Shown: positions 1 to 64,000 of the stretch, piece by piece
Position numbering within the stretch: the first letter of the stretch is position 1
Layout: each line of letters begins with the position of its first letter
From: Natronococcus sp. A-GB1
Lineage (GTDB): Archaea; Halobacteriota; Halobacteria; Halobacteriales; Natrialbaceae
Length of the DNA stretch: 64,000 bases
Reading direction: 5' to 3'
Assembly (NCBI RefSeq): GCF_029688845.1
Contig: NZ_JARUKW010000016.1
Coordinates: 1-64,000, forward strand
Position numbers and translations under genes: made by a program
The notes under the pieces: model-generated
Databases searched by the model: none
Seen by the model: the letters and a program-made list of their open reading frames with translations, nothing else
What the model was told of the DNA's origin: nothing

Positions 1-48
1 TCGGCGACCGACAGTGGTCTAACGACGGTTCGATTCCGTCGGTCGGCA
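1..48 (+). other. tRNA-like processing element directly before 5S rRNA (partial at window edge)
   Basis: Bases 24-40 form a perfect T-arm-like hairpin (GACGG, loop TTCGATT, CCGTC). It is followed by GGTCGGC and an A that abuts the 5S start, and CCGAC (8-12) can pair with GTCGG (42-46) as an acceptor-like helix. No plausible anticodon arm is visible in what remains. In Haloferax volcanii the 5S 5' end is known to be made by tRNase Z acting on a tRNA-like fold just upstream, and this matches that arrangement. A truncated class II tRNA is the alternative. The 23S gene should lie just outside the window. Confidence 0.6.
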
Positions 49-170
49 TTACAGCGGCCACAGCGGCGAGGTACCTCCCGTACCCATCCCGAACACGGAA
101 GATAAGCTCGCCTGCGTTTCGGGGAGTACTGGAGTGGGAGACTCTCTGGGAAATCCGATTCGCCGCTCCC
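49..170 (+). rRNA. rrf: 5S ribosomal RNA
   Basis: The conserved 5S core is present: CCCGTACCCATCCCGAACAC at about 78-97, the GGAAGATAAGC block after it, and AGTACTGGAGTG at about 125-136. The 5' GCGGCC and 3' TTCGCCGC ends pair to close helix I. Length is about 122 bases, normal for haloarchaea. It is probably the last rRNA of a 16S-23S-5S operon. No tRNA-Cys is visible downstream, where many haloarchaeal operons carry one. Confidence 0.95.
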
Positions 171-363
171 TTTCATACACTTCAGTTACCGAGAGTCGAA
201 ACGCCGACCACGGTAGCCGTTATCCTTCCCACCAAGAGCGGTCAGCAGACTCGCTGTCGGTCGAAACAGACGTTGCCTACGATCGACCACGTACGATATC
301 GCCAAGAGTCGAGTGTCCGCGGAGCAATCGCTTCGCTCCGACTGGACACCAGCGAGACCGGTG

Positions 364-663
364 CTACTCGCCCTCGAGCGGCTCCCCTCGCCGGTCGATT
401 CGCGTCGCCGGGAGGCCCGCTCGCTCGGCGTGTTCGCGAACGGCGTCCGTGTCTTCGGCTCGATAGTGACAGAAGGTGCCCGTGATCTTTCCGTTCTCGT
501 TCGTCAGTACTTCGGAGTCGACCCACCGGATTCCGACCCCCTCGTCGCGGAGTTCCTCGAGAGTCTCTCCGGACTGTTCGCCGGCGGCCTCGAGTTCGGA
601 TTCCGTGATTGGGTCGTCGAGCGCGCGGAGGATCAGGTAGTCCTCTAAGTCTCTGTCTGTCAT
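364..663 (-). CDS. DUF4242 family protein (nickel-binding SCO4226-like ferredoxin-like fold)
   Basis: This 99-residue acidic protein matches the DUF4242 pattern. An N-terminal strand leads into a helix (ITESELEAAGEQS). A GVGIRWVDSEV strand follows, then the FCHYRAEDTDAVREHAERAGLP block that defines the family. Some members bind nickel, but the ligand set cannot be confirmed here, so the function is open. It stands alone between the 5S gene and the divergent AAA ATPase gene. A TATA-like GCTTATCA lies about 30 bases upstream on its strand. Confidence 0.7.
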   Translation of the reverse strand: MTDRDLEDYLILRALDDPITESELEAAGEQSGETLEELRDEGVGIRWVDSEVLTNENGKITGTFCHYRAEDTDAVREHAERAGLPATRIDRRGEPLEGE

Positions 664-811
664 GTTCCATGTTATCTCTCAACGTCATCTCTGATAAGCA
701 TTCGTTCGATCCGGACGGACCGACTATGCGACCGTTCGGACCTCGACCCAGCAATCGATCCAAACGTTCTTGCCTTCGAGCGTGACACGTTACCAAAGGA
801 CGACTCTATCG

Positions 812-3028
812 ATGAAACTCACCGTCAAACCGCTCGCCTCGAACCAGCGGGAACGCTCCGTTGCCGTCCTCGAGCGGGACGTGATGAATTCGCTCGGTGT
901 CGAATCCGGGGAGTACGTCTCTCTCGAGGGACCGACGGGTGAATCGGCCGTCGTCGAGGTGCTGTCGCGCCCGTCCGAGGAACTGGCGGAGCGCACGATC
1001 CGTCTCGATCGGGAGCTCGCGAAGCGACTCGACGTCGATACGGGAGAACGCGTTCGGGTCGAACCAGCCGAGGTCAGGTCGGCCGAACGGGTCTCGATAG
1101 CGTTACCCGACGACGTTTCCTCTGCCGAGGCGCTCGAGTTCGCTCAGCGAGATGCCCTCGTCGGCCGCGTCGTTTCAGACGGGGAGACGGTACGAATTGA
1201 CGCCGAACTCTCCCGATCCGTTCCGATCGAAGTCGTCGACGTCGATCCGGCCGATCCCGCCGTCGTCGAGGAGTGGACGTCGATCGTCATCGCGCCCGAA
1301 CCGGCGGCGGTCGACGAGGAGGACTGCGATGCGACGGATCCCGCGGTGACCTACGACGACGTCGGCGGCCTCGAGGACGAACTCGAGCAGGTTCGGGAGG
1401 TCGTCGAGTTGCCGATGCGATATCCCGGCGTTTTCGATCGACTCGGCATCGACCCGCCGAAGGGAGTCCTCCTGTACGGACCGCCGGGGACCGGGAAGAC
1501 GCTCATCGCCCGCGCGATGGCCAACGAGGTCGGCGCCCACTTTCAGACGCTTCGGGGCCCGGAGATTGTCTCGAAGTACCACGGCGAGAGCGAGGAACGG
1601 CTCCGAGAGGTGTTCGAGGAGGCCAAGGAGAACGCCCCGGCGATCGTTTTCATCGACGAGATCGACGCCATCGCGCCGAAACGGGAGGACGTCGGCGACG
1701 TCGAGCGCCGGATCGTCGCCCAGCTGCTCTCCCTGCTCGACGGCGGTGACGACAGAGGCCAGGTCGTCGTCGTCGGGACGACGAACCGCGTCGACTCCGT
1801 CGATCCCGCCCTCCGCCGCCCGGGCCGGTTCGACCGCGAGGTCGAGATCGGCGTGCCGGACGCCGACGAGCGAGCCGAAATCCTCGGGATCCACGCGGCC
1901 GACGTCTCTATCAGTGACTCGATCGACCTCGAGCGCTACGCCGAGCGCACCCACGGCTTTGTCGGGGCGGATCTTGAGAACCTGATCAGGGAGAGCGCAA
2001 TGTGTGCGCTGCGTCGGCTGCGAGCCGACTCCTCGAGCGATTCCATCGAACTGTCGACCGACCGACTGGACGCCGTCGAGATCGATGAATCGGATCTCGA
2101 AGCGGCGGTACGCGAGATCGAACCGTCGGCGATGCGAGAGGTGTTCGTCGAGGTGCCGGACGCGACCTGGGAGGACGTCGGCGGGCTCGAGGAGGTGACG
2201 CGAACTCTCCGGGAAACGGTTCAGTGGCCCCTCGAGTACGCCGACGCCTTCGACCGCGTCTCGCTGCGTCCGGCGACCGGGGTCCTGCTATACGGCCCGC
2301 CGGGGACCGGGAAGACGCTGCTCGCACGGGCCGTCGCGAACGAGGCCCAGTCGAACTTCATCTCGATCAAGGGGCCCGAACTCGTCGACAAGTACGTCGG
2401 CGAATCCGAGCGCGGGATTCGCAACGTCTTCAGCAAGGCCCGCGAGAACGCGCCGACGGTGCTCGTGTTCGACGAAATCGACGCCATCGCCGGTACCCGG
2501 AGCGACTCCAGCGAGACGGCGGTCGGTGAACGCGTCGTCAGCCAGCTCCTGACCGAACTCGACGGGCTCGAGGAGCTCGAGGATGTCGTCGTTCTCGCGA
2601 CGACGAACCGACCGGATCGGATCGACGATGCGCTCCTCCGGGCGGGGCGGTTCGAGCGACACGTCCGCGTCGGGGAGCCCGACGAGGCGGCCAGACGGGA
2701 GATATTCGAAATCCACCTTCGGGATCGCCCGCTCGCGGCGGACGTCGACCTCGGGACGCTCGCCGAGCGGACCGAGGGCGCCGTCGGCTCCGATATCGAG
2801 GGCATCTGCCGGACCGCAGCGATGAACGCCGTTCGCGACTACGTCGAGGCGTCCGTCGGCGGTGAGCGAAACGACTCGATCGACGGAGAAGCTGGAGCGA
2901 CGACCGGCCTCGAGACCCTCGAGCTTACGGCCGATCACTTCGAGCGGGCCCTCGAGACGGCCGACGAGGAGTCGCCCGAGGAGTTCGCCCAAAGGGTCGA
3001 CGAGTTCGACGCGTTCGTCGACGGCTGA
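812..3028 (+). CDS. CDC48/VAT-type AAA+ ATPase (divergent paralogue)
   Basis: A 738-residue protein starting MKLTVKPLA, the same N-terminus as the canonical CDC48 gene at the other end of the window. The order is an N-terminal double-psi barrel and CDC48 domain 2 (about 1-180), then two AAA modules. Walker A GPPGTGKT occurs near residues 221 and 495, and Walker B FIDEID and VFDEID near 279 and 553. Such hexamers thread and unfold substrates for the proteasome. This copy is more divergent: D2 has [10 protein letters not shown] where the canonical copy has [10 protein letters not shown], and the linker after D2 is longer. I chose ATG 812 over the upstream in-frame ATG at 770 because conservation begins there. 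It stands alone, with the ferredoxin gene following on the same strand. Confidence 0.93.
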
Positions 3029-3094
3029 ACCGGTCGGAACCGAGAGCCGGAGGTGACCACCGATGCTAAGTACATGCACGGCTAGTGGTTGTGT

Positions 3095-3577
3095 ATGTCA
3101 CACAACCTCCCTCACGTCAGGCTCGGCGAGGACGCCGCGGAGCGCGGTGACAGCGACGGCGAGGAGGGACCCGTCCGAACCGTCGAGTACCTCAACTACG
3201 AGATCCTGAGCGAGCAGGGGTGGGACCTGGACGACGACGATCTCTTCGAGAAGGCGGCGGCGGCCGATCTCGAGGGGGACGACTACGGTCGGATCGAAAT
3301 CACCGGTCGACGGTACATCCTCGACGCCGCCGAGGATCAGGGGTTCGAGTGGCCCTACGAGTGTCGCGCCGCCTCGTGTGCGAACTGCGCCGGCATCGTC
3401 TACGAGGGCGACGTCGAGATGGATATGGATCTCATCCTCACCGACGAGGAGGTCGAAGAGCGGGGGATCGTTCTCACCTGCCAGGCGCTTCCGGCCAGCG
3501 ACGAGGTAAAGCTCATCTTCAACGCGATGTACCTCGACTACCTGCAGGATCGGGTTATCGGCGTCCGAGAAGTTTGA
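3095..3577 (+). CDS. fer: Halophilic plant-type 2Fe-2S ferredoxin with N-terminal extension
   Basis: Cys90, Cys95, Cys98 and Cys129 form the C-x4-C-x2-C-x30-C cluster motif. From [20 protein letters not shown] onward the protein follows the halobacterial ferredoxin, including the acidic halophile-specific insertion and the [12 protein letters not shown]-terminus. Family members carry electrons for 2-oxoacid:ferredoxin oxidoreductases. The classic protein is about 129 residues. This one is 160 because of an extra acidic leader of about 30 residues, so it may be a second paralogue. The start is the ATG of MSHN, with an in-frame TTG two codons earlier. It ends tail to tail with the next gene. 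Confidence 0.93.
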
Positions 3578-3616
3578 CGTTCTCCGACGCCGAAGGCCGG
3601 AACGATCGCCGACGGG

Positions 3617-4174
3617 TCAGGATTCGAGTTTCTCGATGGCCTCCTCGAGCCGCTTCGAGGGCGACTGCTCGGTGACGATCTGGTCCTGGCGGTAGGCGTC
3701 TATCGGGTCGGTGTCGACGTCGACGTTGGCCTCGGCAAGCGCGTCGAGTGCCGTCGCGAGCACGACCGTCTGGTACTCCAGTTGCGACTCGAGTTCGTTG
3801 ACCTGCTCGAGCGTCCGCTCGGAGAGGTCGGTGAGCGACGCCGAGTACTCCGAGAGGTTCGCTTCGGCCTGATCGAGCCGTCGCTCGCCGAGGCTGATCG
3901 TCGCGAAGTTCTCGAGTTCCTCGACATCCTCGGACATCTGCGTGAGTTCGGACTCGACCGTCTCGAGCCGGTCGTCGACGACGCGCTCGATATACTGATC
4001 CATCGTCGTCGCCTCGGATTCCGCCTCCGCGCTCGAGTCGGACGACTCGGACGCGGTCTCTTCGACCGGTTCGTCCGCGGCGACCGCCCCGTTCTCGTTC
4101 GTACACGTGAGTACGTGACTCTTGTACGGACCTGGTGCCGGGTACTCCTCTCCACAGTGTGCACACTCTGGCAT
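3617..4174 (-). CDS. Small zinc-finger protein with coiled-coil region
   Basis: A 185-residue acidic protein. The first 25 residues hold one finger, C-x2-C...H-x3-C (MPECAHCGEEY through SHVLTC). An acidic low-complexity stretch follows at about 28-55. From about 60 to 150 comes a long helical region with heptad-like leucines (DRLETVESELTQMSEDVEELEN), likely a coiled coil, and a short ATALDALAEANVDVD helix near the end. No family with known function is recognised. A single finger plus coiled coil suggests an oligomeric adaptor or nucleic-acid binder, but this is inference. Confidence 0.75.
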   Translation of the reverse strand: MPECAHCGEEYPAPGPYKSHVLTCTNENGAVAADEPVEETASESSDSSAEAESEATTMDQYIERVVDDRLETVESELTQMSEDVEELENFATISLGERRLDQAEANLSEYSASLTDLSERTLEQVNELESQLEYQTVVLATALDALAEANVDVDTDPIDAYRQDQIVTEQSPSKRLEEAIEKLES

Positions 4175-4268
4175 ACGGGCACAATCAACATGGTAATGTA
4201 AATAGCTTTAGCTACCGCTTCGAACTCGAAGCGAAGCGACGAACGTTGACTGGAGACATGTCCCCTCG

Positions 4269-4553
4269 TTACGCTGACTCGTCGGACTGCTCTCTGGTCT
4301 GAAGGATGAACGTCCGTTCTGGCGGCGGCGCAGCGTACAGTTCCACATCGCTGACGAGGCGGTAGTACTTGCGATTCCCGCGTCGGTAGTGGTCGACGAG
4401 TCCCGCCTCTTCGAGCACCCCGAGGTGGTGGACGGCCGACTTCCCGTTCATCCCTACGGCTTCGGCGAGTTCGGAGACGTACTTCGGCTCCCGGGACAGC
4501 TCTCGAATGATCTTTAGCCGTCGAGTGTTCCCCAGCGCCTCGAGCAGCGTCAT
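4269..4553 (-). CDS. ArsR-type winged-helix transcriptional regulator
   Basis: A 94-residue single-domain regulator. LLEALGNTRRLKIIRELS is the first helix pair of ArsR-type winged helices, KYVSELAEAVGMNGKSAVHHL the helix-turn-helix with recognition helix, and RGNRKYYRLV the wing. No metal-binding cysteine pair is present, so metal sensing is not indicated. It is divergent from the amphi-Trp gene, and the two starts are only 94 bases apart, so it may act on that shared promoter region. Confidence 0.85.
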   Translation of the reverse strand: MTLLEALGNTRRLKIIRELSREPKYVSELAEAVGMNGKSAVHHLGVLEEAGLVDHYRRGNRKYYRLVSDVELYAAPPPERTFILQTREQSDESA

Positions 4554-4615
4554 GAACTACCGTACACGCAGCCGATAGTTGAGTGTTCCGTCACCTCCCG
4601 GACGCCGTCACGCAC

Positions 4616-4625
4616 ATTTATGTAT
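4616..4625 (+). promoter_or_regulatory. TATA-box-like promoter element
   Basis: ATTTATGTAT lies 22-31 bases before the ATG at 4648. With the usual spacing of about 25 bases, transcription would begin at or next to the start codon, which supports a leaderless mRNA and this start choice over the upstream in-frame codon at 4579. Confidence 0.6.
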
Positions 4626-4647
4626 CGACGGCGTGGTACACGTCACC

Positions 4648-4950
4648 ATGACGAACAACGTCGAGTTCCCCGACGACGACGATCCCGAGCGGAGGGTCAT
4701 TACGGACGGCTTCTTCGAGCAGGAGATCTACCTCTCGCGAACCGAGACGGCGAGCTTTCTCCGCGAGATCGCCGACGCCCTCGAGAACGACGCGTCGCTG
4801 ACGATCTCGGGCAGCAGCTGGGAGATCCCCTTCGAGTACCGAGAGCCGATCGAGGTCGAGATCGAGTTCTCCGGCCAGCGAACCTCGGAGCTCGAGATTG
4901 AACTCGAGTTCGAGGAAGCCCACGGCGGGAGCGATCTGAGCGTCGAGTGA
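4648..4950 (+). CDS. amphi-Trp domain-containing protein
   Basis: A 100-residue protein. Its core (EIYLSRTETASFLREIADAL, then ISGSSWEIPF, then PIEVEIEFSG) follows the amphi-Trp domain: an amphipathic helix followed by beta strands carrying a conserved tryptophan. The biochemical role of the family is unknown. The stop codon overlaps the GTG start of the following methyltransferase gene (GTGA), so the two are translationally coupled. Confidence 0.8.
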   Translation: MTNNVEFPDDDDPERRVITDGFFEQEIYLSRTETASFLREIADALENDASLTISGSSWEIPFEYREPIEVEIEFSGQRTSELEIELEFEEAHGGSDLSVE

Positions 4951-5723
4951 GTGTGCTCGGACCCCGGTACTACTTCGGCGTCTACCACTGGCGGCGACGG
5001 TTCCGATCGCTCGCGCTCGCGGCGGTCGCGATCGCAGCTGCGGCCGTCGTCGGGAGCCGAACGCGGTCCCGAAGCCGGCGGGCGGCTGCGTCGCTCGTCG
5101 CCTCAGTCGCGGCCGTTCGCGGGCTCCGAACGCTACGTCGGCTGGTGGGCCCGACGCCCTGGTCGCTCGAGCGAGCGAAGTACGACGCCCTCGCGAGCCG
5201 ACTGCCGCTCGACCGGGCGGATCGGGTTCTCGACGTCGGCTGCGGCACGGGCCGATCCCTCGTAGGGATCGCACCGCACGTTCCGGACGGAACGGACGTC
5301 GTCGGTCTCGACGTCTTCGACGACCGCGTCATCCTCGGGAACGGACCGCGATTAGCGCGGCGCAACGCCGACCGCGCCGGGATCGACGTCGAGCCGGTAG
5401 CCGGCGACGGGGCGACGCTCCCGCTGCGAGACGGCTCGGTCGACGTCGCGACTGCCTGTCGGGTGCTGCACGATCTTCCGGCCTCGAGCGCCGAGGACGC
5501 GCTTTCGGAGCTGCGACGGGTCTGTGCGGCCGACGCAACGGTCGGCGTTCTCGAGCTCCCGCTCGTCCCCGACGACGCCGCGGGCGATCCCGACCCGGAG
5601 GCGTACTGGGTCGATCGTGTTCTCGAGGCCGGATTCGAGATCGAGACGCTCGAGCGCCTCGAGCTGGCGGGTCGGGCGGAGCCGTACATCCTCGTGGTGG
5701 CTCGGCCGAACACCGGTTGCTGA
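4947..5723 (+). CDS. Class I SAM-dependent methyltransferase, membrane-anchored N-terminus
   Basis: A 258-residue protein. Residues about 20-55 are arginine-bordered and hydrophobic (LALAAVAIAAAAVV), likely one membrane anchor. The Rossmann methyltransferase domain follows: motif I VLDVGCGTG near residue 92, the acidic loop GLDVF, motif II region PLRDGSVDVATACRVLHDLP, and a C-terminal strand pair. It resembles UbiE/Methyltransf_11 enzymes, whose substrates cannot be read from sequence. It starts with GTG overlapping the stop of the amphi-Trp gene. Confidence 0.85.
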   Translation: MSVLGPRYYFGVYHWRRRFRSLALAAVAIAAAAVVGSRTRSRSRRAAASLVASVAAVRGLRTLRRLVGPTPWSLERAKYDALASRLPLDRADRVLDVGCGTGRSLVGIAPHVPDGTDVVGLDVFDDRVILGNGPRLARRNADRAGIDVEPVAGDGATLPLRDGSVDVATACRVLHDLPASSAEDALSELRRVCAADATVGVLELPLVPDDAAGDPDPEAYWVDRVLEAGFEIETLERLELAGRAEPYILVVARPNTGC

Positions 5724-5760
5724 CCGATCAGCGGGCCAAAAAACGAACGTCGTCGGTCGC

Positions 5761-7479
5761 TCACTCCGACAGCGAGAAGACCGCCAGGCGCGTGTCGCGG
5801 CCGCCGGCGCCGCGCCGGAGCCAGCCGCTGCCGCCGACCTGGATCGCGACGTACTGTTTCTCCGTCTCGGGGTCGTACCAGCTCATCGGGCTGCCGGCGA
5901 TCGACGCCTCGCCGAGGTCGTACTCCCAGAGGCGGTCGCCGCTCTCGCCGTCGTAGGCGATGAAGTCGCCGTTCTGGGTGCCGGTGAAGACGACGCCGGT
6001 CTCGGTCGTCACCATGCCGCCCCAGATGTATGCCTCGCTCTCGATCCAGTCGCGCCAGACCCGCTCGCCGGTTTCGGGGTTAATCGCGACGATGGCGCTG
6101 ATCTTCCCGTTGTACTCGTCGGGAACTGCTTCGGTCTGGTCCTCTAAGATTCCGCCCCAGTACTTTTTGCCCTCCTCGTACTCCTCGAAGCGCCACCAGG
6201 CTTCCTGGGGCGAGTTGTTCATCTTCATGTACGCGAGCCCGGTCTCGGGATTGTAGGCTGGCGGTTGCCAGTCGTTGCCCCCCATCGCGCCGGGCATGAA
6301 CGGCATCCGACGTCCCTCGTCGATGTGCGGGATCATCCGGTACATGTTCAGCTGCTGGACGCCGGGTTCGCTGCGTTCGATGAGCTCGCCCGTGTCGGCG
6401 TCCATCGTGTAGAGCCAGGCGGTCTTGCCCGCGGAAACGACGACGTCTTTCGTCGTGTTGCGGTGGTCGATCTCCATATCCCGGATGAGGATCCGCGGTG
6501 CCGCCGAGTCGTAGTCCCAGACGTCGTGTGCGACCTCCTGGTGGGCCCACAGCCGTTCACCGGTGTCCATATCGAGCGCGAGCGTCCCGCAGCTGTTGCG
6601 GTTCGGCCCCGGACGGACGGAGCCGTCGAAGTCCGGACCCGGGTTACCGATCGGCAAGTAGAGTCGCCGCTTCTCGACGTCGATCGTCGCGTTCATCCAG
6701 TTCGTCGCACAGGACTGGTTGATGCTGTCGCCGACCCACTCGGTCTCGGGTGAGGTCCAGGTGTGCCACAGCTCCTCGCCGGTCTCGGCGTCAAGCGCCT
6801 TGTGGAACCCGCGAACGCCGTACTCGCCGCCGGCGCTGCCGGTGAAGATCATTCCGTCGAACGCGACCGGCGCCCAGGTTGCGGAGTACCCCTCCTCGTG
6901 GTCGGCGGTCGAGGTGTACCACTCCTCCTCGCCGGTGTAGCGATCGAGAGCGACGACGCCCGAGTCGAGCGTCGTCATGAACACCTTGTCGCCGTAGGCG
7001 GCGACGCCGCGGTTGTTGTCGTCACAGCAGAGCACGACGTCCGAGGGGACGGCGTACGTGTAGCTCCAGAGGATGTCACCCTCCCGAGCGTCGATGGCCT
7101 TGACGTGGTTCGGGCCGTTCGACTGATACATGATCGGCGGATCGCCCGGCACGATCAGCGGCGTCCCCTCCATGCTCGAGCCGGCGCCGACGTCGAGCAT
7201 ATACTCTACCTCGAGGTCGGCGACGTTGTCGGGCGTGATGACGTCGGCCGTCGTCCGGCGGTGTTGTTCGTAGTTCCCGCCGTAAGTGAGCCAGGCCTCC
7301 GGGTTCTCACCCGACTCCTGGATCATCTCGTTTGTGACGTCGAACTCCTCGATCCGATCGACGTCGTGCTGGTGTGTTACCGATTTCTCGGGGGATCCGA
7401 GCACGCGGAACCCCTGGTCTGTCTCCCTAACAACCGTATCTTTTGCGGCCTGTACGGCCCTGTCTTCTTCGAGTGACAT
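5761..7479 (-). CDS. PQQ-dependent (quinoprotein) dehydrogenase, lanthanide-type metal signature, no signal peptide
   Basis: A 572-residue eight-bladed propeller of the methanol/ethanol quinoprotein dehydrogenase family. It begins with the family start pattern (NPEAWLTYGGNYEQHRR). It has the adjacent disulfide cysteines VLCCDDNN, the metal ligand Glu in GSAGGEYGVRG, the metal ligand Asn in TNWMNATID, and catalytic Asp in HDVWDYDSA. The residue two after the catalytic Asp is also Asp (DYD), which in XoxF and ExaF marks lanthanide rather than calcium. W-docking repeats of the form ALDxxTGExxW recur. Such enzymes normally work outside the membrane, yet there is no Tat or Sec signal. The start sits 6 bases after the partner gene, leaving no room for one. 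The alcohol or sugar substrate is not predictable. Confidence 0.9.
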   Translation of the reverse strand: MSLEEDRAVQAAKDTVVRETDQGFRVLGSPEKSVTHQHDVDRIEEFDVTNEMIQESGENPEAWLTYGGNYEQHRRTTADVITPDNVADLEVEYMLDVGAGSSMEGTPLIVPGDPPIMYQSNGPNHVKAIDAREGDILWSYTYAVPSDVVLCCDDNNRGVAAYGDKVFMTTLDSGVVALDRYTGEEEWYTSTADHEEGYSATWAPVAFDGMIFTGSAGGEYGVRGFHKALDAETGEELWHTWTSPETEWVGDSINQSCATNWMNATIDVEKRRLYLPIGNPGPDFDGSVRPGPNRNSCGTLALDMDTGERLWAHQEVAHDVWDYDSAAPRILIRDMEIDHRNTTKDVVVSAGKTAWLYTMDADTGELIERSEPGVQQLNMYRMIPHIDEGRRMPFMPGAMGGNDWQPPAYNPETGLAYMKMNNSPQEAWWRFEEYEEGKKYWGGILEDQTEAVPDEYNGKISAIVAINPETGERVWRDWIESEAYIWGGMVTTETGVVFTGTQNGDFIAYDGESGDRLWEYDLGEASIAGSPMSWYDPETEKQYVAIQVGGSGWLRRGAGGRDTRLAVFSLSE

Positions 7480-7485
7480 TGATGA

Positions 7486-8388
7486 TTACCTCGCTTCGGA
7501 TGGCGCACGCATCTCTTCCGTGATCCAGAACATGTTCTTGCAGATCTCCTCCTGATTGACGATCATGATCGCCGCACCGGCGGTGATCGCGGCGGTCAGC
7601 TGCGAGTCGGTCAGTCCCTCCTCGCGGGTGATATCGAGCGCCGCCTGCGCCAGCAGGTGGAACCCGCCGAGCAGCGCCTTGATATCCCAGTAGCCGTCGT
7701 CGAGAATCTCGTCGGTGACGAGAACCCGGTTCTGCCAGAGGTGGACGTCCAGTGCGTCGACCCAGAGCAGCGTCCCGCCGGCCGCCCGCTGGTGGAGCGG
7801 CGGAACGTGTTCGACGCCGAACTCCACCTCGGCGGGGATCTCCTTCGTCGGGACCCACCGAGCGAGCCGGTCGTTGTTGTTCGTGACGTCCATGACGAGC
7901 GCGATTCGCTCTTGCTCGTCGAACCCGAGCGCCTCGAGTTCGGCCGTCAGCTCGTCGGTGGCGATCAGCTCGTGGGCCGTCCCCTCGATGTGTTCCGGCG
8001 TGAACCGCGGCAGATTCGCCTCGAGACTCTCGAAGAAGTCGACGTCGACGAGATGGTCGTAGATCTCCCAGCCGGGTTCGGCGAGTTCGCGATAGAGCAC
8101 CTCCGCTTCGGTCTCACCCTCCGGGATTCCCTGTTCCCGGACCTCCGGCAGGCGCTCGAGCTGTCTCGAGAGCTCCTCGAGTTGCGTCTCGAGCAACTCG
8201 GCGTCCAGCTTCCCCGAGAGATCGCTCCGAATCGATTCGCCCATCGAGGCGAACTCGGGATCGTCCGTCCGCTCTACCTCGTCGCGCAGCCGCTCGATCG
8301 TCAGCTGATCGCCGTCGCGGACCTCATCGACGTCGAGCGTCCGGGCTAGCTGTCGTTGTGCCTCGTCCGTAATCTGTGCCGTCGTCAT
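7486..8388 (-). CDS. Unrecognised protein encoded upstream of the PQQ dehydrogenase
   Basis: A 300-residue acidic soluble protein with no family I recognise. Residues 1-110 are charged and helical (DAELLETQLEELSRQLERL looks like a coiled coil). Residues 110-300 look globular, with tryptophan- and histidine-containing motifs (VEHVPPLHQRAAGGTLLWVDALDVHLWQNRVLV) and a single cysteine near the end (EEICKNMFWITEE). No signal peptide or membrane segment. It is first in a two-gene operon, 6 bases ahead of the quinoprotein gene, so it may be a chaperone, cofactor or metal loader, or subunit of that enzyme. That role is inferred from position only. Confidence 0.8.
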   Translation of the reverse strand: MTTAQITDEAQRQLARTLDVDEVRDGDQLTIERLRDEVERTDDPEFASMGESIRSDLSGKLDAELLETQLEELSRQLERLPEVREQGIPEGETEAEVLYRELAEPGWEIYDHLVDVDFFESLEANLPRFTPEHIEGTAHELIATDELTAELEALGFDEQERIALVMDVTNNNDRLARWVPTKEIPAEVEFGVEHVPPLHQRAAGGTLLWVDALDVHLWQNRVLVTDEILDDGYWDIKALLGGFHLLAQAALDITREEGLTDSQLTAAITAGAAIMIVNQEEICKNMFWITEEMRAPSEAR

Positions 8389-8771
8389 GTGTCACGCTCC
8401 CCGTCATCCGTTATGCGTCCCGTGGTTTCATCTACCATGCGTTGTGTGTGGCCAACGTACACGATCTTAGACCTTATTATAATAAATCTATAATTAAACC
8501 TCGAAATTATGCGCTCTGGAGCGTCTCTGTCGACTCTCCGATAACAACGAGGCTATCGATTCGCATAGTGCTGGGTCCTGTCGCGGGAGAGTCGTCGACA
8601 CTATGATAGAAATCAGCCATTACCACGTCTCGAATCGTGTCAACGGGCTGCCTACTACAGCGAAACGGAGTACGAAGTCGGCCGGTTGGTAGCGGTTCGG
8701 TACTCGAGCACTTAAACCTTAATCCAAATGATTTATACAGTCTTTCGTTGACAGCCACTACTGGTGAGAGT
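8389..8771. promoter_or_regulatory. Divergent control region of quinoprotein operon and ABC importer gene
   Basis: This 383-base region has no convincing gene. It separates the minus-strand quinoprotein operon from the plus-strand binding-protein gene. An AT-rich core at about 8474-8500 probably holds the minus-strand promoter. ATTTATACAG at 8731-8740 is a TATA box for the GTG at 8772. ATCCGTTATGCG (8406-8417) and ATTATGCGCTCT (8506-8517) recur in the promoter of the helix-turn-helix fusion gene near 13540 (10 of 10 and 11 of 12 bases), which suggests common operators. Confidence 0.6.
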
Positions 8772-9848
8772 GTGAATTACACACAAAGTACGCGACGTGG
8801 GGTCCTCGCCCTCGGTGGCGCGGTCGCCCTCTCGGGGTGTGCCGGTCGGCTCAGCGGGAACGGGGACGGCGATCCGTCCGCGGAGGACGGGGTCGCGGTA
8901 GAGTCCGTATCGCTACTGCTCAACTGGAACATAGGTGGACTTCACACGCCCTACGTTGCCGCCCGCGAGAACGGGTTCTACGAGGAGGAGGGGTTTACCG
9001 ACGTCGAGTTCGAGAGCGGCGATGGCTCCGACTTCGCAGCGAACCAGGCCGGACTCGGCAACACCGAGTTCGCGATCTCGAGCGGTGACCAGATCCTGAC
9101 GGTCAACAGCAACGAGCTGTCCCCGCGGGCGGTCGGCATCGTTATGCAGCGAAACCCGAACGTCGTCTTCGCCGACCGCGAGGGGTTCGGCGAACTCACC
9201 GACCCCGACCAGCTCGAGGGCGTCACGGTCGGGAGCGGTCCGGGGATGGTCCGGACGATGACCGAGGCGTACCTCGATCATCACGACCTCCTCGACACCG
9301 TCGAGTACGTCGACGCCGGCTTCGACACCGTCCAGCAGCTGCTGGCCGGCGAGATCGACGTGGCGGGCGGCGTCTTCAGCGACGTCGTCGACGCCAGACA
9401 CCAGGACCGGGAGATCGACGTCCTCGAGATCGAAGACGCCGTCTCCTCCTACGGCCACCTGATCACGACTGACGAATCCTTCGCCGAGGAGAACCCGGAC
9501 ACGGTCGAGGCGTTCCTCCGGGCGACCGCGAGGGGCGCCGTCTGGGCGGCCCAGAATCCGGACGAGGCGATCGACCACCTCGTCGACGTCCAGCCCGAAC
9601 TCGAGGAGACCCGGGAGAACCAGGCCGACAAGTGGGAGGAGATGTACACCGGGTACATGCTCTCGGAGACGGTCGAGACGGAGGGCTGGGGAGCGAGCGC
9701 TCCGGAGCCGTGGGAGGAAACCCACGACGTGCTCGCCGACGGCGACGCCCTCGAGAACGAGGTCGACCCGGCCGACGTCTGGACGAACGACTACCTCGAC
9801 GCCGAGGACGAGTACGTCGCGGAGTTCGCCGACCGAATCGATGAGTAG
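8772..9848 (+). CDS. ABC transporter substrate-binding lipoprotein, NMT1/THI5 (SsuA/ThiY) family
   Basis: A 358-residue protein starting at GTG. The twin-arginine signal TRRGVLALGGAVALSGC ends in a lipobox, so it is exported by Tat and lipid-anchored outside. The mature part starts SVSLLLNWNIGGLHTPYVAA, the family signature, and has the two-lobe pattern (EGVTVGSGPGMVRTMTEAYL, then LAGEIDVAGGVFSD). Relatives bind pyrimidine thiamine precursors, sulfonates, nitrate or riboflavin. The ligand here is unknown. Upstream in-frame ATG codons at 8637 and later are rejected because the TATA box and the signal peptide both fit the later GTG. The permease follows after 39 bases. Confidence 0.9.
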   Translation: MNYTQSTRRGVLALGGAVALSGCAGRLSGNGDGDPSAEDGVAVESVSLLLNWNIGGLHTPYVAARENGFYEEEGFTDVEFESGDGSDFAANQAGLGNTEFAISSGDQILTVNSNELSPRAVGIVMQRNPNVVFADREGFGELTDPDQLEGVTVGSGPGMVRTMTEAYLDHHDLLDTVEYVDAGFDTVQQLLAGEIDVAGGVFSDVVDARHQDREIDVLEIEDAVSSYGHLITTDESFAEENPDTVEAFLRATARGAVWAAQNPDEAIDHLVDVQPELEETRENQADKWEEMYTGYMLSETVETEGWGASAPEPWEETHDVLADGDALENEVDPADVWTNDYLDAEDEYVAEFADRIDE

Positions 9849-9887
9849 CCGGCCCGCAGCACCCGAGAGTCGAGATCAACGCCCCGC

Positions 9888-10718
9888 ATGATCGACGAGC
9901 AGGCCGACCGACGCGGCGGGCGACGGCTCGAGCGGGTCCCGAGCAGTCGCGACGTCCTCGAGGGCTCCCAAACGGTCGTCCACGGGCTCGTGATGCGGCT
10001 GCTCCCGCCGACGATCGTGTTCGTCCTGTTGCTCTTGGCGTGGCACGGCGCCGTCGTCTACTACGACGTGCCGACGATCGTGTTGCCGTCGCCGGCCGAG
10101 GTCGGGGCGACGCTCGCCGAGACGTATCCGACGCTGCTCGGCGACGCCGCCGTCACGGCGGCAACGGCTGGAATCGGACTCGTCGCCGGCACCGTCGTCG
10201 GCGCCGGCCTCGCCTTCGCGATGATCGGCTCCCGTCGAGCGGCGAGCACGATCCTCCCGTACGTCGTCGCGCTCCGCATCGCGCCGGTGATCGCGATCGC
10301 CCCGCTGTTGTTCCTGTGGTTCGGCCGCGGCGTTCCCGCCCGAGCGCTGGTCGTCACCACGCTGACGGTGTTCCCGATCACGATCGCGACCCTCGACGGG
10401 CTTCGCGGCACCCCGGAGTCGTATCTCGAGCTACTGCGGACGGTCGACGCGTCGCCGACGGCGGTTTTCGTCCACGTTCGGATCCCCGCGGCCGCACCGA
10501 GCGTCTTCGCCGGACTCAAGATCGCCGCGACGCTGTCGGTCATCGGCGCGGTCGTCGCCGAGTTCGTCACGCTCAACGCCGGGCTCGGCTACCGGGTGTT
10601 CGAGACGGCGGCGTACCTCCGGACCGCGGAGACCTACGCCGCGCTGGTCGTCCTCTCCGTGGTCGGTATCGGCTTCTATCTCGTTCCCGTCGCCCTCGAG
10701 CGCGCGTTCTGGCACTGA
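9888..10718 (+). CDS. ABC transporter permease, ThiX/SsuC type (first of two)
   Basis: A 276-residue protein with about six membrane segments. The first is near 34-55 (PTIVFVLLLLAWHGAVVYY) and later ones include AAVTAATAGIGLVAGTVVGAG and TLSVIGAVVAEFVTL. The cytoplasmic coupling loop reads ELLRTVDASPTAVFVHVRIPAAAPSVFAGLKIA, which carries the EAA-type motif that contacts the ATPase. It pairs with the binding protein just upstream. It converges on a second permease gene of the same family, with 32 bases between the stops. Confidence 0.9.
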   Translation: MIDEQADRRGGRRLERVPSSRDVLEGSQTVVHGLVMRLLPPTIVFVLLLLAWHGAVVYYDVPTIVLPSPAEVGATLAETYPTLLGDAAVTAATAGIGLVAGTVVGAGLAFAMIGSRRAASTILPYVVALRIAPVIAIAPLLFLWFGRGVPARALVVTTLTVFPITIATLDGLRGTPESYLELLRTVDASPTAVFVHVRIPAAAPSVFAGLKIAATLSVIGAVVAEFVTLNAGLGYRVFETAAYLRTAETYAALVVLSVVGIGFYLVPVALERAFWH

Positions 10719-10750
10719 TCGTGACACGGTTCCCTGGTTCTGAACGGGCG

Positions 10751-11527
10751 TCAGTCGAGGGTCTCGAGCCCGAGCCGTTCGTGGACGCGTCGCTGGACGA
10801 GGACGACGATCCCGTACAGCGCCAGTCCCACGAGCAACAGGACGACAAGCGCCGCGAGCATGACGTCGGGGCGAACGTTCTCCGACCCCATCAGGATGAG
10901 AAATCCCAGCCCGTTGTCGGCGACGACCCACTCCGCGACGACCGCGCCGACGACCGCGAGGGTCACCGACTGTTTCAGGCCGGCGAAGATGTCGGGGACT
11001 GCGTAGGGAACGTCGACGTACAGAATCCGCTCGATCGGCCCGGCGTCGACCGACCGCAGCAGGTCGTGGTGGGCCGTCGGCGTGCGATCGAGCCCCGCCG
11101 CGGTGTTCAACACGAGCGGGAAGAAGGTGATGAGCGCGACGAAGACGATCGCCGTCGTCATTCCCGTGCCCAGATAGATGAGCAACAGCGGGGCGATCGC
11201 GAGCTTCGGCAACACCCGGACCGTCACGAGGTAGGGATAGACCGCCCGGCGAAACCACGGGACGTACGCGACGAAGGCGGCGAGGGCGATTCCCGCCCCG
11301 ATTCCGACCGCGCCGCCGTAGACGACCTTCTCGAGGGTAAACAGCGCGTTCACGAGGTACAGCTCCGGATTGCCGGCCAGCCGCGCGACGACGGCGTCGG
11401 GAGCGGGAAGGAGAAACGGCGGGATGTCGCCGAGGGCCGTCAGCGCCCACCAAAGTGCAACGCCCGCACAGAGCGCGCTCGCGGGGTAGACGGCGCGACT
11501 TCCGCCGACGCCGATCCGTTCAGTCAT
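10751..11527 (-). CDS. ABC transporter permease, ThiX/SsuC type (second of two)
   Basis: A 258-residue membrane protein of the same family as the convergent permease. The coupling loop is HHDLLRSVDAGPIERILYVDVPYAVPDIFAGLKQS, followed by VTLAVVGAVVAEWVVADNGLG. The start at 11527 (MTERIG) overlaps the end of the ATPase gene by 8 bases, so the two are cotranscribed. With the first permease it could form a heterodimeric channel, or each may serve a separate binding protein. Confidence 0.88.
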   Translation of the reverse strand: MTERIGVGGSRAVYPASALCAGVALWWALTALGDIPPFLLPAPDAVVARLAGNPELYLVNALFTLEKVVYGGAVGIGAGIALAAFVAYVPWFRRAVYPYLVTVRVLPKLAIAPLLLIYLGTGMTTAIVFVALITFFPLVLNTAAGLDRTPTAHHDLLRSVDAGPIERILYVDVPYAVPDIFAGLKQSVTLAVVGAVVAEWVVADNGLGFLILMGSENVRPDVMLAALVVLLLVGLALYGIVVLVQRRVHERLGLETLD

Positions 11528-12263
11528 AGCTCTCGTGCAGCGTCCGGCGGACGGCCGCAACCTGTTCTTGGAACGCCCCCGAGCCGAGCGATTCCGTGTC
11601 CCGGGGTTCAGGAAGGTCGATGTCGAACGTCGCCTCGATCCGTCCCGGCTGATCGCGCATCACGACGCACCGATCACCGAGGAACACCGCCTCGGGGACG
11701 CTGTGAGTGACGAAGACGATCGTCTTCCGCTCGCGACGCCAGAGCGACCTGATCTCGACGCCGAGCTCGTCGCGGGTGATCTCGTCGAGTTCGCCGAACG
11801 GCTCGTCCATCAACAGCACGTCCGCCCCGAGGTGGATCGCTCGAGCGATGGCGACACGCTGTTTCATCCCGCCCGAGAGCGCGGCCGGCCGGGCGTCCTC
11901 GAACCCGTCGAGCCCCATCGTCTCGAGCAACGCCCGCGCGCCCTCGCGAGCCGGTGGCTTGTCGGCCATTTTCCGGAGAAAGACGACGTTCTCGAGGGCG
12001 CTTTTCCAGGGGAGCAGCGTGTGTTGCTGGAAGACGAACCCGACGTCGCCCGCCTCCTGTGCGACCGACGGCGATCGGCCGTCGATGGTCACGCGCCCGG
12101 TCGTCGGCTCCTGGAGCCCGCCGATCGCGCGCAGCAGCGTCGTCTTCCCGCAGCCCGAGGGGCCGACGACGGTGACGAACTCCCCGTCGTCGACCCCGAA
12201 ATCGACGTCGGCGACCGCGGTGAACTCGTCGAACGCGATGCCGACGCTCTCGAGGTCGATCAC
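11520..12263 (-). CDS. ABC transporter ATP-binding protein, SsuB/TauB/ThiZ type
   Basis: A complete 247-residue nucleotide-binding domain. Walker A GPSGCGKTT is near residue 34, the Q-loop region VFQQHTLLPWKSALENV near 78, the signature LSGGMKQR near 128, Walker B LLMDEPFGELD near 150 and the switch His in FVTHSVPEA near 187. It is the only ATPase in the locus, so it must serve both permeases unless another gene elsewhere helps. Its start overlaps the stop of the helix-turn-helix fusion gene by 4 bases. Confidence 0.93.
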   Translation of the reverse strand: MIDLESVGIAFDEFTAVADVDFGVDDGEFVTVVGPSGCGKTTLLRAIGGLQEPTTGRVTIDGRSPSVAQEAGDVGFVFQQHTLLPWKSALENVVFLRKMADKPPAREGARALLETMGLDGFEDARPAALSGGMKQRVAIARAIHLGADVLLMDEPFGELDEITRDELGVEIRSLWRRERKTIVFVTHSVPEAVFLGDRCVVMRDQPGRIEATFDIDLPEPRDTESLGSGAFQEQVAAVRRTLHESYD

Positions 12264-13525
12264 GTTCCCTCCGCGAGCAGCTCCCCCTGCTCGAGCGCCG
12301 TTCGGAGTCGATCCCAGGTTCGCTCGCGCTGCCAGCCCCAGCCGCGTTCGCGCGTGTCGTCGCTGTGCCCGAACTCCCGGACCGCTCGCTCGAACGTCTC
12401 CCGAACGCGCTCGGGCTCGTCGTCGCCGCGATCGGCGATTCGCGCCGCTGCCGGGTCGGGGTCGCGGGTCGCCTCCCGCCAGCCGCCGGCCGTCCCCGCG
12501 AGGAGGGACTCGAGCGACGACCGACGCCGCTCCAGCGCCTGTTCTCGGGCGACAATCGTCGGCCCGTAGACCGGGAAGTGGTCGGTGAGCAACAGCGTGT
12601 CGACGGTCTCGCCGCGTTCCTCGAGCTGTCGCGGGTCGGTGATGGAGCCGGTGACGACGTCGGCCTCGCCGGCTAGCAGCGCCGTCCGTTCCTCGCCGGT
12701 CGTCTCCTCGATCTCGAGATCCCCCTCGAGGGCCGTCTGGGAGACGAACAGACGACCGAGCACTCCCGTCTCGGAACGGGCGGGCATGCCGATCCGCTGG
12801 CCTCGAAGCTGGTCGACGCCGCGAAGCTCCGCGCCGAAGACGTCGCGGGTGGAGTACAGCACCGTCATCGCGCGCTGGTAAAGGACCGCGATCGGTACGA
12901 TCGGTACGCCGGCCGCCCTGGCCCGGAGGACGGTCGCGGCGCCGGCGACCGCGACGTCCGCCTCGCCGGCGGCGATCCGATCGACCGCGCGTCGGGATCC
13001 CTCATGGTGTTCGAACCCGACGCCGACCCCGTACTCGTCGTACCAGCCCGACTCGGCGGCCGCGTACAGCGGAACGTGAAGCCCGTTCGGTCGCCAGTTC
13101 AGCGCGACGGTCATCTTCGGCTCGTCAGCCGCCTTTGGCTCCCGGTTCGTCGCGTCCTCCCGGAAGATCTCGTCCGCCCGCTCGAGCAGCGTCGCCGCGT
13201 GTCGCTCGTACACCCGACGGCGGCTCGAGGCGAGGTCATCGGTTGGTCGCCACGCCGACGGCGGCCGTCCCTGGTTGACGCTCGCGACCGTGGAGCGCTC
13301 GATCAGTCCGTCGGCCTCGAGCCGGGTGACCGCGTCGCTGATCGGCGATCGGCTCAGCTCGGTTCCGACCCGGAGCTGGATCGTCGTCGCGGGGTCGTCC
13401 TCGCGGTCGGCCCGCAACAACAGGTATGCCAGGACCCGTGCGGGCGTCCGTCCGAGCCCGACGGCGAGGTCGTCGACGATCGGTCGATCCTCGTCGTCGA
13501 GCACCCAGAACGTTCGCGAACGCAT
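12260..13525 (-). CDS. Winged-helix regulator fused to an NMT1/THI5-type ligand-binding domain
   Basis: A 421-residue fusion. Residues about 1-95 form a TrmB/MarR-like winged helix (LGRTPARVLAYLLLR, then TELSRSPISDAVTRLEADGLIERSTV as the helix-turn-helix, then a wing rich in proline and arginine). A linker runs to about 130. Residues about 133-400 are a full NMT1/THI5 binding protein: MTVALNWRPNGLHVPLYAAA, GEADVAVAGAATVLRA, LRGQRIGMPARSETGVLG. There is no signal peptide or lipobox, so the binding domain is cytoplasmic and probably senses the transported compound. It is first in the operon with the ATPase and second permease. Operator-like repeats lie 5-32 bases before its ATG. Confidence 0.88.
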   Translation of the reverse strand: MRSRTFWVLDDEDRPIVDDLAVGLGRTPARVLAYLLLRADREDDPATTIQLRVGTELSRSPISDAVTRLEADGLIERSTVASVNQGRPPSAWRPTDDLASSRRRVYERHAATLLERADEIFREDATNREPKAADEPKMTVALNWRPNGLHVPLYAAAESGWYDEYGVGVGFEHHEGSRRAVDRIAAGEADVAVAGAATVLRARAAGVPIVPIAVLYQRAMTVLYSTRDVFGAELRGVDQLRGQRIGMPARSETGVLGRLFVSQTALEGDLEIEETTGEERTALLAGEADVVTGSITDPRQLEERGETVDTLLLTDHFPVYGPTIVAREQALERRRSSLESLLAGTAGGWREATRDPDPAAARIADRGDDEPERVRETFERAVREFGHSDDTRERGWGWQRERTWDRLRTALEQGELLAEGT

Positions 13526-13529
13526 TCGT

Positions 13530-13557
13530 CATAACGGATTATGTGAGACCGCATAAT
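13530..13557. promoter_or_regulatory. Operator-like repeat in promoter of the winged-helix fusion gene
   Basis: CATAACGGAT (13530-13539) is followed by an inverted pair ATTATG (13538-13543) and CATAAT (13552-13557). On the minus strand this reads ATTATGCGGTCT and then ATCCGTTATG. Both elements recur in the control region at 8406-8517. The site sits where a bound protein would block transcription start, consistent with autoregulation. Confidence 0.55.
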
Positions 13558-13612
13558 GGTACCCCCGCCGTTCGCTCGATACCAGAGACCGTCCTCAAAA
13601 AACTGGGCGTCG

Positions 13613-13777
13613 CTACCGGTGGTTCGCCGCACGGTGGTCGACTCGCGTCGGCTTGACCTTGCCGTGTTGCTCGAGCTCGTGGGCGTTGAGTCGCCGCTGG
13701 AGGTCGGCGCTCGAGGTGACGGCGAAGTACATTTCACACACTGGACACTTATCGACGAGTAGATCGTTCGAACTCAT
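13613..13777 (-). CDS. Small C2H2-like zinc-finger protein
   Basis: A 54-residue protein starting MSSNDLLVDK. One finger is visible: C-x2-C (KCPVCEMYF), then H-x4-H (LNAHELEQH) after a 16-residue spacer (FAVTSSADLQRRLNAH). The C-terminus is basic. Single-finger small proteins are common in haloarchaea, some with regulatory roles, but no specific function can be assigned. Upstream on its strand a TATA-like TAAAAAGG lies near 13875-13885, which would imply a leader of about 80 bases. Confidence 0.7.
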   Translation of the reverse strand: MSSNDLLVDKCPVCEMYFAVTSSADLQRRLNAHELEQHGKVKPTRVDHRAANHR

Positions 13778-14032
13778 AGTAGTAGTCTTCGGAGTCGAGT
13801 ACGCGGTTTTCGGAACGTTCGACAGTCGTGCAAGGGACTCAGGAAGAATGACGAACCTCATTGCGTGAGCCGGTCCCTTTTTACCGGGATCGAGTGCATC
13901 CGATACCGCGGTATGCGGCACCCTGAGGGCTGAGAACAGTCGAACCGGTGATTGCTAGCGAACCGCTTTCGTCATCGGGCACGGCTACTGGCCCGTCCGA
14001 GGATTCATTACTGTGGTAGACAATAGCTACCT

Positions 14033-14212
14033 ATGGATCCGTACACCGACGATCTCCGACTGCCGCGGGCCCGCCTCGAGCCGGACACGCGGGCGACCGT
14101 TCGCTGTCGGAACTGCCAGGCAACGTTTTCCCGGCGGGACGTTGACCTCCCGACAAAGGGAACGCTTCGGTGCCCCGAGTGTCACTCCGGCCCGATCGAC
14201 GACCTCGACTGA
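14033..14212 (+). CDS. Small zinc-ribbon protein (59 residues)
   Basis: ATG at 14033 to TGA at 14212 encodes MDPYTDDLRLPRARLEPDTR followed by a zinc ribbon with C-x2-C (VRCRNCQATF) and, 20 residues on, C-x2-C-H (RCPECHSG). The compact four-cysteine ribbon, codon use and acidic C-terminus support a real gene despite its size. Function unknown; similar minis bind nucleic acid or partner proteins. It precedes the zinc-ribbon membrane protein gene at 14419 on the same strand. Confidence 0.7.
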   Translation: MDPYTDDLRLPRARLEPDTRATVRCRNCQATFSRRDVDLPTKGTLRCPECHSGPIDDLD

Positions 14213-14418
14213 GGCGGAACGGCGTCCACCGGTGCCGACGACGCTACTGGCTGCCCGTGGACAGGCAACGCAAGGTCGGTAGCCCGCCTGACAACGCTAT
14301 CGAGTCCGTCACTGGGCAGGACCTCGAGAAATCTGGGTACGGTCTCGTCGAGGGCAGATCGTTCGAATCCGTCGCGAACGTTTTTGCCGTACAGCGTGGT
14401 ACCCTCTCACAGTACCCA

Positions 14419-15294
14419 ATGCGCCTCTCTCCCATAGATGTCGGATCCGTTCGACAGCCGGAGTACACGGGCGAGAACCGCTGTCTACCGTGTACGGCCG
14501 TCAACGCGGTGATCGCACTCGTCCTGGCGGCGACGCTGGGAATCGTTACGACTAGCCTACTTGGGGTGGTCGCGCTCGGCGGCTTCCTCGCGGCGATCTA
14601 CCTCCGTGGCTATCTCGTCCCGGGAACGCCGGCACTCACTGAGCGCTACCTTCCGGCGTCGATCCTTCGGCTGTTCGGAAAGGAACCGATCGCATCCCGT
14701 TCGCTCGAGGGAACCTCTTCGGAGACGCCCTGGGAGCAACTCGCCGCTGCCGGGGTCGCTGACCGACCGTCCGAGGGAACACTCTCGTTGACCGACTGGT
14801 TCCGAGAGGCGTTCCGCGTTGAAGTCAGTCGCCGCGAGTCGGCGCCGGGAGCCGACGACGTCGAGGCGCTCGCAGCGGTCTCCGAGGCCGTCGAACGCGG
14901 GCCGCGGGCATACTCGATCGATGGCAACCGGCTCCTCCGCTGGGAGTCCGACGCCGCGCTCGTCGCCGACGCCGCGTCCGCGTCGGTCCTCCGTGAGACG
15001 GTCGATGACTGGTCGGATCTCGAGCGTGACGACCGCCTGGCGCTTCTCGAGCGGATCCGGCTCCTGCTCGAGCGCTGTCCGAGCTGTGACGGGCCGGTCG
15101 ATCGAAACGACGAACGGATCGACCCGTGCTGCCAGCCCCCACACGTCGCCGTCTGGACGGTCTGTCGGGACTGTGACGCCGTCCTCGCGGACGTGACCGC
15201 ACCCGAAGCGGACGCCGAGGCGTGGGTGGGACTACTCGGAGTCGACACGAACGAACCGACTCGAACCGACGTGCCGGAAGCGGTCGAGGGCTAG
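14419..15294 (+). CDS. Membrane protein with C-terminal zinc ribbon, uncharacterised
   Basis: A 291-residue protein starting MRLSPIDVGSVRQPEY. It has an N-terminal C-x2-C (NRCLPCTAVN), then two close hydrophobic segments at about 30-70 (VNAVIALVLAATLGIVTT and LLGVVALGGFLAAIYL). A long soluble region follows, ending in a second metal site: C-x2-C (RCPSCDGPV), CC (DPCCQPPH) and C-x2-C (TVCRDCDAV). This layout recurs in haloarchaeal hypothetical proteins; I know no function. The open frame extends upstream to 14170 but has no coding-like character there. Confidence 0.75.
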   Translation: MRLSPIDVGSVRQPEYTGENRCLPCTAVNAVIALVLAATLGIVTTSLLGVVALGGFLAAIYLRGYLVPGTPALTERYLPASILRLFGKEPIASRSLEGTSSETPWEQLAAAGVADRPSEGTLSLTDWFREAFRVEVSRRESAPGADDVEALAAVSEAVERGPRAYSIDGNRLLRWESDAALVADAASASVLRETVDDWSDLERDDRLALLERIRLLLERCPSCDGPVDRNDERIDPCCQPPHVAVWTVCRDCDAVLADVTAPEADAEAWVGLLGVDTNEPTRTDVPEAVEG

Positions 15295-15455
15295 TCGAGA
15301 TCCCGACGATTCGCTCGGCATACCTGCCCGCCGCTCGGGTCTTCTCCAAGGACTCAGTTTCTGCCTGGGTTCGTTCAACCCACTCCACTTGTATTTTAGA
15401 GAGACTATTAAATTAAACAGAAGGTATATGATGAATTACTTCATTTTGGACTTGT

Positions 15456-16187
15456 ATGGATCGGCGCACGTTCCTCACGGGGGTCGGGACCGCTGCAGGA
15501 GGGGCAGTCGCGTTCGACCGTGGTGTGCGCCGCGTTCGCGCGCCGGAGACGATAACCATCGCCGTCTACCAGACGGACGGGCTCACGACCGGGTTCGAGG
15601 AGAGCGGACAGCGACGGGACACGGGTCAGCGCCTCGCCGAATCGGGAGTGCGGGATATTCTCGAACCGCGGTTTGCGAACTCGTTCGAACTGATCGACGA
15701 GGCCCTGACCGTTCCGGAGGAGGTGACGACGCTGCCGTCGACGCTGTCGACGTTCGGCGACGAGATGCCGGCCGCGAGGCGGTCGCTCGTGAACTGGGCC
15801 AAGTACAGCCGAGCGCGATCGTCCGTCGACAGCCACCTCCTCCTCTCGCACCACCCGGAGATCAGTTCGGGCAACGGTATCGCGTCCCCCGCGATTCTTC
15901 CGACGTGCTGTGAACCGATCGACCGCTACGGGATCACCTGGATGGCTGCCGAGGGGACGAACCGCGTCGAGGCGGCCGTCGCCGAGACGATCGCCCACGA
16001 GATCGGCCACACAATCGGACTCCAGCACTCCCACGGCGCGAACATCGGTGACGCCATCTCGGTTATGCTGACGAGTTCGTACGCGCGACGCGTCGGTCGA
16101 AACCTCTTCGGAGACCGCGTTCAGCCGGCTGATCGTCGGGTCTCCGAGTTGAACGACGATATCACCGATCGCCATCTGCGAGTGTAA
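15456..16187 (+). CDS. Tat-exported metzincin-like zinc metalloprotease
   Basis: A 243-residue protein. The N-terminus MDRRTFLTGVGTAAGGAVAF is a twin-arginine signal, so it is exported folded. His181, Glu182, His185 and His191 form H-E-x2-H-x2-G-x2-H (HEIGHTIGLQH), the metzincin zinc site. SVMLTSSY, about 20 residues later, could be the Met-turn. The two cysteines in LPTCCEPI could form or join a disulfide. The size matches small archaemetzincin or matrixin-like domains, but no specific family is recognised. AT-rich promoter sequence lies at 15385-15440. It stands alone on its strand. Confidence 0.82.
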   Translation: MDRRTFLTGVGTAAGGAVAFDRGVRRVRAPETITIAVYQTDGLTTGFEESGQRRDTGQRLAESGVRDILEPRFANSFELIDEALTVPEEVTTLPSTLSTFGDEMPAARRSLVNWAKYSRARSSVDSHLLLSHHPEISSGNGIASPAILPTCCEPIDRYGITWMAAEGTNRVEAAVAETIAHEIGHTIGLQHSHGANIGDAISVMLTSSYARRVGRNLFGDRVQPADRRVSELNDDITDRHLRV

Positions 16188-16377
16188 TCGGGTTCGATCG
16201 ACGACTCCCCGCTCGGAAATCGACGTCGAGCGCAGAGATACTCGAGCGGTTCCAGCTCAACGTTACAACTGCTCCCGGCTCCGCCGAGTCCACGGCGGAA
16301 GCGGCGGTTTCCGGCAGGCCGACGCTCCGTGGCCGAATCGCAGCGAAGCTGCTTTCGCCACCGCTTGATCCACCCTG

Positions 16378-17145
16378 CTATCTCGTCCGACAGCGGCTGT
16401 ACTCGACTTCGTCCCCGGTGACGAAAGCGCAGAGTGTCGCCCGTGCGAGATGGCCGTTCCGGCGGACGTGGTGTTCGGTGACGAGAGGGAGGGGAACGGG
16501 ACGGAACCCGTCGGCACGCATCGAGCGGAAACTGGTGTCCTGTCCGACCGGTGTCTCTCCACGAAACACGGACAGTCGGCCGTCCTCGTCGCGACTGTAC
16601 CGATACCGGAACGCCGCCGGCTCGGGGCCGGGACAGCGTAACGTTTCGACGCTCTCGAGGACCGCGACGGTCTCGCCGCCGACGTCGAGGACCAGCGAGG
16701 GATCGTCGCCGTTTGCGGCCGTTTCGTACCACTCGATTCGACCGGGGGTCCCGAGACAGGCGAAGCTGTCGTCGGTCAGTCCGATCCGGTCCTCGACGGC
16801 GTAAAACTGCCTGGCACCGTCGCGTCGGGACGCGAGGAGGAACGGCGACTCGAGAACCTCCCTCAGCTCGTCTTTCGTCCACCGGTCCGCAACGAGTACC
16901 GGAACGTGTCCCCGATGCACAGCGGTCGCGATCCTCGAGACGATAGTCAGTGGCGCACTGTCGGGTGGGTAGACGAGGTGCAACGGCGCGTCGACGCCGG
17001 CAAACGCCGTCGGGTCGCTGACGGCAAGCGTCGCGTCGCCGTCCGACCGGAGCGTGAATCCTCGGTTCTCGAGATCGTCTGTTATGACGTCGAGGCGACG
17101 AGTCGCTGGATGGACCATCACCTCGAGTAGCGGGCCGAGGAGCAT
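16378..17145 (-). CDS. Uncharacterised haloarchaeal protein
   Basis: A soluble protein of about 255 residues. MVHPATRRLDV at residue 10 is an equally good start (17118). It has alternating strands and short helices (DVITDDLENRGFTLRSD, HVPVLVADRWTKDELREVLESPFLL) and an aromatic beta-rich C-terminal half. No catalytic motif, membrane segment or cysteine cluster is visible. It is divergent from the SDR gene, starts 110 bases apart. No function assigned. Confidence 0.65.
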   Translation of the reverse strand: MLLGPLLEVMVHPATRRLDVITDDLENRGFTLRSDGDATLAVSDPTAFAGVDAPLHLVYPPDSAPLTIVSRIATAVHRGHVPVLVADRWTKDELREVLESPFLLASRRDGARQFYAVEDRIGLTDDSFACLGTPGRIEWYETAANGDDPSLVLDVGGETVAVLESVETLRCPGPEPAAFRYRYSRDEDGRLSVFRGETPVGQDTSFRSMRADGFRPVPLPLVTEHHVRRNGHLARATLCAFVTGDEVEYSRCRTR

Positions 17146-17254
17146 AACGCTTCTCGCGACCGAACGATCGAGTTCGCGGCGGGAACCGCGTTCGGATCAC
17201 GCCACTATTGTTTCGGCTGTTACTATCCCTCCACCGGTCGATCATTCCGAACGT

Positions 17255-18055
17255 ATGCAGGTCACGCTCACCGGTGCGGGCGGCGGAATCGGACGACGAA
17301 TCGCGACCCGGCTCGCTGAGGCGGGCCACGACGTTCTCTGTCTCGACCGGGATTCGGACCGGCTCGCCGACCTTCCGGCTGCAGTCGACACCGTCCGACT
17401 GGACGTGCGGGACGAAATCGCCGTCCGGGAGCTGTTGGCCGACCGACCGGTCGACTGCCTGATCTCGACGGTCGGCTGGTATGAACTCGGCGCGCTCGAG
17501 GACGTCTCGCCGGCGACGTTTCGGCGGCATCTGGAGGCGAACCTCGCCGCGGTCCACACGGTGGTCCACGCAACTCTGCCGACGCTTCGTCGTCGCGAGG
17601 GCCGGATCGTCGCGGTCGGTTCCGTCCTCGGGAACGTCGCGTTGCCGTACCACGGCGCTTACAGCGCTGCGAAAGCCGGGCTTCACGGGTACGTCGATGC
17701 GCTGCGCCGCGAGCTCGGTCCTCACGGCGTCACGGTGTCGCTCGTCGAACCCGGCCCCGTCCGGACGGGGTTGAACGAACGGGCAGCCGAGACGCTCGCG
17801 TCCGACCGACAAAGCCCCTACGCCGAGCAGTACGCTGCGTTCGACGGTTACAGTCCGCGGGATGTACGTCCGGAGACCGTCGCCGAGACCGTCACCGAGG
17901 CCGCTACGGCGAGGGCGCCGCGCAGCCGATACCGGATCGGACGTCGGGCTCGCTGGCTTCCGCGGCTGTCGGCCGTGCTGCCGGACTGGCTGGCCGATCG
18001 GATACTCCGTTCCGGGCTGCCGGGTGGCGTGCTGGGTCGCCTCGTCGACCGGTGA
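17255..18055 (+). CDS. SDR family NAD(P)-dependent oxidoreductase
   Basis: A 266-residue classical short-chain dehydrogenase. The nucleotide site is TGAGGGIGRR at residues 5-14, with Asp in CLDRDSDR pointing to NAD(H). DVRDEIAVRELLADR follows, the catalytic Ser is in VAVGSVLGN, and the catalytic Y-x3-K is in YSAAKAG near residue 138. The PGPVRTGL loop closes the active site. Substrate unknown. It starts MQVTLTG, with no ribosome-binding site needed if leaderless. It converges with the saccharopine dehydrogenase-like gene. Confidence 0.88.
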   Translation: MQVTLTGAGGGIGRRIATRLAEAGHDVLCLDRDSDRLADLPAAVDTVRLDVRDEIAVRELLADRPVDCLISTVGWYELGALEDVSPATFRRHLEANLAAVHTVVHATLPTLRRREGRIVAVGSVLGNVALPYHGAYSAAKAGLHGYVDALRRELGPHGVTVSLVEPGPVRTGLNERAAETLASDRQSPYAEQYAAFDGYSPRDVRPETVAETVTEAATARAPRSRYRIGRRARWLPRLSAVLPDWLADRILRSGLPGGVLGRLVDR

Positions 18056-18100
18056 GCCTCGAGCGTGACGGAAACGGGGCCATCCCATCGCCCTCGGTGG

Positions 18101-19345
18101 TTAGGTGGACACGCTCACGGTTAGCCCGGCATCTCGAAGCCGATCGACGAGCGGCTCGCCGATTCCCGAGGCCGGCGTCAGCACGCCCCCCTCGAGCGGC
18201 GTTGCGGTTTCGTTACGGACGAGACACATCGCAGCCTCGCTGAGCATCCGTGCGGTCGCCCCGTACCCCGGGTCGACGTCCGCACGAATCGTTCCCTCGA
18301 CGACGAACGGACCGTCGGTGGCCGTTCCGCGACCGAGGAGCCGAACAGTGAAGTGCCCGCTCTCGATTCGTTCCCTGCTCGGTCCTTCGCCTGGGTCGGG
18401 AAACACGAACCGCTGTAACCCGGCTCGAACCGGATCGATCGCCATTCCGGCAGCCGCCAACCCGAACCCGCCAGCGACGAGGGTCGCGACTGCCCCACCT
18501 CGGATTCCGCTTCCGGTCGGAACGGTCTCGGTACAGCGAAACTCGCGACCCCACGGATACTCGAGGAGTGCGTTGGTGCGTCGGATCACGCGCTCGTTCA
18601 CGGCGGCCATCGGTGACGGTGCGGTCCATACCGATCGCAGCGGGTCCCACTTTGGACGCCGCTGCTCGCCCGAGTCGACACCGGTGCGCTCCCCGGGTGG
18701 CGCAAGCGAGTACGGGTTCCGGAGGGCTTGCCGAGCGATCGGATCGGTCGACGCGGCGTCGAACATCGCGACCGCGCTGGCTAGCGTTCCGCCGCTGACG
18801 CCGCCGCGCCCGTCCACGTAGAGCCGAACCAGGTCACACGGCGTCCCGAACTCGTCGACCGCAGCCGACTGCACGGCCATCGTCCCGATGTCGGCGGGGA
18901 TCGAGTCCACGCCGCAGGTGTGGACGATGCGGCTCCCCGCCTCGAGGGCGTCCTCGTGGTACCGGTCGATCATCTCCCGGATCCAGTTGAGTTCTCCCGT
19001 GAGGTCGCAGTAGTCGGTTCCGGCCTCGACACACGCCTCGACGAGCGGCGTCCCGTACGTCGTGTACGGCCCGACGGTCGTACAGACGACGCGCGTACTG
19101 TCGGCGATCTCCTGAAGACGTTCTCGATCCGTCGCATCGCCACGGACGATCGGGAGCGACTCCCACTGAGCGCCAGCCACGAGGTCGTCTGCGAGCGTTC
19201 GGAGCCGGTCCTCGTTTCGGCCACCGAGGGCGAGCGAGAGTTCCTCCGGCGTGTACGTTTCGGTGAGATACTCGGCAACGAGCGTTCCGGTGAATCCGGT
19301 CGCACCCCACAGGACGAGATCGTACTGTCGGTCAGTGTTCGACAT
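18101..19345 (-). CDS. Saccharopine dehydrogenase-like (trans-acting enoyl reductase-type) protein
   Basis: A 414-residue protein starting MSNTDRQYDLVLWGATGFTG, with a glycine-rich Rossmann motif GATGFTG at residues 14-20. It is followed by GGRNEDRLRTLADDL, VVCTTVGPYTTYG and CDLTGELNWIREMIDRYHE, the pattern of the family shared with mycobacterial trans-acting enoyl reductase and eukaryotic SCCPDH. Reaction unknown; a role in lipid reduction is possible but unproven in archaea. The upstream in-frame extension to 19438 lacks conservation. Confidence 0.85.
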   Translation of the reverse strand: MSNTDRQYDLVLWGATGFTGTLVAEYLTETYTPEELSLALGGRNEDRLRTLADDLVAGAQWESLPIVRGDATDRERLQEIADSTRVVCTTVGPYTTYGTPLVEACVEAGTDYCDLTGELNWIREMIDRYHEDALEAGSRIVHTCGVDSIPADIGTMAVQSAAVDEFGTPCDLVRLYVDGRGGVSGGTLASAVAMFDAASTDPIARQALRNPYSLAPPGERTGVDSGEQRRPKWDPLRSVWTAPSPMAAVNERVIRRTNALLEYPWGREFRCTETVPTGSGIRGGAVATLVAGGFGLAAAGMAIDPVRAGLQRFVFPDPGEGPSRERIESGHFTVRLLGRGTATDGPFVVEGTIRADVDPGYGATARMLSEAAMCLVRNETATPLEGGVLTPASGIGEPLVDRLRDAGLTVSVST

Positions 19346-19476
19346 TGTATCACGCAGTCGGTCCGTAATCGCTTCAAGCGTCGGGTATCGGCGATCACTG
19401 AGCCAGCCGTACACTTGCCAGTGAGCCTCCAGCAGCACGACCGACAGATCGCACCCGTTCAGGACATCCGTCTGTC

Positions 19477-19719
19477 TCAGCCGCCGTGTTTTCGGTACCA
19501 GACGCGCTCCCCGACCGGCGATTCGTCGTCGTCGATATCCAACCGACTGAGAAACAGCTCCCGAATCGCGTGGGTGACGACGAGCTCGAGCGACTCTCCG
19601 TCCTCGGACGAGACGGTGACCACGCAGTGTCCGTCCCGCTGGGCGATCGACTCGATGGTTCCGGTCGACCAGCGCTCGATATCGTGGGTGGGTTCTCGAG
19701 CGTGAATGCGATCGTGCAT
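19477..19719 (-). CDS. Small uncharacterised haloarchaeal protein
   Basis: An 80-residue protein beginning MHDRIHAREPTHDIERWSTG, then beta-strand pattern (GTIESIAQRDGHCVVTVSSE, SLELVVTHAIRELFLSRL) and a short VGERVWYRKHGG end, which resembles a small beta-barrel. Histidines near the start could bind metal. No named function is known to me. It lies 131 bases upstream of the saccharopine dehydrogenase-like gene and reads the same way. Confidence 0.65.
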   Translation of the reverse strand: MHDRIHAREPTHDIERWSTGTIESIAQRDGHCVVTVSSEDGESLELVVTHAIRELFLSRLDIDDDESPVGERVWYRKHGG

Positions 19720-19852
19720 ACTGCTAGCTGGATCGCCGCCGGTGTCTTCCTTTCGTCCACGGCGACCGATCGGATCTCTCGAGCAGTTACGGACCGAAGG
19801 TACGCGCCACTGGGTAGTGGACGGTCGAAAACTGCGAAATGGGGACGGGGTG

Positions 19853-19872
19853 TGCCGACAGGGGTTCGAACC
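19853..19872 (-). repeat. Partial copy of the 3' end of tRNA-Glu
   Basis: On the minus strand GGTTCGAACCCCTGTCGGCA matches the last part of tRNA-Glu (GGTTCGAATCCCTGTCGGAGCA) with one change and a two-base gap. It lies about 117 bases beyond the tRNA 3' end in the same orientation. The rest of a tRNA is not present. This is what an attachment-site remnant would look like. Confidence 0.6.
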
Positions 19873-19988
19873 ACACGAAGCGCCCGTGGGCTCACGTTTC
19901 TCGACTTTTGATCCCGTGATCGAGTTCACGGCTCACGACGGGACCCACACACGTTTTGCGGTGCTCGTCGAGCAGTTTGGCGTAGAAA

Positions 19989-20063
19989 TGCTCCGACAGG
20001 GATTCGAACCCTGGTCATTGCCGTGAGAGGGCAATATGATTGGCCGGACTACACTATCGGAGC
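19989..20063 (-). tRNA. tRNA-Glu (anticodon CTC)
   Basis: The minus strand folds into a full cloverleaf. The acceptor pairs GCTCCGA with TCGGAGC, with discriminator A at 19989. The anticodon arm has loop CTCTCAC with anticodon CTC. The T arm is CCAGGGTTCGAATCCCTG. CCA is not encoded. The gene is 75 bases with no intron. Confidence 0.95.
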
Positions 20064-20172
20064 GTCCGTCTTCTTTCGCCTGCACTCTTTCGTAACGCCG
20101 TGTACCGTTTAAGCGTTCCGTTTCGAGCCGGCTCTGTCGAATCCTGACACGGGGTTCGGTGGCGATTGCGCC

Positions 20173-21381
20173 CTACTCGTCGAACGGCGACTTTGCCGCT
20201 TCGGGTTCGAACCCCTCGAGACTGATGATGTTCTCGCGGCCGACACGGAGCTTGCTAATGTCGCCTTCACGTTCCATCTCGGAGAGGAGCATACTGACCT
20301 TGGACTTCGACCAGCCGGTTTCCTCGACGATGTTGACCTGCTTCATCCGGCCGCCGTTCTCTTTGATGAGCTTGATAACCCGGTCCTCGTCGGTCAAGAG
20401 CTCCTCTTCGGTGAGCGACCCCGGCTCGTCCCGGTCCTTTGGCTCCGTGGCCGCCGCACCCGCCCCCGATGGCTCCGCTCGGGGACCGGTCGGCTCGGCG
20501 GTCTCCCCCGCTGAGTCATCCGGTGATGCATCGTCCCGCCTGGTTCGATACCACGCGCCGGCGATGATGGCGCCGAGGACGACCACGGTGGTGCCGAGCA
20601 TCACCGGCCACGAGAGCAGGGTACCCTCGCCCGAGCCGCCGGTTGTTCCCGCGGTGCCGTCGCTTCCGATGTCGTCGGCGTCCTGGAGCACGATGGAGGG
20701 GTGGCCGTCGAGGAACTCCTGCTCGCCGGTCCAGGTCATCGAACTGGCGTTCTCCATCGTGGTGGCGGTGTACTCGCCCGCGGGGTCGGCGTCGGTGAAC
20801 ACGAGGTTGTCACCGGGTTCGACCACGAGCGACTGATCGGAGCCCAGATACATGTTCTGGAACACGTCGCCGACGACGATGCGGTCGTCCTCGACGTCGG
20901 CGAACCCGTCCCAGACGAACGACATCTCGATGACGCCCATCGCGCCGGGTCTGTACTCGGTCGACGCCGAGCGGTTGAACGCGGTCGCCTCCATCTCACG
21001 GTCGGTCGTCTCCTCGCCGGTGTCAGTCAGCGCCTCGGCCTGATCGGTGAACCGCTCGTAGAGCCCGGTCTCGTCCTCCTCGAACTCCTCGGCGAACGCG
21101 CCAAAGGTCGCCTCTTCGTCGTCGTCTCCGAGGCGCTGCTCGTGGCGGAACGTCCAGGTCGCGCTCCCGTTTTCGTGGACGGTGATCTCGAAGGTCGTGC
21201 TGTCGAAGCTCTGGGAGTCGAAGTCGTCGGCTGCGTGCTGAGCCGGAACTGCGCTCTCGCGGTCCGTGAGCGACTGCTGGCCCCCGTCGACGGCGCCGGC
21301 CATCGCTATCGGGAGGGTGAAGCCAGCGAGCACGACAGTAATGACGAGGATACCGACCCCGACGGGGACCGACCGAGTCAT
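20173..21381 (-). CDS. Membrane-anchored protein with cytoplasmic winged helix-turn-helix (DUF7345/DUF7343 type)
   Basis: A 402-residue protein. A signal or first membrane segment is at residues 5-28 (VPVGVGILVITVVLAGFTLP). A beta-rich extracytoplasmic domain of about 215 residues follows, with FEITVHENGSATWTFRHEQRL. A membrane helix comes near 262-282 (WPVMLGTTVVVLGAIIAGAWY), then a flexible acidic linker. The C-terminal winged helix spans about 325-395 (EDRVIKLIKENGGRMKQVNI, TGWSKSKVSMLLSEMEREG). The outside domain plus inside DNA-binding domain suggests a one-component signal transducer across the membrane. Ligand and targets unknown. Confidence 0.82.
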   Translation of the reverse strand: MTRSVPVGVGILVITVVLAGFTLPIAMAGAVDGGQQSLTDRESAVPAQHAADDFDSQSFDSTTFEITVHENGSATWTFRHEQRLGDDDEEATFGAFAEEFEEDETGLYERFTDQAEALTDTGEETTDREMEATAFNRSASTEYRPGAMGVIEMSFVWDGFADVEDDRIVVGDVFQNMYLGSDQSLVVEPGDNLVFTDADPAGEYTATTMENASSMTWTGEQEFLDGHPSIVLQDADDIGSDGTAGTTGGSGEGTLLSWPVMLGTTVVVLGAIIAGAWYRTRRDDASPDDSAGETAEPTGPRAEPSGAGAAATEPKDRDEPGSLTEEELLTDEDRVIKLIKENGGRMKQVNIVEETGWSKSKVSMLLSEMEREGDISKLRVGRENIISLEGFEPEAAKSPFDE

Positions 21382-21504
21382 TCGTCCTCTACTACGTGCC
21401 GGAGCTAAAAATGCTTGTGAATATCGCGTTCGGTCGCTGATCGCCGCTCGAGCGCCCACACCGAGGTCGACACGCACAAGCCCCCCGCTCCTGTACGGCC
21501 CCGT

Positions 21505-22083
21505 ATGGTCACGAACCTCGCGCAGGGCGTGCAGGCTTTCACCAGCAACGTCTACCTCGTCACCGGCGAGCGTACGGTGCTCGTCGATCCCGGCGCGAAC
21601 TTCGACGTCGTCGGCGCCGTCGAGTCCCACGTCGATGACCTCGACGCAGTCGTGCTCACCCACACCCACCCCGACCACGTCGGGAACCTCGAGGCGGTCA
21701 AATCGGCGTTCGGCGTCGAGGCGTGGGGATACGATCCGTCGATCGACGGGGTCGATCACGGGATCGCCGACGGGGAGACGGTTCAGCTGGGCGACCACGA
21801 GTACGTTGCGCTCCACACCCCCGGCCACAAGGACGATCACCTCTGTTTTTACTCGGCGGACGCGGGGATCCTCTTCGCGGGCGACCTCGTCTTCCAGAAC
21901 GGCAGCTTCGGGCGGACCGACCTCGAGGAGGGCGACCGCGAGACCCTGATCGAGAGCATCGATCTCGTCCTCGATCGGATCTCCCCGGAGCTCGCGGAGC
22001 TCCACACGGGCCACGGCCCGAGCGTGACGACGAACCCCTACGACCACGTCGAACTGTCGGCGCAGATGGCCCGACAGGCCTAA
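21505..22083 (+). CDS. MBL-fold metallo-hydrolase (glyoxalase II-like)
   Basis: A 192-residue metallo-beta-lactamase-fold protein. The metal motif HTHPDHVGN is near residues 53-60. A third His is in LHTPGHKDDHLC near 113, Asp is in FAGDLVFQNGSFGRTD near 132, and a late His is in LHTGHGPSV near 172. This is the glyoxalase II-type binuclear site. It lacks the C-terminal glutathione-binding domain, as expected for archaea. The substrate is unknown; persulfide dioxygenase and lactonase activities occur in the fold. Its stop codon overlaps that of the convergent ATPase gene. Confidence 0.88.
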   Translation: MVTNLAQGVQAFTSNVYLVTGERTVLVDPGANFDVVGAVESHVDDLDAVVLTHTHPDHVGNLEAVKSAFGVEAWGYDPSIDGVDHGIADGETVQLGDHEYVALHTPGHKDDHLCFYSADAGILFAGDLVFQNGSFGRTDLEEGDRETLIESIDLVLDRISPELAELHTGHGPSVTTNPYDHVELSAQMARQA

Positions 22084-22916
22084 ACCCGGCCGGCGGCCTC
22101 GAGCAGAGCGTCGTAGGCGTCGGCGTAGGCCTCGGCGACACGTTCCGGGTCCTCGCGTTCCTCTCCGGCCAGCGGTGGCAGCCGAACCCGTTCGAGTGGA
22201 TCGAGGTAGTCGAGAACCGTCGGCACTCGCTTCTCGAGGCTGCCGTCTTTCGGACTCGTGCTGGCGATCTCGCAGGCCCGGCAGTACCGATTACCCGGAT
22301 AGATCCGGGCCCGCCCCGGCTCGACGACCACGACCGCGGCGATCGCCGCGGGATCGAGATCGTTCAGCGGCCGAGCGATGTCGCCGTAAGATTCGACGAC
22401 GGCGACGTCGGTCGCCTCGAGTTCGGTCGAAAGCGACTCGAACGCCGGCACGTACCGGTCGGCCGTGACGTCGTTGAGCTCGTCGACGGTTTCGACAGGG
22501 ATCGCCTCCTCGAGGGGCAGCGCCGAGGCGACGGGGTCGGGGACGTCGACGGTGGCGTTGCGGACGTACGTCGGTTCGCCGGCCTCACCCGGAGCACCGA
22601 TCCGGTCGACGACGAACTCCCGGTCGGTCTGTCCGAGCAGTCCGGCACTGGGGCCGGGACTGGGCCGCCACAGCCGGTGGACGGGGTTGAGCTGTTCCGG
22701 CTCGCGTCCTCGGGCCTCCGCGGTCGCGAGTCGCGCAGCATCTTTCCCGTACAGCCGACCGTCGGCGAGCGCGCGCCGACAGTCGTCGTGGTCGAACCAG
22801 TAGTCGTTTCCCGCACGGGGTTTGGCGCCGACCGCGCCGGTTCGCTCGAGCAGGCCCGTCGAGAACGTCGTCTTGCCGGCGTCGACGCGATCCGATCCGA
22901 CCACGAGGAGGATCAT
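22080..22916 (-). CDS. P-loop ATPase, haloarchaeal
   Basis: A 278-residue protein starting MILLVVGSDRVDAGKTTFST, with Walker A GSDRVDAGKT at residues 7-16. The fold resembles dethiobiotin synthetase or MobB-like kinases, but the active-site residues of those are not evident. VAVVESYGDIARPL and AAVVVVEPGRARIYPGNRYC continue the P-loop core, and CRAC near residue 220 is a possible metal site. Function unknown. It overlaps the next gene upstream (stop/start at 22913-22916), forming an operon with the DUF5827-type gene. Confidence 0.75.
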   Translation of the reverse strand: MILLVVGSDRVDAGKTTFSTGLLERTGAVGAKPRAGNDYWFDHDDCRRALADGRLYGKDAARLATAEARGREPEQLNPVHRLWRPSPGPSAGLLGQTDREFVVDRIGAPGEAGEPTYVRNATVDVPDPVASALPLEEAIPVETVDELNDVTADRYVPAFESLSTELEATDVAVVESYGDIARPLNDLDPAAIAAVVVVEPGRARIYPGNRYCRACEIASTSPKDGSLEKRVPTVLDYLDPLERVRLPPLAGEEREDPERVAEAYADAYDALLEAAGRV

Positions 22917-23182
22917 TCGTCTTTCAGTCCGTAGAACCCCGGCTCCTCCTCGTCGCGCGGCTCGGCGACGACGAGTTCGTCGGCGTTGGTCATCACCCAC
23001 GGGATCGCCCAGTCGAGCAGGATGTTCTCGGTCTCGCGGTCGATATCCGCGTCGGGCTCGAGCCCCTGGAGCAGACGCGCGATCTCGTAGACGGTGTACA
23101 TCTGATCGTCTTCGAACAGCTCCGCGGGCGTGTAGAAGTCACAGGGCGGGAGCTGATCGAACTCGTCTTTCGGAACTGGCAT
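22913..23182 (-). CDS. DUF5827-like small protein
   Basis: An 89-residue acidic protein starting MPVPKDEFDQLPPCDFYTPA, followed by ELFEDDQMYTVYEIARLLQG and DWAIPWVMTNADELVVAEP. I recall this pattern as a conserved haloarchaeal family of unknown function (DUF5827); the name should be verified. The open frame runs upstream into the adjacent mobile element to 23752, but that part is non-coding in character, so ATG 23182 is chosen. It overlaps the ATPase gene by 4 bases. Confidence 0.75.
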   Translation of the reverse strand: MPVPKDEFDQLPPCDFYTPAELFEDDQMYTVYEIARLLQGLEPDADIDRETENILLDWAIPWVMTNADELVVAEPRDEEEPGFYGLKDE

Positions 23183-23299
23183 GGGCGTTGCTATCGGCGC
23201 GGTGCCACAAGACCGCACCGGTCTCGACGCCGGCGACGGCTCGAGAGGGCTCGCTTCGTCCGCGGTCGGCTCGCGATCCGCGACGCTATCTTTAAACAG

Positions 23300-23893
23300 C
23301 GAGAGAATCCTGCCGTTTACGGCGTTGACGAGACGCAAAGCGTCTCGTTCGCACACCAGAACGCTCCGCGTTCTGGGGACGGGCGTGAATCGCGTCACTC
23401 GGCGACGCAACCCACCGGCGGTGGCCTTGTTGAAACCCAAACGTTTAGCACGCACCGTAACGTACGCATTCACAAGGTTTACGCCGACTTCCGGCACTTG
23501 CGCGGAAGGACGGGACGCGCCTGAAACCGACGTCCGGGGTTTTCCGGGGCGAAGGTCACCACGGCCCGCCGTACCACGGTACGGCGGGCGCGGGGTTCGC
23601 GTCGTTCGCAAGCACGGTAAATCGGCCTGTGTGCCGTCTAAGTGTGACCGAACCGCCTTCGACCGTGAGGTTGACGCCCTGGGTGAGAGCCGGTCGTTGA
23701 AAACGACCGGCGATGACACGCTTGGCGATGGGAGCACTCGTGACGGTGCCACAGGACGCTTTCGGAAGAGTGGTGGTGTGAAACCCGCACCTTCGACGTC
23801 GAAAGAGACGGTCCTGAAACCTGCTCGGCAACAGGCCGGGTTTCCTCGTGCTGGGGAAGCCCCGTCGTTTACGACGGGGAGGACGTCACTGCC
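23300..23893 (+). mobile_element. IS200/IS605-derived non-autonomous element (PATE-like) or omega-RNA-bearing remnant
   Basis: This stretch of about 590 bases has no convincing protein. The left hairpin is GCCG-TTTA-CGGC (23312-23323) and the right hairpin CCCCGTCG-TTTA-CGACGGGG (23860-23879), the latter followed by GGACGTCAC. Subterminal hairpins with the same TTTA loop are the mark of haloarchaeal IS200/IS605 ends. Inside are more perfect hairpins: 23329-23347, 23356-23376 and a 12-base-pair one at 23564-23589. Palindrome-associated elements of about 600 bases without genes are known from Haloquadratum. The whole 23183-23944 gap is explained by this element plus short flanks. Confidence 0.72.
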
Positions 23894-23944
23894 GTCGCTG
23901 AGCGAACGAGTGCGATAAAAATACGTGGGTTGCCAGGTCGTCGC

Positions 23945-24547
23945 TTACTCGAAGTGGTCGAGGCACTTCTCGTACTCTTCTGCAGCCTTGTCCCAGTTGA
24001 CGACGTCGAAGAAGCCGTCGATGAACTCGCCGCGGTCCGGGCCGTAGTCGTAGTAGTACGAGTGCTCCCAGACGTCGCAGGCGAGGATGGGGTGGGCACC
24101 CCACAGCGCGTGGAGGTCGTGGCGGTCGACCTTCAGGTTGCGGAGCTGCTTGGCGACCGGGTCGTAGACGAGCAGTGCCCAGCCACCGGCGCCGCTCGCG
24201 GCGGCCTCGAACTCGCCCTTCCAGGCGTCGTAGGAGCCGAAGTCCTCCTCGATACGGTCCGCGAGGTCGCCTTCGGGTTCGCCGCCGCCGTCGGGGGACA
24301 TGTTCTCCCAGAACAGCGTGTGGAGGTAGTGGCCACAGCCGTTGTGGGTGACGCTCTCCATCGCGGCACCGGACGAGCTGAAGTCGCCGCTCTCGCGGTT
24401 CTCCTCGAGGGTCTCCTCGGCGCTGTTCAGGCCGTCGACGTACCCCTGATGGTGCGTGTCGTGATGCCAGGTGACGACCTGTTCGGAGATCGCCGGTTCG
24501 AGCGCGTCGTAGTCGTACGGAAGTTCTGGAAGTTCGTGATCAGTCAT
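23945..24547 (-). CDS. sod: Superoxide dismutase [Mn/Fe]
   Basis: A 200-residue enzyme with the Fe/Mn superoxide dismutase pattern: LPELPYDYDALEPAIS at the start, the first ligand His in WHHDTHHQGYV, the second in NGCGHYLHTLFW, and Asp and His in DVWEHSYYYDYG near residues 158-162. The WENMSPDGGG segment is characteristic of halophilic Mn enzymes. It removes superoxide in the cytoplasm. The longer upstream frame to 24727 has no conservation. Monocistronic, with a mobile element just beyond its stop. Confidence 0.97.
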   Translation of the reverse strand: MTDHELPELPYDYDALEPAISEQVVTWHHDTHHQGYVDGLNSAEETLEENRESGDFSSSGAAMESVTHNGCGHYLHTLFWENMSPDGGGEPEGDLADRIEEDFGSYDAWKGEFEAAASGAGGWALLVYDPVAKQLRNLKVDRHDLHALWGAHPILACDVWEHSYYYDYGPDRGEFIDGFFDVVNWDKAAEEYEKCLDHFE

Positions 24548-24693
24548 AAGGACACCTCTATGATCCGTATCGGTAGCTCGCCTGTTAAGCTTTGAGGATG
24601 GGAATGCTATCACTTCACAGGGCGAGGAGGCGGTGGCAAACGCCACAACTCCGGTTTCGACCGCTACTGACCGCAGAGAAATGGCCCGTCCGG

Positions 24694-25065
24694 CTACAGC
24701 TCCTTGTGTTTGGCATGCTCGAGCCACTCCTCGAGGGAGGGCTGATTCCAGTAGCGGACGGTGTCACTGCGCCGGTCGTGTTCGAGCAGACTGGTGTCGG
24801 TGAGCTTGGGAAGATGGGAGTGTCGGAGCTCCGTTCGGACGTTTTTCCGGTGTTCGTCGAACTCCCGATCGATGTCGCCGGCTTCGGTCTCGAGTCGAAC
24901 CACCGCGTCGACGAGCTCGTCGACGGCGGCGACGCCGTCGGCGCGCTCGGAGAGACAGTACAGCACGTACCGTCGTCGCCGGTTCGAGAGAAGATCGAAG
25001 ATCAGATCCAAAGACGGGGGCTCCGCGCTCGCGATCGATCTCGAGCCCTGTTCTCGCTTACGCAT
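24694..25065 (-). CDS. DUF7344-type winged-helix regulator
   Basis: A 123-residue protein: LDLIFDLLSNRRRRYVLYCL is the conserved opening of the large haloarchaeal winged-helix family (DUF7344), followed by AAVDELVDAVVRLE, a VRTELRHSHLPKLTDTSLLE recognition-helix region and the wing DTVRYW. The family is thought to regulate transcription, but few targets are known. An inverted repeat lies 64-103 bases upstream. Confidence 0.8.
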   Translation of the reverse strand: MRKREQGSRSIASAEPPSLDLIFDLLSNRRRRYVLYCLSERADGVAAVDELVDAVVRLETEAGDIDREFDEHRKNVRTELRHSHLPKLTDTSLLEHDRRSDTVRYWNQPSLEEWLEHAKHKEL

Positions 25066-25128
25066 TCACGAACCACCTACCCTGAGTTACCATTCGAAAC
25101 CACCATGCTCGTCTACTACAGCCGATAC

Positions 25129-25168
25129 ATTAGATGTTCCGTCTATGTATGCTTCTGGCTCATCTAAT
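25129..25168. repeat. Inverted repeat upstream of DUF7344-type regulator
   Basis: ATTAGATG (25129-25136) and CATCTAAT (25161-25168) are perfect inverted copies separated by 24 bases in an AT-rich stretch between the regulator start (25065) and the ndk stop (25235). It could be an operator for the regulator or the 3' hairpin of the ndk operon. Confidence 0.45.
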
Positions 25169-25234
25169 TCAATGTATGTTGGTAAACAGAAAAACTCGGT
25201 CGCGAACGTCGGTAACGAGTTGGCCGCCGGAGCG

Positions 25235-25699
25235 CTACTCGTAGAGCCAGGCGGCGTCGTGCTGATCGTAGTCGATCAGTTCGGCGTCGTCGAAGTGCAG
25301 CGAGATCTCTCGCTCGTTGGCGCCCTCGTCCTCGTGGTCGGCCGCGTGGACGACGTTCCGACCGAGGTCGAGCGCGTAGTCGCCCCGGATCGTTCCGGGC
25401 GCGGCCTCGAGCGGGTCCGTCTCGCCGATCATCTGGCGGACCTGCCGGGTCGCGTCCTGGCCCTCCCAGACCATCGGGACGACCGGACCGGAGGTGACGA
25501 ACTCGACGAGGTCGTCGTAGAACGGCTTGTCTTCGTGTTCGCCGTAGTGTTCCTCGGCCCGCTCGCGGGGCATGTTCTCGATCTTGATACCGACGAGCTT
25601 CAGCCCGCGGTCCTCGAGTCGGGAGACGACCTCGCCGACCAGCCCGCGCGCGAACGCGTCGGGCTTGATCATCACGAACGTGCGCTCGGCCTCACTCAT
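25235..25699 (-). CDS. ndk: Nucleoside diphosphate kinase
   Basis: A 154-residue enzyme transferring gamma phosphate between nucleoside triphosphates and diphosphates. It opens ERTFVMIKPDAFARGLVGE, has the nucleotide-binding TRQVRQMIGETDPLEAAPGT, and carries the phosphorylated His in NVVHAADHEDEGANREIS-type motif (residue about 120). It is the last gene of the L7Ae-S28e-L24e-Ndk operon, and its start overlaps the L24e stop by one base. Confidence 0.98.
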   Translation of the reverse strand: MSEAERTFVMIKPDAFARGLVGEVVSRLEDRGLKLVGIKIENMPRERAEEHYGEHEDKPFYDDLVEFVTSGPVVPMVWEGQDATRQVRQMIGETDPLEAAPGTIRGDYALDLGRNVVHAADHEDEGANEREISLHFDDAELIDYDQHDAAWLYE

Positions 25700-26043
25700 C
25701 AGGCCTCACTCTCCTCGAGTTCCTCGGTCTCGTCGACCGACTCGTCGCCCGCGGGGACGTCCTCGTCCTCGTCGTCGACGTCGGTCTCGGCCTCGAGATC
25801 CTCGTCCTCGCCGGCCTCGACGGTTTCGTCCTCGTCGGCAGGCGTGTCGGTCTCGGCGGGACCTTTGCCGGCGCGACCGGCCTCGGTCCACTCGAGGTCA
25901 CGCGGCTCGCGACCGAGCTTGTAGTTCTTCTCCGCCTTCGCGCTGGCGAAGTGAAGCACGGTACCGTCGTTCTGGACGTACATGATGCCCGTTCCGGGCT
26001 CGATATCCTCGCCCGTGTAGTCACAGGTACGTTTCTCGACCAT
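25699..26043 (-). CDS. rpl24e: 50S ribosomal protein L24e with long acidic tail
   Basis: Residues 1-58 are the complete L24e zinc-ribbon-like domain: RTCDYTGEDIEPGTGIMYVQ, then GTVLHFASAKAEKNYKLGR. The usual second pair of zinc cysteines is not evident. Residues about 59-114 are an almost purely acidic tail (Glu, Asp, Thr), absent from most L24e proteins outside this group and likely a halophile adaptation. Overlaps S28e and Ndk by one base each, so translation is coupled. Confidence 0.95.
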   Translation of the reverse strand: MVEKRTCDYTGEDIEPGTGIMYVQNDGTVLHFASAKAEKNYKLGREPRDLEWTEAGRAGKGPAETDTPADEDETVEAGEDEDLEAETDVDDEDEDVPAGDESVDETEELEESEA

Positions 26044-26267
26044 TATTGTCCTCCGATGGAGTCCGCCTCGCGGGCGGTCTCGCGAAGCTGGAGTACGTCT
26101 CCTTCGCGGACCGGCCCGAGGCAGTTTCGGGTGATGATTCGACCCTGGTTTTCGCCCTCCTGAATGCGGCACTTGACCTGCATGGCTTCGCCGTGCATGC
26201 CGGTCTTGCCGACGACCTCGATGACCTCGGCGGGCGTGGATCCGCTTTCGTTCTCTTCAGCGCTCAT
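26043..26267 (-). CDS. rps28e: 30S ribosomal protein S28e
   Basis: A 74-residue small-subunit protein with the S28e core: [20 protein letters not shown], then [20 protein letters not shown] and the conserved LRETAREA C-terminus. Second gene of the operon, 11 bases after L7Ae. Confidence 0.97.
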
Positions 26268-26278
26268 CTCAGGTCACC

Positions 26279-26641
26279 TCAGTCGAGGTCCTCGACCTTG
26301 TTGGCGATCTCTTCGACGTCGTCGGACGCCTCGCCGGCGTCGACGATCGCCGCGGCGGCGCTCCCGACCTCGAGGCCGGCGGCGTGGCCGACGTCGTCCT
26401 GGGTCTCGACGAAGACGACGGAGATACCCTTCTCGTCTGCGAGTTCGGGCAGGTGCATGACAATCTCCTCGGGGGAGACGTCCTCGGCGACGTAGACGAG
26501 GTCCGCGTTGCCGCGCTCGATCGCTTTGGTGGTCTCGTTGGTTCCTTTCTTTACGCGTCCGGTGTCTCGTGCGACCTCGAGGGCCTCGAGGGCGTCCTCT
26601 GCGAGGTCGGCTGGGATGTCTGTGGTTACGTAGACTGACAT
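26279..26641 (-). CDS. rpl7ae: 50S ribosomal protein L7Ae
   Basis: A 120-residue kink-turn-binding protein shared by the ribosome, box C/D and H/ACA RNPs and RNase P. The RNA-binding segment [20 protein letters not shown] (residues about 33-52) is intact, followed by [20 protein letters not shown]. First gene of its operon, behind a structured leader that could be an autoregulatory target. Confidence 0.97.
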
Positions 26642-26800
26642 TGGTTGTTCACCTCTCCTACGCGCGGGCTCGCGCTCCCCTGCCGTCCGGGCTGGGTCCC
26701 GGGCCGACGTCCGGTCGGCGGAAGTCCTGTGAGGCTAGGAGCATCATCAACCCCGCGTAGGGTGTACTACGCAGTAGCGTTGCCCCCCTTAAAAGCGTGT
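26642..26800 (-). promoter_or_regulatory. Structured 5' leader and promoter of the L7Ae operon
   Basis: On the minus strand a TATA-like CTTTTAAG (about 26788-26796) places transcription start near 26767, giving a leader of about 125 bases. CCTACGCG (26761-26754) pairs with CGCGTAGG (26664-26657), closing almost the whole leader. Inside is a hairpin GCCGAC/GTCGGC (26703-26719). TTGATGATG (26750-26742), near a box C sequence, lies just inside the closing helix. The remaining gap to 26963 holds only the divergent tmcA promoter. Confidence 0.6.
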
Positions 26801-26963
26801 CCAAACGACCGGACGAGTGGGATCGGTCCGCACGGCCGGTAGCGGCGGTTTCGGATCGAAACTCGAGGCGGGCCGATCGACCGTGACCGGCTGTGACGAT
26901 TGACCGCGGGGGACGCGACCGCCAGACCGTGACCTCTTACACCCGAGGCGACGACGCGAGGGT

Positions 26964-29225
26964 ATGGCCGCTGACGACGACCTCGTCGACCTCGCCCGAT
27001 CGCTCCGCGCGGAGGCGGTGCGGACGAACGAACGACGAGCGCTGGTACTGGCCGGCGACCGGGAACGCGGGTACGAGCGCCTCGAGGCGATCCTCGACCG
27101 ACTTTCGGTAGCGATCACCCGGACCACGCTCGTCGGACCCGAGGATCGGCTGCGTTGCGAACAGCTCTCCCAGACCCACGTCGGCGAGCTGCTCGGCACG
27201 ACGCGGGACGTCGTCGTCCTCGACGCCCACGACCAGCTCCAGCCCGACGCTCTCGGGAAGCTCGTCGGAACGGTCGACGGCGGCGGGCTCCTCATCCTGC
27301 TGACGCCGTCGCTCGAGTCCTGGCCCGACCGCCGGGACGCGTTCGACGACTCCCTCGCCGTCCCGCCGTTCTCGCTGTCGGACGTCACCGGTCGGTTCAG
27401 ACGCCGCCTCGTCGAGACGCTTCGAGCGCACCGGGGAATCGGAATCGTTGATCTCGAGACGAGCTGGACCGTCGACGAGGGGCTGACCCGTCCCCCGCCG
27501 AGTCTGAACGCGGACGCGGAACTGGAGCCGCCCGCGGACCACCGCTTCCCGCTACCGGCCTACGAGGCCTGTCTGACTAGCGACCAGATCGAGGCCGTCG
27601 CCGCGTTCGAATCGCTGCTCGACGCTCCGGCGGCGGTCGTGCTCGAGGCCGACCGCGGCCGCGGGAAGTCGAGCGCGGCGGGGTTGGCGGCCGGCGCGTT
27701 CGCCGCCGACGGCGAAGACGTGCTCGTGACCGCCCCAAACGTCCGGAACGCGCGGGAGGTGTTCGATCGCGCCCGGGAGCTCTGTGAGAGCCTCGAGGAA
27801 GTCGAGACGGCCGAACAACGCCGACTCGAAACGGCGGCGGGCGGACGCGTCCGTTACCTCGAGCCGACCGCGGCGCTCGAGGACTGCGAGGCCGCCGACG
27901 TCGTGATCGTCGACGAGGCCGCCGCGTTCCCGGTCGCGACCCTCGAGTCGCTGCTTGCGGCCGATCGGATCGCGTTCGCGACGACGATCCACGGCTACGA
28001 GGGGGCGGGGAGAGGGTTCTCCGTCCGGTTCCGGGATCGCCTCGCCGAGAGCGAACACACCGTCACCGAGCGCACGTTGGCGGAACCGATCCGATACGCT
28101 GCCGGCGATCCGGTCGAAGTCTGGGCGTTTCGCGCCCTGTTGCTCGACGCCCGTCCCCCGGTCGGCTCACTCGTCGCGGACGCCGCGCCGGAGACCGTCC
28201 GCTATCGGCGACTCGAGCCCGAGGAGCTGCTGGCCGACGAGGGGCTGCTGCGGGAGGCGTTCGGGCTGCTCGTGCTCGCTCACTACCGCACCGAGCCCAC
28301 CGACCTCGCGCGCCTGCTCGACGCGCCGAACCTCGAGGCTCGCGCGCTGGTCCACGACGGCCACGTCGTCAGCGTCGCCCTGCTGGCCCGCGAGGGGAAC
28401 CTTCCGGCCGAGCAGCGAGCGATGATGTACGAGGGTGGCCGAATTCGCGGCAACATGCTCCCCGACGTGCTCACGAGCCAGCTACGGGACGAGTGTGCGG
28501 GCGAGCCCGCCGGAGTACGGGTCGTGCGGATCGCGACCCACCACGCCGCGCGCTCGCGGGGGCTGGGCTCGCGGCTGCTCGCGGAGATCCGCGAGGAATT
28601 CGGTAGCGAAGCCGACTGGCTCGGCACCGGGTTCGGCGCGACGCCCGGCCTCCTCGAGTTCTGGCGGGCGAACGGGTACGCGGCGGTCCACATCTCGACG
28701 ACGCGCAACGACACCAGCGGGGAGTACTCGGCGCTGTTACTCTCGCCGACGGGCGAGACTGGCGAGACGTTGTGCGACCGCCACGCCGCGCGCTTCGCCC
28801 GACGGTTCGCCGCTCTCTGTTCGGACGCCCTCGCCGACCTTGAGCCAGACGTCGCGCGGGCGGTCCTGCGAAGTGTCCCCGTCGACGCCGCCCCACCCCT
28901 CGAGTTGAGCGCTCACGAGTGGCGCGTCGTCGCGGGCGCCGCCTACGGGCCGGGTCTGTTCGACGTCGATCCCGGCCCGTTTCGTGAACTAGTCGTTCGC
29001 TACCTCATAGAGCGGCCGTCGACGGTCGAACTGACGACCCGACAGGAGCGGCTGCTGGTTCTCCGAGTACTGCAGGCCCGCGACTTGAAGACGGTCGCCG
29101 AGCGACTCGACTACCACTCTACCGGGCAGTGTATGCGGGCCCTCGGCGAGGCGTTCTGCCCGCTGGTCGACCGCTACGGAACCGAGGCGGCGCTCGAGGT
29201 CCGGGAGCGATTCGCGGAGTCCTGA
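26964..29225 (+). CDS. tmcA: tRNA(Met) cytidine acetyltransferase TmcA
   Basis: A 753-residue enzyme that makes N4-acetylcytidine in RNA, in archaea in many tRNA and rRNA sites. The N-terminal DUF1726-type domain spans 1-170. The RecA-like helicase domain has a Walker A-type loop EADRGRGKSSAAG near residue 228 and VIVDEAAAFP near 316. The GNAT domain covers about 400-540, with the acetyl-CoA loop RSRGLGSRLLAEI near 530. The C-terminal tRNA-binding region ends QCMRALGEAFCPLVDRYG. Full length for the family. A TATA-like TCTTACAC precedes the ATG by about 27 bases. Confidence 0.96.
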   Translation: MAADDDLVDLARSLRAEAVRTNERRALVLAGDRERGYERLEAILDRLSVAITRTTLVGPEDRLRCEQLSQTHVGELLGTTRDVVVLDAHDQLQPDALGKLVGTVDGGGLLILLTPSLESWPDRRDAFDDSLAVPPFSLSDVTGRFRRRLVETLRAHRGIGIVDLETSWTVDEGLTRPPPSLNADAELEPPADHRFPLPAYEACLTSDQIEAVAAFESLLDAPAAVVLEADRGRGKSSAAGLAAGAFAADGEDVLVTAPNVRNAREVFDRARELCESLEEVETAEQRRLETAAGGRVRYLEPTAALEDCEAADVVIVDEAAAFPVATLESLLAADRIAFATTIHGYEGAGRGFSVRFRDRLAESEHTVTERTLAEPIRYAAGDPVEVWAFRALLLDARPPVGSLVADAAPETVRYRRLEPEELLADEGLLREAFGLLVLAHYRTEPTDLARLLDAPNLEARALVHDGHVVSVALLAREGNLPAEQRAMMYEGGRIRGNMLPDVLTSQLRDECAGEPAGVRVVRIATHHAARSRGLGSRLLAEIREEFGSEADWLGTGFGATPGLLEFWRANGYAAVHISTTRNDTSGEYSALLLSPTGETGETLCDRHAARFARRFAALCSDALADLEPDVARAVLRSVPVDAAPPLELSAHEWRVVAGAAYGPGLFDVDPGPFRELVVRYLIERPSTVELTTRQERLLVLRVLQARDLKTVAERLDYHSTGQCMRALGEAFCPLVDRYGTEAALEVRERFAES

Positions 29226-29239
29226 CGCGACTGGCGGCG

Positions 29240-29968
29240 CTACGACAGCACCCGTCGCAGGATCGCGTTCGGAACGATGTCGAAGGCCCACGCGACGAGT
29301 CGCCACCGACGGGTGACGTAGACGTGGCTTCGCTCCTTGCGGATCGCTCGAGCGATCCCTTCGGCCGCAGTCTCGGGCGAACACATCCAGAACGAGCCGT
29401 AGGCCAGCTCAGTGTCGACGAACCCTGGTTCGACGGTCGTCACCGTCATGTCCGTCTCGCTCCCGCGCGCTCGCGTCCGCAGCCCCTCGAGGTAGGTCGT
29501 AACGAACGCCTTCGAGGCGTTGTACGCCGGCACGGCGCCGTTGCCGAAGTGGGCTGCGACCGACGAAATGCCGACGAGGTGGCCGTCGATCCCCTGCTCC
29601 TCGAACTGCGAGATCGCCGCGGTCGCGATCGCCGCGAATCCGCGAACGTTGACGTCGATCGTCTTCCGCTCGGGTTCCCACTCGAGGTCGGGGTTCAGAT
29701 CGGCGGTGCCGGCGCTGATGACGACGAGATCGACCGATTCCATCGCGTCGGCGAGCGTGTCGAACCGCTCGCGAGCGGTCTCGGGGTCGGCGATGTCCAT
29801 CGTCGCGACGTACGATCGTGTTGGGAGCTCCTCGCCGATCGCCCGGAGTCGATCGGTTCGTCTGGCCGCCAGCCCGACCTCGTAGCCGTCGGCGGCGAGC
29901 TTTCGAGCGAGCGCCTCGCCGATTCCCGAGGAGGCGCCGACGACGATCGCTCCGCGTATCCGTCCCAT
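29240..29968 (-). CDS. SDR family NAD(P)-dependent oxidoreductase
   Basis: A 242-residue short-chain dehydrogenase. The cofactor motif GASSGIGEAL is at residues 11-20, ARRTDR suggests NADP(H), and SAG in VVISAGTADL replaces the usual NAG. Catalytic Ser is in GISSVAAHFG, Y-x3-K in YNASKAF near residue 150. The C-terminus RRWRLVAWAFDIVPNAILRR is amphipathic and may attach to the membrane, as in DltE-like members. It converges with tmcA, stops 14 bases apart. Confidence 0.9.
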   Translation of the reverse strand: MGRIRGAIVVGASSGIGEALARKLAADGYEVGLAARRTDRLRAIGEELPTRSYVATMDIADPETARERFDTLADAMESVDLVVISAGTADLNPDLEWEPERKTIDVNVRGFAAIATAAISQFEEQGIDGHLVGISSVAAHFGNGAVPAYNASKAFVTTYLEGLRTRARGSETDMTVTTVEPGFVDTELAYGSFWMCSPETAAEGIARAIRKERSHVYVTRRWRLVAWAFDIVPNAILRRVLS

Positions 29969-30045
29969 ACCGGTCGGTTCGTCCCCCCGTCCCTAACCGT
30001 TCCGGAGGCGGTACGTCTTTGCCGTCGCCGCGTCTTCGCCTCCCT

Positions 30046-30531
30046 ATGGTCGACGTCATCGCCGCCCTCGCGATTGCCCTGCTCGTCGGCGGTGTCGCCG
30101 GCACGGTCGTCCCGCTCGTCCCCGGCGGCCTGCTCTCCGTCTCGGGTGTCCTGTTGTACTGGTGGGGGTCGGGGTTTACCGAACCCGGACCGATCTCCCT
30201 GCTCGTCCTGCTTTCCCTCGGCGCGCTCACCCTGTTCGTCGAGTTCTTCGCGGGCTCGATCGCCGCCCGTGCTGGTGGTGCGTCCTGGACGACGACGGGT
30301 GCCGCCGCGGTCGTCGGGATCGCGCTCATGCTCCTGACCGGCCCGATCGGGCTGCTCGTCGGCCTGTTCGGAACCGTGTTCGTCCTCGAGTTCGTCCGCG
30401 GTGGCGACGTCGACCACAGCACCCGGTCGGCGTTCTACGCAACGGTCGGGATCCTCGCGTCGACGGCCGCTCAAGTCCTGCTGACGGCGTCGATCCTGCT
30501 TGGTTTCCTCGTCGCGGTCTTCGTCCTCTGA
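30046..30531 (+). CDS. DUF456 family membrane protein
   Basis: A 161-residue protein almost entirely hydrophobic, with about five membrane segments and conserved glycine-proline turns (GTVVPLVPGGLLSVSGVLLY, TGPIGLLVGLFGTVFVLEF). This is the DUF456 pattern. Function unknown. The long upstream open frame from 29818 is antisense to the SDR gene, so ATG 30046 is the start. A small cysteine-rich gene follows 41 bases later. Confidence 0.85.
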   Translation: MVDVIAALAIALLVGGVAGTVVPLVPGGLLSVSGVLLYWWGSGFTEPGPISLLVLLSLGALTLFVEFFAGSIAARAGGASWTTTGAAAVVGIALMLLTGPIGLLVGLFGTVFVLEFVRGGDVDHSTRSAFYATVGILASTAAQVLLTASILLGFLVAVFVL

Positions 30532-30572
30532 GTGACCGCAAACGCCGAGTCGCTCGCCGTCGTTCCGGGCGT

Positions 30573-30743
30573 ATGGACTGCGCTGAAAACGGCTGCGACC
30601 GCCCGGCCTGTGTCGAACTCCACATCCCGTGGGACGAAAACAGGGCCGTCTGTGCTCCCCACGCACGCGTTCTCGGGCGTCAGGACGGCGTCGTCGCGGA
30701 TCCCCTTCCCGACAGCGCTGACGACCTGCTCGAGGGCGGGTAG
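30573..30743 (+). CDS. Small cysteine/histidine-rich protein (56 residues)
   Basis: MDCAENGCDRPACVELHIPW is followed by ENRAVCAPHARVLGRQDGVV and an acidic end. Cys3, Cys8, Cys13 and the C-x2-H pair form a plausible zinc site. Size, codon use and the metal-site pattern support a real gene, one of the mini zinc-finger proteins common in haloarchaea. Role unknown. It follows the DUF456 gene closely and could share its transcript. Confidence 0.65.
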   Translation: MDCAENGCDRPACVELHIPWDENRAVCAPHARVLGRQDGVVADPLPDSADDLLEGG

Positions 30744-30766
30744 CGAAAGAAGACGAGGCCGAGGAG

Positions 30767-30844
30767 ATGGACGACGAGAACGGTGAAGCGGAAGAAGAGA
30801 ACGGCGAGGATGAGACGGACGATAACGACGACGAAGACGAGTAA
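30767..30844 (+). CDS. Possible very small acidic peptide
   Basis: ATG 30767 to TAA 30844 encodes 25 residues, of which 20 are Asp, Glu or Asn (for example ETDDNDDEDE). It lies 23 bases after the cysteine-rich mini gene. The surrounding DNA is purine rich on both sides of the ATG, so this may be low-complexity sequence rather than a gene. Confidence 0.25.
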   Translation: MDDENGEAEEENGEDETDDNDDEDE

Positions 30845-30946
30845 CGCCGATCATCCGCTGTCTCCGTCCCGAGTCGGGCCCTCGCCGTTCGACTCGAGGC
30901 GCGATCGAATCGGTCGACGGGTTCGGTATCCGGTAGTCGCGACGGC

Positions 30947-32668
30947 TCAGGGGTGGGCGTAGTAGGCGAGCGTCCCGTCCTCTCCGTCCGAGCCGTCGAT
31001 CCGAGCGAAGCCGACGCGCTCGAACTGCACCATCTCGTCGGGCTCGAGGGCGGCGACCTCGGGTTCGGCCCGGCCACTGACGTCGCCGTCCATCGTCCGC
31101 ATTCGGACGGGGACGCTCTCGGCTGCCGGCACCCAGTGGACGACGTCGACGTCGCCCTCGCGAACGACGTCGATATCTTCACCAGTGTACTGGAGCGTAT
31201 CACGGGTGTACTGGAAACAGCCCAGCCCCTTGAGCCAGATCCGCTCCTCGCGCTGGGGGAGGTCGTCGGGCTCGAGCAGGACGGCGTCGCCGGCGGGGAT
31301 CTCGCGGACGCCGCGGTCCTCGTGGTTGGGGTGTAGCGGCGGGTTCGCCTCGCCGGGTGGGCTCCCACCTAACGGGACCTCGCGCCCGTCGCGGACGAGG
31401 AACCGGCGGTCGGTCTCTTCGTCGATCAGGTCGCGATTGTTCGCGTAGATCGAACTCATCGCGAGGTCGACGTCGCTGGTCGACGTGCCGAGGCCAACCA
31501 TCGCGTCGACGATGGCCTCGCCACGGATGCCGCGCCGACGAAGGCTCTGCAGCGTCGGCGCGCGCGGATCGTCCCAGCCATCGAGTTGTCCCTCGTCGAT
31601 CAGTTCCGCGATCGTCGACGTGCTCATCTTCACGTCGTAGGCGTCGATCTGGACGTGGCCCCAGTGGACGACCTCGGGGTACTCCCAGCCGAAGTAGTCG
31701 TACAGAAAGCCCTGCCGTTTCGCCGAGTCCTGCAGGTCGATCCCGCGGATGATGTGGGTGACGTCGACGACGTGGTCGTCGATCGCCGACTGGAAGTCGA
31801 GCATCGGCCAGCAGCGGTACTCCTCGGCTTCCTTGCGCGGGTGGGGCGTGTCGATCATTCGGAAACCGACCCAGTCCCGCAGCGCGGGGTTCTTGTGCTC
31901 GATGTCGGTCTTCACGCGGAGGACCATCTCGCCGCTGTCGTAGACGCCCGCGATCATGTCCTCGAACTCTTCGAGAACGGTTTCGACGTCCTTCTCGCGG
32001 TGGGGACAGGCCTCGCCGCTGTTTTTCAGCTCGGAGAACTCCTCGCCCGAACACGAGCAGGTGTAGGCCCCGCCCATGTCGATCAGCTTCCGGGCGTGGT
32101 CGTAGTAGATGTCGAGGCGGTCGCTGGCTTTGAACGTCGCGTCGGGCCCGAACCCGAGGTAGTCGAGATCCTCGAGGATCGCGTCGTAGGCCTCGAGGTC
32201 GGGCCGCTTGGTCTCGGGGTCGGTGTCGTCGAAGCGAACGCAGAACCAGCCGTCGTAGCGCTCCTTGTAGGTGCCGATGACGGCGGGCATCCGGGCGTGG
32301 CCGACGTGCCACGGCCCGTTGGGGTTCGGTGCACACCGCATCCGTACCTCGTCGTACTCCTCCGCGCGGGGGAGGTCGGGCAGGTCGTGGTCGTCGCCCT
32401 CGTCCTCGGCCTCGATCTCGGCGAGCTCCTCGGGCGCGAGCTCCTCGAGCCGTTCGCGCTTCTCGGCGTATGTGAGGTCGTTGACCCGTCCGACGACACC
32501 GCCGACGACGCCCGGAATCTGGTCGCCGTGTTCGCGAAACGCCGGGTTGTCGCCCATCAGCGGCCCCATGATCGCGCCGACGTCGGCGTCGCTCTCGTGT
32601 TTTACCGCGTTCAACAGCGCGTGTTTCTCCGCCTCCCGCTCGATCCGTTCGCGCAAGTCGTCGTCCAT
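30947..32668 (-). CDS. gltX: Glutamyl-tRNA synthetase (archaeal, non-discriminating type)
   Basis: A 573-residue class I synthetase. The N-terminal archaeal extension spans about 1-100. The HIGH-type motif HVGHARM follows NPNGPW near residue 118, a zinc-like knuckle CSCSGEEF and CPHR lies near 205-225, and the KMSKS-type motif KMSTSTI is near 347. The C-terminal beta barrels of the GlnRS/archaeal GluRS type make up the rest. Haloarchaea lack GlnRS, so this enzyme charges both tRNA-Glu and tRNA-Gln. In many haloarchaea it sits next to the prenyl synthase gene; here two response-regulator genes lie between. Confidence 0.97.
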   Translation of the reverse strand: MDDDLRERIEREAEKHALLNAVKHESDADVGAIMGPLMGDNPAFREHGDQIPGVVGGVVGRVNDLTYAEKRERLEELAPEELAEIEAEDEGDDHDLPDLPRAEEYDEVRMRCAPNPNGPWHVGHARMPAVIGTYKERYDGWFCVRFDDTDPETKRPDLEAYDAILEDLDYLGFGPDATFKASDRLDIYYDHARKLIDMGGAYTCSCSGEEFSELKNSGEACPHREKDVETVLEEFEDMIAGVYDSGEMVLRVKTDIEHKNPALRDWVGFRMIDTPHPRKEAEEYRCWPMLDFQSAIDDHVVDVTHIIRGIDLQDSAKRQGFLYDYFGWEYPEVVHWGHVQIDAYDVKMSTSTIAELIDEGQLDGWDDPRAPTLQSLRRRGIRGEAIVDAMVGLGTSTSDVDLAMSSIYANNRDLIDEETDRRFLVRDGREVPLGGSPPGEANPPLHPNHEDRGVREIPAGDAVLLEPDDLPQREERIWLKGLGCFQYTRDTLQYTGEDIDVVREGDVDVVHWVPAAESVPVRMRTMDGDVSGRAEPEVAALEPDEMVQFERVGFARIDGSDGEDGTLAYYAHP

Positions 32669-32761
32669 TACCGTGGGGTATTCGCCGCCCGCTCAAAACC
32701 GCAGCGGTGTCGGCCCGTCCGCCCACGTTCCGAGCAGGAGCGTCGTCTCGCCGATTCCGCG

Positions 32762-33208
32762 TCAGGCCGGCGCGGGCGGCTGCTGTGCCGCGTCGATCCA
32801 GAACCGTTCGATCGCCTCCGCCATCGAGGTGAACTCCGGCATGGCGTCGGGCTTCGTGAGGTAGGCGTTCGCGGCGCTGGCGTAGCTCGCGGTGATATCC
32901 TCCTCGGCGCTCGAACTCGAGAGCACGAGCACCGGCGGCGGCGGGTAGTCGAGTTCCTCCTCGAGCATTTCGAGGATGTCGAGCCCGTCCTTTCGCGGGA
33001 GATTCAGATCGAGCAACACCAGGTCGGGACATGGCTCGGAATCCTCGGGCTGTCGGAAGTACGTCGCCGCCTCCTTCCCGTCGCTGATGACCCGGAACGA
33101 GATCTCGCTCTCGGTCGCGCGGAACGCCTCTTGCGTGAGGCGAACGTCACCCGGGTTGTCCTCGATCAGAAGCACGTCTACCGGCTCGTCGGGCGTGTGG
33201 TCGTTCAT
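32762..33208 (-). CDS. Stand-alone response regulator, Rcp1-like
   Basis: A 148-residue single receiver domain. IEDNPGDVRLTQEAF carries the acidic pair, LVLLDLNLPRKDGL the phosphorylated Asp (residue about 66), VLSSSSAEED the Thr/Ser switch and AYLTKPDAM the Lys. The IEDNPGDVRL motif and DLNLPRKDG are typical of Rcp1-like regulators paired with bacteriophytochrome-type or PAS histidine kinases. No kinase gene is adjacent. Starts at ATG 33208 (MNDHTP). Divergent from a second regulator of the same kind. Confidence 0.9.
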   Translation of the reverse strand: MNDHTPDEPVDVLLIEDNPGDVRLTQEAFRATESEISFRVISDGKEAATYFRQPEDSEPCPDLVLLDLNLPRKDGLDILEMLEEELDYPPPPVLVLSSSSAEEDITASYASAANAYLTKPDAMPEFTSMAEAIERFWIDAAQQPPAPA

Positions 33209-33455
33209 ACACACTACTACGGATGTTACGTGCCTAAGACTCGTCCCTACACACTTGGTGATCGATGCCCTTCTCGGGAACTAGCAGAGAACGCGTCGTT
33301 CGACGGACGTACACGCCGGTCCCATCGCGGGGTAGAATGGAGCGACGCTGAGACCCCGCGATCTGATAGCCCCCGTTCGCCGCTCGGTCTTTCGGAGCAG
33401 CCCACCGTTGCCAATCGGTAGTGACAATTATGTACCCGTCTCTGGTAGGTCCAGT

Positions 33456-33866
33456 ATGGGTGGTCCGAAGCATGTGGGAGAGATACTCTTAGCGGAGGAT
33501 AACCCGGGCGACGTCCGTCTCACCAGGGAGATGTTCGAGAACGCAGGGCTCCGGGGGAACTACCACGTCGTCACCGACGGCGTCGAGGCGATCGAGTTCC
33601 TCGAGCGACGCGGCGAGTACGAGTCCGCCCCCCGTCCCGATCTCGTCCTTCTCGACTGGCACTTTCCGAAGAAAAGCGGGGAGGAGGTGCTCCAAACTAT
33701 CAGGGCCGACGAGGAACTCCGCGAGATTCCGGTCGTCGTGCTGACGGGGACACAACCGGAGCTAGAGAAGGTACAGTCCGAACCGCCACGGGCGGACGCG
33801 TACGTCCTGAAGCCCCTCGAGCCCGAGCAGTGTCGCAGTCTCGTCGAGGAGTTCTGTCTCGACTGA
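33456..33866 (+). CDS. Stand-alone response regulator, Rcp1-like (second copy)
   Basis: A 136-residue receiver domain: EILLAEDNPGDVRLTREMF, phosphorylation site in LVLLDWHFPKKSGEE (Asp at about residue 66), VVLTGTQPE and AYVLKPLEPE. It shares the EDNPGDVRLT opening with the divergent neighbour but differs elsewhere, so this is an old duplication rather than a recent one. Starts MGGPKHVGE at 33456. No output domain. Confidence 0.9.
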   Translation: MGGPKHVGEILLAEDNPGDVRLTREMFENAGLRGNYHVVTDGVEAIEFLERRGEYESAPRPDLVLLDWHFPKKSGEEVLQTIRADEELREIPVVVLTGTQPELEKVQSEPPRADAYVLKPLEPEQCRSLVEEFCLD

Positions 33867-34019
33867 GACGGCTGCCGTCCCGATTTCCCGGAGCGGTCGG
33901 AGGACGGCTCGCGATCTTCGGAACCGACGGCAGGAGTTCGCACGAGAACGGTCTCCAGTCGGATCGACTCCCGGACTCCCGACGGAACTCCTCGAGAATC
34001 GGGGTCGAGACCGACCCGA

Positions 34020-35120
34020 TCAGTATCCGCGTTCGATCAGGTAGTCCGCGATGTCACAGAGCAGTTCGCGGGCCTCGTTGTCCGGGAGCACCTCGAGTCG
34101 GTCCTTCCCCTGCTCGACGAGTTCGCGGGCACGGTCGTTCGCGTAGGTGATCGAGCCGACGCGCTCGAGTTCGGCGACGGCGTCGTCGATCTCGCTTTCG
34201 GTGACGCGTTCGACGTCCTCGGTGTCGACCAGGTCCTCGATTTCGACTCCCTGATCGCGGGCGTGGACGGTAATCAGCGTCTGTTTCTCCTCGACGAGGT
34301 CGCTTCCTCGCTGTTTGCCGAGCTCCTCGCTTGGCACGGTCAGATCGAGCACGTCGTCGTGGATCTGGAAGGCACGCCCGATGTCGAGCCCGTAGCCGTA
34401 CAGCGCGTCGATCGTCTCCTGGTCCGCTCCCTGCAAGATTGCCGGGAGACACGCCGACGCGGCGTAGAGGACGGCGGTCTTCTGTTCGACCATCTCGAGA
34501 TACTCCTCGGGGGAGACGTCCTCGCGTTGCTCGAAGTCGACGTCGAGCGCCTGGCCCTCGCAGATCTTCGTGCAGGTCGTCGCCAGCACGTCGAGGGCGT
34601 CGACCGCTCTGTCCGACGCCGCACCGGTTTCGAGCATGATCTCGAACGCCTTGGAGTAGAGCGTGTCGCCCGCGAGAATCGCCGTCTCGAGGTCGTACTC
34701 GCGGTGGACAGACGGAACCCCACGGCGGAGGTCGTCGTCGTCCATGATGTCGTCGTGAATCAGCGTAAACGACTGGATGACCTCGACGCTGACAGCGGCG
34801 GCCATCGCGTCGATCGTCTCCGGTGTCTGCGGCTGGGCGTCCTCTCCGTCCGCGGCCGGTGGGTCCGACCGTCCGTCGAGGGTGGGAAACTCCCGGTAGT
34901 CCGTCGAGAGCGGCTCGACGTCGGCGAGTGCTTCCGCGGTTGTCAGCAACACCGTCGGTCGGAGCCGCTTGCCGCCTGCGTCCAGCAGGTACCGTGAGGC
35001 CTCGTAGAGCCGTTCTGGCCGCTGGATCGGAAGCGCTTCGGGGATCGCCTCGTTGACCAGTTTGCGGCGCTGGTTGACGGCCTCGAGCACCGCTTCCTCG
35101 CGTGCCTCGGGAATCGTCAT
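34020..35120 (-). CDS. idsA: Polyprenyl (geranylgeranyl/farnesylgeranyl) diphosphate synthase
   Basis: A 366-residue trans-prenyl synthase making C20 or C25 chains for archaeal ether lipids. The first aspartate-rich motif DDIMDDDDLRRG (about residues 126-137) and the second, in FQIHDDVLDLT (about 250), are both complete. LDAGGKRLRPTVLL is the conserved allylic-binding region. There is an acidic insertion at about 85-100 (DPPAADGEDAQPQTPE), typical of haloarchaeal copies. Last gene of the mevalonate operon, its start 1 base beyond the RNase J stop. Confidence 0.95.
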   Translation of the reverse strand: MTIPEAREEAVLEAVNQRRKLVNEAIPEALPIQRPERLYEASRYLLDAGGKRLRPTVLLTTAEALADVEPLSTDYREFPTLDGRSDPPAADGEDAQPQTPETIDAMAAAVSVEVIQSFTLIHDDIMDDDDLRRGVPSVHREYDLETAILAGDTLYSKAFEIMLETGAASDRAVDALDVLATTCTKICEGQALDVDFEQREDVSPEEYLEMVEQKTAVLYAASACLPAILQGADQETIDALYGYGLDIGRAFQIHDDVLDLTVPSEELGKQRGSDLVEEKQTLITVHARDQGVEIEDLVDTEDVERVTESEIDDAVAELERVGSITYANDRARELVEQGKDRLEVLPDNEARELLCDIADYLIERGY

Positions 35121-35121
35121 A

Positions 35122-36474
35122 TCAGTCGACAAGCTGGATGAGGTTGCCGTTGCGAGTCACGTGCAGGTCGCGGCCCATCCTGTACCCCTCGCTCTCGCAG
35201 AGGTCGACGTAGCTGGAGAACCCTTTCAGGTCCTGGTGAGCGGGGATGATGTGCTGGGGCTGGAGCGCGTCGAGCATCTCGTAGTGGCCCTCCTGGTTGA
35301 GGTGGCCCGAAACGTGGATGTCGTCGTAGACGCGGGCGCCCTGCATACCCAGCAGCTTCTCGGCCTGGTAGCGCTGACCCTCGTTGGTCGGCTCCGGAAT
35401 CACGCGAGCGGAGAAGACGACCTTGTCGCCGTCGTCCAGTTCGTATGGAGTCTCGCCGCGGGCCATCCGGGTGAGCATCGCGCGGGGCTCGCCCTGGTGG
35501 CCCGTTACGACCGGCAGGAAGTTCTCCTTGCCCTCGTTCATGATCCGCTTGAACGTGCGATCGACGGATTTGCGGTGGCCGAACATGCCGAGATCGTCCG
35601 GGAAGTCGACGAAGTCCAGTCGCTCGGCCGTGCCCGAGTACTTCTCCATCGAGCGGCCCAGCAGCACGGGCTGGCGGCCGATGTCCTTCGCGAACTCGAC
35701 GAGGCTCGTGACCCGTGAGATGTGACTCGAGAACGTCGTCGCCACGATCCCGCCGTCGTAGTCCTCCATGCTGTAGAGGACGTCACGGAGGTGTTCGCGG
35801 GCGACGTTCTCGCTGGGGGTCCGGCCCTTCTTGCTCGCGTTCGTACAGTCCTCGATGTAACACAGCACGCCGTTGCCCTCGCGACCGATCTCGCGGAACC
35901 GCTCCATGTCGATCGGGTCGCCGATGACCGGCGTGTGGTCCATCCGCTTGTCGAGCCCGTAGACCACGGCGCCCTCGGGGGTGTGGAGCACGGGGTTGAT
36001 CGCGTCGATGATCGAGTGGGTGACGTTGACGAACTCGAGGTCGACCTGGCCGGAGTCGCCGATCGACATCGTTTCGCCGGCGTCCATCTTCACGAGGTCG
36101 TTCTCGACGCCGAACTTCTGTTCGCCCTCGATCTGCTGTTTGACCAGTTCGATCGTAAACGGCGTCGCGACGATCGGTGCGTCGTACCGGTGGGCCAGCT
36201 TCGAGATGGCGCCGATGTGATCCAGGTGGCCGTGCGTCGGGACGATCGCCTGGACGTCGCCCTCGAGGTCGGACATGATTCGGTCGTCCGGAATCGCACC
36301 CATGTCGATCAGATCCAGACTGTGCATCCGCTCGGTCTCGACGTTGTCGTGGATAAGAACCTGCGAGAGGTTCAGCCCCATGTCGAAGATGACGACGTCG
36401 TCGCCGGCGCGAACGGCAGTCATCTGCCGTCCGACTTCCTCGTAACCGCCAATCGTTGCAATTTCGATTTCCAT
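35122..36474 (-). CDS. rnj: Ribonuclease J (archaeal aRNase J)
   Basis: A 450-residue beta-CASP metallo-beta-lactamase nuclease. Metal motif [10 protein letters not shown] near residue 80, His in [13 protein letters not shown] near 150, Asp in [10 protein letters not shown], beta-CASP motif A and B region [20 protein letters not shown], and final [14 protein letters not shown] with IPAHQDL. It acts as a 5'-3' exonuclease in mRNA and rRNA processing. Starts [15 protein letters not shown]. In haloarchaea it lies in the mevalonate kinase operon; here an inserted gene pair separates it from isopentenyl phosphate kinase. Confidence 0.95.
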
Positions 36475-36858
36475 AGTTGCTAGCACTGAAAGCCGCGTGT
36501 GGACTCTCACTGAAACGGTCCGCGGACTCCCGGTTGTGCGGCCCCGGCGTCTTGCAGCGCGTCGGCCATCCCGCTATGCGTTCGTGGCAGGGTATTCCGC
36601 CAGTCGGCCTCCCGGAAACGCCGTGAGGCCCGAACGCACTTGCCCGCGGGTACGTTGTTCCTCCCTACACGCTCGGATGTTAAAAACGCAGTGGGTTGGG
36701 TCCCGGCGAGCGCGCCGAGCCGTCGATCGAGTGTCGAACCGCCCGATCGTTTGCTTTTGACCGAAAGTGGTTGACGAGTGCGGGTCGAGGTGTCGACGGC
36801 TTCGCAATCGGTTCCGAAACACCAACGTTTCTTAGCGCTCGCGGAAAACCATCGTCCG
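36475..36858 (-). promoter_or_regulatory. Long leader of RNase J operon with two short tandem open frames; divergent promoter
   Basis: On the minus strand GTTTTTAACATC (about 36676-36687) looks like a TATA box, followed by GGGAGGAAC near the expected start of transcription. That leaves a leader of about 180 bases before the ATG at 36474. Two small frames follow in tandem: GTG 36639 to TAG 36574 (21 residues, ending PATNA) and ATG 36569 to TGA 36507 (20 residues, MADALQDAG...). They could be translated leader peptides or chance. The right side carries the divergent transporter promoter. Confidence 0.4.
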
Positions 36859-39081
36859 ATGACGAAGGATCTCGAGCGCGACCTGGGGCTGTCTGCCGTA
36901 ATCGCGATCAGCATGGGCGCGATGATCGGCAGCGGAATCTTCATCCTGCCCGGGATCGCGATGGCCGAAGCCGGCCCCGCCGTGATCCTCGCGTTCGTGG
37001 TCGCGGCGATCCTGGTCGTTCCCGCCGCACTCAGCATCGCCGAGCTGGGGACGGCGATGCCGGAAGCTGGCGGGGACTACGTCTTCATCGAGCGAGGGAT
37101 GGGGCCGGCGATGGGAACGATCGCCGGGCTCGGGACCTGGCTCATGCTGATGTTGAAGGGAGCGCTCGCGCTCGTCGGCGGCATGTTCTACCTCGAGGCC
37201 GTGATGGCGCTGCCGAGCGTCGAGGCGGTGGCAGTGACGTTCGCGGTCGTTCTCATCGCTATCAACCTGATCGGGGTCAAACAGACCGGCGGACTGCAAC
37301 TGATCATGGTCGTCGTCATGCTGGTGATCCTGTCGGTGTTCGTCGCCGGATCGATCATCCGGGTCGACGGCGCGAACTACGATCCGTTCTTCACCGAGGG
37401 GATGGGTGGCGTGTTCACCGCGACCGCGACCGTGCTCGTCTCCTACGCCGGCGTCACGAAGGTCGCGGCCGTCGCCGAGGAGATCGAGGACCCGGGCCGG
37501 AACCTTCCGCTTGGACTCCTCGTCTCGCTGGTCGCGACCTCGATCCTCTACGCCCTGTTGGTGTTCGTCCTCGTCGGCGTCATCGAGGGCGAAGCGCTGG
37601 CCGGGGAGGAGGCGCCGATGGCCGAGGCGGTCGACCTGCTGTTTGGCGAACTGTTCCTGTACGCGATCGTTCTGGCCGCACTGCTGGCCCTGGTCAGTAC
37701 CGCCAACGCAGGTATTCTGACGGCCTCGCGGTACCCGCTCGCGTTGAGTCGCGACAATCTCTTTCTGGACATCTTCGAGTATATCCACCCGCGATTCGCG
37801 ACTCCGGCGGTCGCGATCCTCTCTACCGGCGGGATCATGATTCTCGCGATCCTCACGCTCGACGTCGAACAGATCGCCAAATCCGCCGGCGCCTTCCAGA
37901 TCCTCGTCTACATCCTGGTCTGTGGTGCCCTCATCGCATTTCGCGAACGCGATCTGGAGTGGTACGACCCCGAGTTCTCCACGCCCGGCTACCCGTGGGT
38001 CCAGCTGTTCGGCATCGCTTCGGGCGTGTTCATCATCTCCCGGATGGAGCTGCTCCCGATCGTCGGCTCGGTCGGGATCGTCATCGGCGGGTTCGTCTGG
38101 TACAAGCTGTACGCCCAGGAACGTGTCGAGCGCGAGGGAATCGCGAAAGGCCTCGCGCGCCGCGAAGCGGGACGACAGTTCGTCCGCGACACGGAAGCCC
38201 AGCTCGAGCGATCCGACCAGTACGAAGTCCTCATCCCGATCCGGCGGGACGTCACCCGCGAGCAGGAGGACGCCCTGATCCAGATGGCCGCACCGATCGT
38301 TCGCCGCCGTGGCGGGCGGATCCGCGTCGTTCGGTTCGACGAGGTACCCGACCAGGTTCCCCTCGACACCGCGGCCGACGAGCTCACCTCCGAGGACGTC
38401 GAGTTCGAGACCCGGACCGACCACCTGGTGCGGTACCTCGAGGTGCCCGTCGAGGTCGGCGAGATCGTCAGCCACGACAGCCGCCACGCGGTCGTCAACT
38501 TCGCGGAACGGACCGGGGCGGACCTCGTGTTGGCTCGCCAGCGGCCGACGAGCCGGCTCGAGACCCTGTTCGGCCGGGACGCGGACTGGATCATGGAACA
38601 CGCCCCCTGTGACGTCGTCTTCGTCCAGCACGAACAGCGCGGTGAGATCGACGAGATCGCGGTCGTCACCGATCGCAGCCCGTTCAACGACCCGCTCAAA
38701 GTCGAGCTCGCGGACGCGATGGCCGACACGCTGGGGGCGTCGGTCAGGTTCCTCTTTGCGGTCTCCGAGGACGCACCGGAGGAGCTGCTCGAGACGGTCG
38801 AGGCGTACCACGACGATCTCGACGATCTCTGTACCGTCCCCGTCGACTCGACGATCGTTCGCACGGACGACGAGGTCGAGGGGCTCTCCGAAGCGATCGC
38901 ATCGGCCGATCTGGTGATGCTGAGTACTGTCACCCACCGTCGGCTGCCGGACCTGTTCGTCGAACGACGGTCGGATCGACTCGCCGCCGCGATCGAACAG
39001 CCCGTACTGCTGGTCCACTCGAAAAAGACGCGCCGAGGGTCGTTCCTGCGACCGATTCTAAATCGGGTGCTGTTCGACTGA
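36859..39081 (+). CDS. APC-family amino acid permease fused to universal stress (UspA) domains
   Basis: A 740-residue protein. Residues about 1-425 form an amino acid/polyamine/organocation permease with roughly 12 membrane segments, starting with the substrate-binding unwound helix GAMIGSGIFILPG. Residues about 450-600 and 605-740 are two soluble UspA-like repeats (YEVLIPIRRDVTREQEDALI, IAVVTDRSPFNDPLKVELAD). Such fusions are common in haloarchaea; the Usp part probably gates transport by nucleotide or stress signals. Starts MTKDLERDLG. It interrupts the usual mevalonate operon order. Confidence 0.92.
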   Translation: MTKDLERDLGLSAVIAISMGAMIGSGIFILPGIAMAEAGPAVILAFVVAAILVVPAALSIAELGTAMPEAGGDYVFIERGMGPAMGTIAGLGTWLMLMLKGALALVGGMFYLEAVMALPSVEAVAVTFAVVLIAINLIGVKQTGGLQLIMVVVMLVILSVFVAGSIIRVDGANYDPFFTEGMGGVFTATATVLVSYAGVTKVAAVAEEIEDPGRNLPLGLLVSLVATSILYALLVFVLVGVIEGEALAGEEAPMAEAVDLLFGELFLYAIVLAALLALVSTANAGILTASRYPLALSRDNLFLDIFEYIHPRFATPAVAILSTGGIMILAILTLDVEQIAKSAGAFQILVYILVCGALIAFRERDLEWYDPEFSTPGYPWVQLFGIASGVFIISRMELLPIVGSVGIVIGGFVWYKLYAQERVEREGIAKGLARREAGRQFVRDTEAQLERSDQYEVLIPIRRDVTREQEDALIQMAAPIVRRRGGRIRVVRFDEVPDQVPLDTAADELTSEDVEFETRTDHLVRYLEVPVEVGEIVSHDSRHAVVNFAERTGADLVLARQRPTSRLETLFGRDADWIMEHAPCDVVFVQHEQRGEIDEIAVVTDRSPFNDPLKVELADAMADTLGASVRFLFAVSEDAPEELLETVEAYHDDLDDLCTVPVDSTIVRTDDEVEGLSEAIASADLVMLSTVTHRRLPDLFVERRSDRLAAAIEQPVLLVHSKKTRRGSFLRPILNRVLFD

Positions 39082-39115
39082 TGGCCCCAGTTTCGCCTGC
39101 CGCCGGAGCTCCGTG

Positions 39116-39952
39116 TTAGGCTTCGATCTCTACATCCTCGATCCGTTCGGGATCGAGCGGGTGGGCCTCGCTCCTGTAGGTCGCGTAGACCGCGTCGGCC
39201 CACTCGCGGGCTTCGGGTAGGTCCGTATCGACGAGTACCGTCACGCCGCCGCTGTCGGGGTCGTAGCCGCTGACGGCGACCCGGTCGTCGAGCCTGCTGA
39301 TCCCGTAGGGCGGTAGCTCGTCGTGAACCAGCGCGGTCAGGTTCCCGCTCTCGAGGAGCCTGGCACACCGTTCGGGATACGTCGACAGCATGTACGCGGC
39401 GACGTCGGGCGAGTCGATCAGCTCCGCGTCCATCCCATCGAGGACGCGCTGTCCGAACTCGTCAGTACAGGGATCGTAGAGCCCGACGTCGAACCCGACG
39501 AACCGGAACCGGTCGGTCTCGCGAAGCAGCGAGCGGAACCTGTTCACCGGCCGATACGGCGTGTCGTGTTCGGCGGCGGTCACGGTCGTCCGTCCCGGTT
39601 GCTCGAGGGCGAGCTCGAGGATCGCGTCCGGCAGCTCGGTCCAGACGCCCCGCAGCGTTCGCTCGGTTTCGATCAGGGCGAGCAGCGTCTCCATCCCGTT
39701 GGCGACGGCCGTCCCAAGTGCGGTTGCCCGGTACCGATGTCCGTCGCGACGAACCCAGCCGCGGTCCTCGAAGCTCCGGAGTGTTCGTCGGATCGTCGAC
39801 GGCGACGCCCCGGTTAGCCCGCGGAGTTCGCCGCGAGTCCGCGGACGGGCCGCCATCGCGGCCAGCGCCGGAACGCGGTGTTCCGACCGAGCGAGGTAGG
39901 CGACGTCGTCGATCGCCTCTCGCGGCGCCGCTGGTGTGCTACCAATAGACAT
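39116..39952 (-). CDS. Winged-helix regulator with FilR1-like C-terminal domain
   Basis: A 278-residue regulator. The N-terminal winged helix spans about 15-90 (SEHRVPALAAMAARPRTRGE, TGASPSTIRRTLRSFEDRGW). The rest matches the archaeal FilR1 middle-domain pattern, with DRFRFVGFDVGLYDPCTDEF and a late strand-rich end. Haloarchaeal members are often next to transporters. It converges on the APC-Usp gene with 34 bases between, suggesting it regulates that gene, and is part of the block inserted into the mevalonate operon. Confidence 0.85.
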   Translation of the reverse strand: MSIGSTPAAPREAIDDVAYLARSEHRVPALAAMAARPRTRGELRGLTGASPSTIRRTLRSFEDRGWVRRDGHRYRATALGTAVANGMETLLALIETERTLRGVWTELPDAILELALEQPGRTTVTAAEHDTPYRPVNRFRSLLRETDRFRFVGFDVGLYDPCTDEFGQRVLDGMDAELIDSPDVAAYMLSTYPERCARLLESGNLTALVHDELPPYGISRLDDRVAVSGYDPDSGGVTVLVDTDLPEAREWADAVYATYRSEAHPLDPERIEDVEIEA

Positions 39953-40033
39953 AGTGAGCGTACAGCCCCGCTCTCGATAATCGTTTCCTCACTGCGGAGC
40001 GACCGTTCGACGCCGACGAACGTCACCGACGCG

Positions 40034-40786
40034 CTATTCGATCGTCGTCCCCGACGCCTCGCCCTCGAGGAACCCCTCGAGTTCCTCGAGCCCGAAAATC
40101 GACGCGTCGGCCTCGAGTGCGAGCAGCGCCCGCACCTTCGCGGCCATCCCGCCGGTGACGTCGGTCGCCTCGCTCTCGCCGAGGACGTCGGCGACGGTCC
40201 CGTAGGACGCGATGCGGTCGATGACCGCATCGTCGTCGTCGAGTACGCCCGGAACCGTCGAGCAGAGGCCGATCCGGTCGGCCTCGAGGGCGCGCGCGAG
40301 TTCGGCGACGAGCTCGTCGCCGCTGACAATCGTCGTTCCCTCGCCCGCGTGAGCGATCACGTCGCCGTGGAGAACGGGAACGAACCCCTCCTCGAGCAGC
40401 GTCCGGACCTGTCCCGTCGGCAGGTGGAGTTCGCCGTCGGCGTCGCGATGACCCACCGAAAAGGGGTGGATCGGGACCGCGGGGACGTTGCGCTCGAGCA
40501 GCCGCGACCGTACGAACGCGTTCAGCGTCGTCATCGCCCCGTGGATGTCCTGTACTGCGGCTGGATCGTGCGTTCCGGACGTCGTGCTGACGCCGTGTTC
40601 GCTCGCGTTGTGGTGACCGAAGCTCCCGCCGCCGTGGACGACGACGAGCCCCTCGGCGAGCGATTCCGAGGGGGACTCGAGGGCGTCGGCGACGGCATCT
40701 GCCGCCCGGTCGAGCGCCTCGCCGTCGAGGGTCTCGGCGCGGTCCTTGTCGGTGACGACGCTGCCGCCGAGCTTCAGGACGATCAT
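40034..40786 (-). CDS. ipk: Isopentenyl phosphate kinase
   Basis: A 250-residue amino-acid-kinase-fold enzyme converting isopentenyl phosphate to isopentenyl diphosphate in the archaeal mevalonate pathway. VLKLGGSVVTDKD opens the fold, VVHGGGSFGHHNASEHG carries the catalytic His, and DVTGGMAAKVRALL is the late nucleotide-site motif. Overlaps the mevalonate kinase stop by 4 bases (ATGA). Confidence 0.95.
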   Translation of the reverse strand: MIVLKLGGSVVTDKDRAETLDGEALDRAADAVADALESPSESLAEGLVVVHGGGSFGHHNASEHGVSTTSGTHDPAAVQDIHGAMTTLNAFVRSRLLERNVPAVPIHPFSVGHRDADGELHLPTGQVRTLLEEGFVPVLHGDVIAHAGEGTTIVSGDELVAELARALEADRIGLCSTVPGVLDDDDAVIDRIASYGTVADVLGESEATDVTGGMAAKVRALLALEADASIFGLEELEGFLEGEASGTTIE

Positions 40787-41769
40787 TCGAGTCGCTCCAC
40801 CCCCGTCTCGGCGAGTTCGGCACGGAAGGTCTCCTCGCAGCCGGGCGTGTACGAGAGGGCAGTCTCGGTCTCGTCGGTCGGATCGAGCGCGACGATACAG
40901 CCGCCGCCGCCGGCCCCCGTCAGCTTCGCGCCGCGGGCGCCGGCGTCTCTGGCCGCCCAGACCATCGAGTCCAGCGAGCGCGAGGACACCCCCAGCGCCG
41001 ACAGCAGCCCGTGGTTGAAGTTCATCAGTCGACCGAGTTCCTCGAGGTCGCCCGCCTCGAGGGCCTCCTCGCCGTTGCGAACGACGTCGCCGATCGCCGC
41101 GACGGTATCCTCGGCGAAGTGGTACTCCTCGCGGAGTTCTCTAACTCCCGCGACGAGCTGCCCCGTATCGCCCGCGCCGCCGTCGAACCCGATCACGAGC
41201 GGGAGGTCTGGCGCCTCGATCGAGCCGCAGTCGTCGCCCTCGACGCGGACCGCCCCGCCCGTCGCCGAGCAGAACGTGTCGGCGCGGGAGGCCTGGCCAT
41301 CCTGAACCTCGTACTCGGTCCGAAAGGCGCGGTCGGCGATCTCGGTTGGCTCGAGTTCGACTCCCAGTTCGCGGGTTGCAGCGTCGATAGCGGCGACGAC
41401 CACTGCCGCGGAGGAGCCCAGTCCCGCACCCAGCGGGATGTCGCTCTCGATGGTGACGTCGAAGCCGACCGCCTCCTCACCAGTGACGTCTCGTACCTGT
41501 TCGATCGCGCCGTCGACGTACCCCATCGCCGCCGTCACCAGCGACTCGGAGACGTCGACGTCGGGCTGTTCGTCCGCGCTCCCGCCGTACTCGACCGTGA
41601 AGCCGTCCAGACTGAGGTCCTCGGCGTGAACGCGCAGCTTCCCGTCGTCGCGTCGCCGGACGCCGACGCGCGCCCGCCGTTCGATCGCACACGGGACCGC
41701 GGGCTCGCCGTAGACGACCGCGTGCTCCCCGAAGAGATAGACCTTGCCGGGGGCGCTCGAGCGTGTCAT
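40783..41769 (-). CDS. mvk: Mevalonate kinase
   Basis: A 328-residue GHMP kinase. It has SSAPGKVYLFGEHAVVYGEP (substrate and start motif), the ATP loop PLGAGLGSSAAVVVAAIDA near residues 107-125, and KLTGAGGGGCIVAL near 285. It phosphorylates mevalonate, the first committed step to isoprenoid lipids. It starts the isoprenoid part of the supercluster, behind the S2 and small-membrane-protein genes. Confidence 0.96.
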   Translation of the reverse strand: MTRSSAPGKVYLFGEHAVVYGEPAVPCAIERRARVGVRRRDDGKLRVHAEDLSLDGFTVEYGGSADEQPDVDVSESLVTAAMGYVDGAIEQVRDVTGEEAVGFDVTIESDIPLGAGLGSSAAVVVAAIDAATRELGVELEPTEIADRAFRTEYEVQDGQASRADTFCSATGGAVRVEGDDCGSIEAPDLPLVIGFDGGAGDTGQLVAGVRELREEYHFAEDTVAAIGDVVRNGEEALEAGDLEELGRLMNFNHGLLSALGVSSRSLDSMVWAARDAGARGAKLTGAGGGGCIVALDPTDETETALSYTPGCEETFRAELAETGVERLE

Positions 41770-41860
41770 ACCCGGCCGTTCGAACGACGGCGGTTAATAG
41801 TTGACTGTGTCCGGGTGCGACGCTCGTCGTGTCGGATCGCTCCGCTCGCGCCGGTCGGCC

Positions 41861-41989
41861 CTACAGAACGGCGAACGAGATCAGCCGGTAGACGAGCCCG
41901 ACCGCAAAAAGCGCTATCAGGCCGATCGTCGACACCAACACCGGCAGCGGCATTTTCTTCTCTTCGAACTCGAAGACGTGCTCGAGCAT
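41861..41989 (-). CDS. Small single-span membrane protein (42 residues)
   Basis: MLEHVFEFEEKKMPLPVLVS begins the frame, followed by a hydrophobic segment (TIGLIALFAVGLVYRLI). One membrane helix with an acidic, then basic, N-terminus. It sits between S2 and mevalonate kinase on the same strand, in a region that is otherwise tightly packed, so it is probably real. No known function. Confidence 0.6.
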   Translation of the reverse strand: MLEHVFEFEEKKMPLPVLVSTIGLIALFAVGLVYRLISFAVL

Positions 41990-42065
41990 ACAGTTCGTTT
42001 CACAGGGAAGAACCCTAACGCTATCGCTCCGGGGCGACGATCGACGAGAAAAGCAAATCCGTCGG

Positions 42066-42848
42066 CTACACCATGCTCTCGAAGTCCTCGAGCGCGTAGG
42101 ACGGCTCGGCGCCGCGGCGGTCGAGAACCTCGTTGGCGAGCAGCCAGTAGACCACGGAGAGGGCCTTGCGACCCTTGTTGTTCGTTGGGACGACCAGGTC
42201 GACGTTGCTGACCTGGTTGTTCGAGTCACACATCGCGATGACCGGGATACCCACGGTGATCGCCTCCTTGACGGCCTGGGCGTCGCCGATCGGGTCGGTG
42301 ACGACCACGACGTCGGGTTCGATGTAGCCGTCGTACTTCGGGTTGGTCAGTGTGCCGGGGATGAAGCGGCCGGTGCGGGCGCGGGCGCCCACGGCCTCGG
42401 CGAACTTCTCGGCCGGGAACCGACCGTACTGGCGGCTCGAGGTGACCAGGATCTGCTCCGGGTCGTAGTTCGAGAGGAAGTCCGCGGCCGTTCGGATGCG
42501 GCCGTCGGTCTTCGAGACGTCGAGCACGTAGAGGCCGTCGGTCCGGACGCGGTGGATGAACCGCTCCATGTCCTTGGTCTTCTGCTGGGTCCCGATGTGG
42601 ACGCCGGCGCCGAGGTAGTCCTCGACGGGGATCAGCAGGTCGGCCTCCTCGTCGCTCATGACGTCGTCGTCGAGCGAGGGTCCTGCGTCTTCTTCGGCCT
42701 CGGCCTCCTCGGCCTCGGCGGGCTGTTCGTCAGCAGGCTCGACGTCCTCGTCGGGATCGGCGGCGGGGCCGGGCCCTTCGGCCGGCTCCTCGTCGATCTC
42801 CTCGTCGGCGGCGTCGAGCCCTTCCTGGGTTGCGTTTTCGTCTGTCAT
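42066..42848 (-). CDS. rps2: 30S ribosomal protein S2 (uS2) with acidic N-terminal extension
   Basis: A 260-residue protein. Residues 1-60 are an acidic extension ([17 protein letters not shown] and similar). From about 66 comes the S2 fold: [57 protein letters not shown], and [19 protein letters not shown]. Starts at ATG 42848, overlapping the enolase stop by 4 bases. Confidence 0.96.
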
Positions 42849-44056
42849 GTCGCGTCGTCTGCGATTCTGATGAGCTCGTTGAGCTTGGCGGTTCGCTCGC
42901 CGCCGACGGCGCCCGTCTTGATAAAGGGCGCGTCGGTTGCGACGGCGAGGTGTGCGATAGTCGCGTCCTCGGTCTCGCCCGAACGGTGGGAGACGACCGA
43001 GTCGTAGCCGTGCTCGGTCGCGAGTTCGATCGCGTCGAAGGCGTCGGTCAGCGTCCCGATCTGGTTCGGCTTGATCAGGATGCTGTTTGCCGCGTCGCGA
43101 TCGATTCCCTCCCGCAGTCGGTCGGTGTTCGTGACGAACAGGTCGTCGCCACAGACCAGCGTCTGCTCGCCGACCTCGTCGGTGAGGTCGGCGAAGGCGT
43201 CGTAGTCGTTCTCGTCGAGGGGATCCTCGACGTAGACCAGGTCGTACTCGCGGACCAGATCGGCGATGTACTCGATCTGCTCGTCGGTGTCGCGGCTGAC
43301 GCCCGCCGAGTCGTATTCGTAGGTTTCCGAGTCGGCGTCGTACATCTCCGCGGCCGCGACGTCGAGTCCGAAGCCAATCGTGAAGCCGACCTCGTCTTCG
43401 ACCCGTGAGACGGCCTCCTCGACGATCTCGAACGCTTCCTCGTCGTCGATCGACGGCGCCCACGCGCCCTCGTCGCCCTTTCCGGAGGGGTAGTCACGCT
43501 CCTCGAGGATGTCGGCGACCTCGCCGTGGACGGCGGCGTTGGCGAAGACGGCGTCCTCGACGCTCGGCGCGCCGACGGGTGCGGCGAGGAACTCCTGAAT
43601 GTCGGTCGCGTCGGCGGCGTGTTCGCCCCCGCCGACGACGTTGCCAAGCGGTGTCGGGAAGTTCTCGCCCCGGAAGGTGCCGCCGAGGTGCTGGAACAGC
43701 GGCGCGCCCAGCACGTCGGCGCCGGCCTTCGCGGCAGCCATCGAGATCGCGACCGCGCTGTTGGCGCCGATCTTCGAGAAGTCGTCGGTGCCGTCGGCGG
43801 CCCGCAGTGCGGCGTCGATCTCGCGCTGGTTGCCCGCGTAGGTCTCGCCGACGAGCCGCGGCACGGCGTGCTCGCGGGCTGCAGCGATCGCCTCGTCAGC
43901 CGGCAGTTCGATCGCCTCGAACTCGCCGGTACTCGCCCCGCTCGGCGCCGCGGCGCGGCCGAAGCCACCACTCTCGGTGACGACGTCGGCCTCGACCGTG
44001 GCGTTGCCACGCGAGTCGAGGATCCGGCGGAGCCGGACGTCGGTGACGAGCGTCAT
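42845..44056 (-). CDS. eno: Enolase
   Basis: A 403-residue glycolytic enzyme interconverting 2-phosphoglycerate and phosphoenolpyruvate. [19 protein letters not shown] opens it; the magnesium ligands lie in [26 protein letters not shown] and [10 protein letters not shown]; the catalytic Lys is in [20 protein letters not shown] follows. Overlaps both RpoK (4 bases) and S2 (4 bases). Its place among ribosomal and polymerase genes is the conserved archaeal order. Confidence 0.97.
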
Positions 44057-44235
44057 CGCTTCGACCCCCGGTTGACCGTAAAGGGGAGCACGTCGGCGTC
44101 GTACTCCTCGGCGGCGATCAGGATCGGTTCGCTCCGATCCGTCTCGATCAGCACCGGCGCACCGTAGGAGATCTGCAGCGCTCGCGCGCCCAGAATGCGT
44201 GCCTTCTCGTATCGGTTGTGGCGTTCCTGTTGCAT
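44053..44235 (-). CDS. rpoK: DNA-directed RNA polymerase subunit K (Rpo6)
   Basis: A 60-residue subunit: [20 protein letters not shown], then [10 protein letters not shown] and a late [10 protein letters not shown]. This is the archaeal counterpart of Rpb6/omega, which helps clamp assembly. The start ATG at 44235 matches the conserved T-R-(F/Y)-E-x-A-R-I-x-G-A-R-A-L motif location. Confidence 0.95.
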
Positions 44236-44237
44236 TG

Positions 44238-44432
44238 TTACTGGTATGGTGAGACCACGTCGACGAGGTCGGTGTGGCTGACGAGCATCCGCCGACAGCA
44301 GTAGCGGTCGACGCCGAGATCGTCGAGCACCTCCTGTGGGTCTTCGTCGCCCTGGTTGGCTCGCTCGTCGAACTCCTCCCAGTGTTCGCCGACGACGTTT
44401 CCACAGGTGAAACACCGAACCGGTACCATCAT
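44238..44432 (-). CDS. rpoN: DNA-directed RNA polymerase subunit N (Rpo10)
   Basis: A 64-residue zinc-binding subunit. [20 protein letters not shown] gives the first C-x2-C (Cys7/Cys10), and [11 protein letters not shown] the adjacent CC pair, the atypical Rpb10 zinc bundle. The second ATG (44429) is an equally possible start. Two bases separate it from RpoK. Confidence 0.96.
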
Positions 44433-44444
44433 ATGTGAATCACC

Positions 44445-44843
44445 TCAGCGGTAGGACTTCTGGTAGCGAGCCCGAGCGCCCGGGCCGCCCCACTTCTTCG
44501 GTTCGGACTGTCGAACGTCGTTGACCAGCAGCGAGCGGTCGAACTCCATGTAGGCGTCGCGGAGCTCGGCGTCGTTCGTATGCTGGACGATCCCGCGGGC
44601 GATGGCGGTGCGGACGGCGTCGGCCTGTCCGCTGATGCCGCCACCCTCGACGTGGATCTCGATGTCCATCTCGTCGCGGAGTTCGTCGCCGGCGATGCGG
44701 AACGGCTCGAGCATCTTGAGTCGCGACATCTCCGGTTCGACCAGTTCGACCGGTTTCGAGTTGATACGGACGCGGCCCTCGCCCTCGCGAACCGTTGCGC
44801 GGGCGACGGCGGTCTTCTTCTTTCCACTCGTGTTCGTTACCAT
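44445..44843 (-). CDS. rps9: 30S ribosomal protein S9 (uS9)
   Basis: A 132-residue protein with the S9 pattern: [40 protein letters not shown] and the basic terminus [17 protein letters not shown] that reaches the P-site tRNA. Overlaps the L13 stop by 7 bases. Confidence 0.97.
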
Positions 44844-45277
44844 GTGACGTTAGCACCTAACTGTTCGCTGACCTCGTGCAGGTGCACGAAGCGGATGTTC
44901 GAGAGTCGATCGAGCGACGTGTCCTCGAGGACCTCTGCCTCGTCGTCCTCGTAGGGGTTGCCGACGTAGACCCGAACGTTGTCGAGCGCCTCCCGGCCGC
45001 GGGGCTTCTTGTACGGCAGCATGCCGCGAACGGAGCGCTTGAGGATCGTGTCGGGTCGCTTCGGGTAGTACGGACCGCTGTCGGAGCCGAGCTCCAGACG
45101 CTTGCGGTAGGTCCCGAAGACGTCCTCGGCGTCGCCGGTGATGACGGCGTCCTCTGCGTTGACGATCGCGACGCGCTCCCCGTCGAGGGCACGCTGTGCG
45201 ACCTGGCTCGCGACGCGGCCGAGAATGCAGTCTCGAGCGTCGACGACGACATCTGCTTCGAACTCTGCCATGCTCAT
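44837..45277 (-). CDS. rpl13: 50S ribosomal protein L13 (uL13)
   Basis: A 146-residue protein: [36 protein letters not shown], and [20 protein letters not shown]. The ATG at 45277 overlaps the L18e stop (ATGA); MAEFEAD at 45271 is the alternative start. Confidence 0.97.
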
Positions 45278-45627
45278 CGAATCACCCGGACGTTGGCTCC
45301 CTCGGGGTTGTTCTCGAGCACCTGCTCGAGCGGGACGGTGTCGCCGACCTGTTCGATCTTCGTCTCTGCGGAGGACGAAAAGTCGACGGCGGCGACGGTG
45401 ACGTTTTTCTGTAGTGCGCCGGATCCCAGCACCTTGCCGGGAACGACGACGGTCTCTTCCTCGCGTGCGTATCGCTCGATACGGCCCAGATTGACCTCGG
45501 CGTGAGTACGCCGGGGCTTCTCGAGACGATCCGCAACGTCTTGCCAGACGTCGGCGTCCCGTTCCCGGGACGTCGACTTCAGCTCGGCGATGAGATCGTT
45601 GAGCCTCGGATTGGTTTTGCTACTCAT
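45274..45627 (-). CDS. rpl18e: 50S ribosomal protein L18e
   Basis: A 117-residue protein: [56 protein letters not shown]. First protein gene after tRNA-Leu in the operon; the intervening 183 bases hold a terminator-like hairpin and a tRNA-Leu fragment. Confidence 0.97.
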
Positions 45628-45705
45628 TGGTTTCCTCCAAATACTGCGGGCACGCGACGAGACAGTTCCTCGTCTCGTCGGTGCAGTTGATCGCTGAGAA
45701 GTGGA

Positions 45706-45727
45706 TGCAGGGAGCAGGATTTGAACC
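45706..45727 (-). repeat. Partial copy of the 3' end of tRNA-Leu
   Basis: These 22 bases (23 with the preceding A) are identical to 45811-45832, the acceptor and half of the T arm of the adjacent tRNA-Leu, in the same orientation 105 bases further along the transcript. Beyond the repeat no cloverleaf forms. Likely an attachment-site or recombination remnant. Confidence 0.75.
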
Positions 45728-45775
45728 GTCGGGAGACGCTGTTGCGACTCCCGTGGCTCAAATCCGTGCGGTCCA

Positions 45776-45810
45776 TTTTTACGGCTCTTCGGTTCGGTCG
45801 AGCCGAAAAA
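45776..45810 (-). terminator. Hairpin with flanking T/A runs just after tRNA-Leu
   Basis: TTTTT (45776-45780), CGGCTC (45782-45787), a 12-base loop, GAGCCG (45800-45805) and AAAAA (45806-45810) form a symmetrical hairpin starting at the base after the tRNA-Leu 3' end. It could be a terminator or processing signal; the ribosomal genes downstream would then need their own promoter. Confidence 0.4.
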
Positions 45811-45895
45811 TGCAGGGAGCAGGATTTGAACCTGCGGACTCCTACGAGACAGCGCCCTGAACGCTGCGCCGTTGGCCTGACTTGGCTATCCCTGC
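45811..45895 (-). tRNA. tRNA-Leu (anticodon CAG)
   Basis: A class II cloverleaf on the minus strand. The acceptor pairs GCAGGGA with TCCCTGC, discriminator A. The anticodon stem is CAGCG/CGCTG around loop TTCAGGG (anticodon CAG). It has a long variable arm and T arm GCAGGTTCAAATCCTGC. 85 bases, no intron, no encoded CCA. It lies between RpoD and L18e in the operon. Confidence 0.95.
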
Positions 45896-46026
45896 TCGCA
45901 CTTCCGTCTACCCGTCGCCCCTTCAAACCCCTTTCGGTTCGAGCTGCCGACGTCCTGCCAGTCTCGCTGGAGACGGCGCTGGCGAGGAACGCGTCGGCGA
46001 CGTGGGTTTGGGGGCGTCGGATCATG

Positions 46027-46776
46027 TTATAGCTGTACTGCCTCTTCGAGTTCGGTCGCGCGCGCCTCGATCGAGTCGACGGCTCGCGTGACCAGTTCCT
46101 CGACACTAAAGGAGCCGTCCGTCTCCACGTGGAAGACGAAGGCGTTCGAAACGTCCTCCAGGTGGACCTCCTTGCCGGGATGGCGGGTCGAGAGGTCGTG
46201 GTCGAACTCGCTCGTCGGGACGAGTTCGCCGTTCTCCTCGACGACTCCCCGGACGATCTGGGATTCGGGCTCCTGGAACTCCGGCAGGTCGTCGACGACC
46301 TCCACGCGCTGGAGATGTCGGTAGCCGACCGCGACCCCGCCCTGGTGTTTCGCGTGGTTCTTCCCGCGCTCGAGTCGGGCCTCGGCCTCGGCCTCGAGGC
46401 GCTGGCCCTCTTTGAGCTCGATGATCGGGACGTTCTCGTCGGCGGCTTCGACGAGCGAGTCGCTCGAGACGAGATCGCCCGAGTAGGCGGTGGCCGGTCC
46501 TTCGACGTCGATCGAGAGCGTCACGGTGTCGTCCTCGACGAACTCGCCTTCCGGCGGGGTCGTCAGCGGAACGAGTCCGAGCCGCAGGGCGAGCTGTTCG
46601 TCGAACATCACCGACGAGTTCTCGACGAACCGGACGGTGTCGATCGCCATCGTCGGGACGTCGGCAACCATCGCGCGACGGATCCCGTTGGCGAACGCGG
46701 GGGTGATCCCGCGGACGAGGAATCGACCCTCTCGATCCCCGCGTTCGACGAACTCGACGTCGTACTCCTCACTCAT
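46027..46776 (-). CDS. rpoD: DNA-directed RNA polymerase subunit D (Rpo3)
   Basis: A 249-residue counterpart of alpha/Rpb3. [40 protein letters not shown] and [17 protein letters not shown] make up the dimerisation core. The mid-domain (about 135-190) carries no cysteine iron-sulfur motif, as usual for haloarchaea. The start is 3 bases beyond the S11 stop. Confidence 0.97.
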
Positions 46777-46779
46777 GGG

Positions 46780-47169
46780 TTAGTAGCCGCCCTTGCCTTT
46801 GGGTGCGCGCGATCCGTCGTGTGGGATCGGCGTGACGTCCTCGATGCGCCCGATCTCGATGCCCGAGCGGGCCAGCGCGCGGATCGTCGCCTGCGCGCCG
46901 GGACCGGGGGACTTCTGGAGGTTGCCGCCGGGACCGCGCACGCGAACGTGCAGTCCCGTGATGCCGGCAGCCTTGACCTCCTCGGCGATCGACTCGGCCA
47001 TCTGCATCGCCGCGTACGGCGAGGCCTCGTCGCGGTTCTGCTTGACCGCGGTCCCGCCGGAGGACTTGGCGATCGTCTCCGACCCGGTGAGGTCGGTGAC
47101 GGTCATGATCGTGTTGTTGAACGATGCGTGCACGTGGGCTACGCCCCACTTCTCGTCGTCCTGGCTCAT
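46780..47169 (-). CDS. rps11: 30S ribosomal protein S11 (uS11)
   Basis: A 129-residue protein: [60 protein letters not shown], and the [19 protein letters not shown] end. The longer frame upstream is a shadow of S4; start is the ATG at 47169, 1 base after the S4 stop. Confidence 0.97.
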
Positions 47170-47170
47170 G

Positions 47171-47692
47171 TTATTGCTCCTCCGCGCGTTCCGGGTGCAG
47201 GTCGTCCGACAGCGGGCTGTTCTCCTCGAAGCCGACGAGATCCTCCTCGTCGACGTCGACGACGTAGGAGGGAACCCGGTGGCGCTGGCCGTCGACCACG
47301 ATGTGGCCGTGGACGATGAACTGACGGGCCTGCTGGGTCGTGTTCGCGAACCCCTTCCGGTAGACGACCGTCTGGAGACGGCGCTCGAGGACGTCCTCGA
47401 TCTCGAGGGAGAGAACGTCGCCGAGCTCGTCGGCCTCGTTGAGGATGCCGACGCGCTTGAGCCGTCCGAGGAACTCCTCGGAGCGGCGCATGACGGTCTC
47501 GTCGTCCTGTGCCTGACCGAGCAGGTCACGCGCCTCGCGTCGGTAGGAACGAAGCTCGGACTGCGCTCGCCAGAGCTCCTCCTTGTTCGAGAGCCCGTAG
47601 CGCTCGACCAGCGAGTGTTCGTCGGCGATGCGCTCGCCCTGGTAGGGATGATTCGGCGTCTCGTACTGCTTGGTGTCGGTTCCGAGCGGCAT
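47171..47692 (-). CDS. rps4: 30S ribosomal protein S4 (uS4)
   Basis: A 173-residue protein starting [20 protein letters not shown], with the S4 RNA-binding domain at about 105-165 ([40 protein letters not shown]). Overlaps the S13 stop by one base. Confidence 0.97.
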
Positions 47693-48207
47693 TATTCGTC
47701 ATCCTCCTCGGCGGCTTCCTCTTCCTGTTCCTCGCGGATCTCCTCGACGTTGACGCCGATGGTGCCCTCCGTACGACCGGTGGACTTCGTTCGCTGGCCG
47801 CGGACCTTCTGGCCGCGTTTGTGGCGAACGCCCCTGTAGGAGTCGATCATCTTCATCCGGTTGATGTCGTGCTGTCGGGTCAACTGGAGATCGTTGCCGA
47901 TCTCGTGGGTTGTTTCGCCGGTGTAGAAGTCGTTCTGGCGGTTGTTGAGCCAGTCCGGGACTTCGTCGGCGTAGTTCTCTACGACTGTCACGACCTCGTC
48001 GATGACGTCTTCGTCGAGTCGGCCGAACGTCGCCGTTCGGTCGACGCCCGCTTTCTCGGCGATGAGTCGGGCGGTCCGACGACCGATCCCGTTCATCTCC
48101 GAGAGCGAGCGTTCGACGGATTTCGTCCCGTCGAGGTCGGTTTGACCGATGCGGACGAAGTACTGAAGGTCTTCGTCCTCTTGCTCTTGAGGTTCTTCCT
48201 CGCTCAT
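47692..48207 (-). CDS. rps13: 30S ribosomal protein S13 (uS13)
   Basis: A 171-residue protein: [40 protein letters not shown], and [20 protein letters not shown] with the [14 protein letters not shown] end. Acidic tails at both ends ([11 protein letters not shown] and [13 protein letters not shown]) are a halophile feature. First protein gene of the supercluster, 71 bases after tRNA-Ser. Confidence 0.97.
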
Positions 48208-48278
48208 GTGTGGTGAATCTGTGTCTGGTGTGCGCGCGTTTCAGAGCCGACCGACTGGACGTCGATCGGGTAAGCCGA

Positions 48279-48361
48279 CGTCGTGGCGGGGATTTGAACC
48301 CCGGAGGCTTGACGCCACATGGTTAGCAACCATGCGCCTTGGGCCGCTTGGCTACCACGAC
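48279..48361 (-). tRNA. tRNA-Ser (anticodon GCT)
   Basis: A class II cloverleaf: acceptor GTCGTGG/CCACGAC with discriminator G, anticodon stem CATGG/CCATG around TTGCTAA (anticodon GCT), long variable arm GGCGTCAAGCC and T arm CCGGGGTTCAAATCCCCG. 83 bases, CCA not encoded. It is probably the first element of the S13 operon; a TATA-like GCTTAAGTACC lies about 85 bases upstream. Confidence 0.95.
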
Positions 48362-48541
48362 ACGGTGTGTGTATCGTCGCCCGTACGGACTCGGGGACGG
48401 CGTCCCCTGCACGTATTGCACTCACACCTATCGCCGATGGGTACTTAAGCGCAACGAATCCCCCTCGGCTGCGGGCGCCAAACGTTGGCAAAACGGAAGG
48501 ACCGGCGCTTATTACCGACGCCTTCGTATCGCCGTCAACGC

Positions 48542-49468
48542 GTGTCACGAAGAACCGTCCTCGTCCGCCTCGTCGCCGCGGCCGCCGCGATCGTCGCGAT
48601 CGGGCTGGCCGCGGCGACCGTTCGCTCACCGCTCGAGACCGGTGGCTCCGGCGGGACGGGGACCGGCGAGGGGGAGGGAGGAGGCACTGGACAGCCACCC
48701 GAACCCGACCCCCAGACCGGCGGTGAGATCCCGCCGTTTCTCGAGTATCTCCTCTACGCCGTCGTTGCCCTGCTGGCGATCATCCTGGTCTGGTACCTGC
48801 TGGCCCACCGTCGGGATGCCGTTCGGCTGCTCGCGATCGCCCTCGTCGTCGCGCTCGTCGCTCTCGGGCTGGCGTACGCGCTGGCGGCCCTGGGAACGGT
48901 GCCGCTCGGCGGCGAGGAGCCGACCGTCGAAGAGGCCGAGGAGCCGGGCATCGGGGAAGAAGGGGGTGAGCCCGGGGAGGGTGACGGCGAGCGATCGGTT
49001 CCCACCGGGCCGCTCCTCGGTGTCCTCGCCGTTCTCGCGGCCGTCTTCGTCGGTGGGCTCCTGCTAACTCGAAACGCGACCGAACCGACGTCTCCGCCCT
49101 CGGAACCGACACCCGAAGATGAGGGACGAGCGCCGACCGAGACCGAGGCTGCCGCCGTCGGCTCCGCCGCGGGTCGCGCGGCTGATCGGATCGACGGGGG
49201 GACCGCCGCCGACAACGAGGTGTACCGCGCCTGGCGGGAGATGACCGCACCCCTCGAGGTCGACCGCCCCGACTCGAGCACGCCCCGGGAGTTCGCCGAC
49301 GCCGCGATCGAAGCTGGACTCGAGCGCGACCACGTCGAGGAACTCACCCGGCTGTTCGAGGACGTCAGGTACGGCGACAGCGAGACGACGGCGGCGATGG
49401 AGCGACGGGCCGTGTCGGTCCTCCGAAAGATCGAGTCCGAGTACGCCGACGGAGGCGACGGAACGTGA
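48542..49468 (+). CDS. DUF4129 domain membrane protein
   Basis: A protein of about 308 residues from GTG 48542 (VSRRTVLVRL). Membrane segments lie near 10-28, 68-88, 95-118 and 155-175, separated by a Gly/Glu-rich stretch. The soluble C-terminus (NEVYRAWREMTAPLEV, then STPREFADAAIEAGLERDHV and RLFEDVRYGDSET) is the DUF4129 domain, often next to transglutaminase-like and DUF58 genes. TATA-like CTTATTACC near 48510 fits this leaderless start. Overlaps the DUF58 gene (GTGA). Confidence 0.82.
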   Translation: MSRRTVLVRLVAAAAAIVAIGLAAATVRSPLETGGSGGTGTGEGEGGGTGQPPEPDPQTGGEIPPFLEYLLYAVVALLAIILVWYLLAHRRDAVRLLAIALVVALVALGLAYALAALGTVPLGGEEPTVEEAEEPGIGEEGGEPGEGDGERSVPTGPLLGVLAVLAAVFVGGLLLTRNATEPTSPPSEPTPEDEGRAPTETEAAAVGSAAGRAADRIDGGTAADNEVYRAWREMTAPLEVDRPDSSTPREFADAAIEAGLERDHVEELTRLFEDVRYGDSETTAAMERRAVSVLRKIESEYADGGDGT

Positions 49469-51411
49469 ACCGCCGAGCCATCGCGCTGGCGTTCGGTCTG
49501 GCGGCGTTCGTCGCCGCGATCGCCGTCCTCGCCGGCCTCCTCGAGTTCGGGCTCGCACAGCCGGTGATCGTCGTCGTCGGTCTCGCCGCGATCGGGATCG
49601 GCCTTCGGGCGCTGTTTGCCCGCGAGCCGCCTCGGAACGTTGGCACACCCGACCCCGAGCGCTCGACTGACGTTCCCGTCCCGGGCGAAACCCTCCGGGA
49701 GTCGCTTGGAGCCTTTCGGTCGGTCGAGACGAGCTACGCGGTGACGAGCCGCAGAACCGTCGAGGGGCTTCGAGCCGCGGCGATCGCGGTCTGCTCGCGG
49801 TTCGGTGGGGACGACGAGGAGCGAGCACGCGAGCGCGTCGAGTCCGGGGAGTGGACCGACGACGACGTCGCGGCCGCCTTCCTCTCGCCCTCGCTCGAGC
49901 GACCGTCGGGATCGGTTCGAGACAGAATCGCCGCCGTCGCGGGTCGCGGGTCGCGGTGCGACGACGGCGTTCGACGCGCGGTCGCCGCCATCGCGAGGGT
50001 CGGCGACGGCGAGAGCGACGGCTCGCTTCCCCGGTACGATCCCGACGAGGGACGACCCGTTCGCGATCGGGGAACACGGACCGCCACGGACCCGATCGAC
50101 GGCACCCAACGGCGCCGCGAGCGCGCGACGAACTACTGGCACGGAATCGGCGTCGTCGCGCTGCTGGCCGTCGGCGTCGGGGTCGTCGCCGAGGCCCCCG
50201 CGGTCGTCCTGGCCGGCGTCGTCGGCGTCGGCTACGCCGGCTTCTCCCGGGCGTTCGAGCCGCCCGAGCTCGAGCTCTCGATCGATCGCGAACTGAGCGA
50301 CGACGAGCCCGCACCCGGCGACGAGATCGACGTGACGGTGACGATCATCAACGAGCGCGACGGGTTCGTCCCCGACCTCCGGATCGTCGACGGCGTCCCC
50401 GCGGGGATGGCCGTCACGGAGGGCTCGAGTCGGCTCGGAACCGCGCTCCGGCCCGGCGAGTCGGTTCGCCTCGAGTACGCGGTCACGGTCGGGCGCGGCA
50501 GCCACGAGTTCGACCCCGTGCTCGCGGTCGTCGGCGACCTCTCGCGGTCGACCGAACGCGAGTACCTGGTCGGCGCGGAGACGACGGTCGTCTGCGAGCC
50601 CGAGCTGCGACCGGTCGCGGCTCCGGTTCCGCTGCGTCCCGCCGGAGCCACCGTCTCGGGTCGACTTCGAACCGAAGAGGCGGGCGCCGGGACGACCTTC
50701 CACTCGGTCCGGCAGTACCGAAGGGGCGACCCCCTCGCCCGGGTCGACTGGAACCGCCGCGCGAGGACCGGCGAGCTGGCGACGCTGCAGTTCCACGAGG
50801 AGCGCTCGGCCCGCGTCGTCGTCCTGGTCGACGCCCGGCGTGACGCCTACTTGGCGCCCGACTCCGAGACCACCCACGCCGTCAACCGGTCGGTCGCCGC
50901 GGCGGGCCGGATCGCCGCCTCGTTGCTGGCCGAGGGTGACACCGTCGGTCTGGCGGGGCTCGGAGCGATCGACCGGAATCGGGACGAGGAGCCCTGCTGG
51001 CTCGCGCCGGCCGCGGGTCGCCACCACGAGGTCCGGCTGGCGGAGCTCCTCGCGAGCCACCCGCAGTTCTCGACGATCCCGCCGACGAACGGGGGTCGGT
51101 GGCTCTGGCAGCTTCGGGGACTCAGGCGACGGCTCGCAACCGGGACGCAGGTCGTCCTCCTGACGCCGCTTTGTGACGGCGTCTCGGAAGACATCGCGCG
51201 CCGGCTTGACTCCCGAGGGTATCCGGTCACGATCGTCAGCCCGGATCCGACCGCCGACGGCACCGCCGGCGAGCGACTGGCCCGCGTCGCCAGGACGGTC
51301 CGAATGTTCGACCTCCGGCGAGCGGGGATCCCCGTGGTCGACTGGCCTGCCGACGAGTCGATCGACACCGTCTTCGCCCGGCGAGCCGCGAGCGCGGGTG
51401 ATCGCCGGTGA
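49465..51411 (+). CDS. DUF58 domain membrane protein
   Basis: A 648-residue protein from GTG. Membrane pairs lie near 5-50 (LAFGLAAFVAAIAVLAGLLE) and 225-260 (ALLAVGVGVVAEAPAVVLAG). A beta-rich region with CARDB/DUF11-like repeats follows at about 275-390. The DUF58 box FHSVRQYRRGDPLARVDWNR is near 415-432, and then comes a von Willebrand A-like fold (VVVLVDARRDAYL). DUF58 proteins usually work with a MoxR AAA ATPase, which is not in this window. Middle gene of a coupled three-gene operon. Confidence 0.88.
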   Translation: MNRRAIALAFGLAAFVAAIAVLAGLLEFGLAQPVIVVVGLAAIGIGLRALFAREPPRNVGTPDPERSTDVPVPGETLRESLGAFRSVETSYAVTSRRTVEGLRAAAIAVCSRFGGDDEERARERVESGEWTDDDVAAAFLSPSLERPSGSVRDRIAAVAGRGSRCDDGVRRAVAAIARVGDGESDGSLPRYDPDEGRPVRDRGTRTATDPIDGTQRRRERATNYWHGIGVVALLAVGVGVVAEAPAVVLAGVVGVGYAGFSRAFEPPELELSIDRELSDDEPAPGDEIDVTVTIINERDGFVPDLRIVDGVPAGMAVTEGSSRLGTALRPGESVRLEYAVTVGRGSHEFDPVLAVVGDLSRSTEREYLVGAETTVVCEPELRPVAAPVPLRPAGATVSGRLRTEEAGAGTTFHSVRQYRRGDPLARVDWNRRARTGELATLQFHEERSARVVVLVDARRDAYLAPDSETTHAVNRSVAAAGRIAASLLAEGDTVGLAGLGAIDRNRDEEPCWLAPAAGRHHEVRLAELLASHPQFSTIPPTNGGRWLWQLRGLRRRLATGTQVVLLTPLCDGVSEDIARRLDSRGYPVTIVSPDPTADGTAGERLARVARTVRMFDLRRAGIPVVDWPADESIDTVFARRAASAGDRR

Positions 51412-51944
51412 GCGAGATCACCCGTCGACCCGCCGTTCGCTCGAGCGTCGCCGCCGGCGCCGTCGTCCTCGTCGCCGTCCTCGCCGCGGGGAACCAATCG
51501 GCGAGCGCCCTCGGGTTCGGCGCGGTCGGCGGGCTCGTCTTCGCCGTCGGGCTGGCGACCGGCCGTCACCGCGCCGTCGACGTCGGCGCGCTCGCGCTCT
51601 TCCTCGGGGTGGTCGCCGGCGGGCTCGAGGCGACCGCGGTCGAGCCGACGATCGTCGCCACGGTCGCGACCGTCGTCGCCTGGGACCTCGCACACGGGGC
51701 GATCGCGCTCGGCGACCAGCTCGGTCGCGAGGCCGATACGCGCCGGCTCGAGGCGATTCGGGCGTCCTCGAGCCTTCTCGTGGGGTTGCTATCGGGGACT
51801 GTCGGTTACGCAGTGTACGTCTTCGGCGGGAGCGGACAACCGGTCGCAGCCGTCGTCCTGTTGCTCGTCGCAGCGGTACTGATCGTCGTCGGATTCGGCG
51901 GCGGACGGTCGGGATCGACCCGTCGACGGCGAACCCGCCACTGA
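51408..51944 (+). CDS. Small multi-span membrane protein (DUF7519-like)
   Basis: A 178-residue protein from GTG 51408, overlapping the DUF58 stop by 4 bases. About five hydrophobic segments (SVAAGAVVLVAVLAAG, LGFGAVGGLVFAVGLATG, LALFLGVVAGGLEATAV, LVGLLSGTVGYAVYVFGG, AAVVLLLVAAVLIVVGF). The position after DUF4129-DUF58 matches a haloarchaeal family I recall as DUF7519; that name needs checking. Function unknown. Confidence 0.72.
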   Translation: MSEITRRPAVRSSVAAGAVVLVAVLAAGNQSASALGFGAVGGLVFAVGLATGRHRAVDVGALALFLGVVAGGLEATAVEPTIVATVATVVAWDLAHGAIALGDQLGREADTRRLEAIRASSSLLVGLLSGTVGYAVYVFGGSGQPVAAVVLLLVAAVLIVVGFGGGRSGSTRRRRTRH

Positions 51945-52004
51945 TAGCGGAGCCGCAGAGCGTGTCGGCCACAATAGTTTTGTGTACTAACAGAAACTAC
52001 CGGT

Positions 52005-52439
52005 ATGGAGCGACGTGCGTTCCTCGCGACGGCGGCGACCGGGGGGTTCGTTGCCACCGCGGGCTGTCTCGAGCGACTGCCGGGCGTCGGTCTCGACGCC
52101 TCGCTGGAGACGACCGATCCGGAGCTTCGGCCACAAGATCCGCCCGACGTGACCGTCGACGGCGAGGAGGTCACCGTTCGCGGCACGATCGAGTACGGGT
52201 CGAGCAGCTGCGGCGCGCTCGAGCTCGCACACGCTGACTACGAGGACTCCCAGGCTCGACTCGACGTCATCGTCGTCGCGGCCGACGACTCGGGGTGGAC
52301 GTCGGCGTGTACGGACGACCTCGTGGAGGAAGGCTACCGCGTCGAGGCGACCGTCAGCGAGGGGCTGCGGCGGGTCGCCGCGACCGAACACCACGTCTTC
52401 GGGGAGACGTCCTCGACGACCGTCGACGGACTGAGCTAA
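52005..52439 (+). CDS. Small Tat-exported lipoprotein
   Basis: A 144-residue protein. [20 protein letters not shown] carries twin arginines and is followed by a lipobox Cys at about 21. The mature domain is beta rich with [20 protein letters not shown] and two further cysteines (SSCGAL, TSACTDD) that may pair. Similar lipoproteins are frequent in haloarchaea without known role. It ends overlapping the moaA stop on the other strand. Confidence 0.78.
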
Positions 52440-53407
52440 ACCTCCGCGTACCCCTCGACGTACTCGTCGTTGATCTCCCACTCACCGTCGTCGTTTTTGA
52501 TCATGTACTCGCCGTAGTAGGGAACGCGGTTCGCGACGACCTCGCGGTAGGCCTCGCGGATCTCGGGTTTGGTCATCTCGCCCATCGGCCGGAGGTCGTC
52601 ACTGCGGTTGAGACAGCCCTTCAGGTACCCCTCGTGGGTCACCCGAACGCGGTGGCAGTTCGCACAGAAGGTCGGGTTCTCGACGGGGTCGACGATCTCG
52701 ACCATTCCGCCGTCGACCCAGTAGCGCTTGCGGTCGTGCATCTCCCGGTGTTCGATCTCGTCGGCCTGTTCGGCGAGCCAGTCGTGGACCCGCTGGATGT
52801 CGATGTTCCACTCCGGCCGGCCCGTCAGCTCGGGCATGTACTCGATCAGCTGGAGCTGGAGCCCGTCGTTCTCGGCGACGTGGTCGACCATCTCCGGGAC
52901 GTACCCGGCAGTATGTTCGAAAACGACCATGTTGAGTTTGACCGGGTCCAGGCCGGCGTCGACGGCCGCCCGGACGCCCTCGAGGACCTTCTCGTAGGCG
53001 CCGCTTTTTGTCACTGCGGCGAAGTCCTCGGGATCGAGCGCGTCCTGGGAGACGTTGACCCGCTCGAGCCCGGCGTCGACTAAGTCCTCGGCCCGACCGG
53101 GAAGGAAGGTGCCGTTGGTCGTCAGCGAGACCTCCATCGAGTCGGGCGTACGCTCGATGATCTCCTCGAGATCCTGACGAAGCATCGGCTCTCCGCCCGT
53201 GAACTTCACCGAGTCGACGCCGAACTCCTCGACGACCTCGAGGAAGCGAACGACGTCGTCGGCGCTCATCTCGTCGTCCTGCGGATCCATCGGTCCCCGC
53301 GTGTCGCCGAGCCCCTCGTTGTGACAGTAGATGCAGTCGAAGTTACACCGATCGGTGAGCGAGATCCGAACCCCCGTGACCTCGCGCCCGAACTCGTCGG
53401 TTAACAT
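52436..53407 (-). CDS. moaA: GTP 3',8-cyclase MoaA (molybdenum cofactor synthesis)
   Basis: A 323-residue radical SAM enzyme for the first step of molybdopterin synthesis. The SAM cluster motif C21-x3-C25-x2-C28 (RCNFDCIYC), the glycine-rich FTGGEPMLR, and the second cluster C-x2-C-x13-C (FCANCHR...LKGC near 247-264) are all present. It lacks the C-terminal double glycine of bacterial MoaA, and instead ends with an acidic tail. ATG 53407 is followed by the family pattern [19 protein letters not shown]. An 18-base palindrome lies just upstream. Confidence 0.94.
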
Positions 53408-53413
53408 ACCACC

Positions 53414-53431
53414 CAGTTTCAGGTGAAACTG
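53414..53431. promoter_or_regulatory. Perfect palindromic operator at the moaA promoter
   Basis: CAGTTTCA-GG-TGAAACTG is a perfect 8-base-pair inverted repeat 7-24 bases before the moaA ATG. A TATA-like GAACTTAAGC is directly upstream on the minus strand (53431-53440). It overlaps the expected start of transcription, so a bound protein would block it. The regulator is not identified. Confidence 0.6.
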
Positions 53432-53546
53432 CTTAAGTTCGCCGGACGAAATCAACCTTCGTAACCCATTTCGGTTTCGTCAGCGGCGGTGCAGTTCCAC
53501 CTCACGTGGTGTATGACTCTTGCAGTCGGCCGTCGTGTGACTCGGC

Positions 53547-54206
53547 ATGAGCACGATCGCCGAGTTCACGATCCCCGCCGAGGCGTTCGCGCTCGGGCAG
53601 ACGCTCGAGCGCGTCTCCGACCTCGAGGTCGAGGTCGAGCGCATCGTCGCGGCGGGTCCCGGGACAGTGATACCCTGCGTCCGATTCCTCGGCGACGAGG
53701 AGACCCTCGAGCGCGCCGACGACGCGCTCGCCGGAGATCCGACGGTCGAGATCGCAACGTCGATCCTCGACCTCGAGGGTGAGCGGTGTTACCGGATCCG
53801 ATGGAACGAGGCGGTCGTCGACGCCGTCAGCCTGCTCACCAGAGAGGAGGCGACAGTCCTCGAGGCGGGTCTCGAGGACGATCGGTGGCGGTTTCGCGTC
53901 CTCTTTCCAGATCGAGAGGCGCTGGCCCGGAGCTACGAGTACGCGACCGATCAGGGGGTTCCGATCGATCTGCGGAAGATCAACCGCCTCGAGGAGACCC
54001 GCCACGGTCGGTTCGACCTAACCGACCCCCAGTACGAGACGCTCGTCGCGGCCCTCGAGTACGGCTACTACGACATTCCCCGGGAGATCGACATGGAGGC
54101 GCTGTCGGACGAACTCGAGATCTCCCACCAGGCCTTATCCGAACGGCTGCGCCGGGCGCACCTGACGCTCGTCAGGGAGGCGGTCGGCACCGACGAGACG
54201 CGGTGA
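53547..54206 (+). CDS. Bacterio-opsin activator-like regulator (HTH_10)
   Basis: A 219-residue protein. Residues 1-150 match the bacterio-opsin activator ligand-sensing region (STIAEFTIPAEAFALGQTLE, VERIVAAGPGTVIPCVRF). The C-terminal HTH_10 domain spans about 160-212, with LTDPQYETLVAALEYGYYDIPRE and LSDELEISHQALSERLRRAH. No PAS or GAF domain. Divergent from moaA and a candidate for binding the palindrome between them, by position only. Confidence 0.9.
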   Translation: MSTIAEFTIPAEAFALGQTLERVSDLEVEVERIVAAGPGTVIPCVRFLGDEETLERADDALAGDPTVEIATSILDLEGERCYRIRWNEAVVDAVSLLTREEATVLEAGLEDDRWRFRVLFPDREALARSYEYATDQGVPIDLRKINRLEETRHGRFDLTDPQYETLVAALEYGYYDIPREIDMEALSDELEISHQALSERLRRAHLTLVREAVGTDETR

Positions 54207-54252
54207 GCGCGCCGGCAGAACACCTACCTCCGTCGGCGGGCAACGGGTGTCC

Positions 54253-54474
54253 ATGGACCGAGAGATGCTCGCGGATCAGCAGCGGCTCGTCGAACTCGTC
54301 GAGGAGGAGGGGTGGGACGTCACCGACCTCGAGATCTCGGCCTACGACAGCCCGTGGTCCGACGAGGACGATCCCGAGGCGACCGTGACGATCACGGCCC
54401 GAAAGCCCTACGAGAGCGAGGACGACGGAAGCGATTCGGATCGCGACGACGAGAACCCGTTCCGGGTGAACTAA
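54253..54474 (+). CDS. Small acidic uncharacterised protein
   Basis: A 73-residue protein starting MDREMLADQQRLVELVEEEG (or two codons earlier at GTG 54247). Then WDVTDLEISAYDSPWSDED, VTITARKPYES and an acidic tail ending DDENPFRVN. No known function. It ends with a 4-base overlap of the rtcB stop on the opposite strand. Confidence 0.7.
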   Translation: MDREMLADQQRLVELVEEEGWDVTDLEISAYDSPWSDEDDPEATVTITARKPYESEDDGSDSDRDDENPFRVN

Positions 54475-55931
54475 CCCTTGATGTTACAGACGGGGAAGGT
54501 TCGCGCGACCTTGTCGCCGATGCCCAGCTCGTCGGAGACGCGGACCACCTCGTCGACGTCCTTGTAGACGCCCGGTGCTTCCTCGGCGACGGTCGCGCCC
54601 GACTGTGCCTTCACGTAGATCTGCTGTTGGTCCTGCAGCTCCTGCTGGACGTCGCCGCCCCAGTACTCGTTTTTCGCCTGGGTGCGGCTCATCAGCCGAC
54701 CCGCGCCGTGGGCGGTCGAGCCGAACGTGAGGTCCATCGAGTTCTCCCCGCCACGCAGGACGTAGTTGCCGGCGCCCATGCTGCCGGGGATGATGACCGG
54801 CTGGCCGACGTCGCGGTACGCCTTCGGCACCTCGGGGTGGCCCGCGGGGAAGGCTCGAGTCGCACCCTTGCGGTGGACGTAGAGCTCGCGTTCCTCCCCG
54901 TCGACGGTGTGGAGTTCCTTCTTCGCGATGTTGTGGGCGACGTCGTACAGGAGCTCCATCTCCATCTCCTCCCACGAGCGGTCGAAGACGCGCTCGAAGA
55001 CCTGCCGGGTCCGGTGCATGATCAGCTGGCGGTTGACCCACGCGAAGTTGATCGCCGCGTTCATCGCCCCGTAGTAGTCCTCGGCGAGCTGCGATCCCGC
55101 GGGTGCGGCCGCGAGCTCCTTGTCCGGCAGCCGATCGAGCAGCCCCTTGTGCTGTTGCTCGATCTTCCGCAGGTAGTCGTTACAGGTCTGGTGACCCAGC
55201 CCCCGCGAACCACAGTGGATGAGGACGACGATTTGATCCTCCTCGAGTCCGAACGCCTCGCCCACGTCGCCGTCGAAGACGTCCGTCACGCGCTGGACCT
55301 CGAGGAAGTGATTCCCCGAGCCCAGCGAGCCGATCTGGTTCTTGCCGCGGTCCTTGGCCTTCTGGCTCACCTTGTCGGGGTCGGCGCCCTCGCGCATCCC
55401 CTCGTCCTCACAGTGCAGGAGGTCGTCCTCGACGGCGTGACCGTGCTCGAGCGCCCAGTCGACGCCTCGAGCGAGGATCTCGTCGACGGCGTCGATGTCA
55501 GCCTCGACGATCCCACCGCCGCCGAGCCCCGAGGGAACGTTGGCAAAGAGGGAGTCGACGAGCTCCTCCTCGCGGCCCTGGAGTTCGTCGTAAGTGAGGT
55601 TTGTCCGCATCATTCTTACGCCGCAATTGATATCGTAACCAACTGCTCCAGGGGAGATACAGCCGTTCTCGGCGTCGAGCGCGCCGACTCCCCCGACGGG
55701 GAAGCCATATCCCTGGTGGCCGTCGGGCATACAGATCGCGTTCGTCGTGATCCCCGGCAGGTGGGTCGTGTTCTTGAGCTGCTGGAGGGTCTTGTCCTCG
55801 CTGATCTCCTCGAGTAAGGCCTCGCTGGCGAGCACCCGCGCGGGGACGTTCATCTCCCCTTCCTGCGGGATCTCCCAGACGTAGTCGCGTACCTTCTCGA
55901 GGGTGATGCCGTCGGCGTCGAAGGTGGTCAT
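54471..55931 (-). CDS. rtcB: tRNA-splicing ligase RtcB
   Basis: A 486-residue GTP-dependent RNA ligase that joins 2',3'-cyclic phosphate and 5'-OH ends, needed for intron-containing archaeal tRNAs. Metal ligands: Cys in YDINCGVRMM (near 103), His in GSGNHFLEVQ, His in IHCGSRGLGHQ. The guanylylated His is in STAHGAGRLMSR near 407. PVGGVGALDAENGCISPGAV is the signature region. Its activator archease is encoded about 1.2 kb upstream, on the same strand. Confidence 0.97.
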   Translation of the reverse strand: MTTFDADGITLEKVRDYVWEIPQEGEMNVPARVLASEALLEEISEDKTLQQLKNTTHLPGITTNAICMPDGHQGYGFPVGGVGALDAENGCISPGAVGYDINCGVRMMRTNLTYDELQGREEELVDSLFANVPSGLGGGGIVEADIDAVDEILARGVDWALEHGHAVEDDLLHCEDEGMREGADPDKVSQKAKDRGKNQIGSLGSGNHFLEVQRVTDVFDGDVGEAFGLEEDQIVVLIHCGSRGLGHQTCNDYLRKIEQQHKGLLDRLPDKELAAAPAGSQLAEDYYGAMNAAINFAWVNRQLIMHRTRQVFERVFDRSWEEMEMELLYDVAHNIAKKELHTVDGEERELYVHRKGATRAFPAGHPEVPKAYRDVGQPVIIPGSMGAGNYVLRGGENSMDLTFGSTAHGAGRLMSRTQAKNEYWGGDVQQELQDQQQIYVKAQSGATVAEEAPGVYKDVDEVVRVSDELGIGDKVARTFPVCNIKG

Positions 55932-55979
55932 ACGCGATACTCCGACGGCGACGATGAAAGAACGTTCGCCTCGATACCG

Positions 55980-56729
55980 TCAGTCGACCTCGGTGAGTCG
56001 GCCGTCGACACCGAGGGGACCGCTCCCGGTGATCAGCAGCACCGAGGCCATTCCGAACAGCGCGACGTGAGCCAGCACGGGGTCGTCGGGCAGCGCGAAC
56101 AGCGTCAGGGTAAACATCGCGATCGCCGACAGCGCCGTCGCGCGGGTAAAGAAGCCGAAGATCAGGGCAATCCCAAGGGCGATCTCGGCCAGCCCCGCGC
56201 CCATCACCCACAGCTCCGGACTGACCGGGACCACGCTCGTCAGGTCGTACTGGTCGACGACCGCCAGCGCGATCCCCGGCCGGAGGATCTTCTGGGTCAG
56301 TCCGAGGTAGATAAACGTCGCGCCGAGGCCGACCCGGACTACCGTCGGCAGGTACCGCTTGTGCGGCTCGTTCCACTTCTGGAACCGACGGGCGTGATCG
56401 TAGACGACGTCGATCCGACCGTAGAGCGTACCGTGCATCCCGGCCATCCGCTGGAGGACGTGGTCCGCGCTCGGTTTGCCGCTCCCGACGAGCGCGACTG
56501 CAAGCAGCCCGCCGACGAACTCGAGCTGTAACAGCAACAGCGGACGAAACGCCAGTCCGACGAGGTACGCCGCGAGCGCCGCCAGCGCGACGACTCGAGT
56601 GCCGAGCCCGAACAGCAACAGGAAGCCCAGGCCGACCTGCAGGAGCCGGAGTTCGACCTCGACCGCGGGACTGATGAAGTAGCCGCCAAAGCCGGCGCCG
56701 ATAAGGGGAATCCCGAACGAGATCCGCAA
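55980..56729 (-). CDS. DoxX-family membrane protein, C-terminal part of a split gene
   Basis: About 249 residues from a TTG, with the DoxX pattern: FGIPLIGAGFGGYFISPAVE, LLQVGLGFLLLFGLGTRVVA, then a second repeat VVRVGLGATFIYLGLTQKIL and GLAEIALGIALIFGFFTRAT. It follows an in-frame TGA that ends the N-terminal part. The junction reads T-R-Y-V-P-stop-L-L-R-I; a TGG at that spot would restore one continuous protein of about 350 residues. So this is a nonsense mutation, readthrough or a sequencing error. DoxX proteins have been linked to quinone and oxidative-stress functions. Confidence 0.75.
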   Translation of the reverse strand: MRISFGIPLIGAGFGGYFISPAVEVELRLLQVGLGFLLLFGLGTRVVALAALAAYLVGLAFRPLLLLQLEFVGGLLAVALVGSGKPSADHVLQRMAGMHGTLYGRIDVVYDHARRFQKWNEPHKRYLPTVVRVGLGATFIYLGLTQKILRPGIALAVVDQYDLTSVVPVSPELWVMGAGLAEIALGIALIFGFFTRATALSAIAMFTLTLFALPDDPVLAHVALFGMASVLLITGSGPLGVDGRLTEVD

Positions 56730-56732
56730 CAG

Positions 56733-57044
56733 TCACGGGACGTACCTGGTGTACTCGCCCATCGCGTCCCTGAACGCGGCCACGTCCCGTGGTGCGGGCC
56801 GAACGTACAGATACCCACCAAGGAAGGCCAAGGCGGCCAGGCCGCCGGCGACGAGCGGCCCGACGACGAAGGGATCGGTCAGCGCGTCGGTCAGAAACTC
56901 CGCGACGGGAACGTCGTACTCCTCGTCGGCGACGTACTCCTCGTGGGCGCCGGCCGACCCGGTTGCGAGCGCGGCGAGCGCGAGCAGCGAGCCGACGGTC
57001 GCGGCGACGGCCGCGACGGGTCGCGAGCGACGATAGTCGTCCAT
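56733..57044 (-). CDS. N-terminal part of split DoxX-family gene (signal peptide and first membrane span)
   Basis: 103 residues: a signal-like segment at about 8-34 (VAAVAATVGSLLALAALATG ending AHEEYV), a short outside region (EYDVPVAEFLTDALTDPFVV) and a membrane span (GPLVAGGLAALAFLGGYLYV). In haloarchaeal DoxX proteins of about 350 residues, as I recall them, this block continues directly into the DoxX repeats. The TGA at 56733-56735 is in frame with the downstream part. Confidence 0.7.
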   Translation of the reverse strand: MDDYRRSRPVAAVAATVGSLLALAALATGSAGAHEEYVADEEYDVPVAEFLTDALTDPFVVGPLVAGGLAALAFLGGYLYVRPAPRDVAAFRDAMGEYTRYVP

Positions 57045-57183
57045 CGCGTAGTGTATCGCGGAGGCGACTGAAAAACATCCACCTGGCGGTACCCGAACTC
57101 CCTCGGGCGAACTCCTGTATATCGATTCCGGAGCGACCTAGGGCGGCTCGTGGTCGCCCTGGACAGCGGTACAGTGGACCGTC

Positions 57184-57603
57184 TCAGACGTCGAAGACCA
57201 CGTACGCCTCCCAGCCGTCGCCGACCTCCTCGAGTCGCATCTCGGAATAGGTGACGGCCTTGATCTCGCGGGCGGTGATCGCCTCGAGGGGAACCCCGCG
57301 GGCGCTGCCCTCGAGACGCCACTCCTCCGCGTCCAGTTCCTCGATCCGTTCGACGCGGTGGTCGACGGGCAGGGCCGCCCGGACGTCCCGCAGGTAGATC
57401 AGTTCGTCCAGGAAGTCGAACAGCAGCGCCTCGCGGCTCTCGGCCGTCACCGACACCGAGAAGCGCTCGCCGGTCCCGTCCGGAATCGACTCGCAGGAGG
57501 CGGCCGCGAGCCCGTCGGCGATAGCCGCGAAGACCGCCTCGAGGCTTCCCCCGGTCGCTTCGACCCCGATGTCTGCGGTGTGATCGCGAAGCTGGAACTC
57601 CAT
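57184..57603 (-). CDS. Archease (RtcB activator)
   Basis: A 139-residue protein: FQLRDHTADIGVEATGGSLE opens the fold, with FDFLDELIYLRDV and GVPLEAITAREIKAVTYSEM, and the metal-binding Asp and His positions (D8, H7, D138 region). Archease speeds guanylylation of RtcB. It reads the same way as rtcB, separated by the DoxX gene, a functional neighbourhood seen in many archaea. Confidence 0.95.
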   Translation of the reverse strand: MEFQLRDHTADIGVEATGGSLEAVFAAIADGLAAASCESIPDGTGERFSVSVTAESREALLFDFLDELIYLRDVRAALPVDHRVERIEELDAEEWRLEGSARGVPLEAITAREIKAVTYSEMRLEEVGDGWEAYVVFDV

Positions 57604-57756
57604 ACACCCTCGTTCTCGGGCCCGCGAGGTATGTCCGTCGCTTCGATCCGCCGGTGCCGCGTCTCCGGCAGTATCGACGACAGGTCGACGAGCGGTTCCC
57701 GGCGAACGACCGCGCTGCCGGTGGAATTATATTGGCGAGCCTGCTACACTGTGGTA

Positions 57757-58233
57757 GTGAGCGTCAATATCGACAGTCGCGTCGTCGCCCCGGGGAGCGA
57801 CGAGTACGTCGACGAGGCCTGGCGGCTCAAGGAGCGAATCAACAGCCAGGAGGGGGTGCTGAAGCAGCGCCACGACTTCTTTACCGACGCGTACCGGCGA
57901 TCGACGGTCCACTGCTACCTGCAGGAGGACGATCTTGTGGGTTTTGCCGCGGTTCGTCGCGATGGCTACATTCTCTTTCTGGCGGTCTCGACGGCGTTTC
58001 GCGGCCAGGGGATCGGCAAGCGACTCGTCGCGCGGGTCGCCGACGACAACGAGTCGATCACCTGCCACGCTCGGACCAGCAACGAAAACGCCCTCGAGTT
58101 CTACGAACACCTCGGCTTCGAGATCAAACGTCGGATCAACGGCTACTACGAGGACGGCGGCGACGCCTACTACCTCAAACTCGGCTCGGACTCCGGACTT
58201 GCCGACCGGATCTCGGAGTTCGTTCGCCGGTAG
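57757..58233 (+). CDS. GNAT family N-acetyltransferase
   Basis: A 158-residue single-domain acetyltransferase: DLVGFAAVRRDGYILFLAVS, acetyl-CoA loop FRGQGIGKRLVARV near residue 85, CHARTSNENALEFYEHLGFE near 105-125, and GDAYYLKLG. Substrate unknown; RimI-like peptide acetylation is possible. GTG 57757 is chosen as the start, since a TATA-like AATTATATTGG lies 22-33 bases before it. Confidence 0.85.
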   Translation: MSVNIDSRVVAPGSDEYVDEAWRLKERINSQEGVLKQRHDFFTDAYRRSTVHCYLQEDDLVGFAAVRRDGYILFLAVSTAFRGQGIGKRLVARVADDNESITCHARTSNENALEFYEHLGFEIKRRINGYYEDGGDAYYLKLGSDSGLADRISEFVRR

Positions 58234-58345
58234 ACCGCCGTTATTTCGCGCTTGCTGCCCCGTGAGCGACCGCTCGGGAGGGGTCCCCACGGGGCCGGGG
58301 TTTTCGGCAGGATTATACCGCCACGACGACGAGCACACGAGGCGC

Positions 58346-59521
58346 ATGGAGGAGCGAACGAGGGCCTATCTTCGGGGTCGATTCCGCGATCACTACCGCC
58401 GCACGGAGCTGACGCTCCCACCTGCGGCCAACGAGCGCGAGTGGGGATACATCCCCTGGACCGACGGACCCGATACGACGATGGTCCGGCACCGTTCGCT
58501 GCTCGAACTCGGCGACCTCGAGGAGTTCCTCGTCCGCAAGCGGCCCCGCCACGTCTACTTCTCGGCGGGGCGGTTTCGCGACCCCGGCGCGAGCTCGATG
58601 CACGAGAAGGACTGGCAGTCCGCGGATCTCGTCTTCGACCTCGACGCCGACCACCTGCCGAACGTAACCCTCGGCGAGGACTCCTACGCCGAGATGCTCG
58701 CGACGTGTAAGGACGCCCTGCTCCGCCTGCTCGACTTTCTCGAGGACGACTTTGCGTTCGAGGAGCTGGAGATCGTCTTCTCGGGCGGGCGGGGGTACCA
58801 CGTCCACGTCCGCGACGAGTCGATCCGTCACTTCGACCGGGAGCACCGCCGCGAGGTCGTCGACTACGTCCGCGGGATCGGCCTCGAGTTCGAGGAGCTG
58901 ATCGAGACCGAGACCGTCGCCGGCCTCGGCCGCAAGACCCCGACCGAGCGCCGCACCCTGCGAACCGAGGGTGGCTGGGGCGCCCGCACCCACGACCGAT
59001 TTATGACATTCGTCGACGAGCTGCTCGCCCTCGAGGAGGAGGCGGCCCTCGAGCGGCTCCGGGAGTTCGACGGGATCGGCGAGGGGAAGGCGACGGCAAC
59101 TCTCAACGCCGCCCGGAACAACCGCGGGCAACTGGAAGCGGGCAACGTCACGGTCCACACCGCCGTCTCCCAGCTGGCCGAACGGTTCGCTCACCGGGCC
59201 GTCGAAGCCGACAACGCACCGATCGACGAACCCGTAACGACCGACACGAATCGACTCATCCGCCTGCCCGGGAGTCTCCACGGCGGCAGCGGGCTCGAGA
59301 CGGTTCGCCTCGAGCGCGACGAGATCGACGCCTTCGACCCGCTGGTCGACGCCGTTCCGGAGACGTTTACGGGCCACGAGATCCGGGTCGACGTCACCGA
59401 CGGCGGCGAGGTCGAGCTGGGAGGAGATAGCTTTACGGTTCCGGAGGGTGACCAGTCACTTCCGGAGTACGTTGCCGTGTTCCTCATGGCCCGCGGCCGA
59501 GCCGAGAAGGAGAAAGAATGA
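58346..59521 (+). CDS. priS: DNA primase small (catalytic) subunit PriS
   Basis: A 391-residue archaeo-eukaryotic primase. The catalytic DLDAD (residues about 96-100) follows ADLVF; RHVYFSAGRF lies before it; SGGRGYHVHVRD carries the conserved His near 155; and TDTNRLIRLPGSLHGGSGL is near 300. It makes primers with PriL. The gene ends 4 bases into the GINS gene (ATGA), so the two replication proteins are coupled. The start MEERTRAYLRGRF aligns with the usual family start. Confidence 0.97.
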   Translation: MEERTRAYLRGRFRDHYRRTELTLPPAANEREWGYIPWTDGPDTTMVRHRSLLELGDLEEFLVRKRPRHVYFSAGRFRDPGASSMHEKDWQSADLVFDLDADHLPNVTLGEDSYAEMLATCKDALLRLLDFLEDDFAFEELEIVFSGGRGYHVHVRDESIRHFDREHRREVVDYVRGIGLEFEELIETETVAGLGRKTPTERRTLRTEGGWGARTHDRFMTFVDELLALEEEAALERLREFDGIGEGKATATLNAARNNRGQLEAGNVTVHTAVSQLAERFAHRAVEADNAPIDEPVTTDTNRLIRLPGSLHGGSGLETVRLERDEIDAFDPLVDAVPETFTGHEIRVDVTDGGEVELGGDSFTVPEGDQSLPEYVAVFLMARGRAEKEKE

Positions 59522-60543
59522 ATCTCGACGAGCTACGATCCGTCCAGAGCAAGGAGCGCCAGAAGGACAGCCTCCAGAACTTGCGCCCCTCGTTCTACCA
59601 GGAGGTCGGCGAGTACATCGCCGAACTCGAGGCCGAACGCGATCGGGCAGCCGAACGGGCCGACGACCCCTTCTCCTCGCCGGAGGTGAGCCGACTCACC
59701 GACGAGATCGAGACGGCCAAGGACGTCGTCGAGGCCATTTACGAGCGCCGAATGGGCAAACTCGTCAAGCAGGCCAGCCTCGCCGCAGCCGGCATGGCGG
59801 CCAACGACGAGGGCCTCACCGCCGAGGAGGCCGACCTCTTCGACGACCTCGTCGACCGTATCGACGCGAACAAGACCCGCGTGCTCGACGTCCTCGAGGA
59901 CCTCGAGGCCGAACCCGATCCCGAACCGGAGTCGGGGCCCGCGTCCGAACCCGAGTCGGATCCGGAAGCCGAACCACTAACCGACTCGGTGAGCGACGCC
60001 TCGAGATCGGCCGCCGACCCCGGCGCGTCGACCGACGACGCGCCGCCTACGCCGCCGATGGAGCCGGATCCGGTCGACGGCGACGCGGACGTCGACCCGA
60101 CGACCCTCGAACCGAACGATGTCTCCCGAACGGCGGAGGCGAGCGAAGGCGAGAGCGAGGTCACAGCCGCCGACGTCATGGGTGGTGCCGGCCCGTCGAC
60201 CGGGGACGCAAACGAGGAGGCGCCGCGACCCGACGGAGAGCCGACGTCACCGGTCGACGCTGCGGATGACGGAGTCGCCGAACCGGATCCGAGCGACGCG
60301 ACGCCCGGCGAGTCCGTCGATCCCGACCTCGAGGACGGTACGTCCGCCGGCCCCAAGGCAGCCGCTGGAGCCCCTACCGAGGACACTGTCGATCGCGTTA
60401 CCGTTCGGATGACCCGCGACGTCGGGTCGATCCTCGGCGTCGACGACCGGGAATACACGCTCTCCTCCGACGACGTCGTCACGCTCCCCGAACAGAACGC
60501 CTCGCCGCTGCTCGAGCGCGACGCGGCCGAACGGCTCGACTGA
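59518..60543 (+). CDS. GINS complex subunit (Gins51/Sld5-Psf1-like)
   Basis: A 341-residue protein. Residues 1-125 are the GINS alpha domain (NLDELRSVQSKERQKDSLQN, SFYQEVGEYIAELEAER, VVEAIYERRMGKLVKQASLA). Residues about 130-285 are a low-complexity acidic Ser/Pro/Asp/Glu linker. The C-terminal beta domain is at about 290-341 (RVTVRMTRDVGSILGVDDRE, LSSDDVVTLPEQNASPLL). GINS activates the MCM helicase. The long linker is unusual in size; haloarchaeal copies carry one but of varying length. Confidence 0.92.
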   Translation: MNLDELRSVQSKERQKDSLQNLRPSFYQEVGEYIAELEAERDRAAERADDPFSSPEVSRLTDEIETAKDVVEAIYERRMGKLVKQASLAAAGMAANDEGLTAEEADLFDDLVDRIDANKTRVLDVLEDLEAEPDPEPESGPASEPESDPEAEPLTDSVSDASRSAADPGASTDDAPPTPPMEPDPVDGDADVDPTTLEPNDVSRTAEASEGESEVTAADVMGGAGPSTGDANEEAPRPDGEPTSPVDAADDGVAEPDPSDATPGESVDPDLEDGTSAGPKAAAGAPTEDTVDRVTVRMTRDVGSILGVDDREYTLSSDDVVTLPEQNASPLLERDAAERLD

Positions 60544-60601
60544 CGGCCGGACCCGTCCGACGCAACCGGAAGGCATACCACGCCTCCGTCGAAGAGATGG
60601 T

Positions 60602-61087
60602 ATGCTCGAAACCGGCGACGACGCACCCGAGTTCGCACTGCAAAACCAACACGGCGAGACGGTTCGCCGTTCGGATTTCGACGGCCGACTCGTCGTCTAC
60701 TTCTATCCGCGGGCGGGCACCGACGGCTGTACGACGGAGGCGCAGGAGTTCGAGGCAGCTCGCGATGAGTTCGAGAATTGCGGCGTCGGGATCGTCGGGA
60801 TCAGCGACGACTCGGTCGAGGACCTCGAATCGTTCGCTACCGACCACGACCTCGAGTTCGACCTGCTGTCCGATCCCGAAGGAGAGGTCGCAACGCTGTA
60901 CGATTCCTACGGCGAGAAGCAGATGTTCGGCAACACCTTCGACGGCGTCTTCCGGACCACGTACGTCGTCGATTCCGACGGCACGATCGAGGCGGCCTAC
61001 GAGGACGTCTCGGCCGACGGACACGCCGAGGCCGTGCTCGAGGACCTCGCCGAACGACGGACCGGGCAGGCCGCTCCGGAGCGGTAG
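60602..61087 (+). CDS. bcp: Peroxiredoxin, Bcp/PrxQ type
   Basis: A 161-residue thiol peroxidase. Peroxidatic Cys43 is in YPRAGTDGCTTEAQEF. The position five residues later, where PrxQ enzymes often have the resolving Cys, is Gln. Cys58 region (ENCGVGIVGISDD) may serve instead or the enzyme may work as 1-Cys type. Reduces peroxides in the cytoplasm. It has its own short upstream gap of 58 bases after the GINS gene. Confidence 0.93.
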   Translation: MLETGDDAPEFALQNQHGETVRRSDFDGRLVVYFYPRAGTDGCTTEAQEFEAARDEFENCGVGIVGISDDSVEDLESFATDHDLEFDLLSDPEGEVATLYDSYGEKQMFGNTFDGVFRTTYVVDSDGTIEAAYEDVSADGHAEAVLEDLAERRTGQAAPER

Positions 61088-61216
61088 GCTTTCGGCGGCC
61101 CGCTCTCGGGAGGCGGCGACCGCGGGGCGAATCGGTTCGGTCGGCGGTTCCGAACCCGGTAACGTCTCGATATTTTGGGACAAAGAGTTTTTACACCGAT
61201 AGCCGGACGCACCAGT

Positions 61217-61354
61217 ATGGAGTTACAACGGCTCGTTGACGTACTCGAGGGCGAGGAGCTGACCGGTCGACAGGCCGCGATCATCGTCGCCGTATGGATG
61301 GCGCTCACGGCTGCTTTCGGAATCGTCATCTTCGTCGCCGTGTTCGTCTTTTGA
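61217..61354 (+). CDS. Small single-span membrane protein (45 residues)
   Basis: ATG 61217 to TGA 61354 encodes MELQRLVDVLEGEELTGRQA followed by a hydrophobic helix (AIIVAVWMALTAAFGIVIFV). A TATA-like GAGTTTTTACACC lies about 25-35 bases upstream, suiting a leaderless transcript. Similar small membrane proteins are conserved among haloarchaea; no function is known. Confidence 0.65.
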   Translation: MELQRLVDVLEGEELTGRQAAIIVAVWMALTAAFGIVIFVAVFVF

Positions 61355-61411
61355 AAAAAGCCGTTCCCTCGACGTGTCGGGATTAATCCGGCGGAAACGA
61401 GGACGCTTCCG

Positions 61412-63673
61412 TTACTGGAAGGTGCGGCCGAGCTGTTCTTCGCCCTCGGGTTCGGCGGCCTGGAACTGCTGTTCGATCTCCTCGTAGCGCTCGCGGGTCT
61501 CGGGGGTCACGCTGGGCTGGACCTCCTCGAGCGCCTGCTCGAAGTGTTCCTTGCTGATGCGGACGTTCTCGATCGTGTCGGGCATGTCGTCGGGGTCGAC
61601 CGAGTTGATGAACTCCCGGCTGGCGGCCATCGAGGCCTCGCGGGTGACGGCCTCGATGTCGGCGCCGACGTACCCCTCCGTTTCGGCGGCGAGCCACTCG
61701 AGGTCGATCGCGTCGGCCAGGGGTTTGTCGCGGGTGTGGACCTCGAAGATCCGCTTGCGGCCCTCCTCGTCGGGAACCGGCACGTGGACGTGGCGGTCGA
61801 GGCGGCCGGGACGCAGCAGCGCCGAGTCGATCAGGTCCGGGCGGTTGGTCGTCGCGATCACGACGACGTCCTCGAGCTCCTCGAGACCGTCGAGTTCCGT
61901 CAGCAGCTGGGAGACGACGCGCTCACCGACGCCGGAGTCGCCCTGGCGCTGGCCGCGTTCGCCCGCGATCGAGTCGATTTCGTCGAAGAAGATCACGGTC
62001 GGGGCGTTCGAGCGGGCCTTCTCGAAGACCTCGCGGACGCCCTTCTCGGACTCGCCGACGTACTTGTTCAGCAGTTCGGGCCCCTTGATCGAGATGAAGT
62101 TCGACTGGGACTCGTTGGCCACCGCCTTGGCGAGCAGGGTCTTCCCCGTGCCGGGCGGACCGTACATGAGAACGCCCTTGGCGGCCTCCATGTCCATCTG
62201 TTCGAACACCTCGGGGTAGTCGAGGGGCCACTGGATCGTCTCGCGAAGGCGCTCTTTGGTGTCGGCGAGGCCGCCGACGTCGTCCCACGTGACGTCCGGC
62301 ACCTCGACGAAGACCTCCCGGAGCGCCGACGGCTGGATTCCCTTCATCGCCTCCTTGACGTCAGTTTCGGTCACCTCGAGCGATTCGAGGATCTCGGCGT
62401 CGATCTCGTCGGACTCCAGATCGAGATCGGGACGGATCCGTCGCAGGGCGTTCATCGCGCCCTCGCGAGCGAGGCTCTCGAGGTCGGCGCCGACGAAGCC
62501 GTGGGTGTTCTCGGCGTAGTGATCGAGGTCGATATCTTCGCTGAGGGGCATCCCGCGGGTGTGGACCTGCAGAATCTCCTTGCGGCCGCCCTTGTCGGGG
62601 ACGCCGATCTCGATCTCGCGGTCGAATCGGCCGCCCCGGCGCAGTGCGGGGTCGATCGCGTCGACGCGGTTCGTCGCGGCGATGACCGTGACTCGGCCCC
62701 GCTCCTCGAGCCCGTCCATCAGGCTCAGGAGCTGGGCGACGACGCGTCGTTCGACGTCGCCGCCGGCTTCTTCCCGTTTGGCGGCGATGGAGTCGAGCTC
62801 GTCGATGAAGATGATCGCGGGGGCGTTCTCCTCTGCCTCCTCGAACACCTCCCGGAGCTGCTCCTCGCTTTCGCCGTAGTACTTCGACATGATCTCCGGA
62901 CCGGAGATCGTCTCGAAGTGAGCGTCGATCTCGTTGGCGACGGCTTTCGCCATCAGGGTCTTCCCGGTGCCGGGTGGGCCGTGCAGCAGGACTCCCTTCG
63001 GCGGTTCGATGCCGAGTTGCTGGAACAGCTCGGGGTGGCGCATCGGCAGCTCGATCATCTCACGGACCTGATCGAGCTCGTCGTCGAGTCCGCCGATGTC
63101 TTCGTAGGTGATGTTCGGCACGCCCTCGGGGGATTCACCCGCCTCGGAGCTGACCTGCTCGGCCGGCGTCTCGGAGATCTCGATGTTCGTCGAGTCGGTG
63201 ATGACGACCGTCCCGGAGGGGTCGGCGCTGGCGATCTTCAGCGGCACCGACTGGCCGGAGCTGGCCATCGGACCGAACGACAGCGAGAACGGCACCGTCT
63301 GCCCCTCGGTGACGGCCTGGCCGGACAGCTTGTCGCGCACGAGCGGGCCGATGTCGCCGCGGATGCGGAGGTTCTGCGGGAGCGCGACCGTGACAGAGTT
63401 CGCGGGCTTGACGTCGGCCGGCTCGACGCTGACGTTGTCGTCGATCCCGACGTCGGCCTCCTGGCGCAGGCGGCCGTCGATACGGACGATGCCGCGGCCT
63501 TCGTCCTCGGGGTAGCCGGGCCAGACGCGCGCGACGGCCTGGCTGTCATCCTTGCCCTCGATAACGATGTAGTCGCCGTTTTCGAGGTCGAGCTCACGCA
63601 TCGAGACGCGGTCGATCGCGGCGAGTCCGCGGCCGGCGTCCTTCTGTTTTAGGGGTTTGACGGTGAGTTTCAT
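61412..63673 (-). CDS. cdc48: CDC48/VAT AAA+ ATPase (canonical copy)
   Basis: A 753-residue double-ring unfoldase. N-domain at about 1-185 ([40 protein letters not shown]). D1 Walker [17 protein letters not shown] near 229, Walker [16 protein letters not shown] near 290. D2 Walker [16 protein letters not shown] near 505, Walker [16 protein letters not shown] near 565, with arginine fingers in [17 protein letters not shown]. It supplies unfolded substrates to the proteasome. Last gene of an operon behind a small Hsp20-like gene with a 4-base overlap. Confidence 0.97.
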
Positions 63674-63918
63674 TGGTTGCCCTCCAGTTCGACAGTGAGC
63701 ACGCCGTTTCTGATAAACGTGTGCGCGTCAGTTGCGCCGTCAGGCAGCTCGAACTCGTACTGGTCGTCGCCGTCGACGACGATGACCGTGCCGTCGACGA
63801 TATCGGCGGCGGCGTCGGTACTCGCCGTGCCGAAGTCGACGGCCAGCACCGATCCGTCCTCGTACTCGTAGCGACGAGCGATCTGCTCGCCTCCACGGGT
63901 GAATTGCTCGAGTGTCAT
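63670..63918 (-). CDS. Small Hsp20-like protein (DUF7127 type)
   Basis: An 82-residue acidic beta-strand-rich protein: [37 protein letters not shown], then [17 protein letters not shown], the last resembling the C-terminal strand of alpha-crystallin/Hsp20 folds (G-V-L-T-V). I recall the haloarchaeal family name DUF7127; it needs checking. Its coupling to cdc48 suggests a cochaperone or substrate adaptor role, which is inference. Confidence 0.78.
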
Positions 63919-63944
63919 GGTGATACTAACTATGGGTAATCGTT

Positions 63945-63957
63945 ACTAGTATATAAA
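63945..63957 (-). promoter_or_regulatory. TATA box of the Hsp20-like/cdc48 operon
   Basis: On the minus strand CTTTTATATACTAG is a strong haloarchaeal TATA element about 27-40 bases before the ATG at 63918. Transcription would begin about 10-15 bases before the start codon. Confidence 0.75.
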
Positions 63958-64000
63958 AGTTTCTCCGGAAAATCACGGTACGGAATCGGGATGCCATAGG

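Follow-up and report, generated by a model that had tools for sequence, protein, structure and literature searches.

The haloarchaeon Natronococcus sp. A-GB1 encodes, within the stretch of 64,000 nucleotides analysed here (the window), a protein in which a winged helix is joined to an NMT1/THI5-type binding domain and which carries no signal peptide. This raises the question of what such a domain senses inside the cell and which genes it would serve. A preliminary description had proposed that the fusion senses the compound that its own operon imports and controls transcription, sensor and importer forming a self-contained unit. The features concerned are collected in Table 1, with the fusion gene abbreviated F, the ATPase A, the permeases P1 and P2 and the exported binding lipoprotein S.

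Table 1. Features of the window around the fusion gene; positions are those of the window and residues those of the F protein.
Feature	Position	Strand	Remarks
PQQ-type alcohol dehydrogenase	5761..7479	-	Motifs CC, GGEYGVRG, GNPGP, WDYD; signal peptide absent
U300, 300-aa conserved protein	7486..8388	-	Family unknown; always adjoins the dehydrogenase
S, exported NMT1-type binding lipoprotein	8772..9848	+	Twin-arginine and lipobox, RRGVLALGGAVALSGC
P2, second ABC permease	9888..10718	+	Convergent operon
P1, ABC permease	10751..11560	-	Overlaps end of A
A, ABC transporter ATPase	11520..12263	-	Start overlaps F stop by 4 bases
F, winged helix and NMT1/THI5-type binding domain	12260..13525	-	421 aa; signal peptide absent
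NMT1/THI5-type ligand-binding domain, residues 134-413	12287..13126	-	Pfam, predicted model, structure matches
Linker helix, residues 98-121	13163..13234	-	Predicted model; possible dimer helix
Winged-helix DNA-binding domain, residues 10-96	13238..13498	-	Wing motif GRPP..W
Perfect palindrome CATAACGGATTATG in F promoter	13530..13543	.	Not conserved in relatives

The reading frame of F is complete, beginning with ATG and open throughout. Modelled with AlphaFold together with 35 homologues (38-79% identity to the window protein), F gave one confident model (pLDDT 92.2, pTM 0.91), in which helices 11-24, 26-41, 48-55 and 59-71 and strands 75-79 and 90-94 make up a winged helix that is followed by a further helix and a two-lobed binding protein (residues 137-413). 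Residues 1-128 modelled alone (pLDDT 94.9) matched archaeal and MarR winged-helix regulators, among them the Lrs14-type AbfR2 (Foldseek E 1.9e-4) and a Methanocaldococcus DNA-binding protein (VIA Z 11.5, rmsd 1.9 over 80 residues). At the level of sequence, a MarR_2 match at residues 23-78 (E 4.4e-5) reached 24.0 bits, under the Pfam cut-off of 27, and matches to MreA and Lrs14 were weak but consistent (25/29 and 11/29 homologues, respectively), with scores of 25.3 and 20.7 against curated cut-offs of 100 and 90. Judged by its model, the N-terminus has a MarR/Lrs14/TrmB-type winged-helix fold; judged by these scores, it belongs to no named family. The wing residues G86, R87, P88 and W92 are invariant across the 35 homologues. 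The expectation that the first 95 or so residues form a DNA-binding fold is thereby borne out by the model and the structure matches, and residues 10-96 would be the part that contacts DNA.

The remainder of the protein is a complete NMT1/THI5 domain, as had been described, ending at residue 413, slightly past the residue 400 given before. The PF09084 (NMT1) match spans residues 150-359 (E 8.7e-28) and passes the curated cut-off (98.1 versus 20.5 bits), as it does in 35/35 homologues. The domain matches ThiY/THI5 structures by sequence; on fold comparison the best match was likewise ThiY (3ix1; Z 29.6, rmsd 3.2, 280 residues), with a thiamin-binding protein and Thi5 as other closest structures. 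W144, N147, G176, S177, G195, A196, E252, E278 and E279 are also invariant among the 35 homologues, W144 and N147 belonging to an LNWxPN motif. Neither a signal peptide nor a lipobox was found in F, and the winged helix forms the start of all 35 aligned homologues; the two halves are fused in every one of them. A Pfam search listed no LysR-type HTH and no LysR-type substrate domain, either for F at E values up to 1 or for the 35 homologues at E values up to 0.01, and the SBP_bac_5 domain of the SgrR family was absent from the Pfam matches of both.

The preliminary description had called for a search for this domain pair across Halobacteria, and there the fusion proved to be conserved. Among the 293 genomes of the order examined, about 41 hold F, one of them (G063) with an internal deletion, leaving about 40 with the full-length gene. 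Named records contain 34 full-length fusions (matches running from query residue 1 into the C-terminal region), all from Halobacteria, including Natronococcus amylolyticus at 97% identity. Among the papers searched, none dealt with an NMT1-winged-helix fusion or with an archaeal sensor of this type, and the main text of a survey of archaeal fusions (PMC11237513) does not mention NMT1.

The steadiest partner of F is not the importer, on which the earlier reading had centred, but the PQQ-type dehydrogenase module, which had been left unconnected. The dehydrogenase is encoded in 39/41 genomes with F versus 15/252 without it (54/293 overall); because related genomes in this set of 293 are not independent, Fisher P values overstate the association and the counts themselves matter more. 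Within one genus (g2), eight genomes have F and the dehydrogenase, five have neither and one has the enzyme alone; G252, of the same genus, retains only remnants of F and U300. F stands divergent from U300-dehydrogenase across a gap of 260-330 bases in five genomes (G240, G249, G255, G214 and G288), and across 860 bases in G199. Fifteen dehydrogenase genomes lack F, which is thus dispensable for the module. Genes for an exported copper protein, a tungsten-type aldehyde oxidoreductase, a zinc alcohol dehydrogenase and a sodium/calcium exchanger-type protein also recur in the neighbourhood (L043, L044, L067 and L070).

Close orthologues of the dehydrogenase (at least 58% identity) keep the paired cysteines, the metal-site Glu and Asn and also WDYD, a motif in which the second Asp is the mark of lanthanide enzymes. 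The best matches are PedH and XoxF (PDB 6zcv, 4mae), which share the WDYD motif and paired cysteines but are periplasmic, whereas the enzyme encoded in the window lacks a signal peptide. A literature search found no paper on haloarchaeal lanthanide-type PQQ enzymes. U300 has no Pfam match. Its relatives in family f17 (L081-L093; several members named Halorussus) start with a twin-arginine-like RREFLKALGVGGAVAAGG, a start that the window U300 does not have, and because the N-termini differ, the location of the U300-dehydrogenase pair is unsure. In the same family, a related dehydrogenase frame opens with the copper-site-like CTVHPNSM.

The source genome additionally encodes, on another contig (C2), three tandem NMT1 proteins without signal peptides (T1-T2-T3, the trio; L068:9637-12509, minus strand), which in other genomes stand close to F. 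Among the 54 dehydrogenase genomes, S occurs alone in 18, the trio alone in 17 and both in 18, with a single genome, a 70% complete MAG, having neither; S or the trio is found in just 3/239 genomes without the dehydrogenase. Among the genomes with F, seven have S only, 13 the trio only and 19 both. The trio proteins are possibly enzymes or cofactor carriers. A link of T1 to PqqT, seen as a single-sequence match (E 0.44), vanished when a T1 profile was used and was dropped. The G063 genome lacks the dehydrogenase, the importer and the trio, and the ligand lobe of its F (L066:9627-10913, minus strand) is about 60 residues shorter through an in-frame loss, as would be expected if the ligand were gone.

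As to the importer, F does lie in one operon with A and P1, as had been described, and the overlap between the F stop and the ATPase start is present wherever the ATPase follows F. The layout F-A-P1 facing S and P2 was seen again in about twenty loci; two operons that face each other thus seem to supply the importer, and both permeases presumably pair with the one ATPase. The translational overlap, together with the presence of S in 26/41 F genomes, speaks for a protein whose sole ligand is the compound that its own operon imports and whose sole target is that importer. We nevertheless regard this as unlikely. In 13 F genomes with both dehydrogenase and trio, no importer binding protein was detected, and the label 'importer adjacent' switches at least six times on the F tree. 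Moreover S, a genuine exported lipoprotein that had been offered as the counterpart of the F binding domain, is only 27% identical to it, compared with 33% for the signal-less T3. F is retained where the importer is not, and therefore cannot serve the importer alone. What stands of the earlier proposal is the DNA-binding fold, the cytoplasmic binding domain, the operon and the conservation in Halobacteria; what falls is the self-contained unit.

A thiamine regulator sensing a precursor such as an HMP/FAMP-like pyrimidine is suggested by the closest structures, since these nearest solved relatives (ThiY, thiamin-binding protein and Thi5) bind thiamine pyrimidines and have an LNWxPNxxH motif in common with F. 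However, ThiC, and with it the capacity to synthesize the pyrimidine, is present in 28/35 F genomes, including the source genome, thiamine genes are not among the recurring neighbours of F, and an identity of 18-20% does not fix the ligand; this assignment is accordingly improbable. Signal-less binding-protein folds can also be enzymes, as in Thi5, or can regulate transporters, as in the NrtC and CmpC domains, which F matches at Z ~20.8. F is translationally coupled to the ATPase, and its winged helix might then serve for protein contact, in which case F would be either an enzyme or a protein that works with the transporter from the cytosol. Against such a role, Lys62 and His66 of Thi5, which we take to be catalytic (His66 also appears in the title of PDB entry 4esw), are absent from the F profile, where they align to Ala and Thr, many genomes have no importer beside F, and the wing motif GRP..W shows no variation, which fits a contact with DNA. 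We consider this the most remote of the readings weighed here.

We favour, as the best and on balance probable explanation, that F acts as a one-component transcription factor and senses, in the cytosol, a ligand belonging to the quinoprotein module. PQQ is an attractive candidate ligand because the dehydrogenase is linked to F and because PqqT, a known PQQ-binding protein (PMC12124388, PMC12828617), has the same fold as the F domain (Z 20.8), although ThiY and Thi5 score higher and are closer to it than PqqT is. A search for PqqC gave no match in 35 F genomes, but none in the control genomes either, and PqqE matches in the source genome lay below the cut-off; these searches suggest that PQQ synthesis may be absent from F genomes. 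It is a tentative and rather doubtful step further to picture F as a cytosolic sensor of PQQ, a PQQ-metal complex or a precursor, controlling in archaea a quinoprotein system of the lanthanide type that has a cofactor importer of its own and three signal-less helpers of binding-protein fold.

Candidate operators were also considered. The palindrome in the F promoter is unusual by chance (0.02 expected in the window), and the preliminary description had proposed 13530-13557 as the operator; striking as it is, the site has already changed to CATGATCTGTTACG in the two closest relatives and is absent from more distant ones, and it was rejected as an F operator. When the upstream regions of F, S and U300 were compared, no motif common to the three promoters was found. 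A 25-base element, ATAAACGTTTCCTAGAAACGTTTTA, lies upstream of T1 (for example in L067, L104 and L105), ending 25-30 bases before the start codon; it is strongly conserved and scores far above shuffles upstream of the trio, weakly before S and at chance level before F and U300. Four genomes that lack F have the element too, and for this reason it was not attributed to F. Upstream of F, a zinc-finger-like frame of 54 residues (13616-13777, minus strand) is 83-89% conserved in two genomes of the same genus, and a conserved protein of unknown family (14170-15291, plus strand) is found near F in nine loci.

In the mechanism that we propose, the N-terminal MarR/Lrs14-type winged helix would bind DNA, with F probably dimerizing through helix 98-121, while the C-terminal ThiY/THI5-type domain would take up a small cytosolic molecule, its closure altering DNA binding. 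F would most likely control its own operon (F-ATPase-permease) and with it S, P2, the dehydrogenase and U300. The ligand would most likely be a compound of the quinoprotein module, imported where the importer is present, handled by the three signal-less NMT1 proteins where it is absent, and tied to the dehydrogenase as its cofactor, cofactor precursor or substrate. F is thus best read as a regulator of a quinoprotein module in haloarchaea, with the importer as one optional component, and the earlier reading of importer control should be widened to the dehydrogenase module.

To our knowledge, the sensing half of an ABC importer set on an intracellular DNA-binding domain is a layout otherwise known from bacteria; the fusion shows that archaea have it as well, and more broadly it draws attention to a module in Halobacteria built on a PQQ-type dehydrogenase with the motif of lanthanide enzymes. 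Identifying the ligand of F would reveal the cargo of the importer and the function of the three cytosolic NMT1 proteins, and the supply of cofactor to an archaeal quinoprotein would become testable.

The principle of a binding-protein-type sensor on a DNA-binding domain is already known, from SgrR and Btr. Btr of Bacillus subtilis controls the importer of the compound it senses; it differs from F in being bacterial, with an AraC-type HTH and a siderophore-binding domain. In LysR-type regulators a single chain carries a winged helix, a linker helix and a binding-protein fold of type 2, the same layout as in F, yet F matches neither LysR Pfam domain and looks like a separate invention of that layout. 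The C-terminal regulatory domains of NrtC and CmpC, which sense for a transporter, are cytosolic binding-protein folds as in F, but they are fused to an ATPase and act on transport rather than on DNA. ThiY and Thi5 (PDB 3ix1, 4h65, 4esx) are nearest to the ligand domain by sequence and fold; ThiY, however, is exported, Thi5 is an enzyme whose Lys and His are missing in F, and neither has a winged helix. SgrR joins an N-terminal HTH to a C-terminal solute-binding domain in the cytosol and regulates itself (PMC13060122). Together with Vibrio DsvR it resembles F in this arrangement, but both are bacterial, with SBP_bac_5 in place of NMT1, another HTH and no tie to a quinoprotein.
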